A DNA stretch of 64,000 bases from Sphingomonas sp. M1-B02 (GTDB lineage Bacteria > Pseudomonadota > Alphaproteobacteria > Sphingomonadales > Sphingomonadaceae). The notes below the pieces were generated by a model. That model was not told where the DNA came from. It was given only the letters and a program-made list of their open reading frames with translations, and ran no database searches. The position numbers were made by a program, and so were the translations under genes. Within the stretch, counting starts at the first letter, position 1, and the number at the start of each line of letters is the position of its first letter. The DNA is taken from assembly GCF_026167525.1 (NCBI RefSeq), contig NZ_CP110679.1, forward strand, positions 806,001 to 870,000, written 5' to 3'. This document shows positions 1 through 64,000 of the stretch, piece after piece.

Positions 1-746
1 CAGGTCCCGGCCAGCGCGTGGACGCGCAGATATTCGAGCATCTGCGTATCGACCGCCTGCGCCGCGCGCCGCAGCGCCAGTTCCCGCAGCGCCGACAGGT
101 TGGACTTGGAGAAGAAGTGCCCCAGCGCGCGGGTCGCTTCATGGGGGACATAGACCTTGCCGTCCTTCAGACGCTCGATCAGCTCGTCGGGCGGGATATC
201 GACGACTTCGATCTCGGCATTTTCGAGCACGCGATCGGGCAGGGTTTCGCGGACGCGGACCTTGGTGAAGGAAGCGACGACGTCGTTGAGGCTTTCGAGA
301 TGCTGGATATTGACGGTCGAGTAGACGTCTATCCCGGCGCCCAGCAGCTCCTCGACATCCTGGTAGCGCTTGTCGTGGCGGCTTCCCGGCGCATTGCTGT
401 GGGCGAGCTCGTCGACCAACACGAGCTGCGGCCGCCGCGCGAGGATCGCGTCGAGGTCCATTTCCTCGAGCGGCCGGCCCTGATGCTCGATGGTGCGGCG
501 CGGTACGATCTCGAAACCGTGGACCAAAGCCTCGGTCTCGGCCCGGCCATGCGTCTCGACCACACCTATCACGACATCGGTACCGCCGCGCCGCCGTGCC
601 GCGCCTTCGGTAAGCATCTCATAGGTCTTGCCGACGCCCGGCGCGGCGCCGAGCAACACCTTCAAACGACCGCGACCCTCCTGCGCGGCGGTGCGCAGAA
701 GGGCCTCGGGATCGGGTCTGCCGTCGGAATGGGGGGCGTCGTTCAC
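1..746 (-). CDS. kdpD: Sensor histidine kinase KdpD, N-terminal part (cut by window edge)
   Basis: This is the membrane sensor kinase of the KdpDE two-component system that switches on the K+-transporting Kdp ATPase under K+ limitation or osmotic stress. Only the cytoplasmic N-terminal KdpD domain is present. It has a Walker A loop (GAAPGVGKT) about 35 residues in and the family blocks [26 protein letters not shown] and [16 protein letters not shown] place the start at a GTG (746-744) overlapping the kdpC stop (GTGA), which implies translational coupling. The membrane and kinase domains and any kdpE lie to the left of the window. Identity is certain; the start is probable. Confidence 0.95.
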
Positions 747-1339
747 TCGAGTGCTTTTGCGCCTTGCAGGGCCGCCCTGTCGAGCGCGCGATTGAGTGCG
801 AGAACATTGACGCGCGGTTCGCCGAGAAAGCCGAACAGGCGTCCCTCGACCTGCGCCTCGACCAGCCCGCGTACCGTGCCGGCAGGAATCCCGCGCGCCC
901 CGGCAACCTTGTCGACCTGATAAAAAGCCGCCTCGGGACTGATATGGGGGTCGAGCCCCGAGGCGGAGGCAGTCACCAGATCGGTGGGAACCGAAATTGC
1001 TGGTGCTATGCGGTTGGCGGCGATGTCGGCGGTGACGCGGTCTGCGAGCGCCTGGCTGGTCGGCCCGAGATTCGATCCCGAGGACATGCTGGCGTCATAG
1101 CCGCTGCCTGCAGCCGAAGGCCGACCGTGGAAATAGCGCGGCGAAGCAAAGGCCTGGCCGATCAGCTCGGAGCCGATGACCGTATTGCCGTCGCGGATCA
1201 GGCTGCCATTGGCTTGGGCTGGGAACGCCACCTGGCCGATACCGGTGAGCGCCGCGGGGTAAGCGAGGCCGAGCAGGGCTGCAAACAGGATCGTCAGGAC
1301 GATCGCCGGGCGGAGTGCAGTGGTGAAATCCTTGAGCAT
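743..1339 (-). CDS. kdpC: K+-transporting ATPase C subunit KdpC
   Basis: KdpC is the single-span accessory subunit of the KdpFABC pump and assists ATP use by KdpB. The translation shows one N-terminal membrane helix (residues about 8-32) followed by the hallmark periplasmic blocks [30 protein letters not shown] and a C-terminal LNRALD segment, giving about 198 residues, normal for the family. I chose the ATG at 1339 (MLKDF...) because a purine-rich AGAGAGAAG lies just upstream; a GTG 15 bases further out is possible. The gene is separated from kdpB by a palindromic repeat, whereas kdp genes elsewhere are usually almost contiguous. Confidence 0.95.
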
Positions 1340-1356
1340 ATTCTTCTCTCTCACAT

Positions 1357-1464
1357 AAGCCCCTCCCCTTCAGGGGAGGGGGAAGGGGTGGGGCTGTGTC
1401 TCAGCGAGACCAGCGCCCGTGATGAAGGCCCCACCCCAACCCCTCCCCTGAAGGGGAGGGGCTT
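1357..1464. repeat. Palindromic repeat element between kdpB and kdpC
   Basis: The element is about 108 bp with near-perfect outer inverted repeats (AAGCCCCTCCCC...GGGGAGGGGCTT). Each arm is itself a small hairpin, CCCCTCCCCTTCAGGGGAGGGG and its partner, and a second pair GGGGTGGGGC/GCCCCACCCC lies inside. It is transcribed within the kdp operon, so the RNA would fold strongly and could attenuate expression or change stability between kdpB and kdpC. It is related in style to the other GC-rich palindromes of this window, especially 40593-40687 and 46431-46553. Confidence 0.8.
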
Positions 1465-1470
1465 TTCAGT

Positions 1471-3501
1471 TCAGGCCCAGCCCAGTCCGGCGACGACCAG
1501 ATCGATCGCCTTGATGCCGATGAACGGCGCGATCAGTCCGCCGAGACCGTAGATTGCCAGGTTGCGCGCCAGCAGCGGCCCCGCCCCCATCGGCTGATAT
1601 TTCACGCCCTTCAGCGCCAGCGGCACCAGGCAAGGAATGATCAGCGCGTTGAAGATGATCGCCGACAGGATCGCGCTCTCGGGCGAGTGCAGCCCCATCA
1701 CGTTGAGCACTGCCAGCCCCGGATAGAGCGCGAGGAACATCGCGGGGATGATCGCGAAATATTTGGCGACGTCGTTGGCGACCGAGAAGGTGGTCAGCGC
1801 CCCGCGCGTCATCAGCAATTGCTTGCCGAGGCCGACGATCTCGATGAGCTTGGTCGGATCGCTGTCGAGATCGACCATGTTGCCGGCCTCGCGCGCCGCC
1901 TGCGTGCCCGTGTTCATCGCCACGCCGACGTCCGCTTGGGCAAGCGCCGGCGCGTCGTTGGTACCGTCGCCGCACATCGCCACCAGCCGTCCGCCTTGCT
2001 GCTCCTTGCGGATCAGCGCGAGCTTGTCCTCCGGGGTCGCCTCGGCGAGGAAATCGTCGACCCCCGCCTCGGCTGCGATCGAGGCGGCAGTGAGCGGATT
2101 GTCGCCGGTGATCATCACCGTGCGGATGCCCATCCGGCGCAGCTCGGCGAAACGCTCGCGCACCCCGGCCTTGATCACATCCTTGAGCGCGATCACGCCG
2201 AGCAGCCGCCCGTCCTGTGCCACCGCCAGCGGCGTTTGGCCCGAACGGGCGATCTCGTCGGTGATTTTCCGCATTTCGGTGGCGGCGGGGGTGTTTCCCG
2301 AACCGGTATTGGCGCGCAGCACGGCGTCGACCGCGCCCTTCTGGATCAGGCTGCCGCTGGTGCGGACGCCCGAGATACGGGTCTGCGCGGTGAATGGGAT
2401 GATCTCGGCACCGTCGGGCAGCGCGCGCATCGCTACCTCATGCTTGCCCTGCGCCAGCGTCACCACCGAACGGCCCTCGGGCGTCTCGTCGGCGAGGCTG
2501 GCGAGCAAGGCGGCAGTCGCGATCTCGTCGATCGTAACCCCGGCAAGCGGGCGGAACTCGCTCGCCGCGCGGTCGCCGATCGTGATCGTGCCGGTCTTGT
2601 CGAGCAGCAGCACGTCGACATCGCCCGCTGCTTCGACCGCACGGCCCGATTTGGCGAGCACGTTGAAGCGCACCAGCCGGTCCATGCCGGCGATGCCGAT
2701 CGCCGAAAGCAGCGCGGCGATCGTGGTCGGGATCAGCGTGATCAGCAACGCCGCGAGCATCGCGATGGGGATGCCGCCGCCGGCATAAGCGGCGAAACCG
2801 GGGACGGTCGACACCGCGATCAGGAAGATGATGGTCAGGCCCACCAGCAGGATCGTCAGGGCGATCTCATTGGGGGTTTTCTGCCGCTCGGCGCCCTCGA
2901 CCAGCGCGATCATCCGATCGAGGAAGCCCTGACCCGGCTCCTGCGTCACCCGCACCTTGATCCAGTCGGAGATAACGCGCGTGCCCGCAGTCACCGCCGA
3001 ACGGTCGCCGCCGCCTTCGCGGATCACCGGCGCGCTCTCACCCGTGATCGCGGCTTCGTTGACCGAGGCAACGCCCTGGATCACTTCGCCGTCGGCGGGG
3101 ATCAGATCGCCGGTCTCGACGAGCACGACATCCCCCTTCGCCAGCTGCGCCGCGCCGACCCACTCCCAGGCATCGGCGACACCGATCGTCCGCTTGGCCT
3201 TGAGCTCGGACTTGGCGGCGCGCAGCGACGCCGCCTGGGCACGGCCCCGCCCCTCGGCCAGCGCTTCGGCAAAGGTGCCGAACAGCACCGTCAGCCAGAG
3301 CCAGACGATCAGCTGGAGCTGGAACGGCACCGATAGCCCGTCGCCGCCGATGCCGAGCAGCACGGTGAGGAGCAGTGCCACGATGGCAGTCGTGAACAGC
3401 ACGGGGTTCTTCACCAGCTGCCGCGGCGAGAGCTTCTTGAAGGCGTCGCCGATCGCCGGAGCGACGAGCTTGGCCGAGAACATCGAGGATGCACTTGTCA
3501 T
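1471..3501 (-). CDS. kdpB: K+-transporting P-type ATPase catalytic subunit KdpB
   Basis: KdpB is the phosphorylated, ATP-hydrolysing subunit of the Kdp pump (P1A-type ATPase, inner membrane). The sequence contains the actuator motif ITGES, the phosphorylation motif DKTGT, the hinge [20 protein letters not shown] and several hydrophobic helices, and is 676 residues long, as expected. The start is the ATG at 3501 ([11 protein letters not shown]), 11 bases after the kdpA stop; the frame is open further upstream, but that part only mirrors kdpA. It sits between kdpA and kdpC in the conserved order. Confidence 0.97.
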
Positions 3502-3512
3502 GGAAGTACGCC

Positions 3513-5216
3513 TTAGAAAAGCTGGCCACGGATCATCGCGAGATGATCGGCGATCGGTCCGAGCGCGAGGCTGGGGAGGAAGGTAAGGCCGCCGACGATC
3601 AGGACGATGCCCACCAACAGCCCGATCCACAGCAGGCCGGTGGTCGGGAACGAGCCGGCGGATTCGGGGCTGTGCTTCTTCATCGCCAGGCTGCCGGCAA
3701 TGGCGAGCGCAGGCACGATCACAAAGAAGCGACCCAGCCACATCGCGACGCCCAACAGGCCGTTGTAGAAGGGTGTGCCCGACGTGATGCCGCCGAAGGC
3801 CGACCCGTTGTTCGCCGTCGCCGAGGTGAAGGCATAGAGGATATCGCTGAAGCCGTGCGGCCCCTTGTTGAGCGGACCCGCCAGCCCCGCCGGCAGGACC
3901 GATGCCAGCGCCGTGAAGCCCAGGATGCACAGCGGCAGCACCGCGATCGCCAGCACCGCGAACTTGACCTCGCGCCCCTCGATCTTCTTGCCGACATATT
4001 CGGGGGTGCGCCCCACCATCAGCCCGGCGACGAACACCGCAAGGATCGCGAACAGCAGGAAGCCATAGATGCCCGCGCCGACGCCGCCGATCACGACTTC
4101 GCCCAGCTGCATGTTGAACAGGGGGATCATGCCGCCCAGCGCGGTGAAACTGTCATGCATCGCATTGACCGCGCCGCACGAAGCCGCCGTGGTGACGGCC
4201 GCGAACAGGGCCGATGCGGCGATGCCGAAGCGAGTCTCCTTGCCCTCCATATTGCCCCCGGCCAAACCAAGGTTGTGGAGCACCGGATTGCCCGCGGCCT
4301 CGGCCCAATAGACCACCGCAGTGCCGGCGACGAACAGCAGCAGCATTGCCGAGAGGATCGCCCAGCCCTGCTTCTGGTTGCCTACCGCGCGCCCGAAGGT
4401 GTTGGTGAGCCCGACACCGATCAGGAAGATCGACAGCATCTGGATGAAGTTGGTCAGCGCGCTGGGGTTCTCGAACGGGTGCGCGCTGTTGGCATTGAGG
4501 AAGCCGCCGCCATTGGTGCCGAGCATCTTGATCGCCTCCTGCGAAGCGATCGGGCCCATCACCAGCGTCTGCCTGGCGCCCTCGAGCGTGGTCGCATCGA
4601 CCGACGACAGGAAGGTCTGCGGCACGCCGCTGGCGACGAGATACACCGCGTAGACGATCGAGATCGGCAGCAGCAGATACAGCGTGACGCGCGTGATATC
4701 CGCCCAGAAATTGCCAATCCCCGCCGCCTCGCGCCGCGCGAAGCCGCGGAACAGCGCAAACGCAATCGCAATGCCGGTCGCCGCGCTCAGGAAATTGTGG
4801 ATCACCAGCCCGAACATCTGGCTGAAGTTCGAAAGCGCGACTTCGCCCGAATACCATTGCCAGTTGGTGTTGGTGGTGAAGCTTATCGCGGTGTTCATCG
4901 CGCCGTCTGCACCCAGCCCGGCGAGCCCGCGCGGGTTCATCGGCAGTACGCCTTGCAGGCGCAGCACCGCATAGGTGAAGAGCAGCAGCACGATCTGGAA
5001 GAACAGCATGTGCAGCGCGTAGCGGCGCCAGCCCATCTCGGCCGACGGGTCGATCCCGGAGAGCTTGTAGAAGCCCCGCTCGACGGGGCCGAGCAGGACG
5101 TGCAACGGCGTGCGGCGACCTTCGTAAAGCGCGAAGAGCCACGCCCCCATCGGCTTGGCGAGCGCGACGAGGATCGCCACGAACAGGACGATCAGCGTCC
5201 AACCCTGAATGGTCAT
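3513..5216 (-). CDS. kdpA: K+-transporting ATPase A subunit KdpA (K+ channel-like)
   Basis: KdpA is the K+-selective, channel-like membrane subunit of the KdpFABC complex. The 567-residue product shows the selectivity-filter-like loops typical of the family ([53 protein letters not shown]) separated by about ten hydrophobic helices. The ATG at 5216 (MTIQGWTL) is chosen because it begins the conserved N-terminal helix; upstream in-frame codons correspond to kdpF on another frame. It lies 13 bases downstream of kdpF. Confidence 0.97.
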
Positions 5217-5229
5217 GGCTTCGTCTCCG

Positions 5230-5319
5230 TCAGAAGCGCTCGGGCCGGATGAGCACGGCCACGAGATAAAGGAGCAGGCCCAGCGCGGTGAGCCCGGCAA
5301 GGATGAGGGGAGTTGTCAT
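5230..5319 (-). CDS. kdpF: Small membrane subunit KdpF
   Basis: A 29-residue, one-helix peptide ([14 protein letters not shown]... ending IRPERF) sits directly upstream of kdpA in the same orientation. KdpF stabilises the KdpABC complex in the lipid phase. Size, the [16 protein letters not shown] ending and position all match the family. It ends 13 bases before the kdpA start. Confidence 0.9.
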
Positions 5320-5329
5320 CGCCCCGTCC

Positions 5330-5413
5330 TTACGAAGCATCGCAGAGGCGGATATAGGCGAAGGTCAGCAGGGCCAGCCCCGCCAGCACCCCCAGCCACA
5401 GAAGATCGTTCAC
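5330..5413 (-). CDS. 27-residue membrane peptide at the head of the kdp operon
   Basis: A GTG-initiated ORF (MNDLLWLGVLAG...YIRLCDAS) lies just upstream of kdpF with a good ribosome-binding site, AAGGAG, seven bases before the start. It is one hydrophobic helix followed by a short polar tail with a Tyr-Ile-Arg-Leu-Cys motif. To my knowledge, similar tiny ORFs ending in Y-x-R-x-C/L-like tails are found before kdpF in other bacteria and are usually left unannotated. Function unknown; from position I infer an accessory peptide of the Kdp complex or a translation-coupling leader. No separate promoter was identified; the operon promoter should lie in 5414-5543. Confidence 0.7.
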   Translation of the reverse strand: MNDLLWLGVLAGLALLTFAYIRLCDAS

Positions 5414-5543
5414 ATCGGCACTCCTTATCTGGAGCATGCGATGTGGTGCGGATGCGGATTAAGCTTCCATGGGGAAGCGCGGCATTTGCATAAAGACGGC
5501 GTAAAGGTGCGCAACGCGTCGGAGCCTGGACTTTTCGGTGGGC

Positions 5544-5993
5544 CTAGCCATGTCCCTCGTGCGGTTCGATGCGAGCCAGCAGATCGCGCAAGGTTGCCTG
5601 CTCGGTCGCACTGAACCCTCGCATCATCCGACGCTCGTGCGCCGCGATCCGCGCCAGAGAAGCGTCAAGCGATGCGCTGCCCCGCGGCGTGATCTTGAGG
5701 AGGAACGCTCTCCGGTTGCGCGGGTCTGCCGCACGTTCGATCATGCCGGAATCGACCAGTTCGCCGATAAGCGACACCATGTTGGCGCTCTTGATGCCCA
5801 GCGCCCGGCCCACCGCTCCCTGATTGGTTCCCGGATTGGCAGCGACGATCGACAGGATCGCGATCAGCCCCTGGCGCATCCCCGACCCTTCGAACGCGGC
5901 CGCGAAATCTCCGGCGAAGGCGCCCGATGCTCGCCGGAGTTGGTAACCCACAAAGGGCGCAATCGCGCCAAGCAGGTCGTGCTGTTGACCCAT
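5544..5993 (-). CDS. MarR-family transcriptional regulator
   Basis: A cytoplasmic winged-helix regulator of about 149 residues. The DNA-binding part is recognisable: LSIVAANPGTNQGAVGRALGIKSANMVSLIGELVDSGMI as helix-turn-helix, followed by the wing (DPRNRRAFLLKITPRG). I chose the ATG at 5993 (MGQQHDLLG), which has GAGGATC upstream; the longer reading frame to 6062 would need a TTG start inside the divergent promoter. It is divergent from the TonB receptor at 6128, which it probably controls; the ligand is unknown. It is a paralogue of the MarR protein at 8880-9365 in domain plan, and both flank the receptor. Confidence 0.88.
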   Translation of the reverse strand: MGQQHDLLGAIAPFVGYQLRRASGAFAGDFAAAFEGSGMRQGLIAILSIVAANPGTNQGAVGRALGIKSANMVSLIGELVDSGMIERAADPRNRRAFLLKITPRGSASLDASLARIAAHERRMMRGFSATEQATLRDLLARIEPHEGHG

Positions 5994-6055
5994 GATCCTC
6001 GTCCGACGGGCGGATTGAGCCAGACGCTGCAACCCCCGAAGACGGTTCAATATCG

Positions 6056-6084
6056 TTGACAAAACATACTGTCTAGGATCATAT
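6056..6084 (+). promoter_or_regulatory. Putative sigma70 promoter of the TonB receptor gene
   Basis: A perfect -35 box TTGACA (6056-6061) is followed after 17 bases by TCATAT (6079-6084) as -10 box, upstream of the receptor start at 6128. The region sits between the divergent MarR gene and the receptor, so a MarR operator probably overlaps it (the AT-rich ACATACTGTCTAGGATCATAT stretch is a candidate). Confidence 0.55.
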
Positions 6085-6127
6085 CGATGCCGAGCCGCAC
6101 AGCGGTCGATACAGAGAGGATGATCGC

Positions 6128-8833
6128 ATGACAGGTTTCTCCCGGCGTTCGCATTTCCAGTGCCTTCACGTCGCCTGCAGCGCGCTGGCGATTTCGATGG
6201 CCGCGCCCGGCATTGCCTTCGCTCAGGATGCCGCGCCCCAGACGCTGGATGTCGAGACTGCTGAACAGGAAGGCAATGGCGACATCGTCGTTACCGGCAG
6301 CCGCCTGCGCGGTGTTGCGCCGGTGGGCTCTTCGGTCACCGTGCTCGGGCGCGAAGAGGTCGAGCTTTCCGGAGCCGTCACCACCGATCGCCTCATTCAG
6401 CAGTTGCCGCAGGTCTTCGACCTCGGTGTATCCGAAAATTCGCGCGGCCAGGGCGGCGGCAGCGGCAACATCACCTATGGCAACACGATCAACCTGCGCG
6501 GCATCGGCCCCTATGCGACGCTGATCCTGGTCGATGGTCATCGCGCAGTGAATAACAGCCGCGCGTTCGAGCCGTCGGTGATCCCGACTTTGGGCCTGGA
6601 GCGAGTGGAAGTCGTCGCGGACGGCGCATCGGCAATCTATGGATCGGATGCGATCGCCGGCGTGGTCAATCTCATCCCGCGGCGTAGCCTGGACGGCATC
6701 GAGGCCAGCGCACGCTACGGCGTCGGTGCCGATTTCGAGGAGTCACAGCTCGGCATCGCAATCGGCAAGACCTGGGACACCGGCCAGGCGATGGTCGCTT
6801 ATGAGCGCGTCTACCGATCCAACCTTAGCGGCGACGACCGCGACTTCTTCCGTTCGGACCAGCGCGGCTTCGGCGGCAACAATTATCTGGTCACCCGCTG
6901 CGCGCCGGGCACGCTGCGCGCCGGCGGCGTCAGCTATGCGATGCCGGGATTGCTGACGGCGGCCAATGCCGGCTCGCTGGTTCCCGGTACCAGCAACAGC
7001 TGCGACGATCTGGTCGGCCAGGACCTGATCCCGCAACAGCACTATAATTCGGTCAACGGCACCTTCACTCAGGAGATCACGCCCTGGCTGACCTTCTTCG
7101 CCGATGGTTTCTACAGCAAACGCGAATATCAGCGGCTGCCGGCCTATTTCAGCTCGACCCTGACCGTGCCGCAGACCAACGCCTTCTTCGTCCGGCCCGC
7201 CGGCTTTACCGGCAGCAGCTACACGATCGACTATAATTTCATCAACGATCTGCCGCGCGACGTCTCGTTCGGATCGGCTACCAACTGGCAGATTACGCCG
7301 GGGCTGCGCGTCAAGCTGCCGGGCGATTGGCAGGTCGAAGCGCTGATGACCTATGGGAAGGGCAACGACCAGTCGGATCAGGTGCGCGGGCTCAACGCAA
7401 CCGCACTCAACACCGCGCTGGCCAGCAGCAACCCGGCAACTGCGTTCGATCCGTACGGCAGCGGTCGCACGTCGGACGCGACGCTGCTCGCGATCAGCAA
7501 CTTCGTGACGCTTTCGCCCACGCTCAACAAATTCATCGGCTACGAAGCGCGCATCAACGGCACGCTGTTCAGCCTCCCCGGCGGCGAAGTGAAGCTGGCA
7601 GCCGGCTATGAGGGCCAGGAGATCGACACCAGCCTGGGCAGCGCACGCGGCGCTGCCGGCACGCCGATCGTGTTCCGCAATTTCGACCGCCGGGTCGATT
7701 CGGGCTATGCCGAAATTCAGATTCCGATCTTCAGCGCGATGAACGCGACGCCAGGCCTTGAGCGGCTCGAGCTGAATCTCGCCGTGCGTCACGATCGGTA
7801 CAGCGACGTCGGCAAGACGACCAATCCCAAGTTCGGCGTCAACTGGTCGCCGCTCCGCGGCCTGGTGTTGCGCGGCAGCTATGGCACCTCGTTCCGCGCA
7901 CCGCTGATCTCGCAAATCTACGGCAATTCGAACAATCTGTTCGGCCAGACCTATCAGAACCCGGCGGGCGGCGCGCCGCTGACCGGTTTCGCCTTCTCGG
8001 GCGCGAACCTCGACCTCGCACCCGAAGAAGCGACGACCTGGTCGGTCGGCGGCGATTGGGACGTCACGCCGAACCTTCGAGTCAGCGCGACCTATTGGAA
8101 CGTCGAATATATCAACCAGGTCGACAGCTATCTTGCCGATCTCGCGCTACTGACGCGCGAGTCCGAATTTGCGGGCACGGGCATCATCCTGCGCGGCACG
8201 CAGGCGCGCGATCGCGTGCTGGAGCTTCTGGCGCAGGGAGTGGTGCTGGCACGCGGGACCTTCCCGGGCGGCAATCCCAACAACGTCACGCTGTTCGTCG
8301 ATGGCCGAAACAACAATCTGGGCCAGTCCAACACCAGCGGCATCGACGCGACGATCAACTGGCGCATCCCGACGGATACGCTCGGCACGTTCAACCTGAA
8401 CGCCAGCGGCACCTATCTGACGAACTACAAGACCGCGGTCTCGCCGGCGGGAACCCCCGTCGATCGGCGCAACACGATCTTCAACCCGCTGACGTTCAAG
8501 GCGCGTGGCAGCATTGCGTGGCAGCTCGATGCCATGCTCGCGCAGGTCACCGTCACCCACGTCAATGGCTATCGCAACACCGCGATCACCCCGAACCAGC
8601 AGGTAACGAGCTTCACTCCGATCGATCTGATCCTGGGCTTCGATCTGGGCGAAATGGGCGCGCGCGGAATGTTCGACGGTATCAAGCTGGGCCTCGAGGT
8701 GCGCAACCTGCTCGACACCGGGCCCCCTTATGTGAACCTTGCGCCTGGGCTAAACGGCAATGGCGGCTATGATGCCACCGCCGCCAGCCCGATCGGGCGG
8801 GTGATGGCGGCCTCGATCCGCTTTTCGATGTGA
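6128..8833 (+). CDS. TonB-dependent outer-membrane receptor
   Basis: A 901-residue outer-membrane beta-barrel importer driven by TonB/ExbBD. It has an N-terminal signal peptide ending near IAFAQDA, then the sphingomonad/Caulobacter-type plug beginning GDIVVTGSRLRG, with INLRGIGPYATLILVDGHR and VEVVADGASAIYGSDAIAGVVNLI, and a C-terminal barrel ending SIRFSM. A ribosome-binding site GAGAGGATG precedes the start. Plug motifs of this kind are common in receptors for plant-derived or other organic substrates as opposed to siderophores, but the substrate cannot be read from sequence. It is placed between two MarR genes and upstream of a TRAP/CoA-transferase operon, suggesting outer-membrane uptake of the same compound. 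Confidence 0.92.
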   Translation: MTGFSRRSHFQCLHVACSALAISMAAPGIAFAQDAAPQTLDVETAEQEGNGDIVVTGSRLRGVAPVGSSVTVLGREEVELSGAVTTDRLIQQLPQVFDLGVSENSRGQGGGSGNITYGNTINLRGIGPYATLILVDGHRAVNNSRAFEPSVIPTLGLERVEVVADGASAIYGSDAIAGVVNLIPRRSLDGIEASARYGVGADFEESQLGIAIGKTWDTGQAMVAYERVYRSNLSGDDRDFFRSDQRGFGGNNYLVTRCAPGTLRAGGVSYAMPGLLTAANAGSLVPGTSNSCDDLVGQDLIPQQHYNSVNGTFTQEITPWLTFFADGFYSKREYQRLPAYFSSTLTVPQTNAFFVRPAGFTGSSYTIDYNFINDLPRDVSFGSATNWQITPGLRVKLPGDWQVEALMTYGKGNDQSDQVRGLNATALNTALASSNPATAFDPYGSGRTSDATLLAISNFVTLSPTLNKFIGYEARINGTLFSLPGGEVKLAAGYEGQEIDTSLGSARGAAGTPIVFRNFDRRVDSGYAEIQIPIFSAMNATPGLERLELNLAVRHDRYSDVGKTTNPKFGVNWSPLRGLVLRGSYGTSFRAPLISQIYGNSNNLFGQTYQNPAGGAPLTGFAFSGANLDLAPEEATTWSVGGDWDVTPNLRVSATYWNVEYINQVDSYLADLALLTRESEFAGTGIILRGTQARDRVLELLAQGVVLARGTFPGGNPNNVTLFVDGRNNNLGQSNTSGIDATINWRIPTDTLGTFNLNASGTYLTNYKTAVSPAGTPVDRRNTIFNPLTFKARGSIAWQLDAMLAQVTVTHVNGYRNTAITPNQQVTSFTPIDLILGFDLGEMGARGMFDGIKLGLEVRNLLDTGPPYVNLAPGLNGNGGYDATAASPIGRVMAASIRFSM

Positions 8834-8839
8834 GGAAGC

Positions 8840-8864
8840 CGGGGGCATTAAGCGCGTGCCCCCG
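8840..8864. terminator. Hairpin between convergent TonB receptor and marR genes
   Basis: CGGGGGCA (8840-8847) and TGCCCCCG (8857-8864) form a perfect GC-rich stem with a nine-base loop, placed between two convergent stop codons. There is no clear T-tract, so it is a probable bidirectional or Rho-assisted terminator. Confidence 0.55.
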
Positions 8865-8879
8865 CCCATCACCTGACGC

Positions 8880-9365
8880 TCAGCGGTGAAACACGTCGTA
8901 CATCCGATCGAGCGACGCATCGAAGATCGGGCGATCCTCGGGACTGAGCTGGGCCAGGACTTCGGCCTCGACCACCTCCATGATCTGGAACAGCTGATCG
9001 AGAAATGCCTTCCCCTCCGGCAGCACGACCAGAGCGTGGCGGCGGCGATCGATGGTGGAGCGCTCGCGCCGCGCCCAGCCCCGCCGCTCGAGCTCGTCGA
9101 CGATCTGCACCGTAATCGACTTGTCGAGGCCTACCGCGCTCGACAGTTCCTGCTGGGACAGGCCAGGATTGGCGTCGATCAACGCAAGCGAGGAAGAGAG
9201 ACCGGAACGGATTCCGAAATGCGACGTAGCCGCGGAGAAATCCGCCGAAAGCTGGTTCTGGACGCGGCGCATGCGGAAACCGACATAGTCACCCAGCCTG
9301 CCCAGCTGCATCCTGCGCTCGCCGTCGCGCTCTGGCAACTTGGCGCCGCTTTGCTTCACCTGCAT
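8880..9365 (-). CDS. MarR-family transcriptional regulator
   Basis: A 161-residue winged-helix regulator. The helix-turn-helix is NPGLSQQELSSAVGLDKSITVQIVDELERRGWARR, followed by a wing with the typical ERSTIDRRRHALVVLPEG. The start at 9365 is an ATG with GAGGGA very close to it; an alternative ATG at 9311 (MQLGRLGDYVG) would remove a charged tail and is nearly as plausible. It is divergent from the TRAP/CoA-transferase operon (from 9480), with AT-rich direct repeats between them, so it most likely represses that operon until a substrate or CoA-thioester binds. Confidence 0.88.
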   Translation of the reverse strand: MQVKQSGAKLPERDGERRMQLGRLGDYVGFRMRRVQNQLSADFSAATSHFGIRSGLSSSLALIDANPGLSQQELSSAVGLDKSITVQIVDELERRGWARRERSTIDRRRHALVVLPEGKAFLDQLFQIMEVVEAEVLAQLSPEDRPIFDASLDRMYDVFHR

Positions 9366-9393
9366 TCCCTCGAACGGAGCGATAGTATGAAAA

Positions 9394-9419
9394 ATATACG
9401 GTTGAAATAATATACGGTT
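9394..9419. promoter_or_regulatory. Direct repeats ATATACGGTT x2, putative MarR operator
   Basis: Two exact copies of ATATACGGTT (9394-9403 and 9410-9419), 16 bases centre to centre, lie in an AT-rich island between the marR gene at 8880-9365 and the TRAP operon. The local base composition is very unlike the surrounding GC-rich DNA, as expected for a promoter/operator region. The assignment to this regulator is inference from position. Confidence 0.5.
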
Positions 9420-9479
9420 TCAATAATTGCTTTCATTAGACGGCCCGCTCCGAAGGCTGTCAATCCGAAGAGGTAAGGC

Positions 9480-10007
9480 GTGTCACTTCCCGTCACCGAT
9501 GCCGCCCCGCCCGTGGGCGAAGAGAATGCCGCCAGCGGCATCGCGGGCAAAGCCGCTTTCTATATCGGATCGGCGGGGCTGCTGCTTGCCACCGCCGCGG
9601 ATTCGATCGCGGTGCTCGGCCGTCACACCGGCTTCGCGCTGCTCGGATCGATCGAGATCGTCCAGGCGGCGATCGTATTCATCGCCGCGGCGTCGATGGT
9701 CAGCGTCACATTGGCGCACGGCCATGCCGCGGTGCATATTCTGACCGACCGCTTGCCCCCTGCCCGCCGCCAACGCCTTGCTCGCATAGCGGCGTTGCTC
9801 GGCACGCTCGCCGTGGGGCTGCTGATGGTCGGGTCGCTGATCCTGCTTTGCGATCTGTGGAACGCGCACGAGCGTTCCGAATTGCTCCACATCCCGTTGC
9901 GCTGGTTCAGGCTGCTCATGATCATCGCGCTCGGCATCGTGGCGATCCTGTTCCTCAAGGCGGCGTTCGCGCGCCGGCCGGTGGCGGAGGGCGGACATGA
10001 CGCCTGA
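9480..10007 (+). CDS. TRAP transporter small membrane subunit (DctQ type)
   Basis: This is the small integral-membrane subunit of a tripartite ATP-independent periplasmic transporter, which uses an ion gradient and a periplasmic binding protein to import organic acids. The 175-residue protein begins with GTG (MSLPVTDAAPP) after a polar leader and shows four hydrophobic helices (about residues 25-47, 60-80, 100-125, 138-158) as expected for DctQ. It overlaps the large subunit by 11 bases. First gene of a polycistron running to 19347. Confidence 0.85.
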   Translation: MSLPVTDAAPPVGEENAASGIAGKAAFYIGSAGLLLATAADSIAVLGRHTGFALLGSIEIVQAAIVFIAAASMVSVTLAHGHAAVHILTDRLPPARRQRLARIAALLGTLAVGLLMVGSLILLCDLWNAHERSELLHIPLRWFRLLMIIALGIVAILFLKAAFARRPVAEGGHDA

Positions 10008-11301
10008 GCTGATCGGCTTCGCGGGCATATTGGGCCTGCTGTTCCTGCTCACCGTCGGCGTGCCGATCGGCGTCAGCCTGGCGCTGACCGGCGTGCTCGG
10101 CCTGATGGTGATGCTCTCGCCCGAGGCGGCGCTGGTGAAGGCAGGCGTCGTCGTGTTCGAAGTTGCCAACAAATACGAACTCGGGGTCCTGCCGCTGTTC
10201 CTGCTGATGGCGCATCTCTGCTTTGCCGCCGGAGCGAGCCGCGATTTCTTCGACGTCGCCGCGCGTTTCATCGGGCATCGCCGCGGCGGGCTCGCGCTCG
10301 CCTCGATCGCAGGTTGCGCGGGCTTCGGCGCGATCAGCGGATCAAGCCTCGCCACCGTCGCCACGGTCGGCTCGGCAGCACTGCCCGAGATGCGGCGCGC
10401 GGGCTACAATCCCGGCTTCGCCGCGGGAGCACTGGCCGCCGGCGGCACGCTCGGCGCGCTTATTCCGCCCTCGGGCGCGCTGATCGTGTTCGGCATCATC
10501 GCCGAAGTCTCGATCGGCCGGCTGTTCACCGCCGCGATCATCCCGGGCCTGAGCCAGGCGCTATTCTACATGGCGGCGATCGCGATCCTCTGCTGGTTCC
10601 GCCCCGAACTGGGCCCCAAGTCGGAGCGCGTCGGCTGGCGCGATCGGATGCGCGGGCTGCTCGGCATTCTCGATATCCTGCTGCTCGTCGTTTTCGTGAT
10701 CGGCGGTCTGATGATCGGCTGGTTCACCCCCACCGAGGCAGCGTCGGTCGGCGTGCTCGCCGCCTTCGCGCTGATGGCCGTGCGCGGGGCATTCAACCGC
10801 GAGGCGATCGGCGGCGCCTTCGCCAAGACGCTGACGACCACGGGCATGATCTATCTGATCATCTTCGGCGCGATCCTGTTCGCCACCTTCATCAGCGTGA
10901 CCGGCATCGCCGATCTCATGTCGAACACCGTGCGCGAGATGGACGCGAGCCCGGTGGTGGTCGTGATCGTCATAGCCTTGATGCTGCTGGTGCTGGGATC
11001 TTTCCTCGACGGCCTCGCGCTGATGCTGCTGACCACGCCCATTTTCCTGCCGATCGCGATGGAGCTGGGCTATAGCCCCATCTGGTTCGGTATCTTCCTG
11101 GTCCGCACGATGGAGATCGGCTTCGTCCACCCGCCGCTCGGCCTCAACGTCTATGTCATCCAGGCGATCGGCAAGGATATCCCGCTCGGGCAGATCTTCC
11201 GCGGCATCGTGCCCTTCCTGATCGCCGATTTCTTCCACTTGGCCATGCTGATCGCCTTCCCGGTGGTCACGCTGTGGCTCCCCAGCGTGATGGCGGGCTG
11301 A
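9997..11301 (+). CDS. TRAP transporter large permease subunit (DctM type)
   Basis: The 434-residue large membrane subunit forms the transport path of the TRAP system. It shows about twelve hydrophobic helices and conserved DctM blocks: GISGSSLATVATVGSAALPEM, AAGGTLGALIPPSG, GWFTPTEAASVGV and EIGFVHPPLGLNVYV. It starts with ATG inside the dctQ-like gene and ends two bases before the binding-protein start, so the three TRAP genes are clearly co-translated. Substrate class (mono- or dicarboxylate) cannot be told from this subunit. Confidence 0.93.
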   Translation: MTPELIGFAGILGLLFLLTVGVPIGVSLALTGVLGLMVMLSPEAALVKAGVVVFEVANKYELGVLPLFLLMAHLCFAAGASRDFFDVAARFIGHRRGGLALASIAGCAGFGAISGSSLATVATVGSAALPEMRRAGYNPGFAAGALAAGGTLGALIPPSGALIVFGIIAEVSIGRLFTAAIIPGLSQALFYMAAIAILCWFRPELGPKSERVGWRDRMRGLLGILDILLLVVFVIGGLMIGWFTPTEAASVGVLAAFALMAVRGAFNREAIGGAFAKTLTTTGMIYLIIFGAILFATFISVTGIADLMSNTVREMDASPVVVVIVIALMLLVLGSFLDGLALMLLTTPIFLPIAMELGYSPIWFGIFLVRTMEIGFVHPPLGLNVYVIQAIGKDIPLGQIFRGIVPFLIADFFHLAMLIAFPVVTLWLPSVMAG

Positions 11302-11303
11302 CG

Positions 11304-12350
11304 ATGCGACTTCCCAATATCCTCGCTAGCCTCTTCGCGCTCGCCCTCGCCGGCTGCAACGCCGCGCCGCCGTCGACGGCGGAGCATGTCCTGACCTATG
11401 CCAGCCCCTATCCCCCCACCCATCCGTTTGGCCTTGCCGATCAGGACTGGATGAAGTGGGTCGAGGCGAACAGCGGCGGTCGCATCGCCTTCCGGCCCTA
11501 TTGGTCGGGCGCCTTGCTCTCGGCGGATATGAGCATGGAGGAGATCCGCCACGGCGTCGCCGATATCGGGCTGATCACGCCGATCTATGCCAAGGGCGGG
11601 GCGCATCTGCTGCGCGGTCAATCGGGCTTCTACGGTGGCATCAAGACGATCCCCGATCAGGTCGCGGTCTATGACTGCCTCGCCGCGCGCTTCCCGCAAT
11701 ATGGCAAGGAGACAGAGGGGCTGCACATCCTCGCGGTCCAGGGCGGCAATTTCCCCGGCGTGCTCACCCGCGACCGGCCGATCCGCAGCCTCGCCGACTT
11801 CAAGGGGCTCCGTTTGCGCTCGCAAAGCGACGCAGTCGACATCCTCAAGCAGCTCGGCGCCGATCCGGTCAACATGCCGATGGGCGAAGTCTATGCGGCG
11901 CTGGCCAAAGGCGTCATCGATGGCGTCGTCGCCCCCGCCGACACGATCCGCAGCCTCCACTTCGCCGAGGTCGCCAAGCATTTCACGACGATCCGCTTCA
12001 GCCGCGGCGCCTATCCGGCGCGGGCGATGTCGGACAAGGCATGGGATCGGCTGCCGCCCGATCTGCAGCAATTGCTGACCGTGGGGCGCAAGCAATGGGA
12101 AGCCGCGCTCAACCGCCAGTTGCTAAAGGCCGAGCAAGCAGGGATCGACTATGGCAAGAAAGAAGGCATCACCTTCAACGCAATCCCCGAGGCCGAACAG
12201 CGCCGTTTCGATGCGCTCTATAACCAGGACGCGCTCGGCCAGGCGCAGCGGCTCGCCAGCCTCGACATCGACGCGGTGCCGGTGTTCCGCGAAGCCCAGC
12301 GCCTGATCGCCAGCGGCGATATCCAGTGTGCGCCGGGAGCCGCGCGATGA
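11304..12350 (+). CDS. TRAP transporter substrate-binding lipoprotein (DctP type)
   Basis: A 348-residue periplasmic solute-binding protein. The N-terminus carries a lipoprotein signal (LFALALAGC, Cys at about residue 17), so it is anchored to a membrane and not free as many DctP proteins are. Family blocks include PPTHPFGLADQDWMKWVE, SADMSMEEIRHGVADIGL and IRSLADFKGLRLRSQS, with the ligand-contacting Arg usually found in this last block, followed by PMGEVYAALAKGVIDGVVAP. ATG at 11304 is chosen because it gives the signal peptide. Its stop overlaps the next ATG (ATGA), tying the transporter to the CoA-transferase genes. Confidence 0.92.
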   Translation: MRLPNILASLFALALAGCNAAPPSTAEHVLTYASPYPPTHPFGLADQDWMKWVEANSGGRIAFRPYWSGALLSADMSMEEIRHGVADIGLITPIYAKGGAHLLRGQSGFYGGIKTIPDQVAVYDCLAARFPQYGKETEGLHILAVQGGNFPGVLTRDRPIRSLADFKGLRLRSQSDAVDILKQLGADPVNMPMGEVYAALAKGVIDGVVAPADTIRSLHFAEVAKHFTTIRFSRGAYPARAMSDKAWDRLPPDLQQLLTVGRKQWEAALNRQLLKAEQAGIDYGKKEGITFNAIPEAEQRRFDALYNQDALGQAQRLASLDIDAVPVFREAQRLIASGDIQCAPGAAR

Positions 12351-13537
12351 CCCTCCCCCTACAAGGCATCAAGGTCGCCGATTTCTCCTGGGTCGGCGCG
12401 GGCCCGCGCGCGACCAAGGATCTCGCAGACATGGGTGCTACCGTCATCAAGATCGAATCGCGCAAGCGGCTGGATCTCGGCCGCATGTCGCCGCCCTTCG
12501 CCGGCGGCGTGCGCGATCCCGATGCGTCGCTGTTCTTCGGCATCACCAACACCAGCAAGATGGGGGTGACGATCAATCTCTCCGATCCGCGCGGAGTCGA
12601 AGTGGCGAAGAAGCTGGTCGCCTGGGCGGACGTGGTCGTCGAGAATTTCAGCCATGGCTATATGGAGCGGATCGGGCTTTCGTTCGACACGCTGAAGGCG
12701 ATCAATCCCGCGATCATCCAGATCAGCGTGAGCGTCGCCGGCCGATCGGGGCCGCTCGGCACGATGCGCGGCTATGGCAATTCGGCGGGTGCGCTGTCGG
12801 GCATGGCGGCGCTTTCGGGCTGGCCCGACCGCGATCCGCACATGGCGCCCTTCGCTTATGGCGACGTCGTCGCGCCGATGTTCGCGACCGTCGCGACGCT
12901 CGCCGCGCTCGAGCATCGCCGCCAGACCGGCGAGGGCCAGCATATCGACATCAGCCAGACCGAGCCGTTGATCCATGTGATGGCCGATCAGTTCGCCAGT
13001 GCGCAGGCCGGGAATGGCGGAAAGCCAGGCAATCGCTCGGCCGGCCATGCCCCGCACGGCGCCTTTCCGGCGCGCGGGCACGACCAGTGGATCGCGATCG
13101 TCGCGCGCTCGGACGCCGAATGGGAGATCCTTGCGGAGACGGCAGGCATCGCCGACCCGCACTTCGCCACGCTCGAAGGCCGCAAGGCGAATGAAGACGC
13201 GCTCGACGCGGCTTTGTCCGAATGGACGCGCCATCAGGACAAGCATGCGCTCGCAGATCGCCTGACCGCGCTCGGCATTCCCGCCGAGGCCGTCAACGAC
13301 GGCCGCGACGTCTTCACCGATCCCGAACTGGCGGAACGCGGCCATTATCGGCCGATCACCCATTCGAAGATCGGCACCTGCGACATGCCCGCGCCACCGC
13401 TGCGCTTTTCCGAAAGCGCAATCCGTGTCACCGCGCCGCCGAACCTGGGTGAGCATAATCATGCAATCTTCGTCGATCTGCTCGGCATGAGCGAGGCCGA
13501 AGTCGCCGAGCTGACCCAGGCAGGAGCGCTCGCATGA
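12347..13537 (+). CDS. CaiB/BaiF family III CoA-transferase (1 of 4)
   Basis: The 396-residue enzyme probably transfers CoA between acyl-CoA and a free acid in the cytoplasm. It has the family III N-terminus (GIKVADFSWVGAGP..KDLADMGATVIKIES), the VVVENFSHG block and the catalytic aspartate, here D173 in YGDVVAP, followed by ALEHRRQTGEGQHIDIS. It overlaps dctP upstream and the next CoA-transferase downstream by four bases. As the next gene lacks the catalytic Asp, the two may form a heteromeric enzyme (as BbsE/BbsF do in benzylsuccinate metabolism); this is inference. Confidence 0.9.
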   Translation: MTLPLQGIKVADFSWVGAGPRATKDLADMGATVIKIESRKRLDLGRMSPPFAGGVRDPDASLFFGITNTSKMGVTINLSDPRGVEVAKKLVAWADVVVENFSHGYMERIGLSFDTLKAINPAIIQISVSVAGRSGPLGTMRGYGNSAGALSGMAALSGWPDRDPHMAPFAYGDVVAPMFATVATLAALEHRRQTGEGQHIDISQTEPLIHVMADQFASAQAGNGGKPGNRSAGHAPHGAFPARGHDQWIAIVARSDAEWEILAETAGIADPHFATLEGRKANEDALDAALSEWTRHQDKHALADRLTALGIPAEAVNDGRDVFTDPELAERGHYRPITHSKIGTCDMPAPPLRFSESAIRVTAPPNLGEHNHAIFVDLLGMSEAEVAELTQAGALA

Positions 13538-14508
13538 CGCCGCTTCTCGCACATCTCACGGTTGTCGACCTTACCGACGGCATGGGCGAAATCGCCGGGC
13601 GGATGCTCGCCGAACTCGGCGCACGCGTCGTCCGCGCCGAGCCCGGCCACCCCGCCTGGAGCGAAGGCAAGACGCTGGGCGACGCGCAAGCCCTGCTCGC
13701 CACGGCAGACATCCTTGTCCGCAATCCGGGACTCGATCATGCGGCGCTGGCTGCCGCCAATCCGGCGCTGATCGACGTGGTCGTCGCCCCCTTCCTTCCA
13801 GATGGCCCGCTCGGCGAGCGCCCGGCCAGCGATCTCACGCTGATGGCGCGCTCGGGGCTGATGACGATCATCGGCGATCCCGATCGCGCGCCGCTCACGC
13901 TGCCGGGCGAGCAGGCCTATGCGCTCGCCGGGATCCAGGCGGTCACCGCCGCGCTGACCGCGCTCTATGCGCGCGCTACCAGCGGTCAAGGCCAGCTGGT
14001 GGAAGTGTCGGCCTATCAGTCCGCGGTGCTCGCCAATTATCGCGAGCCGCTGACCTGGCAATGGACCGGCCGGATCGGCAATCGCACCGGCAATCTGCTG
14101 ATCCGCGGCAAGTCCGGCGTGCGCCAGATCTGGCCGTGCGCCGACGGCTTCGTCACCTGGGCATTGGTCGACAACCAGCCGATGATGCGCGGCATGGTCA
14201 AGGCGATGGGCGACGCCGCCGGGCCGCTCGCCGAGGTCGACTGGGACGCGATCCTGGTCGCCGACATCCCCCGGGAAACGCTGATCGAATGGGAGAATGT
14301 CGTCGAGGCCTTCTTCCTGCGCCACACGCGCGCGGAGCTCGGCGCGATGTCGCAGCAAGCGGGGCTTGGGCTATCGTGGATCGATACGCCGCAGGACGCG
14401 CTCGACAGTCCCCACCTTGCCGCACGCGGCTTCTGGCGCGAGGTGGACGGCGTGAAGCTGCCGGGGCCGCTCTGGGTCTCGTCGCTCGACCAGGGGGACG
14501 GCGCATGA
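13534..14508 (+). CDS. CaiB/BaiF-like CoA-transferase subunit lacking the catalytic Asp (2 of 4)
   Basis: A 324-residue protein of the family III CoA-transferase fold (LTVVDLTDGMGEIAGRMLAELGARVVRAEP; SGQGQLVEVSAYQSAV), about 70 residues shorter than its neighbours because the segment after the N-terminal Rossmann part is trimmed. Counting back from the T-x-G-x-G-Q motif, the position that holds Asp in the other three enzymes is Tyr129 (context GEQAYALAG). It is therefore unlikely to form the aspartyl-CoA intermediate by itself and may be a structural or specificity partner of the preceding gene product. Overlaps both neighbours by four bases. Confidence 0.82.
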   Translation: MTPLLAHLTVVDLTDGMGEIAGRMLAELGARVVRAEPGHPAWSEGKTLGDAQALLATADILVRNPGLDHAALAAANPALIDVVVAPFLPDGPLGERPASDLTLMARSGLMTIIGDPDRAPLTLPGEQAYALAGIQAVTAALTALYARATSGQGQLVEVSAYQSAVLANYREPLTWQWTGRIGNRTGNLLIRGKSGVRQIWPCADGFVTWALVDNQPMMRGMVKAMGDAAGPLAEVDWDAILVADIPRETLIEWENVVEAFFLRHTRAELGAMSQQAGLGLSWIDTPQDALDSPHLAARGFWREVDGVKLPGPLWVSSLDQGDGA

Positions 14509-15671
14509 GCGCGCTTGCAGGCCTCAAGGTGGTCGACTTCAGCAAATTCCTCCCCGGGCCCTATTGCACCTGGCTGCTCGCAGATCTCGGCGCCGAGGTC
14601 ATCCGGATCGAAAATCCGCGCGAGCTGGGCAAGCAACGGAAAGTGTTCGGCTGGGACAAGCTTTCGGACGAGGAGAATGCCAGGCTGCGTGCGCACGACA
14701 TTTTCGCGCGCGGCAAGAAAAGCGTGCTGATCGATCCGGGCTCGGACGATGGCCGCGCGGCGATCCACAAGCTGATCGAAAGCGCCGACATCCTCGTCGA
14801 GGATTACCGCCCCGGCGTGATGGCCAGCATGGGCTATGGCTGGCCCGAAATGACCGCGCTCAATCCGCGCCTGATCTATTGCTCGGTCACGCTGTGCGGC
14901 CAGACCGGCCCCTATGCGCGCAAGCCCGGCCACGATCCGGTGGCGCTGGCAATCGCCGGCGCGCTGTCGCGGATTGGCGACCACCCCGATCGCCCCGCCT
15001 TCCCCGGCGTTCCCGTCGCCGATCTGCTCAGCGGCTCGAACGCCGTGATCGGCGTGCTGGCGGCAGTGATCGCGCGCGCCACCACTGGCAAGGGCCAGCA
15101 GGTCGATATCGCGATGTCGGACAGCTCGCTGGCGCTGATCGCCAACATCCTTTCGCGCAATCCCGATGTCGCGAAGGCGCCGCCCAAGGGCATGCACCGC
15201 GCCGATAGCGGCATCTGGGCCTGCGCCGACGGACTATATCTGGTCACCACTGACATGGAGCCGCGCTACTGGCGGATCTTTGTCGAGACGATCGGCCTGT
15301 CCGAGCTCGCCGACCGGCAGATGGACCGCGCCGGATGGCCAGCGATGAAGGAACGGATCGCCGCCGTGATTGAAACCAAGCCACGTGCGGAATGGCTCGC
15401 CATCCTTGAGGCCGCCGGCACCCAGTTCGCGCCGGTGCTGACCGTGGCCGAGGCGCTCGACGATCCGCACAATCACGCGCGCGGCATGGTGCTGGACCTG
15501 CCCGCCCCCGGCGGCACCGTCCGCCACACCGGCTGCCCGATCAAACTCTCCGACACCCCCGCCGCCGTCACCGACGCTGCCCGTCCCGCCGGGGCGGACA
15601 CGGCGGCGGTGCTGGCGACCCTTGGCTATGACGATGCGCAGATTGCCGCGCTTGAAGGAAAAATACAGTGA
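14505..15671 (+). CDS. CaiB/BaiF family III CoA-transferase (3 of 4)
   Basis: A 388-residue family III CoA-transferase. It begins GLKVVDFSKFLPGPYCTWLLADLGAEVIRIE and has VEDYRPGVM..MGYGW, the catalytic aspartate D173 in PVADLLSG, then ARATTGKGQQVDIAMSD. This version resembles the alpha-methylacyl-CoA racemase/CoA-transferase side of the family (full DF..PGP start). ATG at 14505 overlaps the previous stop (ATGA). The substrate cannot be assigned. Confidence 0.9.
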   Translation: MSALAGLKVVDFSKFLPGPYCTWLLADLGAEVIRIENPRELGKQRKVFGWDKLSDEENARLRAHDIFARGKKSVLIDPGSDDGRAAIHKLIESADILVEDYRPGVMASMGYGWPEMTALNPRLIYCSVTLCGQTGPYARKPGHDPVALAIAGALSRIGDHPDRPAFPGVPVADLLSGSNAVIGVLAAVIARATTGKGQQVDIAMSDSSLALIANILSRNPDVAKAPPKGMHRADSGIWACADGLYLVTTDMEPRYWRIFVETIGLSELADRQMDRAGWPAMKERIAAVIETKPRAEWLAILEAAGTQFAPVLTVAEALDDPHNHARGMVLDLPAPGGTVRHTGCPIKLSDTPAAVTDAARPAGADTAAVLATLGYDDAQIAALEGKIQ

Positions 15672-16915
15672 CCGACATCACCCGTGACCGCCCGCTCGAA
15701 GGGCTGCGCGTCATCGATCTCACCCGCGCGCTGGCCGGCCCCTATGCCACGCTGCTGCTCGCCGGGCTCGGCGCCGAAGTCATCAAGGTCGAGGACCCCA
15801 AGGGCGGCGACCTGGCGCGCGACAACAGCCCCTATGTCGGCCGCGACGGGATCACCGTCGATCGCCGCCACGACGACGACGTCTCGATCAGCCACCTGAC
15901 GCGCGCCCGCGGCAAGCTGGGCGTCACGCTGAACCTCAAGCAGCCCGAGGCGCGCGAGGTGTTCCTCGATCTCGTCCGCACCGCCGACATCGTTGTCGAG
16001 AATTTCACCGCCGGCACCGCCGACCGCCTCGGCGTCGGCTATGAAGCGGCGAAAGCCGTCAATCCGCGGCTGATCTATTGCTCGCTCTCCGGCTTCGGCG
16101 CGACCGCGCCCGAGGGCGGCAAGGCGATGGACATCATCATCCAGGCATTGTCGGGCGCGATGTTCGCGAGCGGCGGGCCGGGCGAGCCGCCGGTCCGCAT
16201 CGGCATCCCGATCGCCGACATGCTCGCGCCGGTCTTCTCGGTGATCGGCATCCTCTCCGCGCTCGAACAGCGCCACCGCACCGGCATCGGCCAGCATATC
16301 GACGTATCGATGCTCGGCGCGCTCACCAGCTTCGTCGCGATCGAGAATTGGTCGGCGATGGCGGCGGCAGGGATGCAGGCGCGCACCGGCCTCACCGTCC
16401 AGCGCCTCTCGCCGTTCGGCGTGTTCGAATGCGCCGACGGCTATATCGCCCTGGTCGCGGTGCATGAGAAGCTGGCGCTCGGCCTGTTCCGCGCGATGGG
16501 ACAGCCCGAACTCTCGAGCGACCCGCGCTTCGCCAGCCGCGACACCCGCGTAGCCAATGCCGCGGTGCTCGAGGCGACGATCAACGCCTGGTCGCGCAAT
16601 CTGCCGGTGGCGGCCGTCGTCGCGGCGCTGGAGGCGGAGGGCGTGCCCGTCGCCCCCGTCCGCCATCCCGAGGATGCGCTGCTCGACGATCGCGTGATCA
16701 GCCGGCACGAGGCGGTGCCGGTGACGCACCCGAACTACAGCTCGGCGGTCGATCTGCGCACGGCGGGCATCCCGATCGTCTTTTCCGGCGCCGACACCGG
16801 TTTCGACGATGTCATGCCTATCAAGGTCGGCGAGCATAACGATCGCGTGCTGGGCGACGCGCTTGGTTACTCCGCCGAACGCATTGCCGAGCTGCGCGCA
16901 AAGGGCGTGATCTGA
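15668..16915 (+). CDS. CaiB/BaiF family III CoA-transferase (4 of 4)
   Basis: A 415-residue family III CoA-transferase with GLRVIDLTRALAGPYATLLLAGLGAEVIKVE, VVENFTAGTADRLGVGYE, the catalytic aspartate D184 in PIADMLAP and LEQRHRTGIGQHIDVSML. The overall pattern is that of succinyl-CoA- or formyl-CoA-type transferases. It overlaps the previous gene by four bases and its TGA shares one base with the ATG of the dehydratase-like gene, so all are in one translational unit. Confidence 0.92.
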   Translation: MTDITRDRPLEGLRVIDLTRALAGPYATLLLAGLGAEVIKVEDPKGGDLARDNSPYVGRDGITVDRRHDDDVSISHLTRARGKLGVTLNLKQPEAREVFLDLVRTADIVVENFTAGTADRLGVGYEAAKAVNPRLIYCSLSGFGATAPEGGKAMDIIIQALSGAMFASGGPGEPPVRIGIPIADMLAPVFSVIGILSALEQRHRTGIGQHIDVSMLGALTSFVAIENWSAMAAAGMQARTGLTVQRLSPFGVFECADGYIALVAVHEKLALGLFRAMGQPELSSDPRFASRDTRVANAAVLEATINAWSRNLPVAAVVAALEAEGVPVAPVRHPEDALLDDRVISRHEAVPVTHPNYSSAVDLRTAGIPIVFSGADTGFDDVMPIKVGEHNDRVLGDALGYSAERIAELRAKGVI

Positions 16916-19347
16916 TGACCGATGCGGCAGCGCGCCTGATCGCGGCCTGCGACGATCCCGGCGCCGTCGCCGATCGCCTGCGCGGCGAAGGCGCGCGGGT
17001 CATCCGCGTGCTCGGCCAGGACGCACCCTATGCGCTGCTGCGCGCCGCCGGCTTCGCGCCGGTGCGAATGGTTCCCCGTCCCGGCCCGACGCCTGACGCC
17101 GATCTGCTCGCCGGAGACGGCACGCTCTCGCACCGCGGACGATCGCTGCTGCAACAGATCGTCGCCGACAGCAGCGGCGACGCCTTGCTCTTCACCCACG
17201 CCGACAGCGAGCTCCCCCAGCTGTTCGCCGCGGTGCGCGAACTGCTCCGCACCGGCGACATGCCGCCGCGCCCGGTCCATATGCTCGATTTGCTGCATCT
17301 GCCGCGCGAATCCAGCCGCACGTACAACCAGGGCCGGATCGCGGCGCTGGTCGAGTGGCTTAGCCACAACTATCCTCCCCGGCACGGGGAGGGGGACCAT
17401 GCGCAGCATGGTGGAGGGGGCGCGCCACAGGCGGCGGGGCCCGCGGATAGCCCCCTCCGTCAGCCTTCGGCTGCCACCTCCCCGTTCCGGGGAGGATCGA
17501 GTGATGCCCTCGCCACAACCACCGACGAAGAGCGCACCCGCCCCGCCGCCATCGCCCACCTCACCGGCACGCTGCGCATCGCCGCCATCGCCGCGGCCCA
17601 CGCCCTGCCCCCGACGGAATGGCGGGACCTGGTCGCCGCGGCCACAAGCGACAGCGAAGGCACCCCGGTCTTCGTCCTCGGCTCGGCCCATTATTCGACC
17701 GCCCGCCAGCGCGAGCTTGCGACGCGCGGCCTCCGCATGATCGGCGACGATCAGGAATGGGGCGATCCGCTGGTCGATGCCTGGGGCAATACCCCCGACA
17801 CGCCGGAAGGCTTCGCCGAGCCCGCGCGCCTGACTCCACGAATGCTCGCCCCCGCCCCCGCGCGGCTGGAGCATATCGTCGCCCGGATGGAAAAGCTGGG
17901 CACAACCCACGCTATCATCGTCGAATCCGATCGCGATGAGGCGACAGCTTGGGATGCGGGCTGGTTCGAGCGCGAACTCGGCGCGCGCGGCATCACCGTC
18001 GAGCGGATCGGCGCCCCCGCCCCCCTCCCCGCCGCCGACAAGGGCCCGGCACCTGCCCGCAAGCCGAGCGACGGCCGCCGTAGCCGCAAATCGCTCGCCT
18101 CGCTCGCCGGCTTCGGCGCGTTCCAGCGCGACTGGTTCCAGGGCCTGCGCGCGCAGGTAGACGGCGGCGCGCCGCTTGCCGTCGTCAACGCCAACAGCCC
18201 GCAGGAAATCCTGCGCGCGATGGACGTGCCGTTCGTGGTCAACCAATGGTGGGCGTCTATCGCCGCCGCCAAGCAGCAGTCGCCGCGCTATTTCCAGCTG
18301 CTGCGCGATCACGGCTATCCCAGCGACGCCGAGGCCTATAGCTCGCAAGGCCTCGCCGCCGCCTTCGATACCGACGCGGAACAGGCACCCTGGGGCGGCC
18401 TCCCCCGCCCGGCTTATGTCCAGGCAGTGCTCGGCACCGATGCCACCCCAAGGATCTTCGAACATTGGGCGCGCGAGACCGGCGCCGACCTGTTCCTGTT
18501 CGAGCGCAGCATCGAAAGCCGCCTCGAAATCCCGCTCGATTGGTGGGACAGCCTGCAGGACCGCTGGGACGAGGTCATCGAGCCGCACCGGATCGCGCTG
18601 ATGGTCGAGGAACTGCAGGCGATGGTCGCGCAGATCGAAGCGACCAGCGACCGCCGCTTCGACCCCGTAAAGTTCGCCGAGATCATGGATCTGGTGAACG
18701 AGCAGGAGGATTATTACCGCAAGACCCGCGACCTGATCGCCGGCTCCTCCCCCGTGCCCGTATCGGTCGCCGATACGATGCCCGCGACGATGGTCCCGCA
18801 ATGGCATCGCGGCACCGTCTGGGCGCGCGACGCCGCACGCGATTTCTACGAGGAAGTGCGCGACCGCCACGAGAAGGGCGAAGCCGCCTGCCTGGGCGAG
18901 AAGCTTCGCCTGATGTGGGTCGGCCGCGGCATGTGGAGCGACATGGGCTTCTACCAGCGCTGGGAGGAAAGCCACGGCGCGGTGTTCGTCTGGTCGATGT
19001 ATCTCGCGCTCGCCGCCGACGGCTATATCCGCCGCACGAACGCGGGGCAGGACCCGATGCGTGCGCTCGCCGCGCGCTTCGTGACGATGGGCGACGAATT
19101 GCGCATGCCCAGCTGGGCGGGCGCCTGGCATGTCCGCGAGGCTGAGAGCCATGCGGTGGACGGCGCCGTGGCGCTGTCCGATGCCGATCCCTTCGTGTTG
19201 CGCGCATTGCGCCGAGCGGGGGTTCCCGTGCTATCGCTCGATCTCGACAATTATAATCGCGAAGCCAGCGACGAAGATGCCGTGGATCGCCAGATCGCGG
19301 CCTTCCTGGAGGGCCCGGCAACCGATTACGCGAAGCGGCGGGGCTAA
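16915..19347 (+). CDS. Duplicated 2-hydroxyacyl-CoA dehydratase-like protein without cluster cysteines
   Basis: An 810-residue protein that I read as two tandem HgdB/BcrC-type halves (about 1-370 and 390-800). Half 1 has DALLFTHADS (96-98, where cluster-binding homologues have Cys-Asp-Ser) and GTPVFVLGSAHY. Half 2 has VPFVVNQWWASIAAA and HGYPSDAEAYSS (D471-Y475, where homologues have an x-C-S-Y segment). The whole protein contains only two cysteines (about residue 12 and in EAACLGEK), too few for the [4Fe-4S] clusters of this oxygen-sensitive family, and no ATP-dependent activator gene lies nearby. It may act on a hydroxyacyl-CoA made by the four upstream CoA-transferases, but by different chemistry, or have a binding role. 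A palindromic repeat is inserted in frame at residues about 154-194. Family assignment is moderate; function unknown. Confidence 0.62.
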   Translation: MTDAAARLIAACDDPGAVADRLRGEGARVIRVLGQDAPYALLRAAGFAPVRMVPRPGPTPDADLLAGDGTLSHRGRSLLQQIVADSSGDALLFTHADSELPQLFAAVRELLRTGDMPPRPVHMLDLLHLPRESSRTYNQGRIAALVEWLSHNYPPRHGEGDHAQHGGGGAPQAAGPADSPLRQPSAATSPFRGGSSDALATTTDEERTRPAAIAHLTGTLRIAAIAAAHALPPTEWRDLVAAATSDSEGTPVFVLGSAHYSTARQRELATRGLRMIGDDQEWGDPLVDAWGNTPDTPEGFAEPARLTPRMLAPAPARLEHIVARMEKLGTTHAIIVESDRDEATAWDAGWFERELGARGITVERIGAPAPLPAADKGPAPARKPSDGRRSRKSLASLAGFGAFQRDWFQGLRAQVDGGAPLAVVNANSPQEILRAMDVPFVVNQWWASIAAAKQQSPRYFQLLRDHGYPSDAEAYSSQGLAAAFDTDAEQAPWGGLPRPAYVQAVLGTDATPRIFEHWARETGADLFLFERSIESRLEIPLDWWDSLQDRWDEVIEPHRIALMVEELQAMVAQIEATSDRRFDPVKFAEIMDLVNEQEDYYRKTRDLIAGSSPVPVSVADTMPATMVPQWHRGTVWARDAARDFYEEVRDRHEKGEAACLGEKLRLMWVGRGMWSDMGFYQRWEESHGAVFVWSMYLALAADGYIRRTNAGQDPMRALAARFVTMGDELRMPSWAGAWHVREAESHAVDGAVALSDADPFVLRALRRAGVPVLSLDLDNYNREASDEDAVDRQIAAFLEGPATDYAKRRG
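17373..17496. repeat. Palindromic repeat inserted in frame in the dehydratase-like gene
   Basis: About 124 bp. Outer ends are TCCTCCCCGGCACGGGGAGG and CCTCCCCGTTCCGGGGAGGA, each a hairpin and inverted relative to each other; the interior pairs GGTGGAGGGGGC with GCCCCCTCCGTC. It is read through in frame, adding a Gly/Pro/Gln-rich peptide (GEGDHAQ..., [11 protein letters not shown]) of about 41 residues to the protein. The same element in the same reading frame occurs in methylmalonyl-CoA mutase at 41321-41443; an intergenic copy is at 47960-48087. Confidence 0.88.
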
Positions 19348-20525
19348 GGCTCGATCGGTTTCGCCGCGCCAGCCCAGAGGTGGCGTGCGGCGAGCGCGAG
19401 CAGCACGAGCACCCCGATCGCCGCCAGCTCGACTGCGACCGAGGGCGCGATCCGGACCGCCAGCGTCGAAATCAGCGCCGCGCCGCCCATCTGCATCGTG
19501 CCGAACAGGCTCGTGGCGGTGCTGGCGCGCTCGCGCTGCCGCTCGATCGCCTCGGCGAGCAAGGAGGGTCCGGTGAGCCCGGCACCGAGGGCGATCAGGC
19601 TCATCGCCACGAACAGGCCGATCGGATCGGCGCCCGTCGCGGCGATCAGGATCACCGTCACCGCCCCCGCCGCTAGCGCCGTGGACCCCAGCATGCGCAG
19701 CCGTGCCGGCCAGTGCCGCAGGATGATCGGCACAGTCAGCGTCCCGCCGATGATCGCGCAGGCCACGCCCGAGTAGAACAGGCCCGCCTGGGCCGACGTA
19801 GCGCCGGCTGCGGCAAGGATGAAAGGCGAAACGGCAAGAAACAGGTAGAAGCCCCCGCTGATCAACGCATTGGCGAAGGCGAGCGGGAGATAACCGCTGT
19901 GCAGCGCGACCTGGGCGTAAGTGCGAACCAGCCGGCCGGGGTGAAGCGGCTTGCCGTCGCCCGGTCGGGTTTCCGGTAGCATGCGGAGCGCGAGGACGCC
20001 GCCCAGCAAGGTCAGCGCCGCGAGGATCCAGAACAGCGAACGCCAGCCGCCCAATCCTGCCAGCACCCCGCCGATCGCGGGGGCGAGCGCCGGCGAGATC
20101 AGCGTGACGCTGGTCAGCACGGCAAGCGGCGCCGCGGCCTGTCCGACCGGCGCCTTGTCGGTGGCCATAGCCCGGCCCGACACCAAGGACGAAGATGCGC
20201 CGATCGCCTGGACCACGCGCCCCACCAGCATCGTCCCGAGACCCCCGGCGAAAGCGCAGATCAGCGTGCCGACGAAGAAAATCACGATCCCGGCCAGCAG
20301 GACGGGGCGTCGGCCATGACGGTCCGCAATCGGAGCCCAGATCAACTGGCCGAGCGCCAGCCCTATCAGATAGAGCGAGATGATCAGCTGCCCGCCCGAT
20401 GGCGTCGCGCCGATGCCCGCAGCCAGCATCGGCAGCGCGGGCACGATGATCTGGATGGCGAGCGAACCAAGCGCGATGATCGCCCCCAGCAACACCAGAC
20501 GTCCCGTCGCCGCGCTAAGCCTCAT
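19344..20525 (-). CDS. MFS efflux transporter, Bcr/CflA type
   Basis: A 393-residue major facilitator with twelve predicted membrane helices. Helix 2-3 loop motif A is PIADRHGRRPVLL, and helix 5 has the drug/H+ antiporter-type pattern LISPALAPAIGGVLAGLGGWRSLFWILA, both typical of the Bcr/CflA (DHA1) exporters. It is convergent with, and overlaps by four bases, the end of the dehydratase-like gene, so it belongs to a separate transcription unit. Probable role is export of drugs or metabolites; substrate unknown. Confidence 0.85.
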   Translation of the reverse strand: MRLSAATGRLVLLGAIIALGSLAIQIIVPALPMLAAGIGATPSGGQLIISLYLIGLALGQLIWAPIADRHGRRPVLLAGIVIFFVGTLICAFAGGLGTMLVGRVVQAIGASSSLVSGRAMATDKAPVGQAAAPLAVLTSVTLISPALAPAIGGVLAGLGGWRSLFWILAALTLLGGVLALRMLPETRPGDGKPLHPGRLVRTYAQVALHSGYLPLAFANALISGGFYLFLAVSPFILAAAGATSAQAGLFYSGVACAIIGGTLTVPIILRHWPARLRMLGSTALAAGAVTVILIAATGADPIGLFVAMSLIALGAGLTGPSLLAEAIERQRERASTATSLFGTMQMGGAALISTLAVRIAPSVAVELAAIGVLVLLALAARHLWAGAAKPIEP

Positions 20526-20622
20526 GATAACGCGGCACTCGTTCGGCTCCCCAGATCGTAGCGGTGTTCACTGCCGCCCACCGCGACCGAACAAGCTCTA
20601 TGCCGGCGCGAAGCGACGCGTC

Positions 20623-22128
20623 TCAGCCACGTTTATCCATGCGGAGCACGCGCAACAAGCTGGCATCGGTCTCGCAGGCATAGGAGCCGGCATCATCCAC
20701 AGGGCCGCGACCGTCGTAGCGCGCAGCCTTCGGAAACGGGCATAGCGTGCGGGTGAAACGGACCTGGTCGCCCTCCAACTTGGTCGCGGTCAGCCGCTCG
20801 GGCACCCTGCCCTGCTCGACCCAGCGGATCAGCGCCCAGAGTATGTCGCGTTCGGGATCCCCGGGCGTGGTCGGATGGCCCGAACCGCCGAACATGCCGG
20901 CGCCCGGCCCGCCGCCACAATGATAGGTGCCGGGGGCCATGAAAAGCCGCACTGATTGGTCTAATTCTCGATGCGCGCGCTTCAGGCTGGCATAATAAGC
21001 CAACGTCGGGCCGGCATTCGTCGAGGGATCGGCCCAGCCCTGGTAGAGGATGGCCTTGCCGCCCGCCTTCAGGAAGGGCTGTATCGCAACCTTGTCCGCG
21101 CGAAGCTCGGGCATCGCGCGGTTCGCGGCCTCCAGATCGGCGGTTCGGCGAAAGCTGTCCTCCTTCCAGTTCGCATCGTTATGCACGCCGTCCGCCCACA
21201 TTGCGCGCAGCAGCGGCGACGGCGGACCGGGACGCGTGCGCACGCCGGGATAGAGGCCCCAGTCCATCGCCTTGCCTTTCTCGTCGGGCATCGGGCTGAC
21301 GATCGCATGGAGCATGGCGAGCTTGGGGCTGGTGAGGCAATCCGACGTCTGGCCGGGTTTGCATGCGAGCGTCTGGACCTTGAAGGAGCAGCGCAGCGGA
21401 TTCTCCACCACGCCATCCTCGACGCCGTCGATCCGGTCGCATGCGTCGGTCGCCTTGCGTTCGTACAACGCCCAGTCGGCGTCGGTCAGCGCGCCCGCAG
21501 GGTTGTGCTTCTGGAGCAGTGCGCCCCACATCATCCGCACCGACTGCAGCGGCATATAGGGCCCCGGCGCGCCGGCGATCACGCCGTCATAGTCGCCGGG
21601 GTAATTCTGCATTTCCTTCAGCGCCTGGCGCCCGCCGCCCGAACAGCCGGTGAAATAGCTGCGATCGACCGCGCGGCCGTAAAATTTGGCCGACAGCGCC
21701 TTGGCGGCGACGGCAGTCAGGTGCACGGCGCGATGCTCGTAATCCACCCGCGCCTTGGCATCCGCCATCCAGCGAGGCTGGCCCGCCTTGTGCCCGCTGT
21801 CGGTCGTCACCGTCGCGAAACCCTCGGCCACGCGCCGGCTCATGTCGCTATAGTTGAAGACGCCCGCATCGCCGCCTACGCCCGCGCCCAGCAGCCGCCC
21901 GTTCCAGTCGGCGGGCAGCCAGAGCTCGAAGCCGATATTCGCTTCGATCGTCCCTTCCACCCGGCACAGCTTCACGCTGACCGGCACAGGACGGTAGAAG
22001 CTTTGCGTCTCCGGCGCCCAATTGGGGGCCGGCGTGACCATGGTCGCGGCGGTAACGGACACTCCGCCCGGATGCGCGCCCATCAGGGACGCGCATCCGG
22101 CAAGCGCGACGGCGAGCATCGCCGGCAT
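20623..22128 (-). CDS. Tannase/feruloyl-esterase family lipoprotein
   Basis: A 501-residue alpha/beta hydrolase of the tannase family, whose members cleave aromatic carboxylic esters (gallate, ferulate; MHETase belongs to the same family). A lipoprotein signal is seen (LAVALAGC). The nucleophile is S163 in GCSGGG (SYFTGCSGGGRQALKEMQ), the acid is probably in GWADPSTNAG, the histidine in GTYHCGGGPG, and the paired cysteines of the lid (CDRIDGVEDG, TSDCLTSPK) are present. It starts one base inside the TonB receptor stop (TGATG). Last gene of the minus-strand LacI-linked operon; it would hydrolyse the imported or external ester. Confidence 0.92.
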   Translation of the reverse strand: MPAMLAVALAGCASLMGAHPGGVSVTAATMVTPAPNWAPETQSFYRPVPVSVKLCRVEGTIEANIGFELWLPADWNGRLLGAGVGGDAGVFNYSDMSRRVAEGFATVTTDSGHKAGQPRWMADAKARVDYEHRAVHLTAVAAKALSAKFYGRAVDRSYFTGCSGGGRQALKEMQNYPGDYDGVIAGAPGPYMPLQSVRMMWGALLQKHNPAGALTDADWALYERKATDACDRIDGVEDGVVENPLRCSFKVQTLACKPGQTSDCLTSPKLAMLHAIVSPMPDEKGKAMDWGLYPGVRTRPGPPSPLLRAMWADGVHNDANWKEDSFRRTADLEAANRAMPELRADKVAIQPFLKAGGKAILYQGWADPSTNAGPTLAYYASLKRAHRELDQSVRLFMAPGTYHCGGGPGAGMFGGSGHPTTPGDPERDILWALIRWVEQGRVPERLTATKLEGDQVRFTRTLCPFPKAARYDGRGPVDDAGSYACETDASLLRVLRMDKRG

Positions 22129-24767
22129 CAGAACTTCACATTTGCCGTGATCGCGAAGAGCCGCGGGATCGGGTTCGCCGCCTGGGGGTCAAAACCGTTG
22201 GTCGTGTCGACGAAGGGCGGATCCTCGTTGAACAGGTTTCGCACGTCGAACGACAGGTTGATCCGATCCGTGAAATCGTAGCCGATCAGCAAATCGAACG
22301 TGTCGTAATTGCTGACGTCACGCACGACGGTCGAGGTGGTATTGGTATAGCCGTTGAGGTGGTTCCAGGTCAGCCGCGTCTTGAGCCCACCGACCCTTGC
22401 GCCGATATCCGCCTGAGTACGGAATTTCTGGATGAAGCCGATCGTGTCGAGTACGTCGACCAGCCCCGATCCGGGAACCGCCTCGAACAGATAATCGAGG
22501 ACATAGGTGCCCTGGACCCCTGCATCGAGGGCTACTCCTCCCCAGTCCCAGCGATAGGCGGCGGTGAAGTCCAGCCCACGCAGCAGCGAGGTGCCGAGAT
22601 TCTGGCGCCGTCCGTCGGCGATGAAGGTAACCAGCGACTGGTTGATCGCAGCGTTGAGCGGAAGGCCCGAATTGACCAGCGCGCTGACTTCGGCCGCGGT
22701 CGGGTTGAACTGGACGAACTGGCTGTAGATCGGGTTGGTCAGCAGGCCGGGGGTACCGCGCAGCGCCTGGATCTGGTCGGTATAGTCGATCCGGAAATAG
22801 TTCAGCGACGCATTCAAACCGGGAATGGCGGTCGGCGCGACATCGACCCCGAACGACCAGGTCGTCGCCTTCTCCGGAGCGAGGCCGGGATTGCCGCCGG
22901 CAATGCCGATACCGATCAGATTGCCGTTGGGCCCGGGCAACGTATCGAAATACAGCCCGGCGCCGCCGCCGACGGTCGAGACCTCGCTGAAGGTCGGGGC
23001 GCGGAACGACGTCCCGAACGTGCCCTTGAAGGTCAGCCCCAGCCATGGCGCGTAGGTGATGCCCACCTTCGGATTGGTGGTGCTGCCGAAGTCGCTATAA
23101 TGCTCGTAGCGCCCGGCAATGCTGAGCGACAGGCGCTCGAGCCCCGATGAGGCGTTGCCCGCGCCGACCAGCGGAATGAACAACTCGGCGAACACTGCAT
23201 CGACGTTGCGGCTGCCGTCGCTGGCGGTGCGCGCCTGCGTGGCGGCCTGGCCCTGGAGCAGCGAGGTATAGGTATATTCTACACGGTGCTCGCCGCCCAG
23301 CGCGATCCGAACGCGCCCGCCCGGCATCTCGAACAGCGAGCCGTCCATCTGTGCGTTGAGTACCTCGAGCCGCGTACGGCCCTCGATCACGAAGAAATTG
23401 TCGGTGATCCGGGCAAGCGTCGCGGGGTTGTTGGACCCGCCGAAGACGTTGAGCGCGGTCGCCGGGTTGGTATCGGCCAGCGCGGCCGCCAGAGCAGCGG
23501 CATTGACGCCCGAGCGCCGCCGATCGGCGACTTCCTCGGACTTGCCGTAGGCGTAATAAGCGGTGCCCTGGAAATCGCCGAACAGATCGGCCTCGACGCC
23601 GGCGGCGACGTTCCAGGTGCTCGACCAATAGGGGTTGAGCAGCGGCCCCGTGTCGGCGAGGAAATTGGTCTGCACGGTCACCGATGTCGCACCTGCGACC
23701 GGCGATACGAAGAACGGGTTGGTTCTCGGCACGGTGGCGTTGACCGTCGGGTTGAACAGCAGCGTGCCGCTGCGGCGCGAATAATAGCCGTCGGCGAAGA
23801 TGCGGATGCCGCCGGTGATCTCGTGGCTCGCCGCGGCGACACCGCTCCACCGTTCCTGGTCGGGGATGACCTGCGCGATATCGTTGAACTCGCACTGGTT
23901 GCGCGTGCCGGCGACGAGGCTTCCGATATTGCCGCCCGTCACTCCGCCCTGCGGGATGGCATAGTTGACGCCGCCGGCAACCAGCGTGCCCGGCGCGCAG
24001 TTGGTGCCGCGCAGATCCCGTCCGCCCCGTGCGCGATTGTCCGATGTGTAGAAGTCGAGCTCGGAGCCGAACAGATTGTTGTTCTTGGCATATTCGCCCG
24101 CGGCCATGATCCAGCCGCCGTCCCATTTGTGGCCGACGAGCAAGGCCGCCTGCGCCTCATAATAGTCGCCTTCGGTCATGCCGTAGCGACCGCGCGCCTC
24201 GATGCCCGAGAAATCCTTGCGCAGGATTAGGTTGACCACCCCCGCGACCGCATCCGAACCGTAAACCGCGGAGGTGCCGTCGGCGACGACCTCGATCCGG
24301 CCCAGCGCGATCGACGGGATGGCCGAGGGATCGGTGAACTGGCCCTGCGTACCCTGCGGCGGCAGGCGCTTACCGTCATAGAGCAACAGCGTGGCGTTGG
24401 TCGAAAGCCCGCGCAGATTGATGCCCGCGCCGCGCGTCGCGTTCGCCGCGCCGTTCTGGGCAGTGCCGCCCGCGCGGTTGGCGCCGAGCGACACGACCTG
24501 CGGCACGCGGCGCAGGATGTCGTTGGTCGAGGTGACCGGCTCTTCCATGATCTGTTCGGAGTCGATCGCGATGACCGCCGAGCCGACCGGATCGATCCCG
24601 CGTATGCGGCTGCCGGTGACGATGATCGCCTGCTCTTCCGCCTCGGTCACGGGAGCGGGGGACGTGGCGTCCTGCGCCAGTGCAGGCGTCGATAGAGCAA
24701 GTGCGAGCGCGCCGATGGCCGTGCGGCCGAGCAGATCGGCCGTGCGCCGGTTGACGATGATATCCAT
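22128..24767 (-). CDS. TonB-dependent outer-membrane receptor
   Basis: An 879-residue receptor starting at the ATG 24767 (MDIIVNRRTADLLGR), preceded by GAGGAGGGAAGA. It has a signal peptide ending ALAQDA, a plug with AIIVTGSRIRGIDPVGSAV, INLRGLSTNATLLLYDGKR and VEVVADGTSAVYGSDAVAGVVNLI, and a barrel ending with a terminal Phe (ITANVKF), the usual outer-membrane sorting signal. Close in type to the receptor at 6128. It lies in an operon between a permease and a tannase-type esterase, so it should import the ester or its product. Confidence 0.93.
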   Translation of the reverse strand: MDIIVNRRTADLLGRTAIGALALALSTPALAQDATSPAPVTEAEEQAIIVTGSRIRGIDPVGSAVIAIDSEQIMEEPVTSTNDILRRVPQVVSLGANRAGGTAQNGAANATRGAGINLRGLSTNATLLLYDGKRLPPQGTQGQFTDPSAIPSIALGRIEVVADGTSAVYGSDAVAGVVNLILRKDFSGIEARGRYGMTEGDYYEAQAALLVGHKWDGGWIMAAGEYAKNNNLFGSELDFYTSDNRARGGRDLRGTNCAPGTLVAGGVNYAIPQGGVTGGNIGSLVAGTRNQCEFNDIAQVIPDQERWSGVAAASHEITGGIRIFADGYYSRRSGTLLFNPTVNATVPRTNPFFVSPVAGATSVTVQTNFLADTGPLLNPYWSSTWNVAAGVEADLFGDFQGTAYYAYGKSEEVADRRRSGVNAAALAAALADTNPATALNVFGGSNNPATLARITDNFFVIEGRTRLEVLNAQMDGSLFEMPGGRVRIALGGEHRVEYTYTSLLQGQAATQARTASDGSRNVDAVFAELFIPLVGAGNASSGLERLSLSIAGRYEHYSDFGSTTNPKVGITYAPWLGLTFKGTFGTSFRAPTFSEVSTVGGGAGLYFDTLPGPNGNLIGIGIAGGNPGLAPEKATTWSFGVDVAPTAIPGLNASLNYFRIDYTDQIQALRGTPGLLTNPIYSQFVQFNPTAAEVSALVNSGLPLNAAINQSLVTFIADGRRQNLGTSLLRGLDFTAAYRWDWGGVALDAGVQGTYVLDYLFEAVPGSGLVDVLDTIGFIQKFRTQADIGARVGGLKTRLTWNHLNGYTNTTSTVVRDVSNYDTFDLLIGYDFTDRINLSFDVRNLFNEDPPFVDTTNGFDPQAANPIPRLFAITANVKF

Positions 24768-24826
24768 TCTTCCCTCCTCTTCATGTTTTCCGCATGTCCC
24801 TGCGGTTCGATCGCTGTTGTCGTGGT

Positions 24827-25873
24827 TCAGATCGTCTCGGCGCGCGCCGCGCGGGCGGGACGGTCGGCAAAGCGGGGTGCAAGCGAAAGCAGCACGATGG
24901 CGCCGATCAGGATGCCGGCGCCGACCAGCTCCGCCGGACGCGGGTGCGGCAGCCCCCACACCCAGGCGAGGATCAACGCGCCGCCGACACCCGCAACCAG
25001 GCTCGCGGCGCGCTCGAGCGGCACGCAATAGGCATTCTCGCGGGGATCGAGCAGGATGATGATCGCGAATACCGAGACGATGGTGAGCGTCACGCCGATG
25101 CCGAACAGCGGCAGGATCACCGGATCGGTCCACACCGAAAGGAAGCCCCAGCCGAGCGCGCCCGACTGGCTGCCGATCCCCGACGCGGAAACCGCGGCAA
25201 GGAGCGCCACCGAAAGCGGCAACGCGAACACCTTCTCCTCGACGAAATACTGGCGGATCGAGGCCGGATCGCCGCTCTTCGATACCTTGGTCATGACCAG
25301 CAGGCGGACAAAGTAGCCGATCGTGTAGAGCACCACCGTCAGGATCGCGAGTGGCGGCAGATACAGGCCGCCGCGATCGGCCAGGGTGATGACCATCGCG
25401 ATCAGCACCATCACCAGCGCCGTCCAGCTCCACCAGCGCACCCGGCGCCCGAAGATCAGGTCGACGATCGGCGCGATCAGCAGGATATCGCCCCGCATCA
25501 GCAGCTGGATGAAGGGGATGCTGACGCCTTCGAAAGTGAAGGACAAAGGCACCGTGAACAGGACCAGCGCAGTGCCCAGCCCCGAATAGAAAGTATATTT
25601 GGTCGGCACCGGGATGCGGCGCCCGAGCACCATCACGCCATGCGCATCCTTGTGCCAGCCCGACCACCAGATGAAGAGATAGGTCAGCACCAGGCTGATG
25701 ATCAGCGAGGCCGGCAGCGTCTCCAGTCCGGTCAGCGGGCGGCCCAGGCCGGGGTGCACGGTGCTCGTCACCAGCTTGGTGATGATTACGTTGGGCAGAT
25801 AGGCGATCAGATAGAGGAAGACATAGCCTTCGAGCGGGAAGGCAGACGCGCCGCTCTTGTTGGCGGCGCTCAT
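24827..25873 (-). CDS. Integral membrane protein, possibly DMT/EamA-like transporter
   Basis: A 348-residue protein with about ten hydrophobic helices and little polar sequence. The segment IQLLMRGDILLIAPIVDLIFGRRVRWWSW resembles the repeat boundary of drug/metabolite (EamA-type) transporters, but I cannot place it firmly. ATG overlaps the CapA-like gene stop by four bases and the next gene (TonB receptor) begins 59 bases downstream. In context it is the likely inner-membrane carrier for the substrate brought in by the receptor. Confidence 0.6.
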   Translation of the reverse strand: MSAANKSGASAFPLEGYVFLYLIAYLPNVIITKLVTSTVHPGLGRPLTGLETLPASLIISLVLTYLFIWWSGWHKDAHGVMVLGRRIPVPTKYTFYSGLGTALVLFTVPLSFTFEGVSIPFIQLLMRGDILLIAPIVDLIFGRRVRWWSWTALVMVLIAMVITLADRGGLYLPPLAILTVVLYTIGYFVRLLVMTKVSKSGDPASIRQYFVEEKVFALPLSVALLAAVSASGIGSQSGALGWGFLSVWTDPVILPLFGIGVTLTIVSVFAIIILLDPRENAYCVPLERAASLVAGVGGALILAWVWGLPHPRPAELVGAGILIGAIVLLSLAPRFADRPARAARAETI

Positions 25874-26991
25874 GCCGCCGCTTCCATGACCACCATTTCG
25901 CTCTCCACGCGATAGCGGGCGTTGAGCCCTGCTTCTAGAGTGACGGCCGCCACATAGTCGACGACCTCGGCATGACGTTCGCTGCCCGGCGCGACGAAGC
26001 GCGGCACGGCGTCCCGATCGATGTAGAGGGGCAGGAAGCCCGATCGGACGATCCGGCCGCCGGCAATCTCAAGCCGCGCGACCATCGAGAGGCGCGATGC
26101 CTTGGGAAAATTGTAGAGGCTTTCGAAATCGGGCTCCCATTCCTCGGCGAGCACGCGGATCTCGTTGAAGCTCTTCGACGCGGCGTGGATCGGGTCCATG
26201 CGGAGATCGGTCGCGAAATTGCACAGCGAATAGAAAACGGGCTTGCCGTCCACGATCTCGCAGCCCTTCAGGATGTGGGCATGCCCGCCGAGGATGGCGT
26301 CGGCACCGGCGGCGATGGCGGCGCGGGCGACGTCGCGCTGATAGTCGGCGATCGACGCGCGGACGAAGTGTATGCCCCAATGCTGCGAGACCACGACCAC
26401 GTCCGCTTGCGCCTTGGCCGCGCGGATATCGGCTTCCATCGCCGCCAGGTCCTCGCGATGCGGATAGGTGTGGATGCGCGCCGGCGTGCCGGGCTGATCG
26501 TGCTCGATCTGTTCATAGACCGTGAAGGCGCGCATCGGCGTGCAGCCCGGGCGGCGTTCGTCGGCCCAATAACCGTGCGGCAGGATGCTGCAATAAGCGA
26601 GGATGGCGACTTTCGTCCCGTCGCCGAGCGTGAATAAGACGGGCTTGCGCGCCTCGGCGAGGTTCGCGCCTGCACCGACGGTCTTGACCCCGGCCGCCTG
26701 CAGGTTCGCCTCGGTCTCCAAGAAAGCGTCATTGCCCCAGTCGAGGACATGGTTGCCGGCGAGCGACACAATGTCGAAGCCGGCGCGGCGCAGCGCCCCC
26801 GCGCCATCGGGGCGGGCCAGGACGGCATGGCGCGCCTGCGGCAAGCGCACGCCCCTTTCGGCAAAGCTGGTCTCGATCTGGCCGAAGCTGATGTCTGCCG
26901 CGCGCAGCACGTCGCGCGTATCGACGAAGCTCTCGTCATAATCGTCGCGATCCATAGCGAGATCGCCGACGGCGAGAAAGACGTGGCTCAT
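25870..26991 (-). CDS. CapA-like metallophosphatase
   Basis: A 373-residue protein of the CapA/calcineurin-like fold without a signal peptide, so cytoplasmic. Motifs seen are FLAVGDLAMDRD (first metal ligand), SLAGNHVLDWG (GNH block), VVSQHWGIHF and GGHAHILKGCEIVDGKPVFYSLCNF (GHxH block). CapA relatives are best known from poly-gamma-glutamate capsule systems, but many act in secondary metabolism as phosphatases or dehydration factors. Overlaps P450 and permease genes by four bases each, so it is part of the same pathway. Confidence 0.85.
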   Translation of the reverse strand: MSHVFLAVGDLAMDRDDYDESFVDTRDVLRAADISFGQIETSFAERGVRLPQARHAVLARPDGAGALRRAGFDIVSLAGNHVLDWGNDAFLETEANLQAAGVKTVGAGANLAEARKPVLFTLGDGTKVAILAYCSILPHGYWADERRPGCTPMRAFTVYEQIEHDQPGTPARIHTYPHREDLAAMEADIRAAKAQADVVVVSQHWGIHFVRASIADYQRDVARAAIAAGADAILGGHAHILKGCEIVDGKPVFYSLCNFATDLRMDPIHAASKSFNEIRVLAEEWEPDFESLYNFPKASRLSMVARLEIAGGRIVRSGFLPLYIDRDAVPRFVAPGSERHAEVVDYVAAVTLEAGLNARYRVESEMVVMEAAA

Positions 26992-28169
26992 GCCTCCGCC
27001 GCCTCGAAGGCGATCGGGGCGGTGAGCGCGCCGATCTCGGGGAAGCGGGTCGGGCGCGGCTCTCCGGTCAGGGTGAAGCCGGACGCCGCGGCAAGCAGTT
27101 CCTCGACCGCGACGACGAGCTCGAGCTTGGCGAGCCCGGCGCCGAGACAGGTGTGCGGACCGCGGCCGAAGGCGAGCGAATCCTTCATGTTGGGCCGGTC
27201 GAGCCGGAAACTATCCGGATCATCGAACACATCGGCGTCGCGATTGGCCGAGGCATAGACCAGCGCGATCGGCTCGCCGGCGGGGATCGGGCAACCACGG
27301 ACGGTGACATCCTCGACCGCGGTACGGGCAAAGCCGCGATAGGGCGTGTAGAGCCGCAGGAATTCATCGACCGCGGCGGGCACCAGCGACGGATCGGCGC
27401 GAAGCCGGGACTGGAGCGCGCGGTCGCGGCTGAGATGCACCGCGATCGACCCGATCAGCACGCCGGGCGCGATGATGCCGACGACCAGAACCTGACGGAT
27501 CGTGCCGACGATCAACTCCTCGGGGAGCGGCTCGCCATCGACGCGCACCGCAAGCAGCGCGCTCGTCGCATCCTCATCCTCGGGCATCGGGTTGGCGCGT
27601 CGATCCGCGACGATGCCGCGCGCCATGTCGTAGAGGACGAGGCTCGATTCCTTGGTCGACTCCATGTCGGCCGATTGGACCGCGATATTGTAGCGCTGGC
27701 CCACCCGCGTGAGCTCGGCAACCGCATCCTCGGACAGATTCATCCAGTGCGCGAAGGTCGCGATCGGCATATGCGCCGAATAATCGGCGACCGCGTCGCC
27801 GCCGCCATTGGCCACCATCTTCGCCAGAAGATCGCGGCAGATCGAGCGAATGATCGGCTCGAGCCGGGCGATACTCCGCTCGGTGAACAGCGGCGCAAGC
27901 GCACGGCGATAGGGCGTGTGCTCGGGCGGATCGAGATGCAGCGGCGGGCGTCGCCCGGTGAACGCGACCTTGGGGATCACATTCTGCTTGGAGGTGATGA
28001 AGGTTTTCCAGTCGCTCGCCGCGGCCGCGACATCGGCATGCTTCATTAGCGCCCAGAAGCCGCCCCAGGCATCGCTATGCGCCACGGGACACCGCTCGCG
28101 CAGCCGCGCATATTCGGCATTTGCGCTGCCAAAGGTCTCGGGCGCCAGGGGATCAAAGTCATGCGACAT
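26988..28169 (-). CDS. Cytochrome P450
   Basis: A 393-residue soluble bacterial P450, a haem monooxygenase. The haem-binding loop is FGRGPHTCLGAGLAKLE with the thiolate Cys; the LDPPEHTPYRRALAPLFT block and a DEFLRLYTPYRG..R (ExxR region) are also present. The central I-helix, usually AGxxT, here reads VVGIIAPGVLIGS, lacking the acid-threonine pair used for O2 activation. Start ATG 28169 (MSHDFDPLAPETFG) has no obvious Shine-Dalgarno site; the message may be near-leaderless. No ferredoxin or reductase gene adjoins it. The LacI-type operator at 28191-28204 is 21 bases upstream. Confidence 0.93.
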   Translation of the reverse strand: MSHDFDPLAPETFGSANAEYARLRERCPVAHSDAWGGFWALMKHADVAAAASDWKTFITSKQNVIPKVAFTGRRPPLHLDPPEHTPYRRALAPLFTERSIARLEPIIRSICRDLLAKMVANGGGDAVADYSAHMPIATFAHWMNLSEDAVAELTRVGQRYNIAVQSADMESTKESSLVLYDMARGIVADRRANPMPEDEDATSALLAVRVDGEPLPEELIVGTIRQVLVVGIIAPGVLIGSIAVHLSRDRALQSRLRADPSLVPAAVDEFLRLYTPYRGFARTAVEDVTVRGCPIPAGEPIALVYASANRDADVFDDPDSFRLDRPNMKDSLAFGRGPHTCLGAGLAKLELVVAVEELLAAASGFTLTGEPRPTRFPEIGALTAPIAFEAAEA

Positions 28170-28190
28170 AACAATATTGGTACTGCGCAG

Positions 28191-28204
28191 TGCAAGCGCT
28201 TGCA
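28191..28204. promoter_or_regulatory. LacI-family operator (perfect palindrome) between P450 and lacI-type genes
   Basis: TGCAAGCGCTTGCA is a perfect 14-bp palindrome matching the LacI/GalR consensus TGNAANCGNTTNCA, centred on the essential CG. It sits 22 bases before the P450 start and 52 before the regulator start, so one site can repress both divergent units (autoregulation). Confidence 0.85.
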
Positions 28205-28255
28205 AGCCACTTTTGCGTTCTGGCGCGGTCGGTCCATTTCGGCCATAGGGTGGCC

Positions 28256-29248
28256 ATGGCTGCCCGCGCACCCCGCCTGGACGATGTCGCCGCCCACGCC
28301 GGCGTTTCCGCGGCGACGGTCTCGCGCTTCCTCAACAACCCCGAAGTGGTCGCGGAGGCGACAGCCGAGCGTATCCGAACGGCGATCGCGGCGACCAGCT
28401 ATGTGCCCAACATGACCGCCGGTGCACTGGCGGGCAGTCGCTCGCGGTTAATCGCGGCCCTCGTGCCGGACATCGCTGCATCGATCTTCAACGATACGGT
28501 CGAGGCGATGATCGAGGAACTGGCGAGCGACGGCAACAGCGTCGTGCTGGCGCTCACCGGCTCCGACAATGGCCGGCTCGAGGCTGAAATCAACATGGCG
28601 CTGGCTCGGCGCGTCGATGCGATCATCCTGACCGGCATCGTCTCCGATGCCGAGACGCGCGCACGGCTGCGCGCCAACCCCGTCACCGTGATCGAGACCT
28701 GGGGCCTTCCCGAGGAGCCGATCGACGTGGCCATCGGCTTCTCGCATCGTGCCGCAGGCGAGGAGATGGCGCGCTTCCTGCGCGGGCGCGGATACCGGCG
28801 ACCGCATCTGGTGGTGCCGCGATCGAGCCGATCGGAACGCCGGGCAATGGGCTTCTCCGACCGGTGGATGCGCGACGGCGGCACCGAGCCGACCCGGCTC
28901 GAAGTCAACGTGCCAAGCAATTTCGGCCAGGGCCGCCTTAGCTATCGCGCGCTTGCCGACCTGCCCGAACGGCCGGACGTGGTCGTCTGCGGATCGGACT
29001 GGATCGCCCAGGGGTTGATCATCGAAGCGCAGGCGGCAGGGGTTCGGGTTCCCGACCAGCTTGCCGTGACGGGATTCGGCAATTTGCGCATGGCCGGCGA
29101 TATGCGCCCGACGATCACCTCGGTGGATGTCGACGGCGCACGCATTGCGCGCGAAGTTCTTCGCGTATTGCGCGCTCGCGCGTCGGGCACGCCGATCGAC
29201 AACAAGATCGATGTTGGCTTCCGCGTGATCGCCCGCGAAAGCGCATGA
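28256..29248 (+). CDS. LacI/GalR-family transcriptional repressor
   Basis: A 330-residue repressor with an N-terminal LacI helix-turn-helix (RLDDVAAHAGVSAATVSRFLN, residues about 6-26), hinge (PNMTAGALAGSRSRLIAALVPD) and periplasmic-binding-protein-like effector domain ending GFRVIARESA. ATG 28256 gives the normal spacing of the HTH from the N-terminus; the upstream frame has no better start. Three sites fitting its expected operator lie at 28191, 29246 and 31611, suggesting it controls the P450 operon, itself, and the hydrolase/PrpD genes. The effector is unknown, presumably a sugar-like or other small product of the pathway. Confidence 0.93.
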   Translation: MAARAPRLDDVAAHAGVSAATVSRFLNNPEVVAEATAERIRTAIAATSYVPNMTAGALAGSRSRLIAALVPDIAASIFNDTVEAMIEELASDGNSVVLALTGSDNGRLEAEINMALARRVDAIILTGIVSDAETRARLRANPVTVIETWGLPEEPIDVAIGFSHRAAGEEMARFLRGRGYRRPHLVVPRSSRSERRAMGFSDRWMRDGGTEPTRLEVNVPSNFGQGRLSYRALADLPERPDVVVCGSDWIAQGLIIEAQAAGVRVPDQLAVTGFGNLRMAGDMRPTITSVDVDGARIAREVLRVLRARASGTPIDNKIDVGFRVIARESA

Positions 29249-29259
29249 AACCGCTTGCA
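29246..29259. promoter_or_regulatory. LacI-family operator upstream of secreted hydrolase gene
   Basis: TGAAACCGCTTGCA matches TGNAANCGNTTNCA exactly at all fixed positions. It overlaps the TGA stop codon of the repressor gene and lies 55 bases before the hydrolase start at 29314, so the hydrolase is probably transcribed from its own repressed promoter. Confidence 0.75.
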
Positions 29260-29313
29260 TTCGCCTAGGCAGGGAGAATAGCTTCCCCGCATACCAAGAT
29301 CGGGAGAGTCTGC

Positions 29314-30276
29314 ATGCGATATACGTTGGCCCTGCTTGCCCTGGTCGGAACCGCGGCATCGGCGCAGCAGACTCCCCAAACCTCGCCCGCGCCGTCGGCC
29401 GCGGACGCGGCCGCTGCCCGCGCGGCAGCCAATGCGGCCCCCGACACGCCCGGCACCGGCGCCTTTCCGGCAATCAAGGAAGTCGATCCGACGCTCGCCG
29501 ACCATGTCGTCTATCGTCCGGCAAAGCTGGACGCCTTGGGCGCTCGCAAGTTGGGCGTGCTCGTCTGGGGCAATGGCGGCTGCGGCGCAGACGGCGCCAG
29601 CGCGCGCTTCCATTTGGCCGAGATCGCCTCGCACGGCTATGTCGTCATCGCGCCCGGCAAGGTCATGAGTGGCCCCGGCGCCAGCGCCGTCCCGCGCCCA
29701 GCCAATGCCGGCCCCAGGAGGCTCGCCGTGGAAACCACCTCCGACCAAGTCCGCGCCGGAATCAGCTGGGCGCTCGCCGAAAACGGTCGCAAGGGCAGCC
29801 GCTATTATCAGCGTATCGATCCGAAGATGGTCGCCGTCGCCGGGCATAGCTGCGGCGGATTGCAGGCGCTGCAGGTCGCGGGCGATCCGCGCGTCGGCGC
29901 AGTGATTGTCCACAATAGCGGCGTATTCACCGATGGAAGCAATCCGATCGCCGGGCTGACGGTCGACAAGTCGCTGCTAAAGACACTGCATACCCCCGTG
30001 CTCTATGTGCTCGGCGGCCCAGGCGACGTGGCCTATCCCAACGGCACCGACGACGTTCGCCGGATCGAGCATGTGCCGGTGATGCTCGCCGACCTGAACG
30101 TGGGCCATGGCGGTACCTTCCAGCAGGCCAATGGCGGCCCCGTCGCACAGGTCGCGGTCCAGTGGCTCAACTGGCAGCTTCGCGGCGATGCCGCTGCGGA
30201 GAGGAGCTTCAAGGGCAAGGATTGCCGGCTCTGCACCGACACGCAATGGACCGTCACGAAGAAGCGGATAGACTGA
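29314..30276 (+). CDS. Secreted alpha/beta hydrolase
   Basis: A 320-residue protein with a signal peptide (MRYTLALLALVGTAASAQQ) and an Ala/Pro-rich linker, then an alpha/beta-hydrolase domain. The nucleophile elbow is GHSCGG with S179 (VAVAGHSCGGLQAL), the oxyanion-hole region VWGNGGCGADG, and a C-terminal His candidate in LNVGHGGTF. A Cys pair near the end (KDCRLCTDT) may form a disulphide. Probably a periplasmic or outer-membrane esterase/lipase-like enzyme acting with the tannase-family protein. Preceded by a LacI operator; followed by a convergent hydrolase gene 7 bases away. Confidence 0.82.
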   Translation: MRYTLALLALVGTAASAQQTPQTSPAPSAADAAAARAAANAAPDTPGTGAFPAIKEVDPTLADHVVYRPAKLDALGARKLGVLVWGNGGCGADGASARFHLAEIASHGYVVIAPGKVMSGPGASAVPRPANAGPRRLAVETTSDQVRAGISWALAENGRKGSRYYQRIDPKMVAVAGHSCGGLQALQVAGDPRVGAVIVHNSGVFTDGSNPIAGLTVDKSLLKTLHTPVLYVLGGPGDVAYPNGTDDVRRIEHVPVMLADLNVGHGGTFQQANGGPVAQVAVQWLNWQLRGDAAAERSFKGKDCRLCTDTQWTVTKKRID

Positions 30277-30283
30277 CCGGTCG

Positions 30284-31570
30284 TTACCGGCCTTCACGTC
30301 CGCGAACGAACGGCCGCAGCATCGGCGGCGGCGTGTACGGCACGAACAGCGCCGGTGACTTGCCCCATTTCCCTTGCTCCAGCCGCGCGTCCAGGAACCG
30401 GATCGAGGCGATCACCGCCTCGGGCGCGAAGGTGCAATGCCCGGCGCCGCGCACATAGACGCTCTTGACGTCGCCGCGCGCCGCCTCGGCATAGCCGTGC
30501 TGGAGCGAAGGCGAGGTCAAGCCATCGCCGACGGTCTGAACCGCGAGGAGCGGCACGCCCGGGCGGGCATTGGGGGTGTAGTTGCGCACCATATAGTCGA
30601 CCGCGTCCGGCTTTGCGGCGACGCGCTGGCCGGCATTCAGCCGAGCGAGTTCGGCATCGAGATCCAGCCCGGCCTTGCGATACAGCCCCTCGATCATCGC
30701 GCGGCGCCCCGAGCGCGCGAGCTGCTTGCGATAGTCGATGCCCTCATTCCACGAAAAGACCCCGCCGGCGCGCGCTTCCTGATCGGTGCGCGGCAGGAAT
30801 ATGCCCATCGTGAAGCTGCGCCCGATCTCGTCCACCTGCGCCTCGACATCGCTTGCGGCGGGCTCGGGCCGGTCGCGGCTGGTCCAGCCGGGGATGCCGC
30901 CCAGCACCCCGGCCAGCGCCACCCGGGCCCGGCCTTCGGCCGTGGTCATCGCGACCGCCAGCGCGTCGTTCACGCGCTTGCCGTTGGCACGGTCGTCATC
31001 CACCTCGACCAACCGGATTCCTGCATCAGGGGCGACCAGCGTCCGGAAGGCATAGGCGCCGTCGAGCGCCATGTTCATCATGCCGACCGCGCCGCCGATC
31101 GACGCGCACATCGCCAGTGCCCCGTCGATCGCGGGCTTCGGCTCCTCCGCCAGCGCGGTGCTGACCAGCCCGCCCATCGAATAGCCCCAGGCGATCACCC
31201 GCTTGGGCGTGCCATGGGCCGCGGCGAAGGCCGCGATCGTCGCCCGCTGCGCCGGCACCGCTTCGGCCAGCGCCCAGCCGCCTGCGCCATAATCGGATCC
31301 GGCGATCGCATAGCCTGCGTCGAGCAATTGCTGGTGCATCCCGCGCCCCGCCGCTTCGGGCGAACCGGCGGTGGGGGAATAGCCGCGGCTCCACAGCAAC
31401 AGCGTGCCGTTCCAGACGGCGGGAACCTGCGCGACCCATTTGGCTCCGCTGGGCAAAGTGCCGGAAAGCGACCTTGTGCCTGAGGCCTGCTGTGCGGCAA
31501 GCGGGCCGGCAATGGGCAGCGACACTGCAGCCGCCAGCGCCAACGGCAGGACGAAAAGCAAGCGCGCCAT
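30284..31570 (-). CDS. Secreted alpha/beta hydrolase (second)
   Basis: A 428-residue exported hydrolase. Signal peptide MARLLFVLPLALAAAVSLPIAG...AAQQ; nucleophile S131 in WGYSMGGLVS; acid probably in VQTVGDGLTS and His in RGAGHCTF, in proper order for a catalytic triad. A long helical cap separates nucleophile and acid. It resembles large uncharacterised bacterial hydrolases and not classical lipases. Divergent from the PrpD-like gene with a shared LacI operator at 31611-31624, so likely induced with the P450 operon. Confidence 0.8.
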   Translation of the reverse strand: MARLLFVLPLALAAAVSLPIAGPLAAQQASGTRSLSGTLPSGAKWVAQVPAVWNGTLLLWSRGYSPTAGSPEAAGRGMHQQLLDAGYAIAGSDYGAGGWALAEAVPAQRATIAAFAAAHGTPKRVIAWGYSMGGLVSTALAEEPKPAIDGALAMCASIGGAVGMMNMALDGAYAFRTLVAPDAGIRLVEVDDDRANGKRVNDALAVAMTTAEGRARVALAGVLGGIPGWTSRDRPEPAASDVEAQVDEIGRSFTMGIFLPRTDQEARAGGVFSWNEGIDYRKQLARSGRRAMIEGLYRKAGLDLDAELARLNAGQRVAAKPDAVDYMVRNYTPNARPGVPLLAVQTVGDGLTSPSLQHGYAEAARGDVKSVYVRGAGHCTFAPEAVIASIRFLDARLEQGKWGKSPALFVPYTPPPMLRPFVRGREGR

Positions 31571-31610
31571 ATCAGTTTCCCTTTTCTGCTTGCATCCGCA
31601 TTAGTTCCGA

Positions 31611-31624
31611 TGAAAGCGATTGCA
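31611..31624. promoter_or_regulatory. LacI-family operator between hydrolase and MmgE/PrpD genes
   Basis: TGAAAGCGATTGCA fits TGNAANCGNTTNCA at every fixed base. It is 41 bases upstream of the minus-strand hydrolase start and only 5 bases before the ATG chosen for the plus-strand gene, so for that gene it could act as a roadblock or indicate a later true start. Confidence 0.7.
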
Positions 31625-31628
31625 TAGA

Positions 31629-33044
31629 ATGTTGTGCGCCAAAACAAATATCGGGCTTTCAGCGCAGGTCGCCGCCCATTTCGCCGGGATCGATTACGAC
31701 CGGCTGAGCGAGCGCACACGGCATGCGACGCGACGCGCACTGCTCGATGCCCTGGGGGTCTCGCTCGCGGCGAGCGGCCTCGCCGCCGAAGCCCTGCCGT
31801 ATCGCAAGCTTGCGCTCGACCAGGGCAAGGGGCCCGCGCGCATTCTCGGGACGGACAAGAGCACCACGCCCCTCGCAGCGGCGCTGGCCAATGGCGCGCT
31901 GGCCCACGCTATGGATTTCGGCGACACTTTCGATCCCGGCGCGGCGCACCCGAATGCCGCGCTCGTCCCGGCATTGCTGGCGCTTGCCGATTCCGAGCCG
32001 GGAATCGACGGCGGGCACTTCCTCGCGGCGATGGCGGTGGGGAGTGACCTCGCCTGCCGCCTGTCGCTGTCGCCTGCGCGCGCTTATGAAGAAGGCGGCT
32101 GGTATCCCCCTGCCCTGGTCGGACTGATCGCTTCGGCCGCCGCGTGCGCGAAGCTGATCGGGCTGGACGCCGACGGCATTCGCGATGCGATGGGGCTCGC
32201 GATGCTGTCCGCGAGTTTCCCCGGCGCAATCAAATATGACCCCGTCTCGCCGCTGCGCGGCGTGCGCGAGGCCTTCGCCGCGCGCGGCGCCGTCGAGGCG
32301 GCGTTGCTCGCCCGGGCCGGCGCACAGGCGTTCGCGGAACCCCTCGAAGGACGCGGCGGCTTCTTTGCCGTCTATGGCGGCGGCGGACCGACCGACGCGC
32401 TGACCGCCGATCTGGGCAGCCGCTTCCTTGGCGACGAGGTCAGCTTCAAGCCCTGGCCGAGCTGCCGGGGAACGCATCCCTATATCGAGGCGGCGCTGGA
32501 GCTCCGCGCACGCTGCGACTGGCGCGACATCGAACGCGTCGAGGCGGAAATCGGCCCGGTGCAGGAGATGCTGATCCGCCCGCAGCCTGCCAAAGCCGCG
32601 CCAGGGAATGCGATTCAGGCGAAATTCTCCATTCCTTTCGCCACGGCGCACGCGCTCGTGCACGGCGAGGTGTCGCTCAATTCGTTCGACGACGGCGCGC
32701 GCAGCGAGGAAGCAGTGCTTGGTTTGGCACAGCGCGTGGTTGAGCGCTCCAATCCCGCTTGGGGTCGGGCGCATGCCGCAAGCGGGTCGCTGACGCTAAT
32801 CCTGCACTCCGGCGAGAGACTGCACCACGCAGTGCCCCATGCCGCGGGACATCCCGGCAACCCGCTGCCGGACAGCGCGCTGATCGACAAATTCATCCTG
32901 TGCGCGGGTCATGCGGCCCTGCCGCTGGAAGCCAGCCAGTCCAGCGCCGCCGCTGCGGGCATCCTCGACCTAGGACCGCGCGATTCGATATCGAGCCTGT
33001 TGCGAGTGAAAGCGACCCCCTCGAAACTCTCCGTCAATTCCTGA
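31629..33044 (+). CDS. MmgE/PrpD family protein
   Basis: A 471-residue member of the MmgE/PrpD family, whose characterised members include 2-methylcitrate dehydratase, cis-aconitate decarboxylase and iminodisuccinate epimerase. Seen are GVSLAASGL, ANGALAHAMDFGDTFD (active-site HAxDFDD-like block), the FKPWPSCRGTHPYIEAALEL block with conserved Cys and His, and KFSIPFATAHALV. ATG 31629 is taken; a TTG start at 31620 would lie inside the operator. No methylcitrate genes adjoin it, so a dehydratase/isomerase role in the LacI-linked pathway is more likely than propionate use. Confidence 0.85.
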   Translation: MLCAKTNIGLSAQVAAHFAGIDYDRLSERTRHATRRALLDALGVSLAASGLAAEALPYRKLALDQGKGPARILGTDKSTTPLAAALANGALAHAMDFGDTFDPGAAHPNAALVPALLALADSEPGIDGGHFLAAMAVGSDLACRLSLSPARAYEEGGWYPPALVGLIASAAACAKLIGLDADGIRDAMGLAMLSASFPGAIKYDPVSPLRGVREAFAARGAVEAALLARAGAQAFAEPLEGRGGFFAVYGGGGPTDALTADLGSRFLGDEVSFKPWPSCRGTHPYIEAALELRARCDWRDIERVEAEIGPVQEMLIRPQPAKAAPGNAIQAKFSIPFATAHALVHGEVSLNSFDDGARSEEAVLGLAQRVVERSNPAWGRAHAASGSLTLILHSGERLHHAVPHAAGHPGNPLPDSALIDKFILCAGHAALPLEASQSSAAAAGILDLGPRDSISSLLRVKATPSKLSVNS

Positions 33045-33267
33045 TCTGAAGGCGGCATCACGGCCGGCGCAGCAGGAGAAAGTCCGCATCCGCTGCCAAG
33101 CGATCATGTCGGCGTTACCTGTTCCCCCGTTATGTTCCGAGCCGTGCAACCTTCGCCGATCGGGCACGACTGGTCCAAAGCAGTGCACGGCTCACCGATG
33201 CGATCCCCCGTTGCGCGGTGTCGGCTGCTAGGCGGCGGCGGTACCTGAAATCATGAATGGATGAACC

Positions 33268-33861
33268 ATGCGAACCCTGTCAGCCTTGACCCTCGGCCTC
33301 ACCGCGATCATCGCCACGTCTGCGCAGGCGCAGAGCCAGACTGCGCAGCCCGCGACTCCCGCCCCTGCTGCGGCTGCGGCTGCGGCGACCCAGGGCGCGC
33401 CCAGCCTGACGGTCGGCGCCAAGGTCTATGATGCCAAGGAAGGCGAAGTCGGCACGATCGAATCGATCGTCGGCGGGAATGCGGTCGTCGCCACGGGCAC
33501 CGAGAAGGTGACGTTGCCGCCAAGCGCCTTCGCGCAATGGCCGAAGGGTCTCGTGATCGCCTTGACCCGCGACGAACTGAACGCCGCTGCCGCCAAGGCG
33601 CGCGCGGACAATGCCGCCGCGCTGGTGGCGGCGTTGAAGCCCGGCGCCGAGGTACGCAGCGTCCGCGGCACCGCGCTTCTGGGAACGGTGAAGTCGGTCG
33701 TCGGCGAGGAATGGGTCGTGCTGACGCTGGCCGACAAGAGCGGCGACCTTCAGCTGCCGCGCAAGGCGTTCATCATGACACCGGCCGGCCTTGCGCTGAC
33801 CTTTACCGCCGACGAATTCGATGCCGCGGTCAAGGCCAGCAAGCCCCAGCCGACGCAGTAA
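33268..33861 (+). CDS. Periplasmic protein with two tandem PRC-barrel-like repeats
   Basis: A 197-residue exported protein of unknown function. A signal peptide (MRTLSALTLGLTAIIATSAQAQ) and Ala/Pro linker are followed by two copies of one domain. Copy 1 (about 46-110) reads VGAKVYDAKEGEVGTIESIV...LPPSAFAQWPKGLVIALTRDELNAA. Copy 2 (about 120-190) reads GAEVRSVRGTALLGTVKSVV...LPRKAFIMTPAGLALTFTADEFDAA. The G-x-x-V-x-x-x-x-G-x-x-G/L-G-T-V pattern recalls small beta-barrels such as PRC domains. The upstream 220 bp (33045-33267) show no gene. Confidence 0.8.
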   Translation: MRTLSALTLGLTAIIATSAQAQSQTAQPATPAPAAAAAAATQGAPSLTVGAKVYDAKEGEVGTIESIVGGNAVVATGTEKVTLPPSAFAQWPKGLVIALTRDELNAAAAKARADNAAALVAALKPGAEVRSVRGTALLGTVKSVVGEEWVVLTLADKSGDLQLPRKAFIMTPAGLALTFTADEFDAAVKASKPQPTQ

Positions 33862-33923
33862 AGGCCACGTCCTGCGTCGCGGAGCGTCACAGAGTAGCGA
33901 GTTTGCGTTTGCGTAGATTTCCA

Positions 33924-35024
33924 ATGGCCAGGGGGGCAATCGCCTCCCTCGGCATCGTTTTGCTTTCCGCTGCCTGCGTTCCGACCGGCGCGGCACCCCG
34001 CCCTCCAGCGCCGGTCCAGCGGCTCCCGCCCACCCCGCCGGTCACCGCGACGGTAAGCCCGGCATCGGCTTCAGCCGCCGCCCTGGTTGCCCGTCCCGAG
34101 CAACCGCCGGCGGACCTGCTCAATGCGGTGCAGGCGCTGGGCGCTGGCTTCAGGGGAACGGTGGGCATCGCGATCCGCGACGTGGATCGGGGATGGACCG
34201 TGGGGTATAATGCCGACATCCCCTTGCCGCAGCAAAGCGTGAGCAAGCTGTGGGTGGCGATTGCCCTGATGGATGCGGTCGATCGCGGCACGCTGAAGCT
34301 CAGCGATCCGGTCACCGTCCGAAAATCGGACCTGACCCTGTTTCACCAGCCCATCCGCGCTTTGGTCGACAAGGACGGCTATCGCACCACGATCGGCGCT
34401 TTGCTGCGCGGCGCGATGACACGAAGCGACAACAGCGCCAACGACGTCTTGCTGTGGAAGGTCGGCGGTCCGGCCGCGATCCGCCGCATGCTGGCGAACA
34501 AGGGTGTTGCCGGGGTCGGCTTCGGACCGGGCGAGCGCCTGCTCCAGGCGCAGACCGCCGGGCTGCGCTGGCGACCCGAATGGGCCGGTGGCTGGGGCTT
34601 CCTGCAGGCGCGCGCCAAGATGCCGTTCGCGGCGCGCGACAAGGCGCTGAAGCGCTATCTCGCCGCACCCATTGACGGGGCCTCGGCCACGGGGATCACG
34701 CATGGTCTCGCGCTGCTGCAGAAGGGCGAGCTGCTGAGCAACGAGTCGACCGTGCACCTGCTCACGCTGATGAACGCCAGCAGGACCGGGCCGCTCCGCC
34801 TGAAATCGGGGCTCCGCGCGGGATGGACCATCGCACACAAGACCGGGACGGGGCAGGATCTGGGCAGCCTCTCGACCGGCTATAACGATGTCGGGCTGGT
34901 CAAATCGCCCGACGGCCGCACCTATGCGGTCGCGGTGATGATCCGCAGCACCCGCCTGCCGATCCCGGTGCGGATGCGGCTCATGGGCGATGTGACGCGG
35001 GCACTGATTCGGGCCGTCGAGTAA
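33924..35024 (+). CDS. Class A beta-lactamase-like serine hydrolase (lipoprotein)
   Basis: A 366-residue exported protein starting MARGAIASLGIVLLSAAC, with a lipobox, a Pro/Ala-rich linker to about residue 75, then a penicillin-recognising domain. Motifs are SxxK at S105-V-S-K108, SDN at 168-170 and KTG at 306-308. The omega-loop E-x-x-L-N signature needed for fast deacylation in class A enzymes is not visible between SDN and KTG; that stretch reads RPEWAGGWGFLQAR...PIDGASATG. It may therefore be a slow beta-lactamase, a peptidase or a cell-wall enzyme. Convergent with the AAA+ ATPase gene. Confidence 0.85.
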   Translation: MARGAIASLGIVLLSAACVPTGAAPRPPAPVQRLPPTPPVTATVSPASASAAALVARPEQPPADLLNAVQALGAGFRGTVGIAIRDVDRGWTVGYNADIPLPQQSVSKLWVAIALMDAVDRGTLKLSDPVTVRKSDLTLFHQPIRALVDKDGYRTTIGALLRGAMTRSDNSANDVLLWKVGGPAAIRRMLANKGVAGVGFGPGERLLQAQTAGLRWRPEWAGGWGFLQARAKMPFAARDKALKRYLAAPIDGASATGITHGLALLQKGELLSNESTVHLLTLMNASRTGPLRLKSGLRAGWTIAHKTGTGQDLGSLSTGYNDVGLVKSPDGRTYAVAVMIRSTRLPIPVRMRLMGDVTRALIRAVE

Positions 35025-35034
35025 GCGGCAGGCC

Positions 35035-36876
35035 CTACCCTGCCGTCCGATAGGAAGCGCCCTGGCCGCCAAGCGCGCTTTCGGAAACCCCGCCCACCGC
35101 GCGGATGACCCTGCCTCTCGGTGCTCCGGGGACATCGGGAAGCCAGGGCGCCAGTACCCCCAGATCCGCCACGCGCCCGGATTTGCTCAACTCGCGGGTG
35201 AGACCGGCGACGCAGTGGCGCATCGCCAACGCCTCCCCTTCCGACGCGGCGAGCAGATGCGCGGTATAGACCGCGTTGCGGATCTCGCCGCCGACCAGTT
35301 CATAGGGCTCGGCGAGCAGCGCGACGACAATGTCGCGGCGCGCATCGAGCGGCGGCAACAGCCGCTCCCAGATCGCCACCCGATCCGCCGGGCCGGGCGC
35401 CGGAAAGTCGGCGCGCACCCGGATGCGGCGCATGAAGGCATTGTCGATGTTTCCCGACAAATTGGTCGCCAGGATCGTCCAGCCCGGAAAGCGCTCGATC
35501 TCCTGCAGCATGTGATCGACGGCGATATTGGCGTAGCGATCATGCGAATCGCGAACCTCGGTACGCTTTCCGAACAACGCATCGGCCTCGTCGAAGAACA
35601 AGGCGACGCGAGATCGCCCCGCTTCCTTAAACAGCGACGAGATACGCTTCTCGCCCTCGCCGATATATTTGTCGACGACCTGCGACAGATCGACCCGATA
35701 GAGCGCATAATCGACCTGGCGGGCGACGATCTGCGCCGCCATCGTCTTGCCCGTGCCCGGAGGCCCGGTGAACAGGCAGGCCAGCCCGGCGCCGGCGTGG
35801 AGCGACGCGCCGGGGCCGCCCTCGCCGAACAGGCGCGCGCCGTGCCGCGCCCAGGCGATGGCAAGATCGAGTTCGCGCCGCGTTTCCTCGCGCAGCACGA
35901 TGTCGTTCACATCGAAGGCGAGCTCCAGCCGCTCGGCGGCGCTGCCGAAGCGCGTGTCGCGGATGCGTTCGCAGGCCAGGCGCGCATCGCCGGCATCGGG
36001 CGCGGGCCGGCCCGCGGCGCGCGCCTCGGCACGCGCAAGCCCCGGCGCGGCGTCGATCCGCGCATTGCCGAAGTCGAAGCGATCCGCGATGTCGTCGATC
36101 GCCTCCGGCTGCCAATCGACCGGCGCCCGCGCGCGCCACATGCGGATGCGCTGGGCCCAGTCGCGGCGCGGCGCGGCGATCAGGATCGCGGGCCGGCTGG
36201 TCGCCAGCAGCAGCGGCTTGATCCGATCCGGATCGGCCACTGTGAACAGCGGCGCCTCCAGCTCCGCCACGAGCCGCCGCCAGCATTCGGCGGGCATCGC
36301 GTCGGGATCGGCGACGATGACCGCCGCCTCGGCGATCATCGCTTCCCGCCCGAGCGCGGCGACGGCGGCCGGCGTCTGCAGCGCCGCGCCCGCGACCGTG
36401 ATCGCGCGCCGGTTCAGGCTGGAGGCGACGGTACGCGCAATCGCGCCGCGCCCGACTTCCTCGTCGCCGACGATCGCGACGAAGATTCCCGCCGGATCCT
36501 GCCCCTCCAGGCCTTCGATGACGCGCGCCACCTCGGCCTGGACGTGCCCGGGAAGCTCGAGCCGCTCGGGCGCGGCCACCTCGAGGGTTTCCACCGGGAA
36601 GGGCGGCTGGCGCTCGAGGTCGAACAGCAGCGGCCAGATCGTGGCGTCGACGACGACGGTACGCGTCGCGATCGGCCCGTCGCCCTCGATCGAGACCAGC
36701 GCATGGCGGGTCAGCGGGCCGTCGCCCGCCAGCCTTTCGATCAGCAGGCGGGCATCGCCCTCCCAATCGGCCACGACGCCCGCGACCGGTCGCGATCGCC
36801 CGCCATTGTCGTTGAGCAGGGCGACCATCCGCGCCGCGCGCGGATTGATCTCGACGACCGCGGCGAGGAACAGCAA
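35035..36876 (-). CDS. AAA+ ATPase, probably missing its 5' end
   Basis: A 613-residue ORF with a C-terminal AAA+ module: Walker A GPPGTGKTMAA (about residue 370), Walker B VALFFDEADALFG, sensor ILATNLSG and arginine finger region MRRIRVRADF. A long N-terminal region (LFLAAVVEINPRAARMVALLNDN...) resembles the ATPases linked to contractile injection systems and similar machines (Afp15-like). No ATG or GTG gives a convincing start: the homologous-looking sequence continues upstream without a start (WRRFGLSADECD) and then stops making sense where it meets the head-to-head regulator gene at about 36.91 kb. I list the first possible start, a TTG. No tail-sheath or other injection-system genes are present. 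Confidence 0.75.
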   Translation of the reverse strand: MLFLAAVVEINPRAARMVALLNDNGGRSRPVAGVVADWEGDARLLIERLAGDGPLTRHALVSIEGDGPIATRTVVVDATIWPLLFDLERQPPFPVETLEVAAPERLELPGHVQAEVARVIEGLEGQDPAGIFVAIVGDEEVGRGAIARTVASSLNRRAITVAGAALQTPAAVAALGREAMIAEAAVIVADPDAMPAECWRRLVAELEAPLFTVADPDRIKPLLLATSRPAILIAAPRRDWAQRIRMWRARAPVDWQPEAIDDIADRFDFGNARIDAAPGLARAEARAAGRPAPDAGDARLACERIRDTRFGSAAERLELAFDVNDIVLREETRRELDLAIAWARHGARLFGEGGPGASLHAGAGLACLFTGPPGTGKTMAAQIVARQVDYALYRVDLSQVVDKYIGEGEKRISSLFKEAGRSRVALFFDEADALFGKRTEVRDSHDRYANIAVDHMLQEIERFPGWTILATNLSGNIDNAFMRRIRVRADFPAPGPADRVAIWERLLPPLDARRDIVVALLAEPYELVGGEIRNAVYTAHLLAASEGEALAMRHCVAGLTRELSKSGRVADLGVLAPWLPDVPGAPRGRVIRAVGGVSESALGGQGASYRTAG

Positions 36877-36938
36877 GTCGCATTCGTCCGCGCTCAGGCC
36901 GAAGCGGCGCCAACACGAGCCAGATCGAGGCGCTGCTA

Positions 36939-37493
36939 TTGTCGACGGCGTGCGACCTGGTGCTGATCGACGTTACCACCAGCTCCGACGCAGGCGATCC
37001 CGCGCAGAGCGTCACATCGGCCTATCGCGCCGCGGGCGGGCGCCCGGTCATCGCCCTCGGGCTGGTCGAGAGCGACGACGAAGTGCTGAGCTGTGTCGAG
37101 GCCGGCGCGGCCGCCTTCGTCACCAAGAATGATTCGATCGACGATCTGCTACAGGTCATTGCAGCCGCGGGCCGCGGCGAGCTGCTATGCCCGCCGCGGG
37201 TGGCCCGCCGGATGCAGGAGCGGCTAGCGCTGCTCGCGGTGCGCCAGGGCCGTTCGACCGATCTCGATAAATTGTCGGGACGCGAACATCATATCCTCGG
37301 CCTCGTCCGCCAGCGCATGTCGAACAAGCAGATCGCCCGCGCGCTCGGGCTGGAGGTTTCGACGATCAAGGACCACATGCACAACATCATCGTGAAGCTG
37401 TGCGTGAAGAACCGCAACGAAGCCGCGGCGATGCTGGGGGGCAACGGCCGCATGCCCGATCTCGTCCGCGCCTCGTCCGCACACTCGCATTAG
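36939..37493 (+). CDS. NarL/LuxR-type response regulator, N-terminally truncated
   Basis: The 184-residue ORF (TTG start) contains the second half of a receiver domain (CDLVLIDVTTSSDAGDP with the phosphate-accepting Asp, PVIALGLVESDDEVLSCVEAGAAAFVTKNDSIDDLLQVI) and a complete LuxR helix-turn-helix (LSGREHHILGLVRQRMSNKQIARALGLEVSTIKDHMHNI). The first 45-50 residues of a normal receiver, including the acidic DD pair, are missing. The frame upstream (ANTSQIEALLL) looks like receiver sequence only to about 36906, where the opposite-strand ATPase sequence begins. Probably a decaying gene left by a deletion. Confidence 0.7.
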   Translation: MSTACDLVLIDVTTSSDAGDPAQSVTSAYRAAGGRPVIALGLVESDDEVLSCVEAGAAAFVTKNDSIDDLLQVIAAAGRGELLCPPRVARRMQERLALLAVRQGRSTDLDKLSGREHHILGLVRQRMSNKQIARALGLEVSTIKDHMHNIIVKLCVKNRNEAAAMLGGNGRMPDLVRASSAHSH

Positions 37494-37501
37494 CGCCGGC
37501 G

Positions 37502-39481
<1,980 letters not shown>

Positions 39482-39501
39482 CAGCGGGTCCCAAATTCTT
39501 G

Positions 39502-39597
39502 TTCGTCACCCTGAACTTGTTTCAGGGTCCATCGCTCCACGGGGGCGGACGGCGCTTGTGGTGGGATGGATGCTGAAACAAGTTCAGCATGACGAAT
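39502..39597. repeat. Palindromic repeat between bioB and pccA
   Basis: About 96 bp. The left arm TCACCCTGAACTTGTTTCAG and right arm CTGAAACAAGTTCAGCATGA are inverted copies, each carrying an internal CTGAA...TTCAG-type hairpin. It belongs to a different sequence class from the CCTCCCC elements and pairs in style with 43887-43995 (TCACCCCGG ... CCGGGGTGA). It fills most of the 127-bp gap between two co-oriented genes. Confidence 0.75.
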
Positions 39598-39608
39598 GAG
39601 AAAAGCGC

Positions 39609-40703
39609 TCACTCCGCGGCCATCCGCTGCGGTTCCGCCTCGAGCGACCTCAGTCCAAGCCGCGCGAACAACGCCGCATCCTTGTCGTCACCCGCATTGC
39701 CCGTGGTCAGCAGCTTGTCCCCCGTAAAGATCGAGTTCGCCCCCGCCAGGAAGCACAAGGCCTGCGTCGCATCGCTCATGCTCTCGCGCCCCGCGCTCAG
39801 CCGGACCATGCTCGCGGGCATCGTGATCCGCGCCACCGCGATCGTCCGCACGAACTCGATGTCGTCGATCTGCGCCAGCGGCGTATCGGCCAGCATATCG
39901 CCCAGCACCGTGCCCTTCACCGGCACCAGCGCATTGACCGGAACGCTCTCCGGGTGATGCGGCAAGCTAGCAAGCGCATGAATGAAGCCGACCCGATCGC
40001 TGCGCGTCTCGCCCATCCCGACGATCCCGCCGCAGCACACGTTGATCCCGGCCGCGCGCACGCTCTCCAGCGTCTCGATCCGATCCTCGAAGCTGCGCGT
40101 CGAGATGACGTTCGCGTAATTCTCGGGCGAAGTATCGATATTATGGTTGTAGTAATCGAGCCCCGCCGCCGCGAGCTGCTCGGCCTGCCCCGGCGTCAGC
40201 ATGCCCAGCGTCATGCACGTCTCGAGCCCCATCTGCCGCACGCCCTGCACCATCGCGACGATCGCGGGCATGTCGCGATCCTTGGGCTCGCGCCACGCCG
40301 CGCCCATGCAGAAGCGCGACGAGCCATTGTCCTTCGCCTGCGCCGCCGCCTGCAGCACCGCGCGGACGTCCATCAGCTTGGTGGCCTTCAGCCCGGTCTC
40401 GGCGCTCGCCGACTGGTTGCAATAGCCGCAATCCTCGGGGCAGCCGCCGGTCTTGATCGACAGCAGGGTCGAGCGCTGGACGGCATGCGGATCATGGCGC
40501 GCGCGGTGGACCTCCGCGGCGTGGAACACGAGTTCGGTGAAGGGTAGATCGAACAACGCGGCGATCTCGGCGCGCGTCCAGTCGCTCCTGATCTCCCCTC
40601 CCGCTTGCGGGAGGGGTCGGGGGAGGGCCTGTTCGAGACGGCCTGGTGACAGCCCCTCCCCTAGCCCCTCCCGCAAGCGGGAGGGGAACTTGGTGTCACT
40701 CAT
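39609..40703 (-). CDS. bioB: Biotin synthase BioB with an in-frame repeat near the N-terminus
   Basis: A radical-SAM enzyme that inserts sulphur into dethiobiotin, the last step of biotin synthesis. The 364-residue product has the CxxxCxxC cluster motif [26 protein letters not shown] and [12 protein letters not shown], all canonical. The start ATG (40703) overlaps the mutase stop (ATGA). After only about five residues (MSDTK) a 95-bp palindromic element is translated through, adding about 30 residues ([14 protein letters not shown]...LPQAGGEI) before the true N-terminal region [16 protein letters not shown]. The gene supplies the cofactor for PccA in the same operon. Confidence 0.95.
40593..40687. 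repeat. Palindromic repeat inside the 5' end of bioB
   Basis: About 95 bp with inverted ends TCTCCCCTCCCGCTTGCGGG and CCCGCAAGCGGGAGGGGA and inner pairs GGGGAGGG/CCCCTCCC. It is in frame in bioB, immediately after the coupled start codon, so the bioB start region on the mRNA must fold into a strong hairpin. Same style as 1357-1464 and 46431-46553. Confidence 0.85.
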
Positions 40704-42952
40704 TCCGCAGCCTCCCCGACCGGCGCCATATTATGCCCGAGCAGCCGCAACACTTCCTCCGCCGCCTGCACCAGATTGGTGCCCGGCCCGAAGATCGCCT
40801 GCACCCCCGCTTCGCGCAGAAACTCATAATCGCGCGCCGGGATGACCCCGCCGGCGATCACCTTGATATCCGCCCGCCCCGCATCGTGCAGCGCGCGGAT
40901 CAGCTCGGGGATCAGCGTCTTGTGCCCCGCCGCAAGCGACGAGGCGCCGACCACATCGACGTCCTTCTCGATCGCCAGCTTCGCACTTTCGGACGGAGTC
41001 TGGAACAGCGGCCCGGGCACGATCTCGAACCCCAGATCGCCGAAAGCAGAAGAGACCAGGTTCGCGCCGCGATCATGCCCGTCCTGCCCCATCTTGGCGA
41101 CGAGCATCCGGGGTTTGCGGCCGAGCCGGCGTTCGGTGGCGTCGACCCCGTCCTTGAGCCGCGCCCATTGCGCGTCGAATTCGTAGGCGCCGCCGTAGAT
41201 GCCCTGCACCGGCGTCGGCTGGGTGGCGTAACGCCCGAAACCCGCCTCCATCGCGCTGCTGATCTCGCCCAGCGTGGCGCGCGCGCGGGCGGCCGTGACG
41301 GCGAGTTCGAGCAGATTCGATCCTCCCCGGCACGGGGAGGTGGCAGCCGCAGGCTGACGGAGGGGGCTCTCCACGGAGGATGTCGCTTGTGGCACGCCCC
41401 CTCCATTTGCCTGCGCATGGTCCCCCTCCCCGTTCCGGGGAGAAACAGCAGCCGCCTTACGCAGCGCCTCGAGCGCCGCCTGGCACGCCGCTTCGTCGCG
41501 CGCCGCCTTGACCCGCTGGATCCGCGCGATCTGCGATTCCCGCACCGCATGATTGTCGATGTCGAGCGTCTCGATCGGGTCCTCATCGGCCTTTCGATAC
41601 TTATTGACCCCGACGATCACCTGCTCGCCGCGATCGACCCGCGCCGCCTGCGCCGCCGCCGCCTCCTCGATCATCCGCTTCGGCCAGCCATGCGCGACGG
41701 CCTTGGCCATGCCGCCATCGGCCTCGACCTTCTCGATGATCGCCCAGGCCTTGTCGACGAGCTCCTGGGTCAGCGCCTCGACATAATAGGACCCGCCCAG
41801 GGGATCGACGACCTTGGTCATCCCGGTCTCTTCCTGGAGCACGATCTGCGTGTTCCGCGCGATCCGTGCCGAGAAATCGGTCGGCAGCGCAATCGCCTCG
41901 TCGAGCGCGTTGGTGTGCAGCGACTGCGTGCCCCCCAGCATCGCCGCCATCGCCTCGATCGTCGTGCGCATCACATTGTTGTACGGATCCTGCTCGGTGA
42001 GGCTGACCCCCGACGTCTGGCAATGCGTGCGCAGCATCTTCGATCGCTCGTCCTTGGCGCCGAGCCCGGTCATCACCCGATGCCACAGCACCCGCGCCGC
42101 GCGCAGCTTGGCGATCTCCATGAAGAAATTCATGCCGATCGCGAAGAAGAACGAGAGCCTGCCGGCAAATTTATCGATATCGAGGCCCGAAGCCACACCA
42201 TATTTCACATATTCCATGCCGTCGGCGATGGTGAAGGCCAGCTCCTGCACCTGCGTCGCCCCGGCCTCCTGCATATGATAGCCGGATATCGAAATGCTGT
42301 TGAATTTCGGCATGTTGGCGGAGGTATATGCGAAAATGTCCGAGATGATCCGCATGCTCGGCTCGGGCGGGTAGATATAGGTGTTGCGAACCATGAACTC
42401 CTTGAGGATGTCGTTCTGGATGGTCCCGTCGAGCAGGCTCTTGTCGACCCCCTGCTCCTCGCCGGCGACGATGAAGAAGGCCAGGATCGGGATCACTGCG
42501 CCGTTCATCGTCATGCTGACCGACATCCGGTCGAGCGGGATGCCGTCGAACAGGATCTTCATATCCTCGACGCTGTCGATCGCCACCCCCGCCTTGCCGA
42601 CATCGCCGGTGACGCGCGGATGGTCGCTGTCATAGCCGCGGTGGGTGGCGAGATCGAAGGCGACGCTCAGCCCCTTCTGCCCCGCGGCGAGATTGCGGCG
42701 GTAGAAGGCGTTGGAGGCCTCCGCGGTCGAGAAGCCGGCATATTGCCGCACGGTCCAGGGCCGCCCGGCATACATCGATGCGCGAACGCCGCGGGTGAAG
42801 GGCGCGAAACCGGGCAGGCCGGGGTCGATATTGGCGACGTCTTCCTGCGTGTAGAGCGGTTTGACGGCGATACCTTCTGGCGTGTGCCAGGTCAGATCGC
42901 GGCCCTTCACTTCCTTGGCGGCAGCGGCCTCCCACTCGGCAAGTGTGCTCAA
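40700..42952 (-). CDS. scpA: Methylmalonyl-CoA mutase (cobalamin-dependent, fused large-type)
   Basis: It interconverts (R)-methylmalonyl-CoA and succinyl-CoA using adenosylcobalamin, bringing propionyl-CoA into the TCA cycle. About 750 residues, with the TIM-barrel substrate domain ([46 protein letters not shown]) and C-terminal B12-binding domain with the cobalt-ligating His in [14 protein letters not shown] and a GG...GVIPARDY segment. I choose the TTG at 42952 ([19 protein letters not shown]), with GGGAGAG six bases upstream, because sequence beyond it is only repeat. The 41321-41443 repeat adds about 43 residues in the linker between the barrel and the [20 protein letters not shown] segment. 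Confidence 0.95.
41321..41443. repeat. Palindromic repeat inserted in frame in methylmalonyl-CoA mutase
   Basis: About 123 bp with ends TCCTCCCCGGCACGGGGAGG and CCCTCCCCGTTCCGGGGAGA. On the gene strand it encodes the peptide ...GEGDHAQ...GGG.PQA...[15 protein letters not shown], nearly identical in length, frame and sequence to that at 17373-17496 in an unrelated protein. It lies in an inter-domain linker, a site likely to tolerate insertion. Confidence 0.9.
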
Positions 42953-42956
42953 ATTC

Positions 42957-43084
42957 GCTCTCCCGTTGGGAGAGGGAGGGAGGCGCGAAGCGCCGGAAGG
43001 GTGAGGGCCGAATGAGGGCAACTGTCCTCACCCTTCCCACCGCTAGCGCGGCGGGCCCCTTCCCTCTCCCAACGGGAGAGGGAG
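42957..43084. repeat. Palindromic repeat between enoyl-CoA hydratase and mutase genes
   Basis: About 128 bp, outer arms GCTCTCCCGTTGGGAGAGGG and CCCTCTCCCAACGGGAGAGG, inner arms GGAAGGGTGAGG/CCTCACCCTTCC. On the mutase strand, its end nearest the gene ends GGGAGAGC and supplies the apparent Shine-Dalgarno sequence for the TTG start at 42952. Same subclass as 48910-49040. Confidence 0.85.
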
Positions 43085-43100
43085 TTTAGTTCGATGCACC

Positions 43101-43874
43101 TCACCGCCCCTTAAACTCCGGCACGCGCTTCCCCAAAAACGCCGCAACCCCCTCCTGGAAATCCTCGGACCGCGCCGCCACCGACTGATGCGCGGCCTCC
43201 AGCGCCAGCGTCTCCTCCAGCGTGCCCGACAGCGCCGCCTTCGCCTGCTTGCGGATCAGCCCCAGCGCGAGCGTCGGCATCGACGCCAGCCGCCGCGCAT
43301 AATGCATCGCCACGTCGAACAACGCCGTCTCGTCGGCGACATGCGTGACCAGTCCGGCTTCCTTCGCGTCATGCGCGCTCAATTTCTCGCCGAGCAGCGC
43401 CATTTCCAGCAGCTTCGCCCGCCCCGCCGCCTTGGCGATCAGCCAGGTCGCGCCGGCATCGGGCACCAGCCCGATATTGGCGAAGGCCAGCAGCAGACAG
43501 CTATGCGTGCCGGCGATAACGATATCCGCCCCCAGCGCGATCGAAACCCCCGCCCCTGCCGCAGGCCCGTTGATCGCCGAGACGATCGGTATCGGCAGAT
43601 CGGCCATCGCCTGGCTGACCGGGTTGTAATGGTTGCGCAGCCGATCGCCCGCATCGCCGCTCCCACCGAACTGCTTGAGCGAGGCGCCCGAGCAGAAGGC
43701 CCTGCCCTCGCCGGTAAGCAATACCGCGCGGGCGCCGTCGTCGACTGCGCGCTGCAGCGTCGCGGCGAGCAGATCGAGCATGTCGAGCGTCAGCGCGTTG
43801 AGCTCGTCCGGCCGGTTGAGCCGGATAACCGCGACGTCGCCGTCGAGGGTGTAGAGGATCGGTTGATCGCTCAT
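43101..43874 (-). CDS. Enoyl-CoA hydratase/isomerase family protein
   Basis: A 257-residue crotonase-fold enzyme. It has the oxyanion-hole blocks LTGEGRAFCSGASLKQFGG and INGPAAGAGVSIALGADIVIAG. In the region where classical hydratases have two catalytic glutamates, ANIGLVPDAGATWLI retains the P-D-x-G-x-T-x-L pattern of PaaG/PaaB-like isomerases with Asp, so it may be an isomerase (for example 1,2-epoxyphenylacetyl-CoA type) or a hydratase of branched-chain catabolism. Located between epimerase and mutase in the propionyl-CoA cluster, consistent with degradation of branched amino acids to propionyl-CoA. Confidence 0.88.
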   Translation of the reverse strand: MSDQPILYTLDGDVAVIRLNRPDELNALTLDMLDLLAATLQRAVDDGARAVLLTGEGRAFCSGASLKQFGGSGDAGDRLRNHYNPVSQAMADLPIPIVSAINGPAAGAGVSIALGADIVIAGTHSCLLLAFANIGLVPDAGATWLIAKAAGRAKLLEMALLGEKLSAHDAKEAGLVTHVADETALFDVAMHYARRLASMPTLALGLIRKQAKAALSGTLEETLALEAAHQSVAARSEDFQEGVAAFLGKRVPEFKGR

Positions 43875-43886
43875 CCAAACAATACT

Positions 43887-43995
43887 CCGTCACCCCGGCC
43901 TTGTGCCGGGGTCCAGTGCGCCGCGCACGATGCATTCCCCGCCACACGCGCCGCGTGCCGCCCGCTGGACCCCGGAACAAGTCCGGGGTGACGAT
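43887..43995. repeat. Palindromic repeat between epimerase and enoyl-CoA hydratase genes
   Basis: About 109 bp with arms CCGTCACCCCGGCCTTGTGC... and ...CAAGTCCGGGGTGACGATGA; GGTCCAG and CTGGACC pair just inside. Same general class as 39502-39597. Non-coding, in a gap between co-oriented genes. Confidence 0.75.
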
Positions 43996-44003
43996 GAAGG
44001 GGC

Positions 44004-44423
44004 TCAATGCGCATCTTTGGGCGTCTCCATGATCTCGGTCAGCACCCCGCCCATATCCTTGGGATGCACGAAGAAAATGAGCGTCCCATGCGCCCCGATC
44101 CGCGGCTCGCCGAGCAACCGCGCGCCCCTGCCCTCGAACCACGCCTTGGCCTCAAGAATATCCGGCACCTCATAGCAAAGATGATGCTGCCCCCCGGCCG
44201 GGTTCTTCGCCAGAAAGCCATGGATCGGCGAATCCTCGCCCAGCGGTTCGATCAACTCGATCTGCGTGTTCGGGGTATCGACGAAGCACACCTTCACCCC
44301 CTGCGCGGGCAAGTCGAACGGTTCGCGGACAACCTCCGCGCCGAGCGTATCGCGATACAGCGCGATCGACGCCGCGATCGAAGGCGTCGCGATCCCGACA
44401 TGGTTGAGGCGGCCGAGTTTCAT
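44004..44423 (-). CDS. mce: Methylmalonyl-CoA epimerase
   Basis: A 139-residue vicinal-oxygen-chelate protein that racemises methylmalonyl-CoA between the S form made by propionyl-CoA carboxylase and the R form used by the mutase. Signature blocks: LNHVGIATPSIAASIALYRDTLGAEV (metal His near the N-terminus), GEDSPIHGFLAKNPAGGQHHLCYEV (second ligand His) and LIFFVHPKDMGGVLTEIME (terminal Glu ligand). Length and context fit exactly. Confidence 0.94.
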   Translation of the reverse strand: MKLGRLNHVGIATPSIAASIALYRDTLGAEVVREPFDLPAQGVKVCFVDTPNTQIELIEPLGEDSPIHGFLAKNPAGGQHHLCYEVPDILEAKAWFEGRGARLLGEPRIGAHGTLIFFVHPKDMGGVLTEIMETPKDAH

Positions 44424-44432
44424 TTGACCTTC

Positions 44433-44786
44433 CTAAGGCGCGATCTGGCCAGCATTGGCAAAAACCTCCTCGCCGCAGATGTTGAGCAGCACCACCACTG
44501 GCCAGGAGCCATTGTCAGTCCAGCGAAACCCCTGGCATTCAACGCCTGTGTCGTTGCGGAATCTCGATTCGACGAAACCTGCGGTCCGCAGTTCGGTTTG
44601 AAGTGCCGCGCGATTGCTGAGCCGCGCGTCGGCAAACTGCTTTAGCGCTGCCGAGCGTTCGGCGAAATTCGAGATCTCGAAAATCTTTCCGATCGGCGTG
44701 CTTGGGTCGGGCGGCGGGTCGGTGCGTGACGCCGAGCATGCCGCCAGCAGCCCTGCCAAGACCACGCTACAGCGGAATATTGTCAT
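44433..44786 (-). CDS. Small lipoprotein of unknown function in the propionate operon
   Basis: A 117-residue protein with a lipoprotein signal ([13 protein letters not shown]), then a short domain [33 protein letters not shown]...[10 protein letters not shown]...[11 protein letters not shown] with two cysteines. Its start overlaps the pccB stop by 20 bases, and it ends 9 bases before the epimerase start, so it is co-transcribed with carboxylase genes although it should be outside the cytoplasm. I do not recognise the family. Confidence 0.75.
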
Positions 44787-46293
44787 GCTTCTTCCACGGG
44801 TTCTCCAACTGCTTCCTCCGCAGCTTCCTGAGCCCTAGCGCAACCCGCCGACGCGTAGAATGCGGCAGGATCACTTCATCGATGAACCCCTTGCTCGCCG
44901 CCACGAACGGATTGGCGAAGCGCGCCTCATATTCCGCAGTCCGCTCGGCAATTTCCTCCGGCGTCTTCCCCCGAAAGATGATCTCCACCGCCCCCTTCGC
45001 CCCCATCACCGCAATCTCCGCGGTCGGCCAGGCATAGTTCAGATCGCCGCGCAGATGCTTGGAGGCCATCACGTCATACGCCCCGCCATAGGCTTTCCGG
45101 GTGATCACCGTGATCTTCGGCACCGTCGCCTCGGCATAAGCGAACAGCAGCTTCGCGCCGTGCTTGATGATCCCGCTATGCTCCTGCCCGACCCCGGGCA
45201 GAAACCCCGGCACATCCACGAACGTCACGATCGGGATATCGAACGCATCGCAGAAGCGCACGAATCGCGCCGCCTTCTTGGACGAGTTGATGTCGAGGCA
45301 CCCGGCCAGCACCATCGGCTGGTTCGCCACCACGCCCACCGTTCGCCCCTCAATCCGCCCGAAGCCGATCAGGATATTGCCCGCATGGCTCGGCTGCAGC
45401 TCGAAAAACTCGCCTTCGTCGAGCGTCTTCCGGAGCAATTCGTGCATGTCATAAGGCTGGCTGGCGCTCGGCGGAATCAGCGTGTCGAGGCTCTCCTCCA
45501 CGCGGTCCCACGGATCGTCGCACGGACGCTCGGGCACGGGCTCCCTGTTGGAAGCCGGAAGGAAGTCCACGAAGTCGCGGGCCGCGAGCAGCGCCTCGAT
45601 ATCATTATCGAAGGCCACATCAGCGACCCCCGACTTCGTGGTATGCGTCACCGCTCCACCCAGCTCCTCCTGCGTGACGATCTCGTTGGTAACGGTCTTC
45701 ACTACATCCGGGCCGGTGACGAACATGTATGAGCTGTCTTTAACCATGAAGATGAAGTCTGTCATGGCCGGGGAATAGACCGCGCCTCCCGCGCAGGGCC
45801 CCATGATGAGCGAGAGCTGCGGGACGACCCCGCTGGCCAGCACGTTGCGCTGGAACACTTCGGCATAGCCGCCGAGGCTCGCGACGCCCTCCTGGATACG
45901 CGCGCCGCCGCTGTCGTTCATGCCGATGACGGGCGCGCCGACCTTCATCGCCATGTCCATGACCTTGCAGATCTTCTGCGCGTGGCGCTCGGACAGCGAG
46001 CCGCCGAACACGGTGAAGTCCTGGCTGAAGACGAACACCAGCCGGCCGTTGATCGTACCGCTGCCGGTGACGACGCCGTCGCCGGGGACGATCTGGTCCT
46101 CCATCCCGAAATCGACGCAGTTGTGCTCGACATACATGTCGAGCTCTTCGAACGAACCCTGGTCGAGCAAGACTTCGATCCGCTCGCGCGCGGTCAGCTT
46201 GCCCTTGGCATGCTGCGCGTCGATCCGCTTCTGCCCCCCGCCCAGCCGGGCAGCCGCGCGGCGGCGCTCCAGTTCCTCGATCGTCGACGACAT
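44767..46293 (-). CDS. pccB: Propionyl-CoA carboxylase beta subunit (carboxyltransferase)
   Basis: The 508-residue carboxyltransferase moves CO2 from biotin on PccA to propionyl-CoA. It carries the acyl-CoA binding [66 protein letters not shown] and, in the C-terminal half, [38 protein letters not shown] and [19 protein letters not shown] 46293 ([12 protein letters not shown]) is chosen since it begins the conserved helix; the longer frame is repeat-derived. First gene of the pccB-lipoprotein-mce-ech-scpA-bioB-pccA series and divergent from the regulator at 46559. Confidence 0.96.
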
Positions 46294-46347
46294 GCAGGTC
46301 TCCAAGAGGGTCGCGCCTTGTGCACAGGGCGCGGGCTGCGACGCAAA

Positions 46348-46368
46348 TGCAATGTTGCAAAGTTGCAG
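46348..46368. promoter_or_regulatory. Putative operator of the short-chain acyl-CoA regulator upstream of pccB
   Basis: TGCAATGTTGCA (46348-46359) is an inverted repeat TGCAA-N2-TTGCA, overlapped by a direct repeat of GTTGCA ending at 46367. The repeated TTGCAAA resembles the binding pattern reported for RamB-type regulators of acetate/propionate genes. It lies 55-75 bases before the pccB start, between pccB and the divergent regulator gene. Confidence 0.55.
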
Positions 46369-46430
46369 TGGGTAGGTTTGCAGAATAGGGATTGGGAATG
46401 AGAAAAGCGCCCCGCCAGCCCCAGAGCACG

Positions 46431-46553
46431 CCCCTCCCTGCAAGGGAGGGGATGGGGGTGGGTCGCGTCCGGGCGATACGGATATGCCGGGGACCGGACC
46501 GCGGTAACGCGAGCACGCCACCCACCCCCGACCCCTCCCTTGCAGGGAGGGGA
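46431..46553. repeat. Palindromic repeat directly upstream of the regulator gene
   Basis: About 123 bp, outer arms CCCCTCCCTGCAAGGGAGGG and CCCTCCCTTGCAGGGAGGGG, inner GGGGGTGGG/CCCACCCCC. Its right end (GGAGGGGAGAAGA) is followed at once by the ATG of the regulator (46559), so the repeat provides the ribosome-binding site and could fold to hide it. Confidence 0.85.
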
Positions 46554-46558
46554 GAAGA

Positions 46559-47959
46559 ATGGTGACCCCCCGCCGCCGCCTGTTCGAGGGCTTCCGCCTC
46601 CGCGATCTCCGCCGTCGCCTGGTGCTGAGCCAGGCGGCGATGGCCGCGCGGCTCGGCATCTCGGTCTCCTATCTCTCGCAGATCGAGAATAACGACCGCC
46701 CGATCACCGACGTCGTCCTTCTGGCGCTCGCCCGCGAGTTCCCGCTCGAGGCAGCCGAGATCGGCGCCGCCACCGAAACCTCCGCCCTCCTCCGCACGAT
46801 CGACGCCGCGACCGACAGCAGCGTCCCTGCCGACCGGGTCGCCGAGGGCGACGTCCGCCGCGGACTCGAACAACAGCCGCTCCTCGCCCGCCGCCTCGTC
46901 GCGCTCCACGACGCCTATCGCCGCACCCAGGAGCAGCTCCGCGCGCTCGACGATCGCTTCGACACCGGTTCGATCGATTCCGCCCCGCTCCCCTGGGAGG
47001 AAGTACGCGACTGGTTTCAGGCCGAGGGCAATTATGTCGATACGATCGATCGCGCCGCCGAAACCCTGTCGGGTTTGCTCGAACCCGGCACGCACGGTCT
47101 CGAAGCGCGACTGCGCGACCGGCACGGCATCCGCACGCTCAGCGAGGATGGCGACGGCAGCCAGCTCAGCCGCTTCGATCCGGCGGCGCGCACGCTGGCG
47201 CTCAACACCGCGCTCCCGCCCGAAAGCCGCTATTTTCTGCTCGCGCACCGTCTCGTCCGCACCGAATTCGCCGAGGCGATGCGCCACGTGGTCGCGCAAT
47301 CGGGCGCCGCGAGCCACGCCTCGCGCGAATTGCTGTCGGTCGGCCTCGCCAACTATGCCGCCGGCGCGCTGCTGATGCCCTATGACGCCTTCCGCACCGC
47401 CGCGCGCGACGTCCGCCACGATATCGATCGCCTGCGCCAGCGCTTCGGGGTGAGCTTCGAGCAGGCCTGTCACCGCCTTTCCACCCTCCAGCGCCCCGGC
47501 GCCGCGGGCCTGCCCTTCTTCTTCTGCCGCGTGGACATGGCGGGCAACATCACCAAGCGCCACTCGGCCACGCGCCTGCAATTCGCCCGCTTCGGTGGCG
47601 CATGCCCGCTCTGGGTGGTGCATGAGGCGGTGGCGATCCCCGATCGCATCCTCGTCCAGCTCGCCGAAATGCCCGACGGCACGCGCTACGTCTCGATGGC
47701 CAAGGGGCTCGTCAAACCCTCGGGCAGCTACGCCCGCCCGCCGCGACGCTATGCGGTGGCGCTGGGCTGCGAGGAAATGCACGCCGCGGACTTCGTCTAT
47801 GCCGACGATCTCCGTCCGGGCGGCGCGGCGACTCCGATCGGCGCCTCATGCCGCATCTGCCCCCGCGCCGACTGCGACCAGCGCGCCTTCCCGCCCGCGG
47901 GCTCGGTGATCGAGATCGACGCGGATCGGCGCTCGGTTGTGCCCTACGCGTTCCGCTAA
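46559..47959 (+). CDS. Short-chain acyl-CoA regulator: XRE HTH + IrrE-like domain (RamB/MccR/ScfR type)
   Basis: A 466-residue transcriptional regulator. It has an N-terminal XRE helix-turn-helix ([32 protein letters not shown], about 18-50), a middle domain related to ImmA/IrrE ([28 protein letters not shown], but without the metalloprotease HExxH) and a C-terminal DUF2083-like domain ending in a four-cysteine-like motif ([17 protein letters not shown]). Proteins of this architecture control propionate, acetate and methylcitrate genes in other bacteria, probably by sensing acyl-CoA. It is divergent from pccB with a candidate operator between them. Confidence 0.88.
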
Positions 47960-48087
47960 TCCTCCCCGGCACGGGGAGGGGGACCCGCGCCCGCAGGGCG
48001 TGGTGGAGGGGGCGGGCCGCGAGCGACGCCCCCAGAGGAGAGCCCCCTCCGTCACGCTTCGCGTGCCACCTCCCCGTGCCGGGGAGG
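47960..48087. repeat. Palindromic repeat after the regulator gene
   Basis: About 128 bp with arms TCCTCCCCGGCACGGGGAGG and CCTCCCCGTGCCGGGGAGGA and inner GTGGAGGGGGC/GCCCCCTCCGTCAC. It starts immediately after the TAA of the regulator, where it may act as a transcription terminator. Intergenic member of the class inserted in frame at 17373 and 41321. Confidence 0.85.
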
Positions 48088-48149
48088 AATTGATCGCGCC
48101 GCCAGATCCATGGCATACCGACTCAACGAAAAATCCGGGAGAGAATGCA

Positions 48150-48908
48150 ATGGCCACCGCGATCGCATCCGCGCAGATGTCCCAGGCCGAGCGCGAGGCG
48201 CGCCAGCAGCTCGCCGCCTGCTACCGCGTGTTCGATCATCTCGGCTGGTCCGAGATGATCTACAATCATATCACGCTGAAGGTGCCCGACGAGGAAGGCG
48301 CCTTCCTGATCAATCCGTTCGGGCTGCATTTCAGCGAAGTCACCGCCTCGAGCCTCGTCAAGATCGACATCGACGGCAACAAGCTCGACGATTCCACGTA
48401 TCCGGTGAACCGCGCCGGCTTCGTCCAGCATGCCTTGTTCCACCGCCATCTGCCCGACGCGCATTGCATCGCACATACCCACACCACGGCCGGCATGGCG
48501 GTAAGCAGTGTCGCGGGCGGGCTTCGGCCGGTCAATTTCTATGCGTGCAACTTCATCGGCCAGATCGCCTATCACGATTTCGAGGGGGTGACGGTGCGCG
48601 ACGAGGAAGGCGCGCGGCTGCTCGCCAATCTCGGCGACAAGCGGATGATGCTGCTCCGCAACCACGGTATCCTGGTGATGGGCAAGACCGTGCCCGAAGC
48701 TTTCGTCAAGCATTGGGCGCTCCAGCGCGCCTGCGAGATCCAGGTCGCGACGATGTCGATGGGCGAACCGCTTCTGGTGTCGGACGAGGTCGTCGCGGTC
48801 CACCAGCGCGACCTCCACATGGCCCAGGTCCCCGGCGGCCCGGGCGCGGCCGACTTTGCAGCGATGGTGCGATTGGTCGACCGCAACGACAAAAGCTGGC
48901 GGGACTAA
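48150..48908 (+). CDS. Class II aldolase/adducin family protein
   Basis: A 252-residue protein of the fuculose-1-phosphate aldolase/adducin fold. The Zn ligands are visible as HTHTTAG and a later His in LLRNHGILVMG; the catalytic-acid region is within the first 80 residues (MIYNHITLKVPDEEGAFLINPFGLHFSEVTASSL). ATG 48150 is preceded by GGGAGAG. Many proteobacterial proteins of this type are close to adducin and have no proven aldolase substrate. Flanked by palindromic repeats on both sides. Confidence 0.87.
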   Translation: MATAIASAQMSQAEREARQQLAACYRVFDHLGWSEMIYNHITLKVPDEEGAFLINPFGLHFSEVTASSLVKIDIDGNKLDDSTYPVNRAGFVQHALFHRHLPDAHCIAHTHTTAGMAVSSVAGGLRPVNFYACNFIGQIAYHDFEGVTVRDEEGARLLANLGDKRMMLLRNHGILVMGKTVPEAFVKHWALQRACEIQVATMSMGEPLLVSDEVVAVHQRDLHMAQVPGGPGAADFAAMVRLVDRNDKSWRD

Positions 48909-48909
48909 G

Positions 48910-49040
48910 TCCCTCTCCCATTGGGAGAGGGAGGGAGCCGACGAAGTCGGCGGAAGGGTGAGGGTCGAGGCGGAATGCTGCCCTCACCCTTCCCACCGCT
49001 GCGCGGCGGGCCCCTTCCCGCTCCCTGCGGGAGCGGGAGT
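48910..49040. repeat. Palindromic repeat after the aldolase gene
   Basis: About 131 bp, arms TCCCTCTCCCATTGGGAGAG and CCGCTCCCTGCGGGAGCGGG, inner CGGAAGGGTGAGGG/CCCTCACCCTTCC; the right arm has drifted from the left. Same subclass as 42957-43084. It lies between the aldolase stop (48908) and the iron-sulphur gene. Confidence 0.82.
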
Positions 49041-49102
49041 TTACATGCTCTTTCTCGCCACTGAATTTGTCCCCCCACCCCGTTTCCCGCTACACCCCCG
49101 CC

Positions 49103-49603
49103 ATGACCCGCTTCACCGTCAACAACCAACCCGTCGAATATAAGATGGACCCGCGCACGCCCCTCCTCTGGGCGTTGCGTGACGCCTCCAACCTCACCGG
49201 CACCAAATATGGCTGCGGCACCGGCGACTGCGGCGCCTGCGCGGTCGATGTCGACGGGGGGCTGCGGCTCGCCTGCCAGGAGACGATCGGCGCGCTCGAA
49301 GGCACCTTCGTCACCACCATCGAGGGCCTCTCCAGCGACCGCAGCCATCCCGTCCAGCAGGCCCTCATCGCTGCCCAAGTGCCCCAATGCGGCTATTGCA
49401 TCCCCGGGATCGTGATGGCCGCATCGGTATTGCTGCGAAGCAATCGCATGCCCTCCGAGGAAGACATAAAGGCGGCGATTCCCAATATTTGTCGCTGCGG
49501 CATCTATCCGCGGCTGATTGGCGCGATCACCGATGCGGCGCGCCTCGCCCGAGGTGACCCTGCACTCCCCGAAGCAGATGTTTCGCCCCTGCCGGAGGGC
49601 TAG
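49103..49603 (+). CDS. [2Fe-2S]-binding subunit of a xanthine-dehydrogenase-family enzyme (IorA/CoxS-like), orphan
   Basis: A 166-residue small subunit with two [2Fe-2S] motifs: the plant-type YGCGTGDCGACAV...LAC in the first half and the C-terminal CGYCIPGIVM...NICRCGIYPRL. It normally passes electrons for a large molybdopterin subunit (isoquinoline 1-oxidoreductase, aldehyde or CO dehydrogenase type). No such large subunit follows; downstream is a 270-bp repeat and unrelated genes. ATG 49103 (MTRFTVNNQPVEYKMD) is the natural N-terminus. Confidence 0.9.
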   Translation: MTRFTVNNQPVEYKMDPRTPLLWALRDASNLTGTKYGCGTGDCGACAVDVDGGLRLACQETIGALEGTFVTTIEGLSSDRSHPVQQALIAAQVPQCGYCIPGIVMAASVLLRSNRMPSEEDIKAAIPNICRCGIYPRLIGAITDAARLARGDPALPEADVSPLPEG

Positions 49604-49872
49604 GGTCTGAACTCGATACCGGCAATGCCCGAGACGGAGCGGATTTTGGTTCAGGGCAAGGCGCGAGGAGGGAGCGATGCTGAGCATCGTGACCGACGAG
49701 GAACGCAGCCCTGGGCCAAAATTCGCCCGCCGCTCTGCGGTTGCCCTGTGAAGCCCGCTGGACTGCGTTGGATCGCTTGCGCGTAGCGCCGCTACGCGAC
49801 TGCGCAATCCGCCTTGCCAGCAGACTTCACAGGGCAATCTCGGGCGTTGCCGGTATCGAGTTCAGACCCTAA
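49601..49872. repeat. Nested inverted-repeat element (about 272 bp)
   Basis: Outer arms of about 34 bases are almost perfect inverted copies (49601-49634 and 49838-49872: TAGGGTCTGAACTCGATACC and its complement). Inside are two further hairpins: ATTTTGGTTCAGGGC with GCCCTGGGCCAAAAT (about 49644-49726), and TTGCCCTGTGAAG with CTTCACAGGGCAA (about 49741-49837) containing TTGCGCGTAGCG/CGCTACGCGACTG. No ORF of note lies inside. The left arm includes the TAG stop of the iron-sulphur gene. It looks like a miniature mobile or structured-RNA element; the region 49604-49974 holds nothing else I can identify. Confidence 0.85.
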
Positions 49873-49974
49873 GCTTTCAATCACCTTTCACCGCAATTCA
49901 GCAACCGCTCATCCGGCAGGCCTTAACGACGCGTTACGTAACCGGCGCCATGTCGGAAGAGCGGAGACAGTGAG

Positions 49975-50865
49975 ATGAAGAAGACAATTGTCGCGGTGCT
50001 GATCGCCGCCACGGCGCTCATTCCGCCGGTGCTTGCCCAGGATCGCGGCAACCGCGAAGCGCGGCAGCAGGCGCGCCAGGAAGTCCGCCAGCAGCGCCAG
50101 CAGATGGCACCGCAGCAGCGGCAGGAATTCCGCCAGCAACGCCAGGAAGCGCGTCAGCAGCGCCAGCAGGCCGCGCCGGTCCAGGCTTCACCGCAAGCAG
50201 CGCCACAGGTGGCCCAGCAGCGCCGCCAGGCCCGCTCGGCATTCAATGGGGCGCAGGCCGCACCGCGCCAGCAATATCGCGCCGAGCGCCGAGACGACCG
50301 GCAGGACTTTCGCCAGGAACGCCGCGAGGATCGCAGCCAGCTACAAAATGGCCAGGTGACGCGTCAGCAGTTCCGCACCGATCGTCGCGACGATCGCCAG
50401 GATTTCCGCCAGGAGCGCCGCGAAGATCGCACCCAGTTCAACCGTGGCAATAGCGGCTGGAACGGCAATCGCGCTGCAAATCGCGGCAACTGGAACGACA
50501 ATCGCAACGGCAATCGCGGCGGCTGGAACGACAATCGCGGCGGCGGTCGCGGTGGCTGGAACAACAATTGGCGCAACGATCGCCGCTACGATTGGCGCGG
50601 CTATCGCACCAGCAACCGCAGCCTCTATCGCCTGCCGCGCTATTATGCGCCCAGCGGCTGGGGCTTCGGCTATCGCCGCTTCGGGATCGGCTTCACGCTG
50701 AGCTCGATCCTCTATTCGCAGCAATATTGGATCAACGATCCCTATTCCTATCGTCTGCCCGAAGTCGACGGCCCCTATCGCTGGGTGCGCTATTATAACG
50801 ACGCGATCCTGGTCGATATCTACACCGGCGAAGTGGTCGACACGATCTACGACATCTTCTGGTAA
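49975..50865 (+). CDS. RcnB-like periplasmic low-complexity protein
   Basis: A 296-residue exported protein: signal peptide MKKTIVAVLIAATALIPPVLAQ, a long Arg/Gln-rich region, two near-identical RRDDRQDFRQERREDR repeats (about residues 104-120 and 135-151), an Asn/Gly/Arg-rich stretch (NRGNWNDNRNGNRGGWNDNR), and a C-terminal domain with YWINDPYSYRLPEVDGPYRWVRYYNDAILVDIYTGEVVDTIYDIFW. That ending is the RcnB signature, known from a periplasmic nickel/cobalt homeostasis protein. Role here unproven. A strong hairpin follows the stop. Confidence 0.85.
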   Translation: MKKTIVAVLIAATALIPPVLAQDRGNREARQQARQEVRQQRQQMAPQQRQEFRQQRQEARQQRQQAAPVQASPQAAPQVAQQRRQARSAFNGAQAAPRQQYRAERRDDRQDFRQERREDRSQLQNGQVTRQQFRTDRRDDRQDFRQERREDRTQFNRGNSGWNGNRAANRGNWNDNRNGNRGGWNDNRGGGRGGWNNNWRNDRRYDWRGYRTSNRSLYRLPRYYAPSGWGFGYRRFGIGFTLSSILYSQQYWINDPYSYRLPEVDGPYRWVRYYNDAILVDIYTGEVVDTIYDIFW

Positions 50866-50892
50866 GGGCGCCCGCTCCCTGACCAGAGATCT

Positions 50893-50918
50893 GGGGCCCG
50901 GCGGAAACGCCGGGCCCC
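50893..50918. terminator. Strong GC hairpin after the RcnB-like gene
   Basis: GGGGCCCGGCG and CGCCGGGCCCC form a perfect 11-bp stem with a GAAA tetraloop, followed by only two T residues. Probably the terminator of the RcnB-like transcription unit. Confidence 0.75.
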
Positions 50919-50968
50919 TTGGCGTTCGAGCGCTTGCAATCCGGACACAGGCACGCGATTTCGCACGC

Positions 50969-51700
50969 GTGAGCAAGAATATCGGCACCATCTCGGGAGG
51001 CCCCTCCCCCCTTCGCGCGCGCATCGGACGCGAGGTCTCCGCCCGGCTGGAGGCGAACCCCGCGGTCAAGCGCGCCCGCACCGAAGCCGCCCAGATGTAC
51101 AGCGTCGATGCGTTCATCAGCGATGCCGAGTGCGACACGCTGATCGGCCTGATCGACGCCGCTGCCCGCCCCTCCACCTTGCTCGCGATGAGCGACGACC
51201 CCGATTACCGAACCAGCCACAGCTCGGATCTGCATCGCTGGTCCGACGAGGTCCGCACGATCGACCTGCGCATCGCCAACCTGCTCGGCATCGCCGAGGA
51301 GAATGCCGAAACGCTGCAGGGCCAGCGCTACGCGGTCGATCAGCAATTTCGCGCCCACTGCGACTATTTCCACGAGCAGAGCGAATATTGGGCGAAGATG
51401 AAGGAGACCGGCGGCCAGCGCACCTGGACCGCGATGGCCTATCTCAACCAGGTGGAAGAAGGCGGCGCGACCTGGTTCCCCCGCGCCGGCATGCGTTTCA
51501 AGCCCAAGCGCGGCATGCTCGTCGTGTGGAACAACATGCTACCGGACGGCACTCCGAATTACGACACGCTGCACGAAGGCATGCGCGTGATCGAGGGGAT
51601 GAAATATATCGTGACCAAGTGGTTTCGCGAGGGCGCCTGGATCAAGGACCACATCACGACCTACATCGCCGGCGGCACCGAGAAGGCGACAAGCGAGTAG
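50969..51700 (+). CDS. 2-oxoglutarate/Fe(II) dioxygenase, prolyl 4-hydroxylase-like
   Basis: A 243-residue oxygenase of the prolyl-4-hydroxylase alpha-subunit type. Iron ligands are seen as H130-x-D132 (FRAHCDYF) and H202 (TLHEGMRV), with the 2-oxoglutarate-binding basic residue in EGMKYIVTKWFR, and the conserved LNQVEEGGATWFPRAG and GMLVVWNN segments. The start is GTG 50969 (MSKNIGTISGG). Substrate unknown; in bacteria such enzymes hydroxylate prolines in EF-Tu or other proteins, or free amino acids. Confidence 0.9.
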   Translation: MSKNIGTISGGPSPLRARIGREVSARLEANPAVKRARTEAAQMYSVDAFISDAECDTLIGLIDAAARPSTLLAMSDDPDYRTSHSSDLHRWSDEVRTIDLRIANLLGIAEENAETLQGQRYAVDQQFRAHCDYFHEQSEYWAKMKETGGQRTWTAMAYLNQVEEGGATWFPRAGMRFKPKRGMLVVWNNMLPDGTPNYDTLHEGMRVIEGMKYIVTKWFREGAWIKDHITTYIAGGTEKATSE

Positions 51701-51859
51701 GCGGGAGCGCGGGCCACAGAATCATCACAAATCAACAGCTTAATCTGTTATTGTTTCGCTATCGAAATAAAATAAATGATAGCCGTTAGTGTGACCTTGT
51801 GTGACCTTTGCCGCGCCCTGCCCCTCGACAAGCAAACTGCCACAAGCCACAGCAAACGC

Positions 51860-53623
51860 ATGTCGCCCGTCCTGAACATCCACCGCTCGATCCTCGGCCA
51901 GCCGTGGCGCTGGCGCGGGCTCGCAGCCGATGCGCGCGATCCCGGCTTCGCACCCGACGATCTGGTGACCCAGTTGCTGCTCACCCGCGGCTGCACCCGC
52001 GAGACGCTCGAGGACCATCGCAGCCCCAGCATCCGCGCCTTCATGCCCGATCCCTCGATCTTCCGCGACATGGACAAAGCCGCCGAACGCATCGCCGACG
52101 CCGTCGAGGCGCGCGAGCAGGTCGCCATCTTCGGCGACTATGACGTCGACGGCGCCACCTCGGCGGCGCTGATGATCCTGCTGCTGCGCGATCTCGGTCT
52201 CGAGGCGCGACCCTATATCCCCGATCGGCTGATGGAAGGCTATGGCCCGTCGGGCGCGGCGCTGGTCCGGCTCAAGAACGAAGGTGCCAGCCTGATCGTC
52301 ACCGTCGATTGCGGCGCGCAGGCGTTCGAGGCGCTGCAGATGGCGCACGATGCCGGCGCCGACGTGATCGTCTGCGACCATCACAAATGCGCCGCCGAGC
52401 TGCCGGTGGCCTATGCGGTGGTCAATCCCAACCGGCTCGACGAGCAAGAGGGCGCCGCGCACGGCCATCTCGCCGCGGTCGGCGTCGCCTTCCTGCTCGG
52501 CGCCGCCTTGATCCGCACGCTGCGCGCCCGCGGCTGGTTCGCCACCCGCCCCGAGCCCCGCCTGCTCGGCCTGCTCGATCTGGTAGCGCTCGGCACCGTC
52601 GCCGACGTCGCCTCGCTCAAGGGTCTCAACCGCGCCTTCGTGGCGCAGGGCCTCAAGGTCATGGCGCAGCGCCGCAACATCGGCATGAACGCGCTGATCG
52701 AGGCCTCCAGACTGACCCGCGCCCCGACCTGCACCGATCTCGGCTTCGCGCTCGGGCCCCGGATCAACGCCGGCGGCCGCGTCGGCCGCTCCGATCTCGG
52801 CGTCCGCTTGCTCACCACCCGTGATCCGCAGGAAGCCCGCGCCATCGCCGAGGAGCTCAACCTGCTCAACGACGATCGCCGCGCGATCGAAGGCGATGTC
52901 CAGCTCACCGCCGAGGCGATGTGTCAGGCACAGGGCAACCGCGCGATCACCATCGTCGCCGAGCGCGGTTGGCATGCCGGCGTGATCGGCATCGTCGCCG
53001 GCCGACTCAAGGAAAAGACCGGTCGCCCCTCGATCGTCATCGCCATCGACGAGCATGGCATCGGCAAGGGCTCGGGCCGTTCGATCCCGGGCGTCGATCT
53101 CGGCGCCGCGATCCTCGCCGCCAAGGATGCGGGCCTGCTCCACGCCGGCGGCGGCCACGCCATGGCCGCCGGGCTCACCATCGCCGAGGATCGGCTGGAC
53201 GCCTTCGCCGATTTCCTCGAAGATCGACTCGCGGAACGCGTAACCGCGGCGATGGGCGAACGCGCGTTGCTGCTCGACGCCGTCGTCGCCCCCGGCGGCG
53301 TTGTCCCCACTCTCGTCACCGCGATGGAGGCCGGCGGTCCCTACGGCATGGGCTGGCCCGGCCCGCGCATCGCCGCAGGCCCGGTCAGCGTGATCAAGTG
53401 CGACGTGGTCGGCAACGGCCATGTCCGTGCGATCGTCGCCGGTGACGACGGCCGCAGCATCAAGGCGATGGCTTTCCGCCAGGCCGAAAGCGAACTCGGC
53501 GCCGCGCTCCTTTCCGCTCCCCGCCACCGCAAGCTCTGGCTCGCCGGTCGCGCCAAGATCGACGATTGGGGCGCCCGCCCCGCCGCCGAACTGCATATCG
53601 ACGACGCCGCATGGGCAGAATGA
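51860..53623 (+). CDS. recJ: Single-strand-specific 5'-3' exonuclease RecJ
   Basis: A 587-residue DHH-family nuclease for recombination and mismatch repair. Motifs include IFGDYDVDGATSAALM (motif I), IVTVDCGAQAFEAL, VIVCDHHKCAAELP (DHH, motif III), LVALGTVADVASL (motif IV), GPRINAGGRVG and the DHHA1 domain with GSGRSIPGVDL and GGGHAMAAG. ATG 51860 (MSPVLNIHRSILGQPWRWRG) fits the family N-terminus; the open frame before it is AT-rich intergenic sequence. Confidence 0.96.
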   Translation: MSPVLNIHRSILGQPWRWRGLAADARDPGFAPDDLVTQLLLTRGCTRETLEDHRSPSIRAFMPDPSIFRDMDKAAERIADAVEAREQVAIFGDYDVDGATSAALMILLLRDLGLEARPYIPDRLMEGYGPSGAALVRLKNEGASLIVTVDCGAQAFEALQMAHDAGADVIVCDHHKCAAELPVAYAVVNPNRLDEQEGAAHGHLAAVGVAFLLGAALIRTLRARGWFATRPEPRLLGLLDLVALGTVADVASLKGLNRAFVAQGLKVMAQRRNIGMNALIEASRLTRAPTCTDLGFALGPRINAGGRVGRSDLGVRLLTTRDPQEARAIAEELNLLNDDRRAIEGDVQLTAEAMCQAQGNRAITIVAERGWHAGVIGIVAGRLKEKTGRPSIVIAIDEHGIGKGSGRSIPGVDLGAAILAAKDAGLLHAGGGHAMAAGLTIAEDRLDAFADFLEDRLAERVTAAMGERALLLDAVVAPGGVVPTLVTAMEAGGPYGMGWPGPRIAAGPVSVIKCDVVGNGHVRAIVAGDDGRSIKAMAFRQAESELGAALLSAPRHRKLWLAGRAKIDDWGARPAAELHIDDAAWAE

Positions 53624-53634
53624 GCGGACAGCGC

Positions 53635-53663
53635 TTGACCATCCGCCCCGCTTTGCCTAACCG
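53635..53663 (+). promoter_or_regulatory. Putative promoter of tRNA-Glu
   Basis: TTGACC (53635-53640) and TAACCG (53658-53663) with a 17-base spacer stand 17 bases before the tRNA 5' end. This strong -35/weak -10 arrangement is usual for alphaproteobacterial stable-RNA promoters. Confidence 0.5.
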
Positions 53664-53680
53664 GCGCTTCCACGCACGAC

Positions 53681-53755
53681 GGCCCCTTCGTCTAGCGGTT
53701 AGGACGCGGCCCTTTCACGGCTGAAGCACGGGTTCGATTCCCGTAGGGGTCACCA
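53681..53755 (+). tRNA. tRNA-Glu (anticodon TTC)
   Basis: The 75-nt sequence folds as a cloverleaf. Acceptor stem GGCCCCT/AGGGGTC, D-arm with TAGCGGTTAGGA, anticodon stem-loop with loop CTTTCAC giving TTC, T-arm CGGGTTCGATTCCCG, and an encoded 3' CCA. No selenocysteine-type or long variable arm is present. Confidence 0.97.
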
Positions 53756-54138
53756 TCGTCTAACGGAAAATAGCAAAACCGCGCCATTTCGGACGATCTG
53801 GCAGAATCGCATTCCACATTTCGTCTTACACATTTTTCGCGGCTCTATCGGCTTGCGCGGACATGCCTTTGGACGACGATTGCGATTTCTCGCTGCCCGG
53901 AAGCTTGCGTGGAGGGATCGGCCGGTTGCGGCCTGACCGCTTCTGGGCCGGAACCGTGGAAGCGGCCATGATGCACCAGTCGCCCGACCCAGCGACACTG
54001 GGCCGGCCGCGGACGTGAAGCTTTGGTGGCGGGGGCCATGCTTTCGTCTAGCTACGGGGGTGGGACACACCAGGCCCCCTATTACCGCGAGACTGCCGCG
54101 CGGGCTGATACGCTGCGACCTTTGATCCGCTTACGATC
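53756..54138. other. Non-coding stretch downstream of tRNA-Glu
   Basis: About 380 bases between the tRNA and the phoD stop. Short open frames on both strands have no recognisable signature. The part near the tRNA is relatively A+T-rich. I see no integrase, no direct repeat of the tRNA 3' end and no insertion-sequence ends. Confidence 0.5.
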
Positions 54139-55707
54139 CTACAGTCGATGGACGCCCGGCTGCCGGGGCACAGTCACTAGCGTCGCAATCTTCCGCCTCT
54201 CGCCACCGGGAGCTGTCACCTTTTCGACGCCTATGACGTCCGTGCGCCACTCCTTCTTCCCGATGGTAAACAGCTGGTAGCCCCTCTGATCGTTCAGCAG
54301 GCTCGTCTGCGGGTTTTCGGAAAGGACATTTTCCCAGCCCTTCGGAATGTCCGATCCGTCCCCACCCGTCGAGATGGAAGAGGCGACATATTCGGTGGCA
54401 ACGGCCGGCCCTTCCCATTCATTCTCGCGCGCGGGAACGACGCCGGCATGGTGCTTGTGCACATCGCCGGTGGCGACGATTACATTGGTCAGCTTCTTTT
54501 CGAGGATTGTATCCACAATGCGTGCCCGCGCATCTGGATAGCCGCTCCAGGAATCGAGGTTTTCCCGGCCCTCGGCACGGCTCTCGAGGTAGCGGAACGG
54601 CATCATCATCACCTGCTGCGCAAGCAGGTTCCATCCGAAGTCCGCGCGCATCCCCCCCTTTAGCCAATTCTCTTGCGCTGCGCCGAGCATCTGCGACGGT
54701 CGGCCGTCGGAAACTGGCCGACAATCGTTCGTCTTGCGAGGCGCGCAACGCTGATCGGTCCGGTGCTGGCGCGTATCCAGCAAATGGATGCGCAGCAGTC
54801 GCCCATAGTCCAACCGGCGGTGCATGTGCAGGCCGCCATTCGCCGGAAACTGCGCTCGACGCACGGGCATATTCTCATACCACGCCTGCATCGCGGCATA
54901 GCGGCGCATCAGGAACAGTTCGGGCGGCGTCCCCTGCTCATCATACTGCGCGGCCCAATTATTGTCGATCTCATGATCATCCCAGCTGGGCAGAAAGGCG
55001 ACCGCCGCGTGCGCCGCCTGCAGATCGGGGTCCATCTTATACTGCGCGTAGCGGCGGCGATAATCGTCGAGCGAATAGATCTCGTCGCCATGATGGGTGC
55101 GGAAGCAGTTGCGTTCGCCGTCGCCGGCCTTCGGGCACTGCCGTCCGGCCCAATGCTCATAGATATAGTCGCCATAATGGAAGACGGCGTCGAGATCGGG
55201 CTCCTCACTCATATGGCGATATGCGGTGAAATAGCCATTCTCATAATGCTGGCAGCCGGCAACGCCGATGCGCAGCCGATCCACCACCGCGCCAGCCGCC
55301 GGAGCCGCGCGTACGGCGCCCACCGGACTTGCGTGGTCGCCCGTCAGGAAGCGATAATGATATAGGCGCGCGGGGTGGAGTCCCTTCACCTCGACATGGA
55401 CCGAGTGGCCCAGTTCGGGCCGCGCGAGAGCCTCGCCCGATTGGAGGATGCGCGCGAAACGCGCATCCTCGGCGACCTCCCAGCGCACCGGCACCGACTT
55501 CATCGGCATGCCACTTCCCGGATCGAACGGCTTGGGCGCCAGCCTCGTCCACAACACGAAGCCGTCCGGATGCGGATCGCCCGAAGCAATGCCGAGCGTG
55601 AACGGATATCCGGCGAGCGTCTGGGCGAACACCGCCCGGCTCTCGATGCCTGCAAAGAGGGCGAGCGAGCCCATACTCTTGACCAGGGTGCGGCGATCGA
55701 ACTGCAT
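54139..55707 (-). CDS. phoD: PhoD-type alkaline phosphatase/phosphodiesterase (Tat-exported)
   Basis: A 522-residue metallophosphatase with a twin-arginine signal (DRRTLVKSMGSLALFAG). It has the PhoD N-terminal domain (YPFTLGIASGDPHPDGFVLWTRLAP) and catalytic blocks VAGCQHYENGYF, HYGDYIYEHW, LPSWDDHEIDNNWA and VIVATGDVHKHHAG, which carry the Ca/Fe ligands. It releases phosphate from diesters outside the cytoplasm. Starts 26 bases after the metallophosphoesterase stop with AAGGATC before the ATG; last gene of the phosphorus operon. Confidence 0.94.
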   Translation of the reverse strand: MQFDRRTLVKSMGSLALFAGIESRAVFAQTLAGYPFTLGIASGDPHPDGFVLWTRLAPKPFDPGSGMPMKSVPVRWEVAEDARFARILQSGEALARPELGHSVHVEVKGLHPARLYHYRFLTGDHASPVGAVRAAPAAGAVVDRLRIGVAGCQHYENGYFTAYRHMSEEPDLDAVFHYGDYIYEHWAGRQCPKAGDGERNCFRTHHGDEIYSLDDYRRRYAQYKMDPDLQAAHAAVAFLPSWDDHEIDNNWAAQYDEQGTPPELFLMRRYAAMQAWYENMPVRRAQFPANGGLHMHRRLDYGRLLRIHLLDTRQHRTDQRCAPRKTNDCRPVSDGRPSQMLGAAQENWLKGGMRADFGWNLLAQQVMMMPFRYLESRAEGRENLDSWSGYPDARARIVDTILEKKLTNVIVATGDVHKHHAGVVPARENEWEGPAVATEYVASSISTGGDGSDIPKGWENVLSENPQTSLLNDQRGYQLFTIGKKEWRTDVIGVEKVTAPGGERRKIATLVTVPRQPGVHRL

Positions 55708-55733
55708 GGTTGATCCTTCGTTTGGAGACTGGC

Positions 55734-57038
55734 TTATCGCGCCGATGCGCGGGCGGGAGCGCCAAACCTGCGGTGAAAATCGTCGAGCTCAATGTTGAAC
55801 TCTTCGCGGTCGAGATATTCGCGGTCAGAGAGCTTCGCCTGCCCGTCATGCGTCTTGTACCAGGCGCCATAGTCGGGAATCTCGGACGCGAACTTGCCAT
55901 AATGGGTGGAATAGGTGCGGACCTCGATGGACGGCCGATCCGCGTCCAGCCGGAACCGCAGCAGCCGCAGCCAGCCGTCGCCCACGTCGCTGCCTTCGGC
56001 GCCCCCGTCCTTGGCGGTCTGGCCGCGACCCTGATAGTCGGCCATCATCTGATAGACTTTCTTGCCGGATCGGTTGGTCTCGACACTGAAGCCCTGGCCG
56101 CCGACATGACCGCTCAGCACGAGGAAGATCTGGTCGTTTCGGCTGATGAACGCATCCCACAGCATCTGCGGGTTGTTGTCGCGCCGGTCGAGAACGCTGT
56201 TGTCGGGGTTGGAGGCCAGGTTGCGCGAACCGTTGCGGGCCAGATAATCGTGCGTCGAGACGATTGTAGGCAGACCGGGAAAGCGGCGGAGCATTGCGGT
56301 CGCCCAGGCCAGCGAGGCGTCGGGCGCATGATATTGCAACCCGATATGGAGGAAGCGGCATTTCCCCGCGGTGAAAATCTGCGCGCTGTCGGCGCCGCCC
56401 TCGTGCGAACCGACATACCAAGGCTGGCCGCTGAAAAATTGCGACTTGTCGGAAAAGGCCGACTGGAAACCCCTCAGGCCGCCGACATGGCGGAGGCCGG
56501 CTTTCTTGAGCTCCGGCCTCGGCGGGTGAGCCGGATCGGTCCATAAGGCATCAAAATCGTGATTGCCGGGGATCACCGAGAAAGGAAGCTTGCCCGCGAT
56601 CAGCTGATAGGCGGCAATCGCGGCGGGGATTTCGAACGATCGCGTGTGGGCCTTTGGCGACATGGCGACTTCCGAGCCGCCATTGGCGATCCATTTGAAG
56701 CCGCGCGCGGCATGTTCGGGGTCCATCCATTCGGAATAATGCTGCCAGACATCGCCCATATGCGTGGCGAAGACGATGTCGCCGCCAGCGCTTCTCGCGT
56801 TGGCAGCAACCCACTGCATCTGTGCATAGAATTGCTCGACAGCATCGAAGGGGAATCCGGACCATTTCTGATGCCGGTAGTCGACGTAGTTCTGCGTGTC
56901 GGGAATCATCGCGACCGTGAAGTCGCCGCATTTCCCCTTTCGATATGCTTCGGCATGAGCCGTCGGTGAGAAGGCGGCGACAAGGGCGGCCGTGAGGCCA
57001 ACTACGGCCCGGAGCGCAACTATTTCACGATGGGCCAT
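55734..57038 (-). CDS. Exported calcineurin-like metallophosphoesterase
   Basis: A 434-residue periplasmic phosphoesterase. Signal peptide MAHREIVALRAVVGLTAALVAAFSPTAHA; metal-binding blocks FTVAMIPDTQNYVDY (D), FATHMGDVWQHYSEW (GD), SVIPGNHDFDA (GNHD) and STHDY...LVLSGHVGGQG (H...GH). Very likely hydrolyses organic phosphates released by the upstream phospholipase. ATG 57038 is chosen because it starts the signal peptide; a run of twelve C (coding strand) ends 24 bases before it. Confidence 0.88.
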   Translation of the reverse strand: MAHREIVALRAVVGLTAALVAAFSPTAHAEAYRKGKCGDFTVAMIPDTQNYVDYRHQKWSGFPFDAVEQFYAQMQWVAANARSAGGDIVFATHMGDVWQHYSEWMDPEHAARGFKWIANGGSEVAMSPKAHTRSFEIPAAIAAYQLIAGKLPFSVIPGNHDFDALWTDPAHPPRPELKKAGLRHVGGLRGFQSAFSDKSQFFSGQPWYVGSHEGGADSAQIFTAGKCRFLHIGLQYHAPDASLAWATAMLRRFPGLPTIVSTHDYLARNGSRNLASNPDNSVLDRRDNNPQMLWDAFISRNDQIFLVLSGHVGGQGFSVETNRSGKKVYQMMADYQGRGQTAKDGGAEGSDVGDGWLRLLRFRLDADRPSIEVRTYSTHYGKFASEIPDYGAWYKTHDGQAKLSDREYLDREEFNIELDDFHRRFGAPARASAR

Positions 57039-57062
57039 CAACTCGTCTTTCGATCTTGTGTC

Positions 57063-57074
57063 GGGGGGGGGGGG
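57063..57074. repeat. Homopolymer of 12 G (C on the coding strand) in the phosphoesterase leader
   Basis: An uninterrupted run of twelve G lies between the TonB receptor stop (57134) and the phosphoesterase start (57038). Tracts of this length are prone to slippage. It is in the untranslated leader, so length change would alter spacing or mRNA folding and not reading frame. It is also a place where sequencing error is common. Confidence 0.8.
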
Positions 57075-57133
57075 AGATTGCGGCGGGCTGCCCGGCAATG
57101 GGGAAGCGCGCGCGGCGCTCCCCCCGCGACCGG

Positions 57134-59764
57134 CTACATCTTGAAGATGAGATCCAACTGGAACGAGCGATTGCGAGTCATCTCATAGCGACGCATCTCG
57201 TACGGCACGTCATAATAGCCTTGGGCGATCGGGTCCTGAAGGATGTTATTCGCCTGCAGCTTGACGATGATGTTATCGCCCAGCGCGTAGCGGAACGCGG
57301 CATCGAGCTGGCCGCGCGCTTCCAGCCAGTAGGTGGTCCAGGAATAGGCGCCGAGCGAGATCGGGCTCTTGCTCTTCCAGTTATACGCCAGCCGCACCTC
57401 GCCGTTTCCGGGAAGGCGATAGAAGAGGCTCGCATTGGCCAGCCAGTCGGCCTGATATTGCAGCGCGTCGAGATGAACCTCGGTGGTGCCTGACAGATAA
57501 TCCATGTTCGCCCACATCCGCGTGACGTTGGCGGAGACACCCAGCTTGTTCTTCAGAAATCCGGGGAGCCCCGGAATCTCGCTGCTGACGATCTGGAACT
57601 CGATCCCCTTCATTTTCGACGACAGTGCGTTCATCGGCTGGGTCACCTCATAGGTGACGCCGCCGATGACAAGATCGGCACCCCGCATCGTATAGATGTC
57701 GTCCTTGATGTTCTTGACGAATCCGCTGAGCGCGATCAGCCCGCTGCCCGCGAAATAATATTCGGCGGCGAGATCGAAATTGTCCGAGCGGCGCGGTTTG
57801 AGATCGGGATTGCCGCGCGAGATGACGAGTTCGTCGTCGTCGCGGGTCTCGGCGCGGGCGATCTGCTCGAATGCGGGGCGGCCGAGCGTGCGGCTGTAGC
57901 CGGCCTTGACTCGGAAGTTGTCGCCGAGCTGCTGGGAGAGAAGAATAGAGGGAAGCAAGTGGCGATAGCCCCCATCATATTGCTGGAACGCGCCGGCATA
58001 TCGACCGCCGACCGCGAGGGGCGACGACGCCTCATAATCGACATCGTCGTAGCGAAAGCCGGCGACCGCGTTGAAGGTGTCGGTAGCGTAGGTCACCGAT
58101 GCATAGCCGGCGAGAATGCGCTCCTTATAGGTATAGTCGCCCGACCAGGCAGCGTTGTTGGTGGTGGCCTGGTTGATCGCCAGGTTGGGCTTCACGTTTG
58201 CCTCGAACTTGGCATAGTCGATCCAGAGCACCGGCATGTCATACATCCAGGGCAGGAAGCCATCCGGAACGAAGCCGATATCGCCCATCGCGCTGCTATT
58301 GTTGACGTAGGTAGTCTGCGCCTGGTTGCGCGTCGCTTCGACCTTGCGCGCATCGATGCCCACCGCAAAGCCGAAGCCGTTGTTGCCGCGCCCGAAATTG
58401 TTCCGGTAATCTAGCTTGCCCTCGACCGAAGTCATCTTGGCATCGACGAACAGGTCGGAGGCGGCCGACAGCCGGTAGTTCGCCGTGTTGATCAGCGGAT
58501 CATAATTGTCGATCGTGATCCGGTCCGACAATTCCGACATGTCATAATTGATGAACGAACTCGGCGGACTATAGGCATAGATCGCGGTCAAATCCGTGTC
58601 GTGAAACCTGTTCATGTTCCAGCCGGCGCGAGCTTCAAGGACGGCGTTGGAATCGAATTCCTTGACGGTCTTGAAGATGAAGCCGCGCGTCTCATTCTCG
58701 AACCGGTCATAGGAATAAGAAGGCCGTGTGCGGCCAATCTTCAATCTGGCGGTTTCGGGGCCAGTGCGAACGAGACCGGTATATTGCTCGACATAGAATT
58801 GGTTGAGCGTCTGGTCCTCGAGCTGCTTATATTCGTAGCCCAGCAGCGATAGCTGCAGCCCCGGCGCAGGCTCATATTCGAGCTGCGCCGATCCACCGAA
58901 GGTGCGGGTGAAATGGGTATAATCCATCGGCCGGATGAGCGTCGGCAGCGGATGCAAGCCATCCCAGTTCGACAGGTTTGCGTTCGCCGCCGCGCCGTTT
59001 GGCTGATAGAAGACGCGGCCGTTCGGGTTGCGCTTGGTATAATCATAGGCCCGCTGGCGATAGACGCCGGAGAGCACTACGCCGAACTGCCCCTCGCCCC
59101 CGAATTTCCGCGCCCACAGGCCCTTCACGCCGCCGCCCCACGGGGTATCGCTGTAGCTTCCGCGGCTATTGTCCCCGGGCACATATTTGCCATAGCCGGT
59201 CTGCAGGCTGACAAAGGCGTCGATGTAGAAAGTGTCCTTGTCATTCAGGGCGCTGCGCGGGACGATGTTGGTCACGCCGCCGATCGCGCCGGCGTCCAGA
59301 TCGGAAGTGAAGGTCTTGAAGATCTGGGTCGTGCGCGAAATCTGCGTCGGGATCAGATTGAGGTCGACGCGGCGCAACCCGTCGCCGTCGTTCGCGGACG
59401 AGAACATTGCCATGCCGTCGAATGAGGTGAAGTTCAGATCGGGCGAGATCCCACGCACCGACACATAGGCAGCTTCCTGCTCGCCATACAGCGTCTGCAT
59501 CGAACTGACGCCGGGCACGCGGATCAGCGCATCGGCAAGCGTTTCGTCGGCAAGATCGCCGGTATCATCCTGAGTCAGCGTGTCGACCACACCCAGCGCC
59601 TGGCGGCGGTTGTTTACATCTTCGGCAGCACGCGCGGCACTGCCGATGACGACGATTTCTTCGTCGCCGGCGGCGCGCGCAGCGCCCGAATCCTGTGCTT
59701 GAGCGGCAGTGGCCAGCGCCAGAACGGACGTGGTCAAGAATATGCGAGCGATAGCGAAAGTCAT
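57134..59764 (-). CDS. TonB-dependent receptor (Caulobacter-type)
   Basis: An 876-residue outer-membrane receptor starting MTFAIARIFLTTSVLALATAAQAQ. The plug is recognisable by ETLADALIRVPGVSSMQ, YVSVRGISPDLNFTSFDGM and IFKTFTSDLDAGAIGGVTNI, the pattern of large Caulobacter-type receptors for polymers or complex organics; the barrel ends SFQLDLIFKM. It lies between a phospholipase C-like gene and two phosphatase genes, so a phosphorus-containing organic substrate such as a lipid head-group or nucleotide is plausible. Confidence 0.92.
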   Translation of the reverse strand: MTFAIARIFLTTSVLALATAAQAQDSGAARAAGDEEIVVIGSAARAAEDVNNRRQALGVVDTLTQDDTGDLADETLADALIRVPGVSSMQTLYGEQEAAYVSVRGISPDLNFTSFDGMAMFSSANDGDGLRRVDLNLIPTQISRTTQIFKTFTSDLDAGAIGGVTNIVPRSALNDKDTFYIDAFVSLQTGYGKYVPGDNSRGSYSDTPWGGGVKGLWARKFGGEGQFGVVLSGVYRQRAYDYTKRNPNGRVFYQPNGAAANANLSNWDGLHPLPTLIRPMDYTHFTRTFGGSAQLEYEPAPGLQLSLLGYEYKQLEDQTLNQFYVEQYTGLVRTGPETARLKIGRTRPSYSYDRFENETRGFIFKTVKEFDSNAVLEARAGWNMNRFHDTDLTAIYAYSPPSSFINYDMSELSDRITIDNYDPLINTANYRLSAASDLFVDAKMTSVEGKLDYRNNFGRGNNGFGFAVGIDARKVEATRNQAQTTYVNNSSAMGDIGFVPDGFLPWMYDMPVLWIDYAKFEANVKPNLAINQATTNNAAWSGDYTYKERILAGYASVTYATDTFNAVAGFRYDDVDYEASSPLAVGGRYAGAFQQYDGGYRHLLPSILLSQQLGDNFRVKAGYSRTLGRPAFEQIARAETRDDDELVISRGNPDLKPRRSDNFDLAAEYYFAGSGLIALSGFVKNIKDDIYTMRGADLVIGGVTYEVTQPMNALSSKMKGIEFQIVSSEIPGLPGFLKNKLGVSANVTRMWANMDYLSGTTEVHLDALQYQADWLANASLFYRLPGNGEVRLAYNWKSKSPISLGAYSWTTYWLEARGQLDAAFRYALGDNIIVKLQANNILQDPIAQGYYDVPYEMRRYEMTRNRSFQLDLIFKM

Positions 59765-59838
59765 TGTTTTCCCCAGTGTTTTGCGCGGCGGAAGGCTGCT
59801 ACCTCCCGCCGGGCCGTCATTCGAATTCGATTGGTGGA

Positions 59839-61347
59839 TCAGCCCTTCGTTGCGGGCCGCGTGTCGGGTTTCAGGTTTGCGAGCGCGGTGTGCGGTCGCT
59901 TTCCCCTTTCCTGAACGGGAAGGGTCTGGTCGCCGCTCGGTATCGCCGGCGCCGGCAGGTTGGCTGCTGCGAACCTCGCATGGTGCAGCAGGCCGCCCGT
60001 GCTCGGTAGGATCGGCGGCTTGGCTCGGGGTTCGCCGAAGCGAAAAGCGGCCGTAAGATCGCCGAAGGTCGCGCGCCGCCAATCCGAGATGTTCGGTTCT
60101 CTCACACCCGTGAAGCGCTCCAGGAACTGGAGGATCGAGGTGTGATCGAAGGGCTGGCTGCACACCCATCCCCCCGCCGTCCATGGCGAGATGATGATGC
60201 AGGGAACGCGGAAGCCGGCGCCTACAGGGACTCCGTCAACGAATTCGTCGATGGCGCCCTCGGACGGCACCGGTGGCGGTACATGATCGAACTGGCCATC
60301 ATTCTCGTCATAGTTGAGAATGAAGACAGTCTTTGCCCACACGTCGGGATTGGCCGCGACCGCATCGAGCTTGCTGGCAATAAATTCCGCGCCAGCGGCC
60401 GGGCTGGAGTTGCCGGGGTGCTCGCAGCCTTCGTTGGTCGGGCAGAGCCAAGTTACCGCCGGAAGTCGGTCATGCAGCGCGTCATACTCAAACTGCCCGT
60501 CCGAGGCCGACGGCATTCCCTTTGCGCGGAGCGGTGAGTGCGGCGCCGAATCCATGAACGCGCGAAACAGGCGCAGCACGTTGAAGCCGGTGCCGTTGTC
60601 CGCATGCTGATAGACCTTCCAACTTACGCCCGCTTCCTCGAGCCGTTCTGCGTAAGTCTTCCAAGTCAGTCCCTCAGCAGGCGACTTCTGGGTCGTTTGA
60701 GGGAGGCCATGGCGTCCATCTGCGTCGATCGTGCCGGTGAGGTAGTAAAACCGGTTTGGCCGCGTCGAACCCAGCACCGAGCAGTGATAGGAATCGCAGA
60801 TCGTGAAAGCTTCGGCCAACGCCCGATGGAAGGGGATATCCTCGCGGTTGAAATATCCCATCGTGTACGGGCCGTTTGCGCCATCAGCCTTGCGATGCGC
60901 GGGCAGCCACTGGTCCATCCGCCCACCGTTCCATGCGTCATGCTGTACCTCCCAGGAATGGCGGGTCGAGGGAATCCGTTGGGCACTTGTCGAGAATGTG
61001 TCGAGGTGGAAGGGAAGCAGATACCCCTTCGGGTTCACCGCGTCCGGCTGATGAAACACGCTCCTGCCACTGGCCAACGTCATTGCATCTGGATCGCCAA
61101 ATCCCCGTACGCCGCGCATGGTGCCGAAATAATGGTCGAACGATCGGTTTTCCTGCATCAACATCACGACATGCTTGATGTCCCTCAGCGACCCTGCGCG
61201 GCGGGGCGACTGAGCAAGCAGCTTCTGCACGTTCGCCGGCATCAGCGACGATGCGGCCGCAAAGGACGCCACCTGGGACGACCCTTTCAACAATCGGCGG
61301 CGGGTGAACATGCCGTCGTCTGATACTTTCGTCACTGTGGCCCCCAT
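59839..61347 (-). CDS. Phospholipase C-like phosphoesterase (Tat-exported)
   Basis: A 502-residue enzyme of the bacterial phosphatidylcholine-PLC/acid phosphatase family. Tat signal FTRRRLLKGSSQVASFAAASSL; hallmark active-site block HVVMLMQENRSFDHYFGTMRGVRGFGDP, followed by CDSYHCSVLGSTRPNRFYYLTG and ILNYDENDGQFDHVPPP. The C-terminal repeats of large PLCs (about 700 residues) are absent, so this is the short form. ATG 61347 (MGATVTKVSDDG) is preferred over a GTG at 61380. First gene of the phosphorus operon; TonB receptor follows 74 bases later. Confidence 0.9.
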   Translation of the reverse strand: MGATVTKVSDDGMFTRRRLLKGSSQVASFAAASSLMPANVQKLLAQSPRRAGSLRDIKHVVMLMQENRSFDHYFGTMRGVRGFGDPDAMTLASGRSVFHQPDAVNPKGYLLPFHLDTFSTSAQRIPSTRHSWEVQHDAWNGGRMDQWLPAHRKADGANGPYTMGYFNREDIPFHRALAEAFTICDSYHCSVLGSTRPNRFYYLTGTIDADGRHGLPQTTQKSPAEGLTWKTYAERLEEAGVSWKVYQHADNGTGFNVLRLFRAFMDSAPHSPLRAKGMPSASDGQFEYDALHDRLPAVTWLCPTNEGCEHPGNSSPAAGAEFIASKLDAVAANPDVWAKTVFILNYDENDGQFDHVPPPVPSEGAIDEFVDGVPVGAGFRVPCIIISPWTAGGWVCSQPFDHTSILQFLERFTGVREPNISDWRRATFGDLTAAFRFGEPRAKPPILPSTGGLLHHARFAAANLPAPAIPSGDQTLPVQERGKRPHTALANLKPDTRPATKG

Positions 61348-61672
61348 GCTTAGCAGACGTGCATCTGCGTCCGGATTCACTGCCCCGGAATGCTCGATAT
61401 TCAGTCCGATTCGGATGAATAGTGGCCGGATAACCGTGGTTTATGACGAGCGGGTTGCGTCTGTGTTGCACCGCAGCAGTTCCCGCCGCTCGGAGCGAAT
61501 TTCAAACGCGGCGTGGTCAGGAAAGTGGTCATAGCGCGAGGCAGGCGGCCGGGAAGTCGACACCCGGACCACGGGTTGCGCTAACAGCAGACCCGCTACG
61601 CCACGGTGAGATTCGCCCAACCTTTCACGACCTGTGCTCGTAGCGACTAGGCCTTGCGGCACCGCACCGTCG
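61348..61672. other. Intergenic region upstream of the phosphorus operon
   Basis: About 325 bases between the PLC start and the convergently placed MFS stop. No convincing gene. On the minus strand, CTCGTCATAAACCACGGTTA (complement of about 61431-61450) has one half resembling a Pho box (CTGTCATAAA) but the second half is poor. A direct repeat TGGTCAG/TGGTCAT lies at 61514-61532 with 12-base period. Confidence 0.4.
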
Positions 61673-63001
61673 CTACGGCATCAGGACCGGCCCATCAGCA
61701 TGGTCACCGGCCGCTGAATAATCGGAGAGGCGCGGGGAGCAGTTTGACCGTCGGGCACTCAGCATTCTCGCTGCGACCATGCAGGCCCCACCTAGGGCAT
61801 ATGCCGCCGCCAGCCCGATCAGCGCCGGCGCCTGGCCCATCCCGGCGGCTACCGACTGACCGACCAGCGTTACCGATCCGACGGCAAGCATGTTGCCGAC
61901 AAAGGCAGCAATGCCGGCGATCGTTCCCGTACGCGCACGATGCCGATTGTCGCTGATCTGCGAGAAGATCAGGACGGAGATCACCTGATGTCCGAAGATC
62001 GCAAGCGCGAAGGCGGCGACGCTCACGACCGCCACCGGCGCGGTCGCGAGAAGTAGCAGGCCTGCCACCGCCAGGCTGCACACCGCGATCGAAAGCTGCG
62101 CCCGGAGCGAAGGGCCGCTGCGCCAGTGCGGTAGGACAAAGGCACCGATCAGGCTTCCGAGCGCGGCCCAGATATAGATGCCTGTCACGCTGCCTGCCCA
62201 TCCCGTCACGCTATCGCTCCCGCTCTGATGCAGAAAGACAGGAAGCCAGTAGAGAAACACCCACCAGAGCTGATCGGTCAGTCCCTTGGCGGCGATCAGC
62301 AGCCACGTGGCGGGCCTGCGGAGCACAGCATCGTCATGCCGCGCGATACCCGGCTCCGGCATGACCGGCGCTGGATCGGCGGGGGCGACCCGAAGCCACC
62401 AGAGGACCCACAGCAGCCCCAGCCCACCCATGGCGAGCGCCGCCCACCGCCAGCCGAACGACCAGGCGAGCAGCGGGACCACCACCGGGCCGATCATCGC
62501 GCCAAGGCTTGGCGCCATGTTAAAAAGTCCGAGTGCGAACGCCCGCCGTCGCGCGGGGGCGAGCCTGCCCAGCATCTTCAGTGCCGCCGGCGTACCGATC
62601 GCTTCGGCACCGGTGAGCGAGACGCGGACGATCAGCATGGACTGCATGCCGGACGCCATCGCCTGCGCCGCGGTCAGCGCGCTCCAGGCTGCGACGCCCC
62701 ATGCCAGGCAATGGCGTGCCGACACCTTGTCGGCGATCCAGCCCATCAAGGGCAAGCACAGTGCGGCGGATATCTGCGACGCCGCAGTGATCCGACTATA
62801 GGTGCCGCCGGGCCAGCCGAACTCTTGATCGAGCAGCGGTTTGATCAAGCCCAGCATCTGGCGATCGATGTTGTTGAGCATGATTGCCGCGACGATCGCC
62901 GCGATTACGCTAGCACCCGCGACGGGACCTCCAACGCGCCCTAGCCCCCTGCCCGCCCGCGGCGACGGCGCGCGCTTCGCTTCATCGCCAACATGGTCCA
63001 T
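61673..63001 (-). CDS. MFS permease, hexuronate/sugar-acid (ACS) type
   Basis: A 442-residue major facilitator with twelve helices. The N-terminal helix MLNNIDRQMLGLIKPLLDQEFGW, then MGWIADKVSARHCLAWG and RVSLTGAEAIGTPAALKMLGRLAPARRRAFALGLFNMAPSLGAMIGPVVVPLLAW, is the pattern of the anion:cation symporters ExuT/GudP. ATG 63001 (MDHVGDEAKR) is chosen. Divergent from the FadR-like regulator, which probably controls it; a sulfatase lies beyond, suggesting use of sulphated sugars or sugar acids. Confidence 0.88.
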   Translation of the reverse strand: MDHVGDEAKRAPSPRAGRGLGRVGGPVAGASVIAAIVAAIMLNNIDRQMLGLIKPLLDQEFGWPGGTYSRITAASQISAALCLPLMGWIADKVSARHCLAWGVAAWSALTAAQAMASGMQSMLIVRVSLTGAEAIGTPAALKMLGRLAPARRRAFALGLFNMAPSLGAMIGPVVVPLLAWSFGWRWAALAMGGLGLLWVLWWLRVAPADPAPVMPEPGIARHDDAVLRRPATWLLIAAKGLTDQLWWVFLYWLPVFLHQSGSDSVTGWAGSVTGIYIWAALGSLIGAFVLPHWRSGPSLRAQLSIAVCSLAVAGLLLLATAPVAVVSVAAFALAIFGHQVISVLIFSQISDNRHRARTGTIAGIAAFVGNMLAVGSVTLVGQSVAAGMGQAPALIGLAAAYALGGACMVAARMLSARRSNCSPRLSDYSAAGDHADGPVLMP

Positions 63002-63119
63002 GTGCGCCCCATAGGCTTGCAAACTAGCGCCGTCACCGTCCGCGGGCGTTGTTCATCGACGCCGTTTTCCGCTAGCAACGATGCCGCGCTCGGCGGCATG
63101 GCGCTAAACGGGAAAGAGC

Positions 63120-63857
63120 ATGAAGATGGCGACCAAGCCGATCGACGAATTGGATGGCGTAAGTCAGTTCGCCCAGACGCTGACTCGCAACCTGGTGGAT
63201 ACGGTTGGCGCAGCGATCGTTCGCGGCGAATATGAAGGGCAGCCTTTCCCGACCGAGGCGGAACTGAGCAAGACGCACGGCATCAGCCGCTCGGTGACGC
63301 GCGAAGCCATCAAGATGGTCACCGCCAAGGGGTTACTGATCGCGCGCCCGAAAGTCGGGACCTTCGTCCAGCCAGAGGAAAGCTGGAACCTGTTCGACGT
63401 CGATGTCCTGCGCTGGCTGATGGAACAGAAATTGTCCAACGCCTTGCTACGCGAGTTCAACGAATTGCGCATGACGGTCGAGCCCCACGCCGCGGCCCTG
63501 GCAGCGCGCCGCGCTACCCCTGCGCAGGTTACGGCGATCGGGTTGGGCCTCACCCACATGCGCGAAGCCGCCGAGGGAAATGGCAATCCGCTGAGCGCGG
63601 ACATCGATTTCCACGTCGCGGTGCTCCGCGCGTCCGGCAATCCGTTTCTGTCCCAATTCCGGGAAATCGTGACGATCGCTTTGCGAACCTCGATCCGAGT
63701 GACCAATCAGCAGGCGGGTGGCAAGGCGTGCATCGGCGACCATGAAGCGGTCTACATGGCCATCGCTGCCGGGAAGCCTGAACTGGCCAGAGAAGCCATG
63801 GCCAAGCTGATCGGCGACGTGCTCGATTTCATCAACCGCTCGCCGGCCCGAGACTGA
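63120..63857 (+). CDS. GntR-family regulator, FadR/FCD subfamily
   Basis: A 245-residue repressor. The winged helix GAAIVRGEYEGQPFPTEAELSKTHGISRSVTREAIKMVTAKGLL is followed by wing ARPKVGTFVQPEESWNLFDVDVLRWLM and an all-helical FCD domain with the metal-binding residues in EFNELRMTVEPHAAALAARRAT, DIDFHVAVLRASGNPFL and GDHEAVYMAIAAG. The segment WNLFDVDVLRWLM is characteristic of DgoR/LgoR-like sugar-acid regulators. Divergent from the MFS permease at 63001. Confidence 0.9.
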   Translation: MKMATKPIDELDGVSQFAQTLTRNLVDTVGAAIVRGEYEGQPFPTEAELSKTHGISRSVTREAIKMVTAKGLLIARPKVGTFVQPEESWNLFDVDVLRWLMEQKLSNALLREFNELRMTVEPHAAALAARRATPAQVTAIGLGLTHMREAAEGNGNPLSADIDFHVAVLRASGNPFLSQFREIVTIALRTSIRVTNQQAGGKACIGDHEAVYMAIAAGKPELAREAMAKLIGDVLDFINRSPARD

Positions 63858-63880
63858 ATATCGTCAGATAAGCCTTGGCG

Positions 63881-64000
63881 TCAGCGGCGAGACGCTTGCG
63901 ATGCCTTTACCGATACAGGCTTGGGCTGCGCATCGAGAAATGCGTCGAGCTGCGCCTTCATTTGCGGTGCTTCGCTGGCGATATTGCGGGTCTCGAGCGG
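63881..64000 (-). CDS. C-terminal end of a probable sulfatase (cut by window edge)
   Basis: The last 39 codons before a TGA at 63883-63881 read PLETRNIASEAPQMKAQLDAFLDAQ...ASRR. The D/E-PLETRNLA block followed by a short amphipathic helix is the usual C-terminus of formylglycine-dependent sulfatases. The active site is outside the window, so the assignment rests on this tail and the sugar-acid context. Confidence 0.55.
   Translation of the reverse strand, partial: PLETRNIASEAPQMKAQLDAFLDAQPKPVSVKASQASRR

Follow-up and report, generated by a model that had tools for sequence, protein, structure and literature searches.

In-frame insertions of palindromic DNA into protein-coding genes are best known from Rickettsia, and we know of no transposase identified for the elements involved there, the Rickettsia palindromic elements (RPEs). 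In the excerpted text of PMC2229807, RPEs are palindromes of 105-146 bp found in 19 protein genes, and for one host the peptide is reported to be present in an active product with an altered affinity for the substrate. RPE-1 resides in Rickettsia TruB, the TruB gene of R. conorii being among the hosts (PMC3733652, excerpts). The same excerpts, from Di Nocera et al. 2013, describe REPs of the CGTC type from S. wittichii and S. chlorophenolicum, REPs lying within genes of S. alaskensis and E. litoralis (TruB and tRNA synthetases among them), and one case, recB of two Xanthomonas, in which different REPs occupy about the same site; where other genes of a single category carry REPs, the sites differ, and in many repeats the CGTC motif is altered to CCTC. 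The enterobacterial RU-1/ERIC, RU-2 and RU-3 are repeats found fused to ORFs (Delihas 2007, PMC2759123; PMC2229807), and repeated use of one loop is not described for them in the parts of these two papers drawn on here. The Caulobacter repeat CIR is not intragenic and contains stops in all six frames (PMC2229807, excerpts).

The window analysed here is a stretch of 64,000 nucleotides (positions 806001-870000) from the genome of Sphingomonas sp. M1-B02 (one contig, 3,605,070 bases), denoted G000 below. It contains three copies of a palindromic repeat, the CCTCCCC family, along with two weaker palindromes:

16915-19347, plus strand: ORF of the HGD-D type (2-hydroxyglutaryl-CoA dehydratase D-component), 810 aa, with the Pfam HGD-D match at 427-799
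17373-17496, plus strand: repeat copy 1, inside the HGD-D-type ORF, in frame in phase C, read as PPRHGEGD...
40593-40688, unstranded: weak palindrome, 41 bits to model R1, translated at the N-terminal end of the BioB ORF (39609-40703, minus strand)
40700-43021, minus strand: methylmalonyl-CoA mutase (MCM) ORF, with Pfam MM_CoA_mutase at 47-596 and B12-binding at 638-753; the start is tentative, given the palindrome at 42959-43079
41321-41443, minus strand: repeat copy 2, inside the MCM ORF, phase C, read as SPRNGEGD..., flanked by LRKAA and NLLELAV
42959-43079, unstranded: weak palindrome, 50 bits to model R1, spanning the 5' end of the MCM ORF
47960-48088, plus strand: repeat copy 3, intergenic, with a ScfRs-type regulator ORF (46559-47959) on one side and an Aldolase_II gene after it

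An earlier note on this DNA had placed a repeat at 17373-17496 with a second copy at 41321-41443, and these coordinates prove right: the two copies align over 122 bp with 85.2% identity (E 4e-36) and are strongly palindromic, with an MFE of -86 to -97 kcal/mol whichever strand is folded. The claim that both are read in frame, in the same phase and without stops, in an HGD-D-type protein and in MCM likewise stands, with ORFs and Pfam in agreement, and the resulting peptides are alike. Copy 1 is read as PPRHGEGDHAQHGGGGAPQAAGPADSPLRQPSAATSPFRGG and, together with one flanking base on each side (ATCC...GGAT), makes up a surplus of 126 nt (42 codons) over the empty orthologue. The MCM insert covers approximately residues 525-566, within the last part of the MM_CoA_mutase match. 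Copy 3 begins directly past the stop codon (47957-47959) of the regulator ORF. An Rfam search of the window returned nothing but one tRNA, and the quality of the AlphaFold model of MCM (8 sequences, mean pLDDT 49.3) is too low for use.

A census of G000 by a sequence search and a covariance model from 27 copies gives 50 places that were pursued, 36 strong and 14 weak, the 36 strong copies measuring 111-132 bp. The unit of about 126 bp has the form ATCCTCCCCG-GNA-CGGGGAGGGGGACC-(variable hairpin)-GGTGGAGGGGGC-centre-GCCCCCTCCACC-(variable hairpin)-GGTCCCCCTCCCCG-NNN-CGGGGAGGAT, and alignment of the copies resolves it into four hairpins in a near-symmetric arrangement. By eye, the top strand of the first hairpin shows a GNA triloop in 27 of the 27 aligned copies, and its mirror form, TNC, is found in the last hairpin of 24 of the 27. 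Between them, the two inner hairpins are free to change in both sequence and length while keeping their complementarity. The base beside TCC...GGA, seen outward, is A in 79% of 72 flanks (one of them, at L005, misplaced), so that the unit is best written ATCC...GGAT. For 22 of the 36 strong copies, an adjacent gene has its stop codon 0-20 nt away, a count that excludes the TruB copy (L004), for which the ORF scored is on the opposite strand of the host gene.

At the reach of the query, the family is present in 24 of 25 genomes of the same genus; outside the genus, a short partial match occurs in 2 of 16 genomes. A pattern scan of named genomes yields at least 119 stretches, and the 80 loci listed include matches in Sphingomonas, Sphingopyxis, Sphingobium, Novosphingobium and Sphingorhabdus as well as, within Caulobacterales, Brevundimonas, Caulobacter and Phenylobacterium. 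A covariance-model match at E <= 0.001 is found for 59 of these 80 loci, and nine listed loci labelled Clostridia, Selenomonadaceae or Oscillospiraceae give no R1 match. Mobilization of the RAYT/IS200 type, suggested by the paired hairpins with GNA triloops, was considered and dropped because the Y1/RAYT transposase domain (PF01797) is not found in G000, in a search with positive controls, and is rare in the genus (4 of 61 genomes, as against 24 of 25 for the element); the search for an autonomous partner covered PF01797. In the empty-site comparison at HGD-D, where the surplus is the 126 nt ATCC...GGAT, no target-site duplication is evident.

Nine of the 36 strong G000 copies reside inside conserved ORFs, all nine in frame and free of stops, and by ORF translation such copies add about 40 amino acids to enzyme loops. 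The hosts are HGD-D, MCM, TruB, a VWA/AAA-lid protein (by eye, magnesium chelatase subunit D), a BchB-type protein (Oxidored_nitro + PCP_red), GlyS beta, LigD, a GluQ-like tRNA synthetase and the acyltransferase E2; a tenth, weak copy has an ImuB-like host. Were length random modulo 3, the chance of nine in-frame copies would be (1/3)^9 = 5e-5. Another 22 strong copies lie between ORFs of the same strand; the two sides belong to differing Pfam families in 21 of these pairs, and in the remaining one (L019) the right ORF (122 aa) has no Pfam match and the left gene is complete, so that no gene is split out of frame (0 of 22). A flank census of named loci comprises 63 places with usable flanks (67 listed; L189, of 330 bases, and four edge rows omitted), 8 of which are in frame inside ORFs, namely TruB twice, E2, GluQ-like, LigD, an NAD-dependent ligase, an Lhr-type helicase and CoaBC, where the insert is of another type and matches R1 weakly. 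At 15 of the 63, same-strand coding signal across the copy is in differing frames or broken by stops; the split-gene check above covers the 22 G000 pairs. In several hosts (TruB, LigD, E2, the BchB-type protein and CoaBC with its other-type insert), the copy sits between two Pfam domains.

The weight that had been put on the use of the same one of six frames by the two window copies does not survive the census. Strong copies have a mean of 5.25 open frames out of six, compared with 3.99 in dinucleotide shuffles (n = 36), all six being open in 16 copies and five in 14, and all three phases occur among the nine in-gene copies (A 4, B 3, C 2; E2 by eye). The element can thus be read almost any way, so that the frame shared by copies 1 and 2 does not characterize the family, and HGD-D and MCM agree partly by chance. 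Individual sites do show a preferred phase (GlyS A 7, B 1; TruB B 12, A 5; by eye, GluQ A 3 and MCM C 4, B 1), and the MCM insert of one genome, G022, starts in phase B yet reads GEGD. A pure tolerance filter does not predict such site-preferred phases unless some constraint operates at the exact insertion nucleotides.

Alignment with orthologues lacking the segment, which the earlier note had proposed, yields clean in-frame empty sites within the genus for both MCM and HGD-D. The MCM insert, located between LREGA and NLL, is present in 5 of 22 same-genus loci and missing from the other 17, and the site is empty in 8 of the 8 other-genus loci aligned (seven further order-level MCM matches were left out of the alignment). 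The HGD-D genes of G015 and G017 have no insert, that of G015 being continuous across the site, as judged by protein alignment. On a tree of 58 genomes derived by a quick search from TruB, with GlyS added for 30 of the genomes, the MCM insert requires a minimum of five changes among 21 genomes and its carriers are scattered (shuffle mean 4.6); it is found in G018 and is missing from the near relative G024. In GluQ, 3 of 25 resolved loops contain an insert, accompanied by loss of some target codons, and the other 22 measure 40-41 residues between the motifs used. The LigD loop is resolved in 6 of 30 loci, with another motif in 7, and several resolved loops hold repeats of different families. 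A protein-database search with the MCM insert region returns 8 matches including its own, all of them MCM.

TruB and GlyS provide the densest record. The TruB loop, from VTIHAL to the ITLTAHVSKGTYIRS strand, is expanded in 31 and short in 27 of 58 resolved Sphingomonas genes (60 loci sampled, 2 unresolved); when the 31 expanded loops are compared with R1, 17 match at >=60 bits, 5 match weakly and 9 have no match. Five of the latter (L283, L297, L348, L353 and L361) have, by eye, palindromic ends of other kinds, such as RHPGLVPGS...EQVRGD and RHPGESRDP...FRRDDG, and another of the nine, L366 of G003, shows no clear repeat. The GlyS site, WLVEEGI|LADLAERAARLAKADLVT, is expanded in 25 of 33 resolved loci (40 sampled, 7 unresolved) and is occupied by several families, with one expanded loop (L323) again showing no clear repeat; public GlyS proteins have two more insert sites. 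These loops are, then, struck repeatedly and by several palindrome families, some of which, for example CGTCATCCC..., look like CGTC REPs. The PDB relatives of GlyS and TruB are near-continuous across the insert site, and in an AlphaFold model of GlyS of fair quality (mean pLDDT 70.7) the insert is a coil between two helices with a pLDDT of about 28-37. Searching a protein database with the GlyS insert region gives 38 matches including its own, 35 of which are GlyS, a proportion biased toward GlyS by the few native residues in the query.

Close species differ in what their loops contain. In G053, G009 and G058, the TruB flanks are 94-96% identical and the contents differ: G053 and G009 have one family in common, and G058 has a CCTCCCC element. 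At the GlyS site of the same three genomes, there is a full element in G058, an apparent 24-bp hairpin scar in G053 and another family in G009. G018 and G024 carry different families, G041 has an insert that the closely related G068 lacks, and G045 has a full TruB element where G048 has an apparent scar; insertion points lie several nucleotides apart between species. On the tree of 58 genomes, TruB undergoes 13 changes for any insert and 12 for strong R1 matches; the 13 changes compare with a mean of 19.5 under shuffled labels, only 0.2% of shuffles being as low, so that inheritance accounts for some of the TruB states. Outside the genus, none of 28 TruB loops, drawn from 62 matching genomes of other genera of the class, is expanded (17 have a motif-defined span of 55-56 residues, and inspection by eye shows the other 11 to be short). 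The 'empty' Sphingomonas loops are 59-62 residues long in 23 of 27 cases, and are read as old scars.

We consider it probable that the CCTCCCC palindromes are non-autonomous mobile elements which survive in genes by virtue of frame and a tolerant site, hit such sites repeatedly and then decay. Near-perfect palindromes of about 126 bp would spread through Sphingomonas without a transposase of their own, and most copies would settle in intergenic DNA, often no more than 20 nt from a stop codon. A copy within a gene would be purged unless the length it adds preserves the frame and it has entered a tolerant loop or a domain boundary. Being G+C-rich and nearly stop-free in six frames, an inserted copy would in any phase give a low-complexity loop of about 40 residues, presumably translated and harmless. 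Given that the proteome would offer few tolerant sites, the TruB, GlyS, MCM and GluQ loops would be hit repeatedly, by the CCTCCCC family and other palindromes alike, and in-gene copies would decay by in-frame internal deletion into short scars. A broader proposal, which we put forward tentatively as a possibility, is that certain loops of essential enzymes, at sites of the TruB, GlyS and MCM type, are long-standing landing pads that take in unrelated families in turn, in frame, with scars and replacement, so that mobile DNA would be the main source of change in their length and sequence, perhaps across orders, as RPE-1 in Rickettsia TruB might indicate.

The repeated use of these loops could also be explained by one old insertion per loop that was inherited, with later families replacing it through gene conversion or nested insertion. 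The clustering of TruB states on the tree beyond shuffles is what such a history predicts, and so are the residues common to G018 and G024 just downstream of their different elements (PLPHAPLDEVTL / PLPHSALEEVTL) and the excess length of most empty Sphingomonas TruB loops (23 of 27) over the 55-56 residues of 17 other-family genes, as if most had once been occupied. Nevertheless, the scattered MCM inserts (5 of 21 genomes, with at least five changes, no fewer than in shuffles), the displacement of insertion points between species and the uniform length of the 22 empty GluQ loops argue against it, and we regard a single ancient insertion as unlikely. A selected function at the RNA level, in which a very stable mRNA hairpin close to a boundary between domains would make ribosomes pause or shield the transcript, would account for the MFE of about -90 kcal/mol, the hairpin arms that differ in sequence and remain complementary (by eye), the copies located between two Pfam domains in several hosts and the proximity of 22 of 36 copies to stop codons, as in REPs (PMC3733652, excerpts). 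However, domain boundaries also tolerate inserts, each site examined has many palindrome-free orthologues and the palindrome is lost between close species, which makes such a function quite improbable.

Mobile elements retained through frame and tolerance also account better than two further readings for the state of the genes themselves. If ribosomes hopped over the hairpin, or if the hosts were pseudogenes or the inserts assembly errors, the peptide would not exist; yet a bypass would require neither the frame nor the lack of stops seen in 9 of 9 strong in-gene copies, the GlyS and TruB hosts keep their Pfam domains, and the same loops are expanded across many assemblies (31 for TruB, 25 for GlyS), so that we give this reading very little credence. 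A single element family built for one protein-coding frame has in its favour that HGD-D and 4 of the 5 MCM inserts start in phase C, and that the one starting in phase B, in G022, still reads GEGD; being contradicted genome-wide by the phase census, in G000 as well as at TruB and GlyS, this idea was rejected and has next to no probability left.

Among the described systems, the RPEs are the closest parallel. The window family, at 111-132 bp and 36 strong copies, likewise occurs both between genes and in frame within conserved genes with empty orthologues, and TruB is a host in Rickettsia and Sphingomonas alike. It differs in being G+C-rich (CCTCCCC), in its distribution over Sphingomonadales and Caulobacterales, in using three phases within G000 and in sharing its loops with other palindrome families. 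The RPE-like behaviour claimed by the earlier note is therefore retained for the in-frame palindromes, the apparently intact conserved genes and the empty orthologues, and abandoned for the fixed reading frame. That note had also taken insertions with no frame preference and confined to pseudogenes as evidence against its reading; genome-wide, there is indeed no frame preference, and the hosts do not look like pseudogenes. The CCTCCCC repeats thus look like elements that work in the manner of RPEs and form a separate family, set apart by description and taxa; homology of the two families is unlikely, a judgement based on the taxa and the G+C-rich sequence.

With the GTAG/CGTC REPs, the family shares hairpins less than 20 bp from stop codons, head-to-head dimers and intragenic copies in sphingomonads, including those in TruB and tRNA synthetases. 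Unlike these REPs, it ends in ATCCTCC...GGAGGAT, with no terminal GTAG or CGTC tag (by eye), and its unit comprises four hairpins over about 126 bp, compared with 20-40 bp for theirs; the Y1 transposase of the GTAG type was not found in G000. Given the recorded changes of CGTC to CCTC, there may be a remote link to the CGTC REPs. RU-1/ERIC, RU-2 and RU-3 are similar in that they too are small and mobile and form in-frame fusions with conserved genes, and differ in organisms and hosts, a separation made by description, whereas CIR is comparable as an alphaproteobacterial intergenic repeat with stem-loops, the window family being in addition intragenic and nearly stop-free. The statement that nothing of the kind had been described in sphingomonads was too strong, because intragenic sphingomonad REPs are reported in PMC3733652 (excerpts). 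We found no description of the CCTCCCC family itself in the literature searched, the excerpted text of PMC3733652 included; relative to those excerpts, the basic phenomenon is not new, and the multi-family repeated use of single loops is.

Sphingomonas is a large, mostly free-living genus with in-frame inserts in essential genes, in which close species are numerous enough for gain, replacement and decay to be followed at one site, and this makes it testable whether palindromes survive only where proteins are indifferent or build new protein segments. For annotators and protein engineers, low-complexity segments such as PPRxGEGD, SSPxRGGG and ILPGTGRG in sphingomonad proteins represent repeat DNA rather than domains. 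The family also extends to plasmids, with 14 records containing it (12 from Sphingomonas and 2 from Sphingobium), and three weak, unannotated matches occur in phage records.

Among the Sphingomonas TruB loops that are "empty", that is, not expanded by palindromic inserts, 23 of 27 exceed by 3-7 residues the loop span of other families, measured at 55-56 residues, as expected of scars, the short remnants proposed to remain after in-frame deletion within an inserted repeat. In GlyS, another enzyme with repeatedly expanded loops, alignment A3 reveals at least three insert sites, located after YFVC, after WLVEEGI and after NILKKE. All three sites hold additional sequence in P0012, P0015 and P0044, three of the aligned public proteins, and a duplicated segment is also present in P0022/P0023.

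Two weaker relatives of the repeat lie at the 5' ends of genes in the window:

40593-40688, weakly related palindrome inside the BioB ORF (39609-40703, minus strand)
42959-43079, weak match to the covariance model of the repeat, overlapping the 5' end of the methylmalonyl-CoA mutase (MCM) ORF

Read in the frame of biotin synthase, the former gives [12 protein letters not shown]...[10 protein letters not shown] close to the N-terminus; this segment may be genuine coding sequence or else may reflect a start placed too far upstream. Given the overlap of the latter with the ORF, the mechanically found MCM start is probably within a repeat.

In the flanks of the 36 strong copies in the host genome, the distances to neighbouring stop codons cluster in two ranges, roughly 0-9 nt and 14-17 nt. 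A single SufBD-type gene has one copy on each side:

Host genome 1984942, copy L121
Host genome 1986174, copy L007

The surrounding suf-like cluster encodes an ABC ATPase, a SufBD core protein and a class V aminotransferase.

Plasmids of Sphingomonas parapaucimobilis are a possible vehicle for the repeat: the matches listed include ten plasmid records of this species (NZ_CP155749 to NZ_CP155761), with up to 22 places per record among these matches and one place in a 21.7 kb plasmid.
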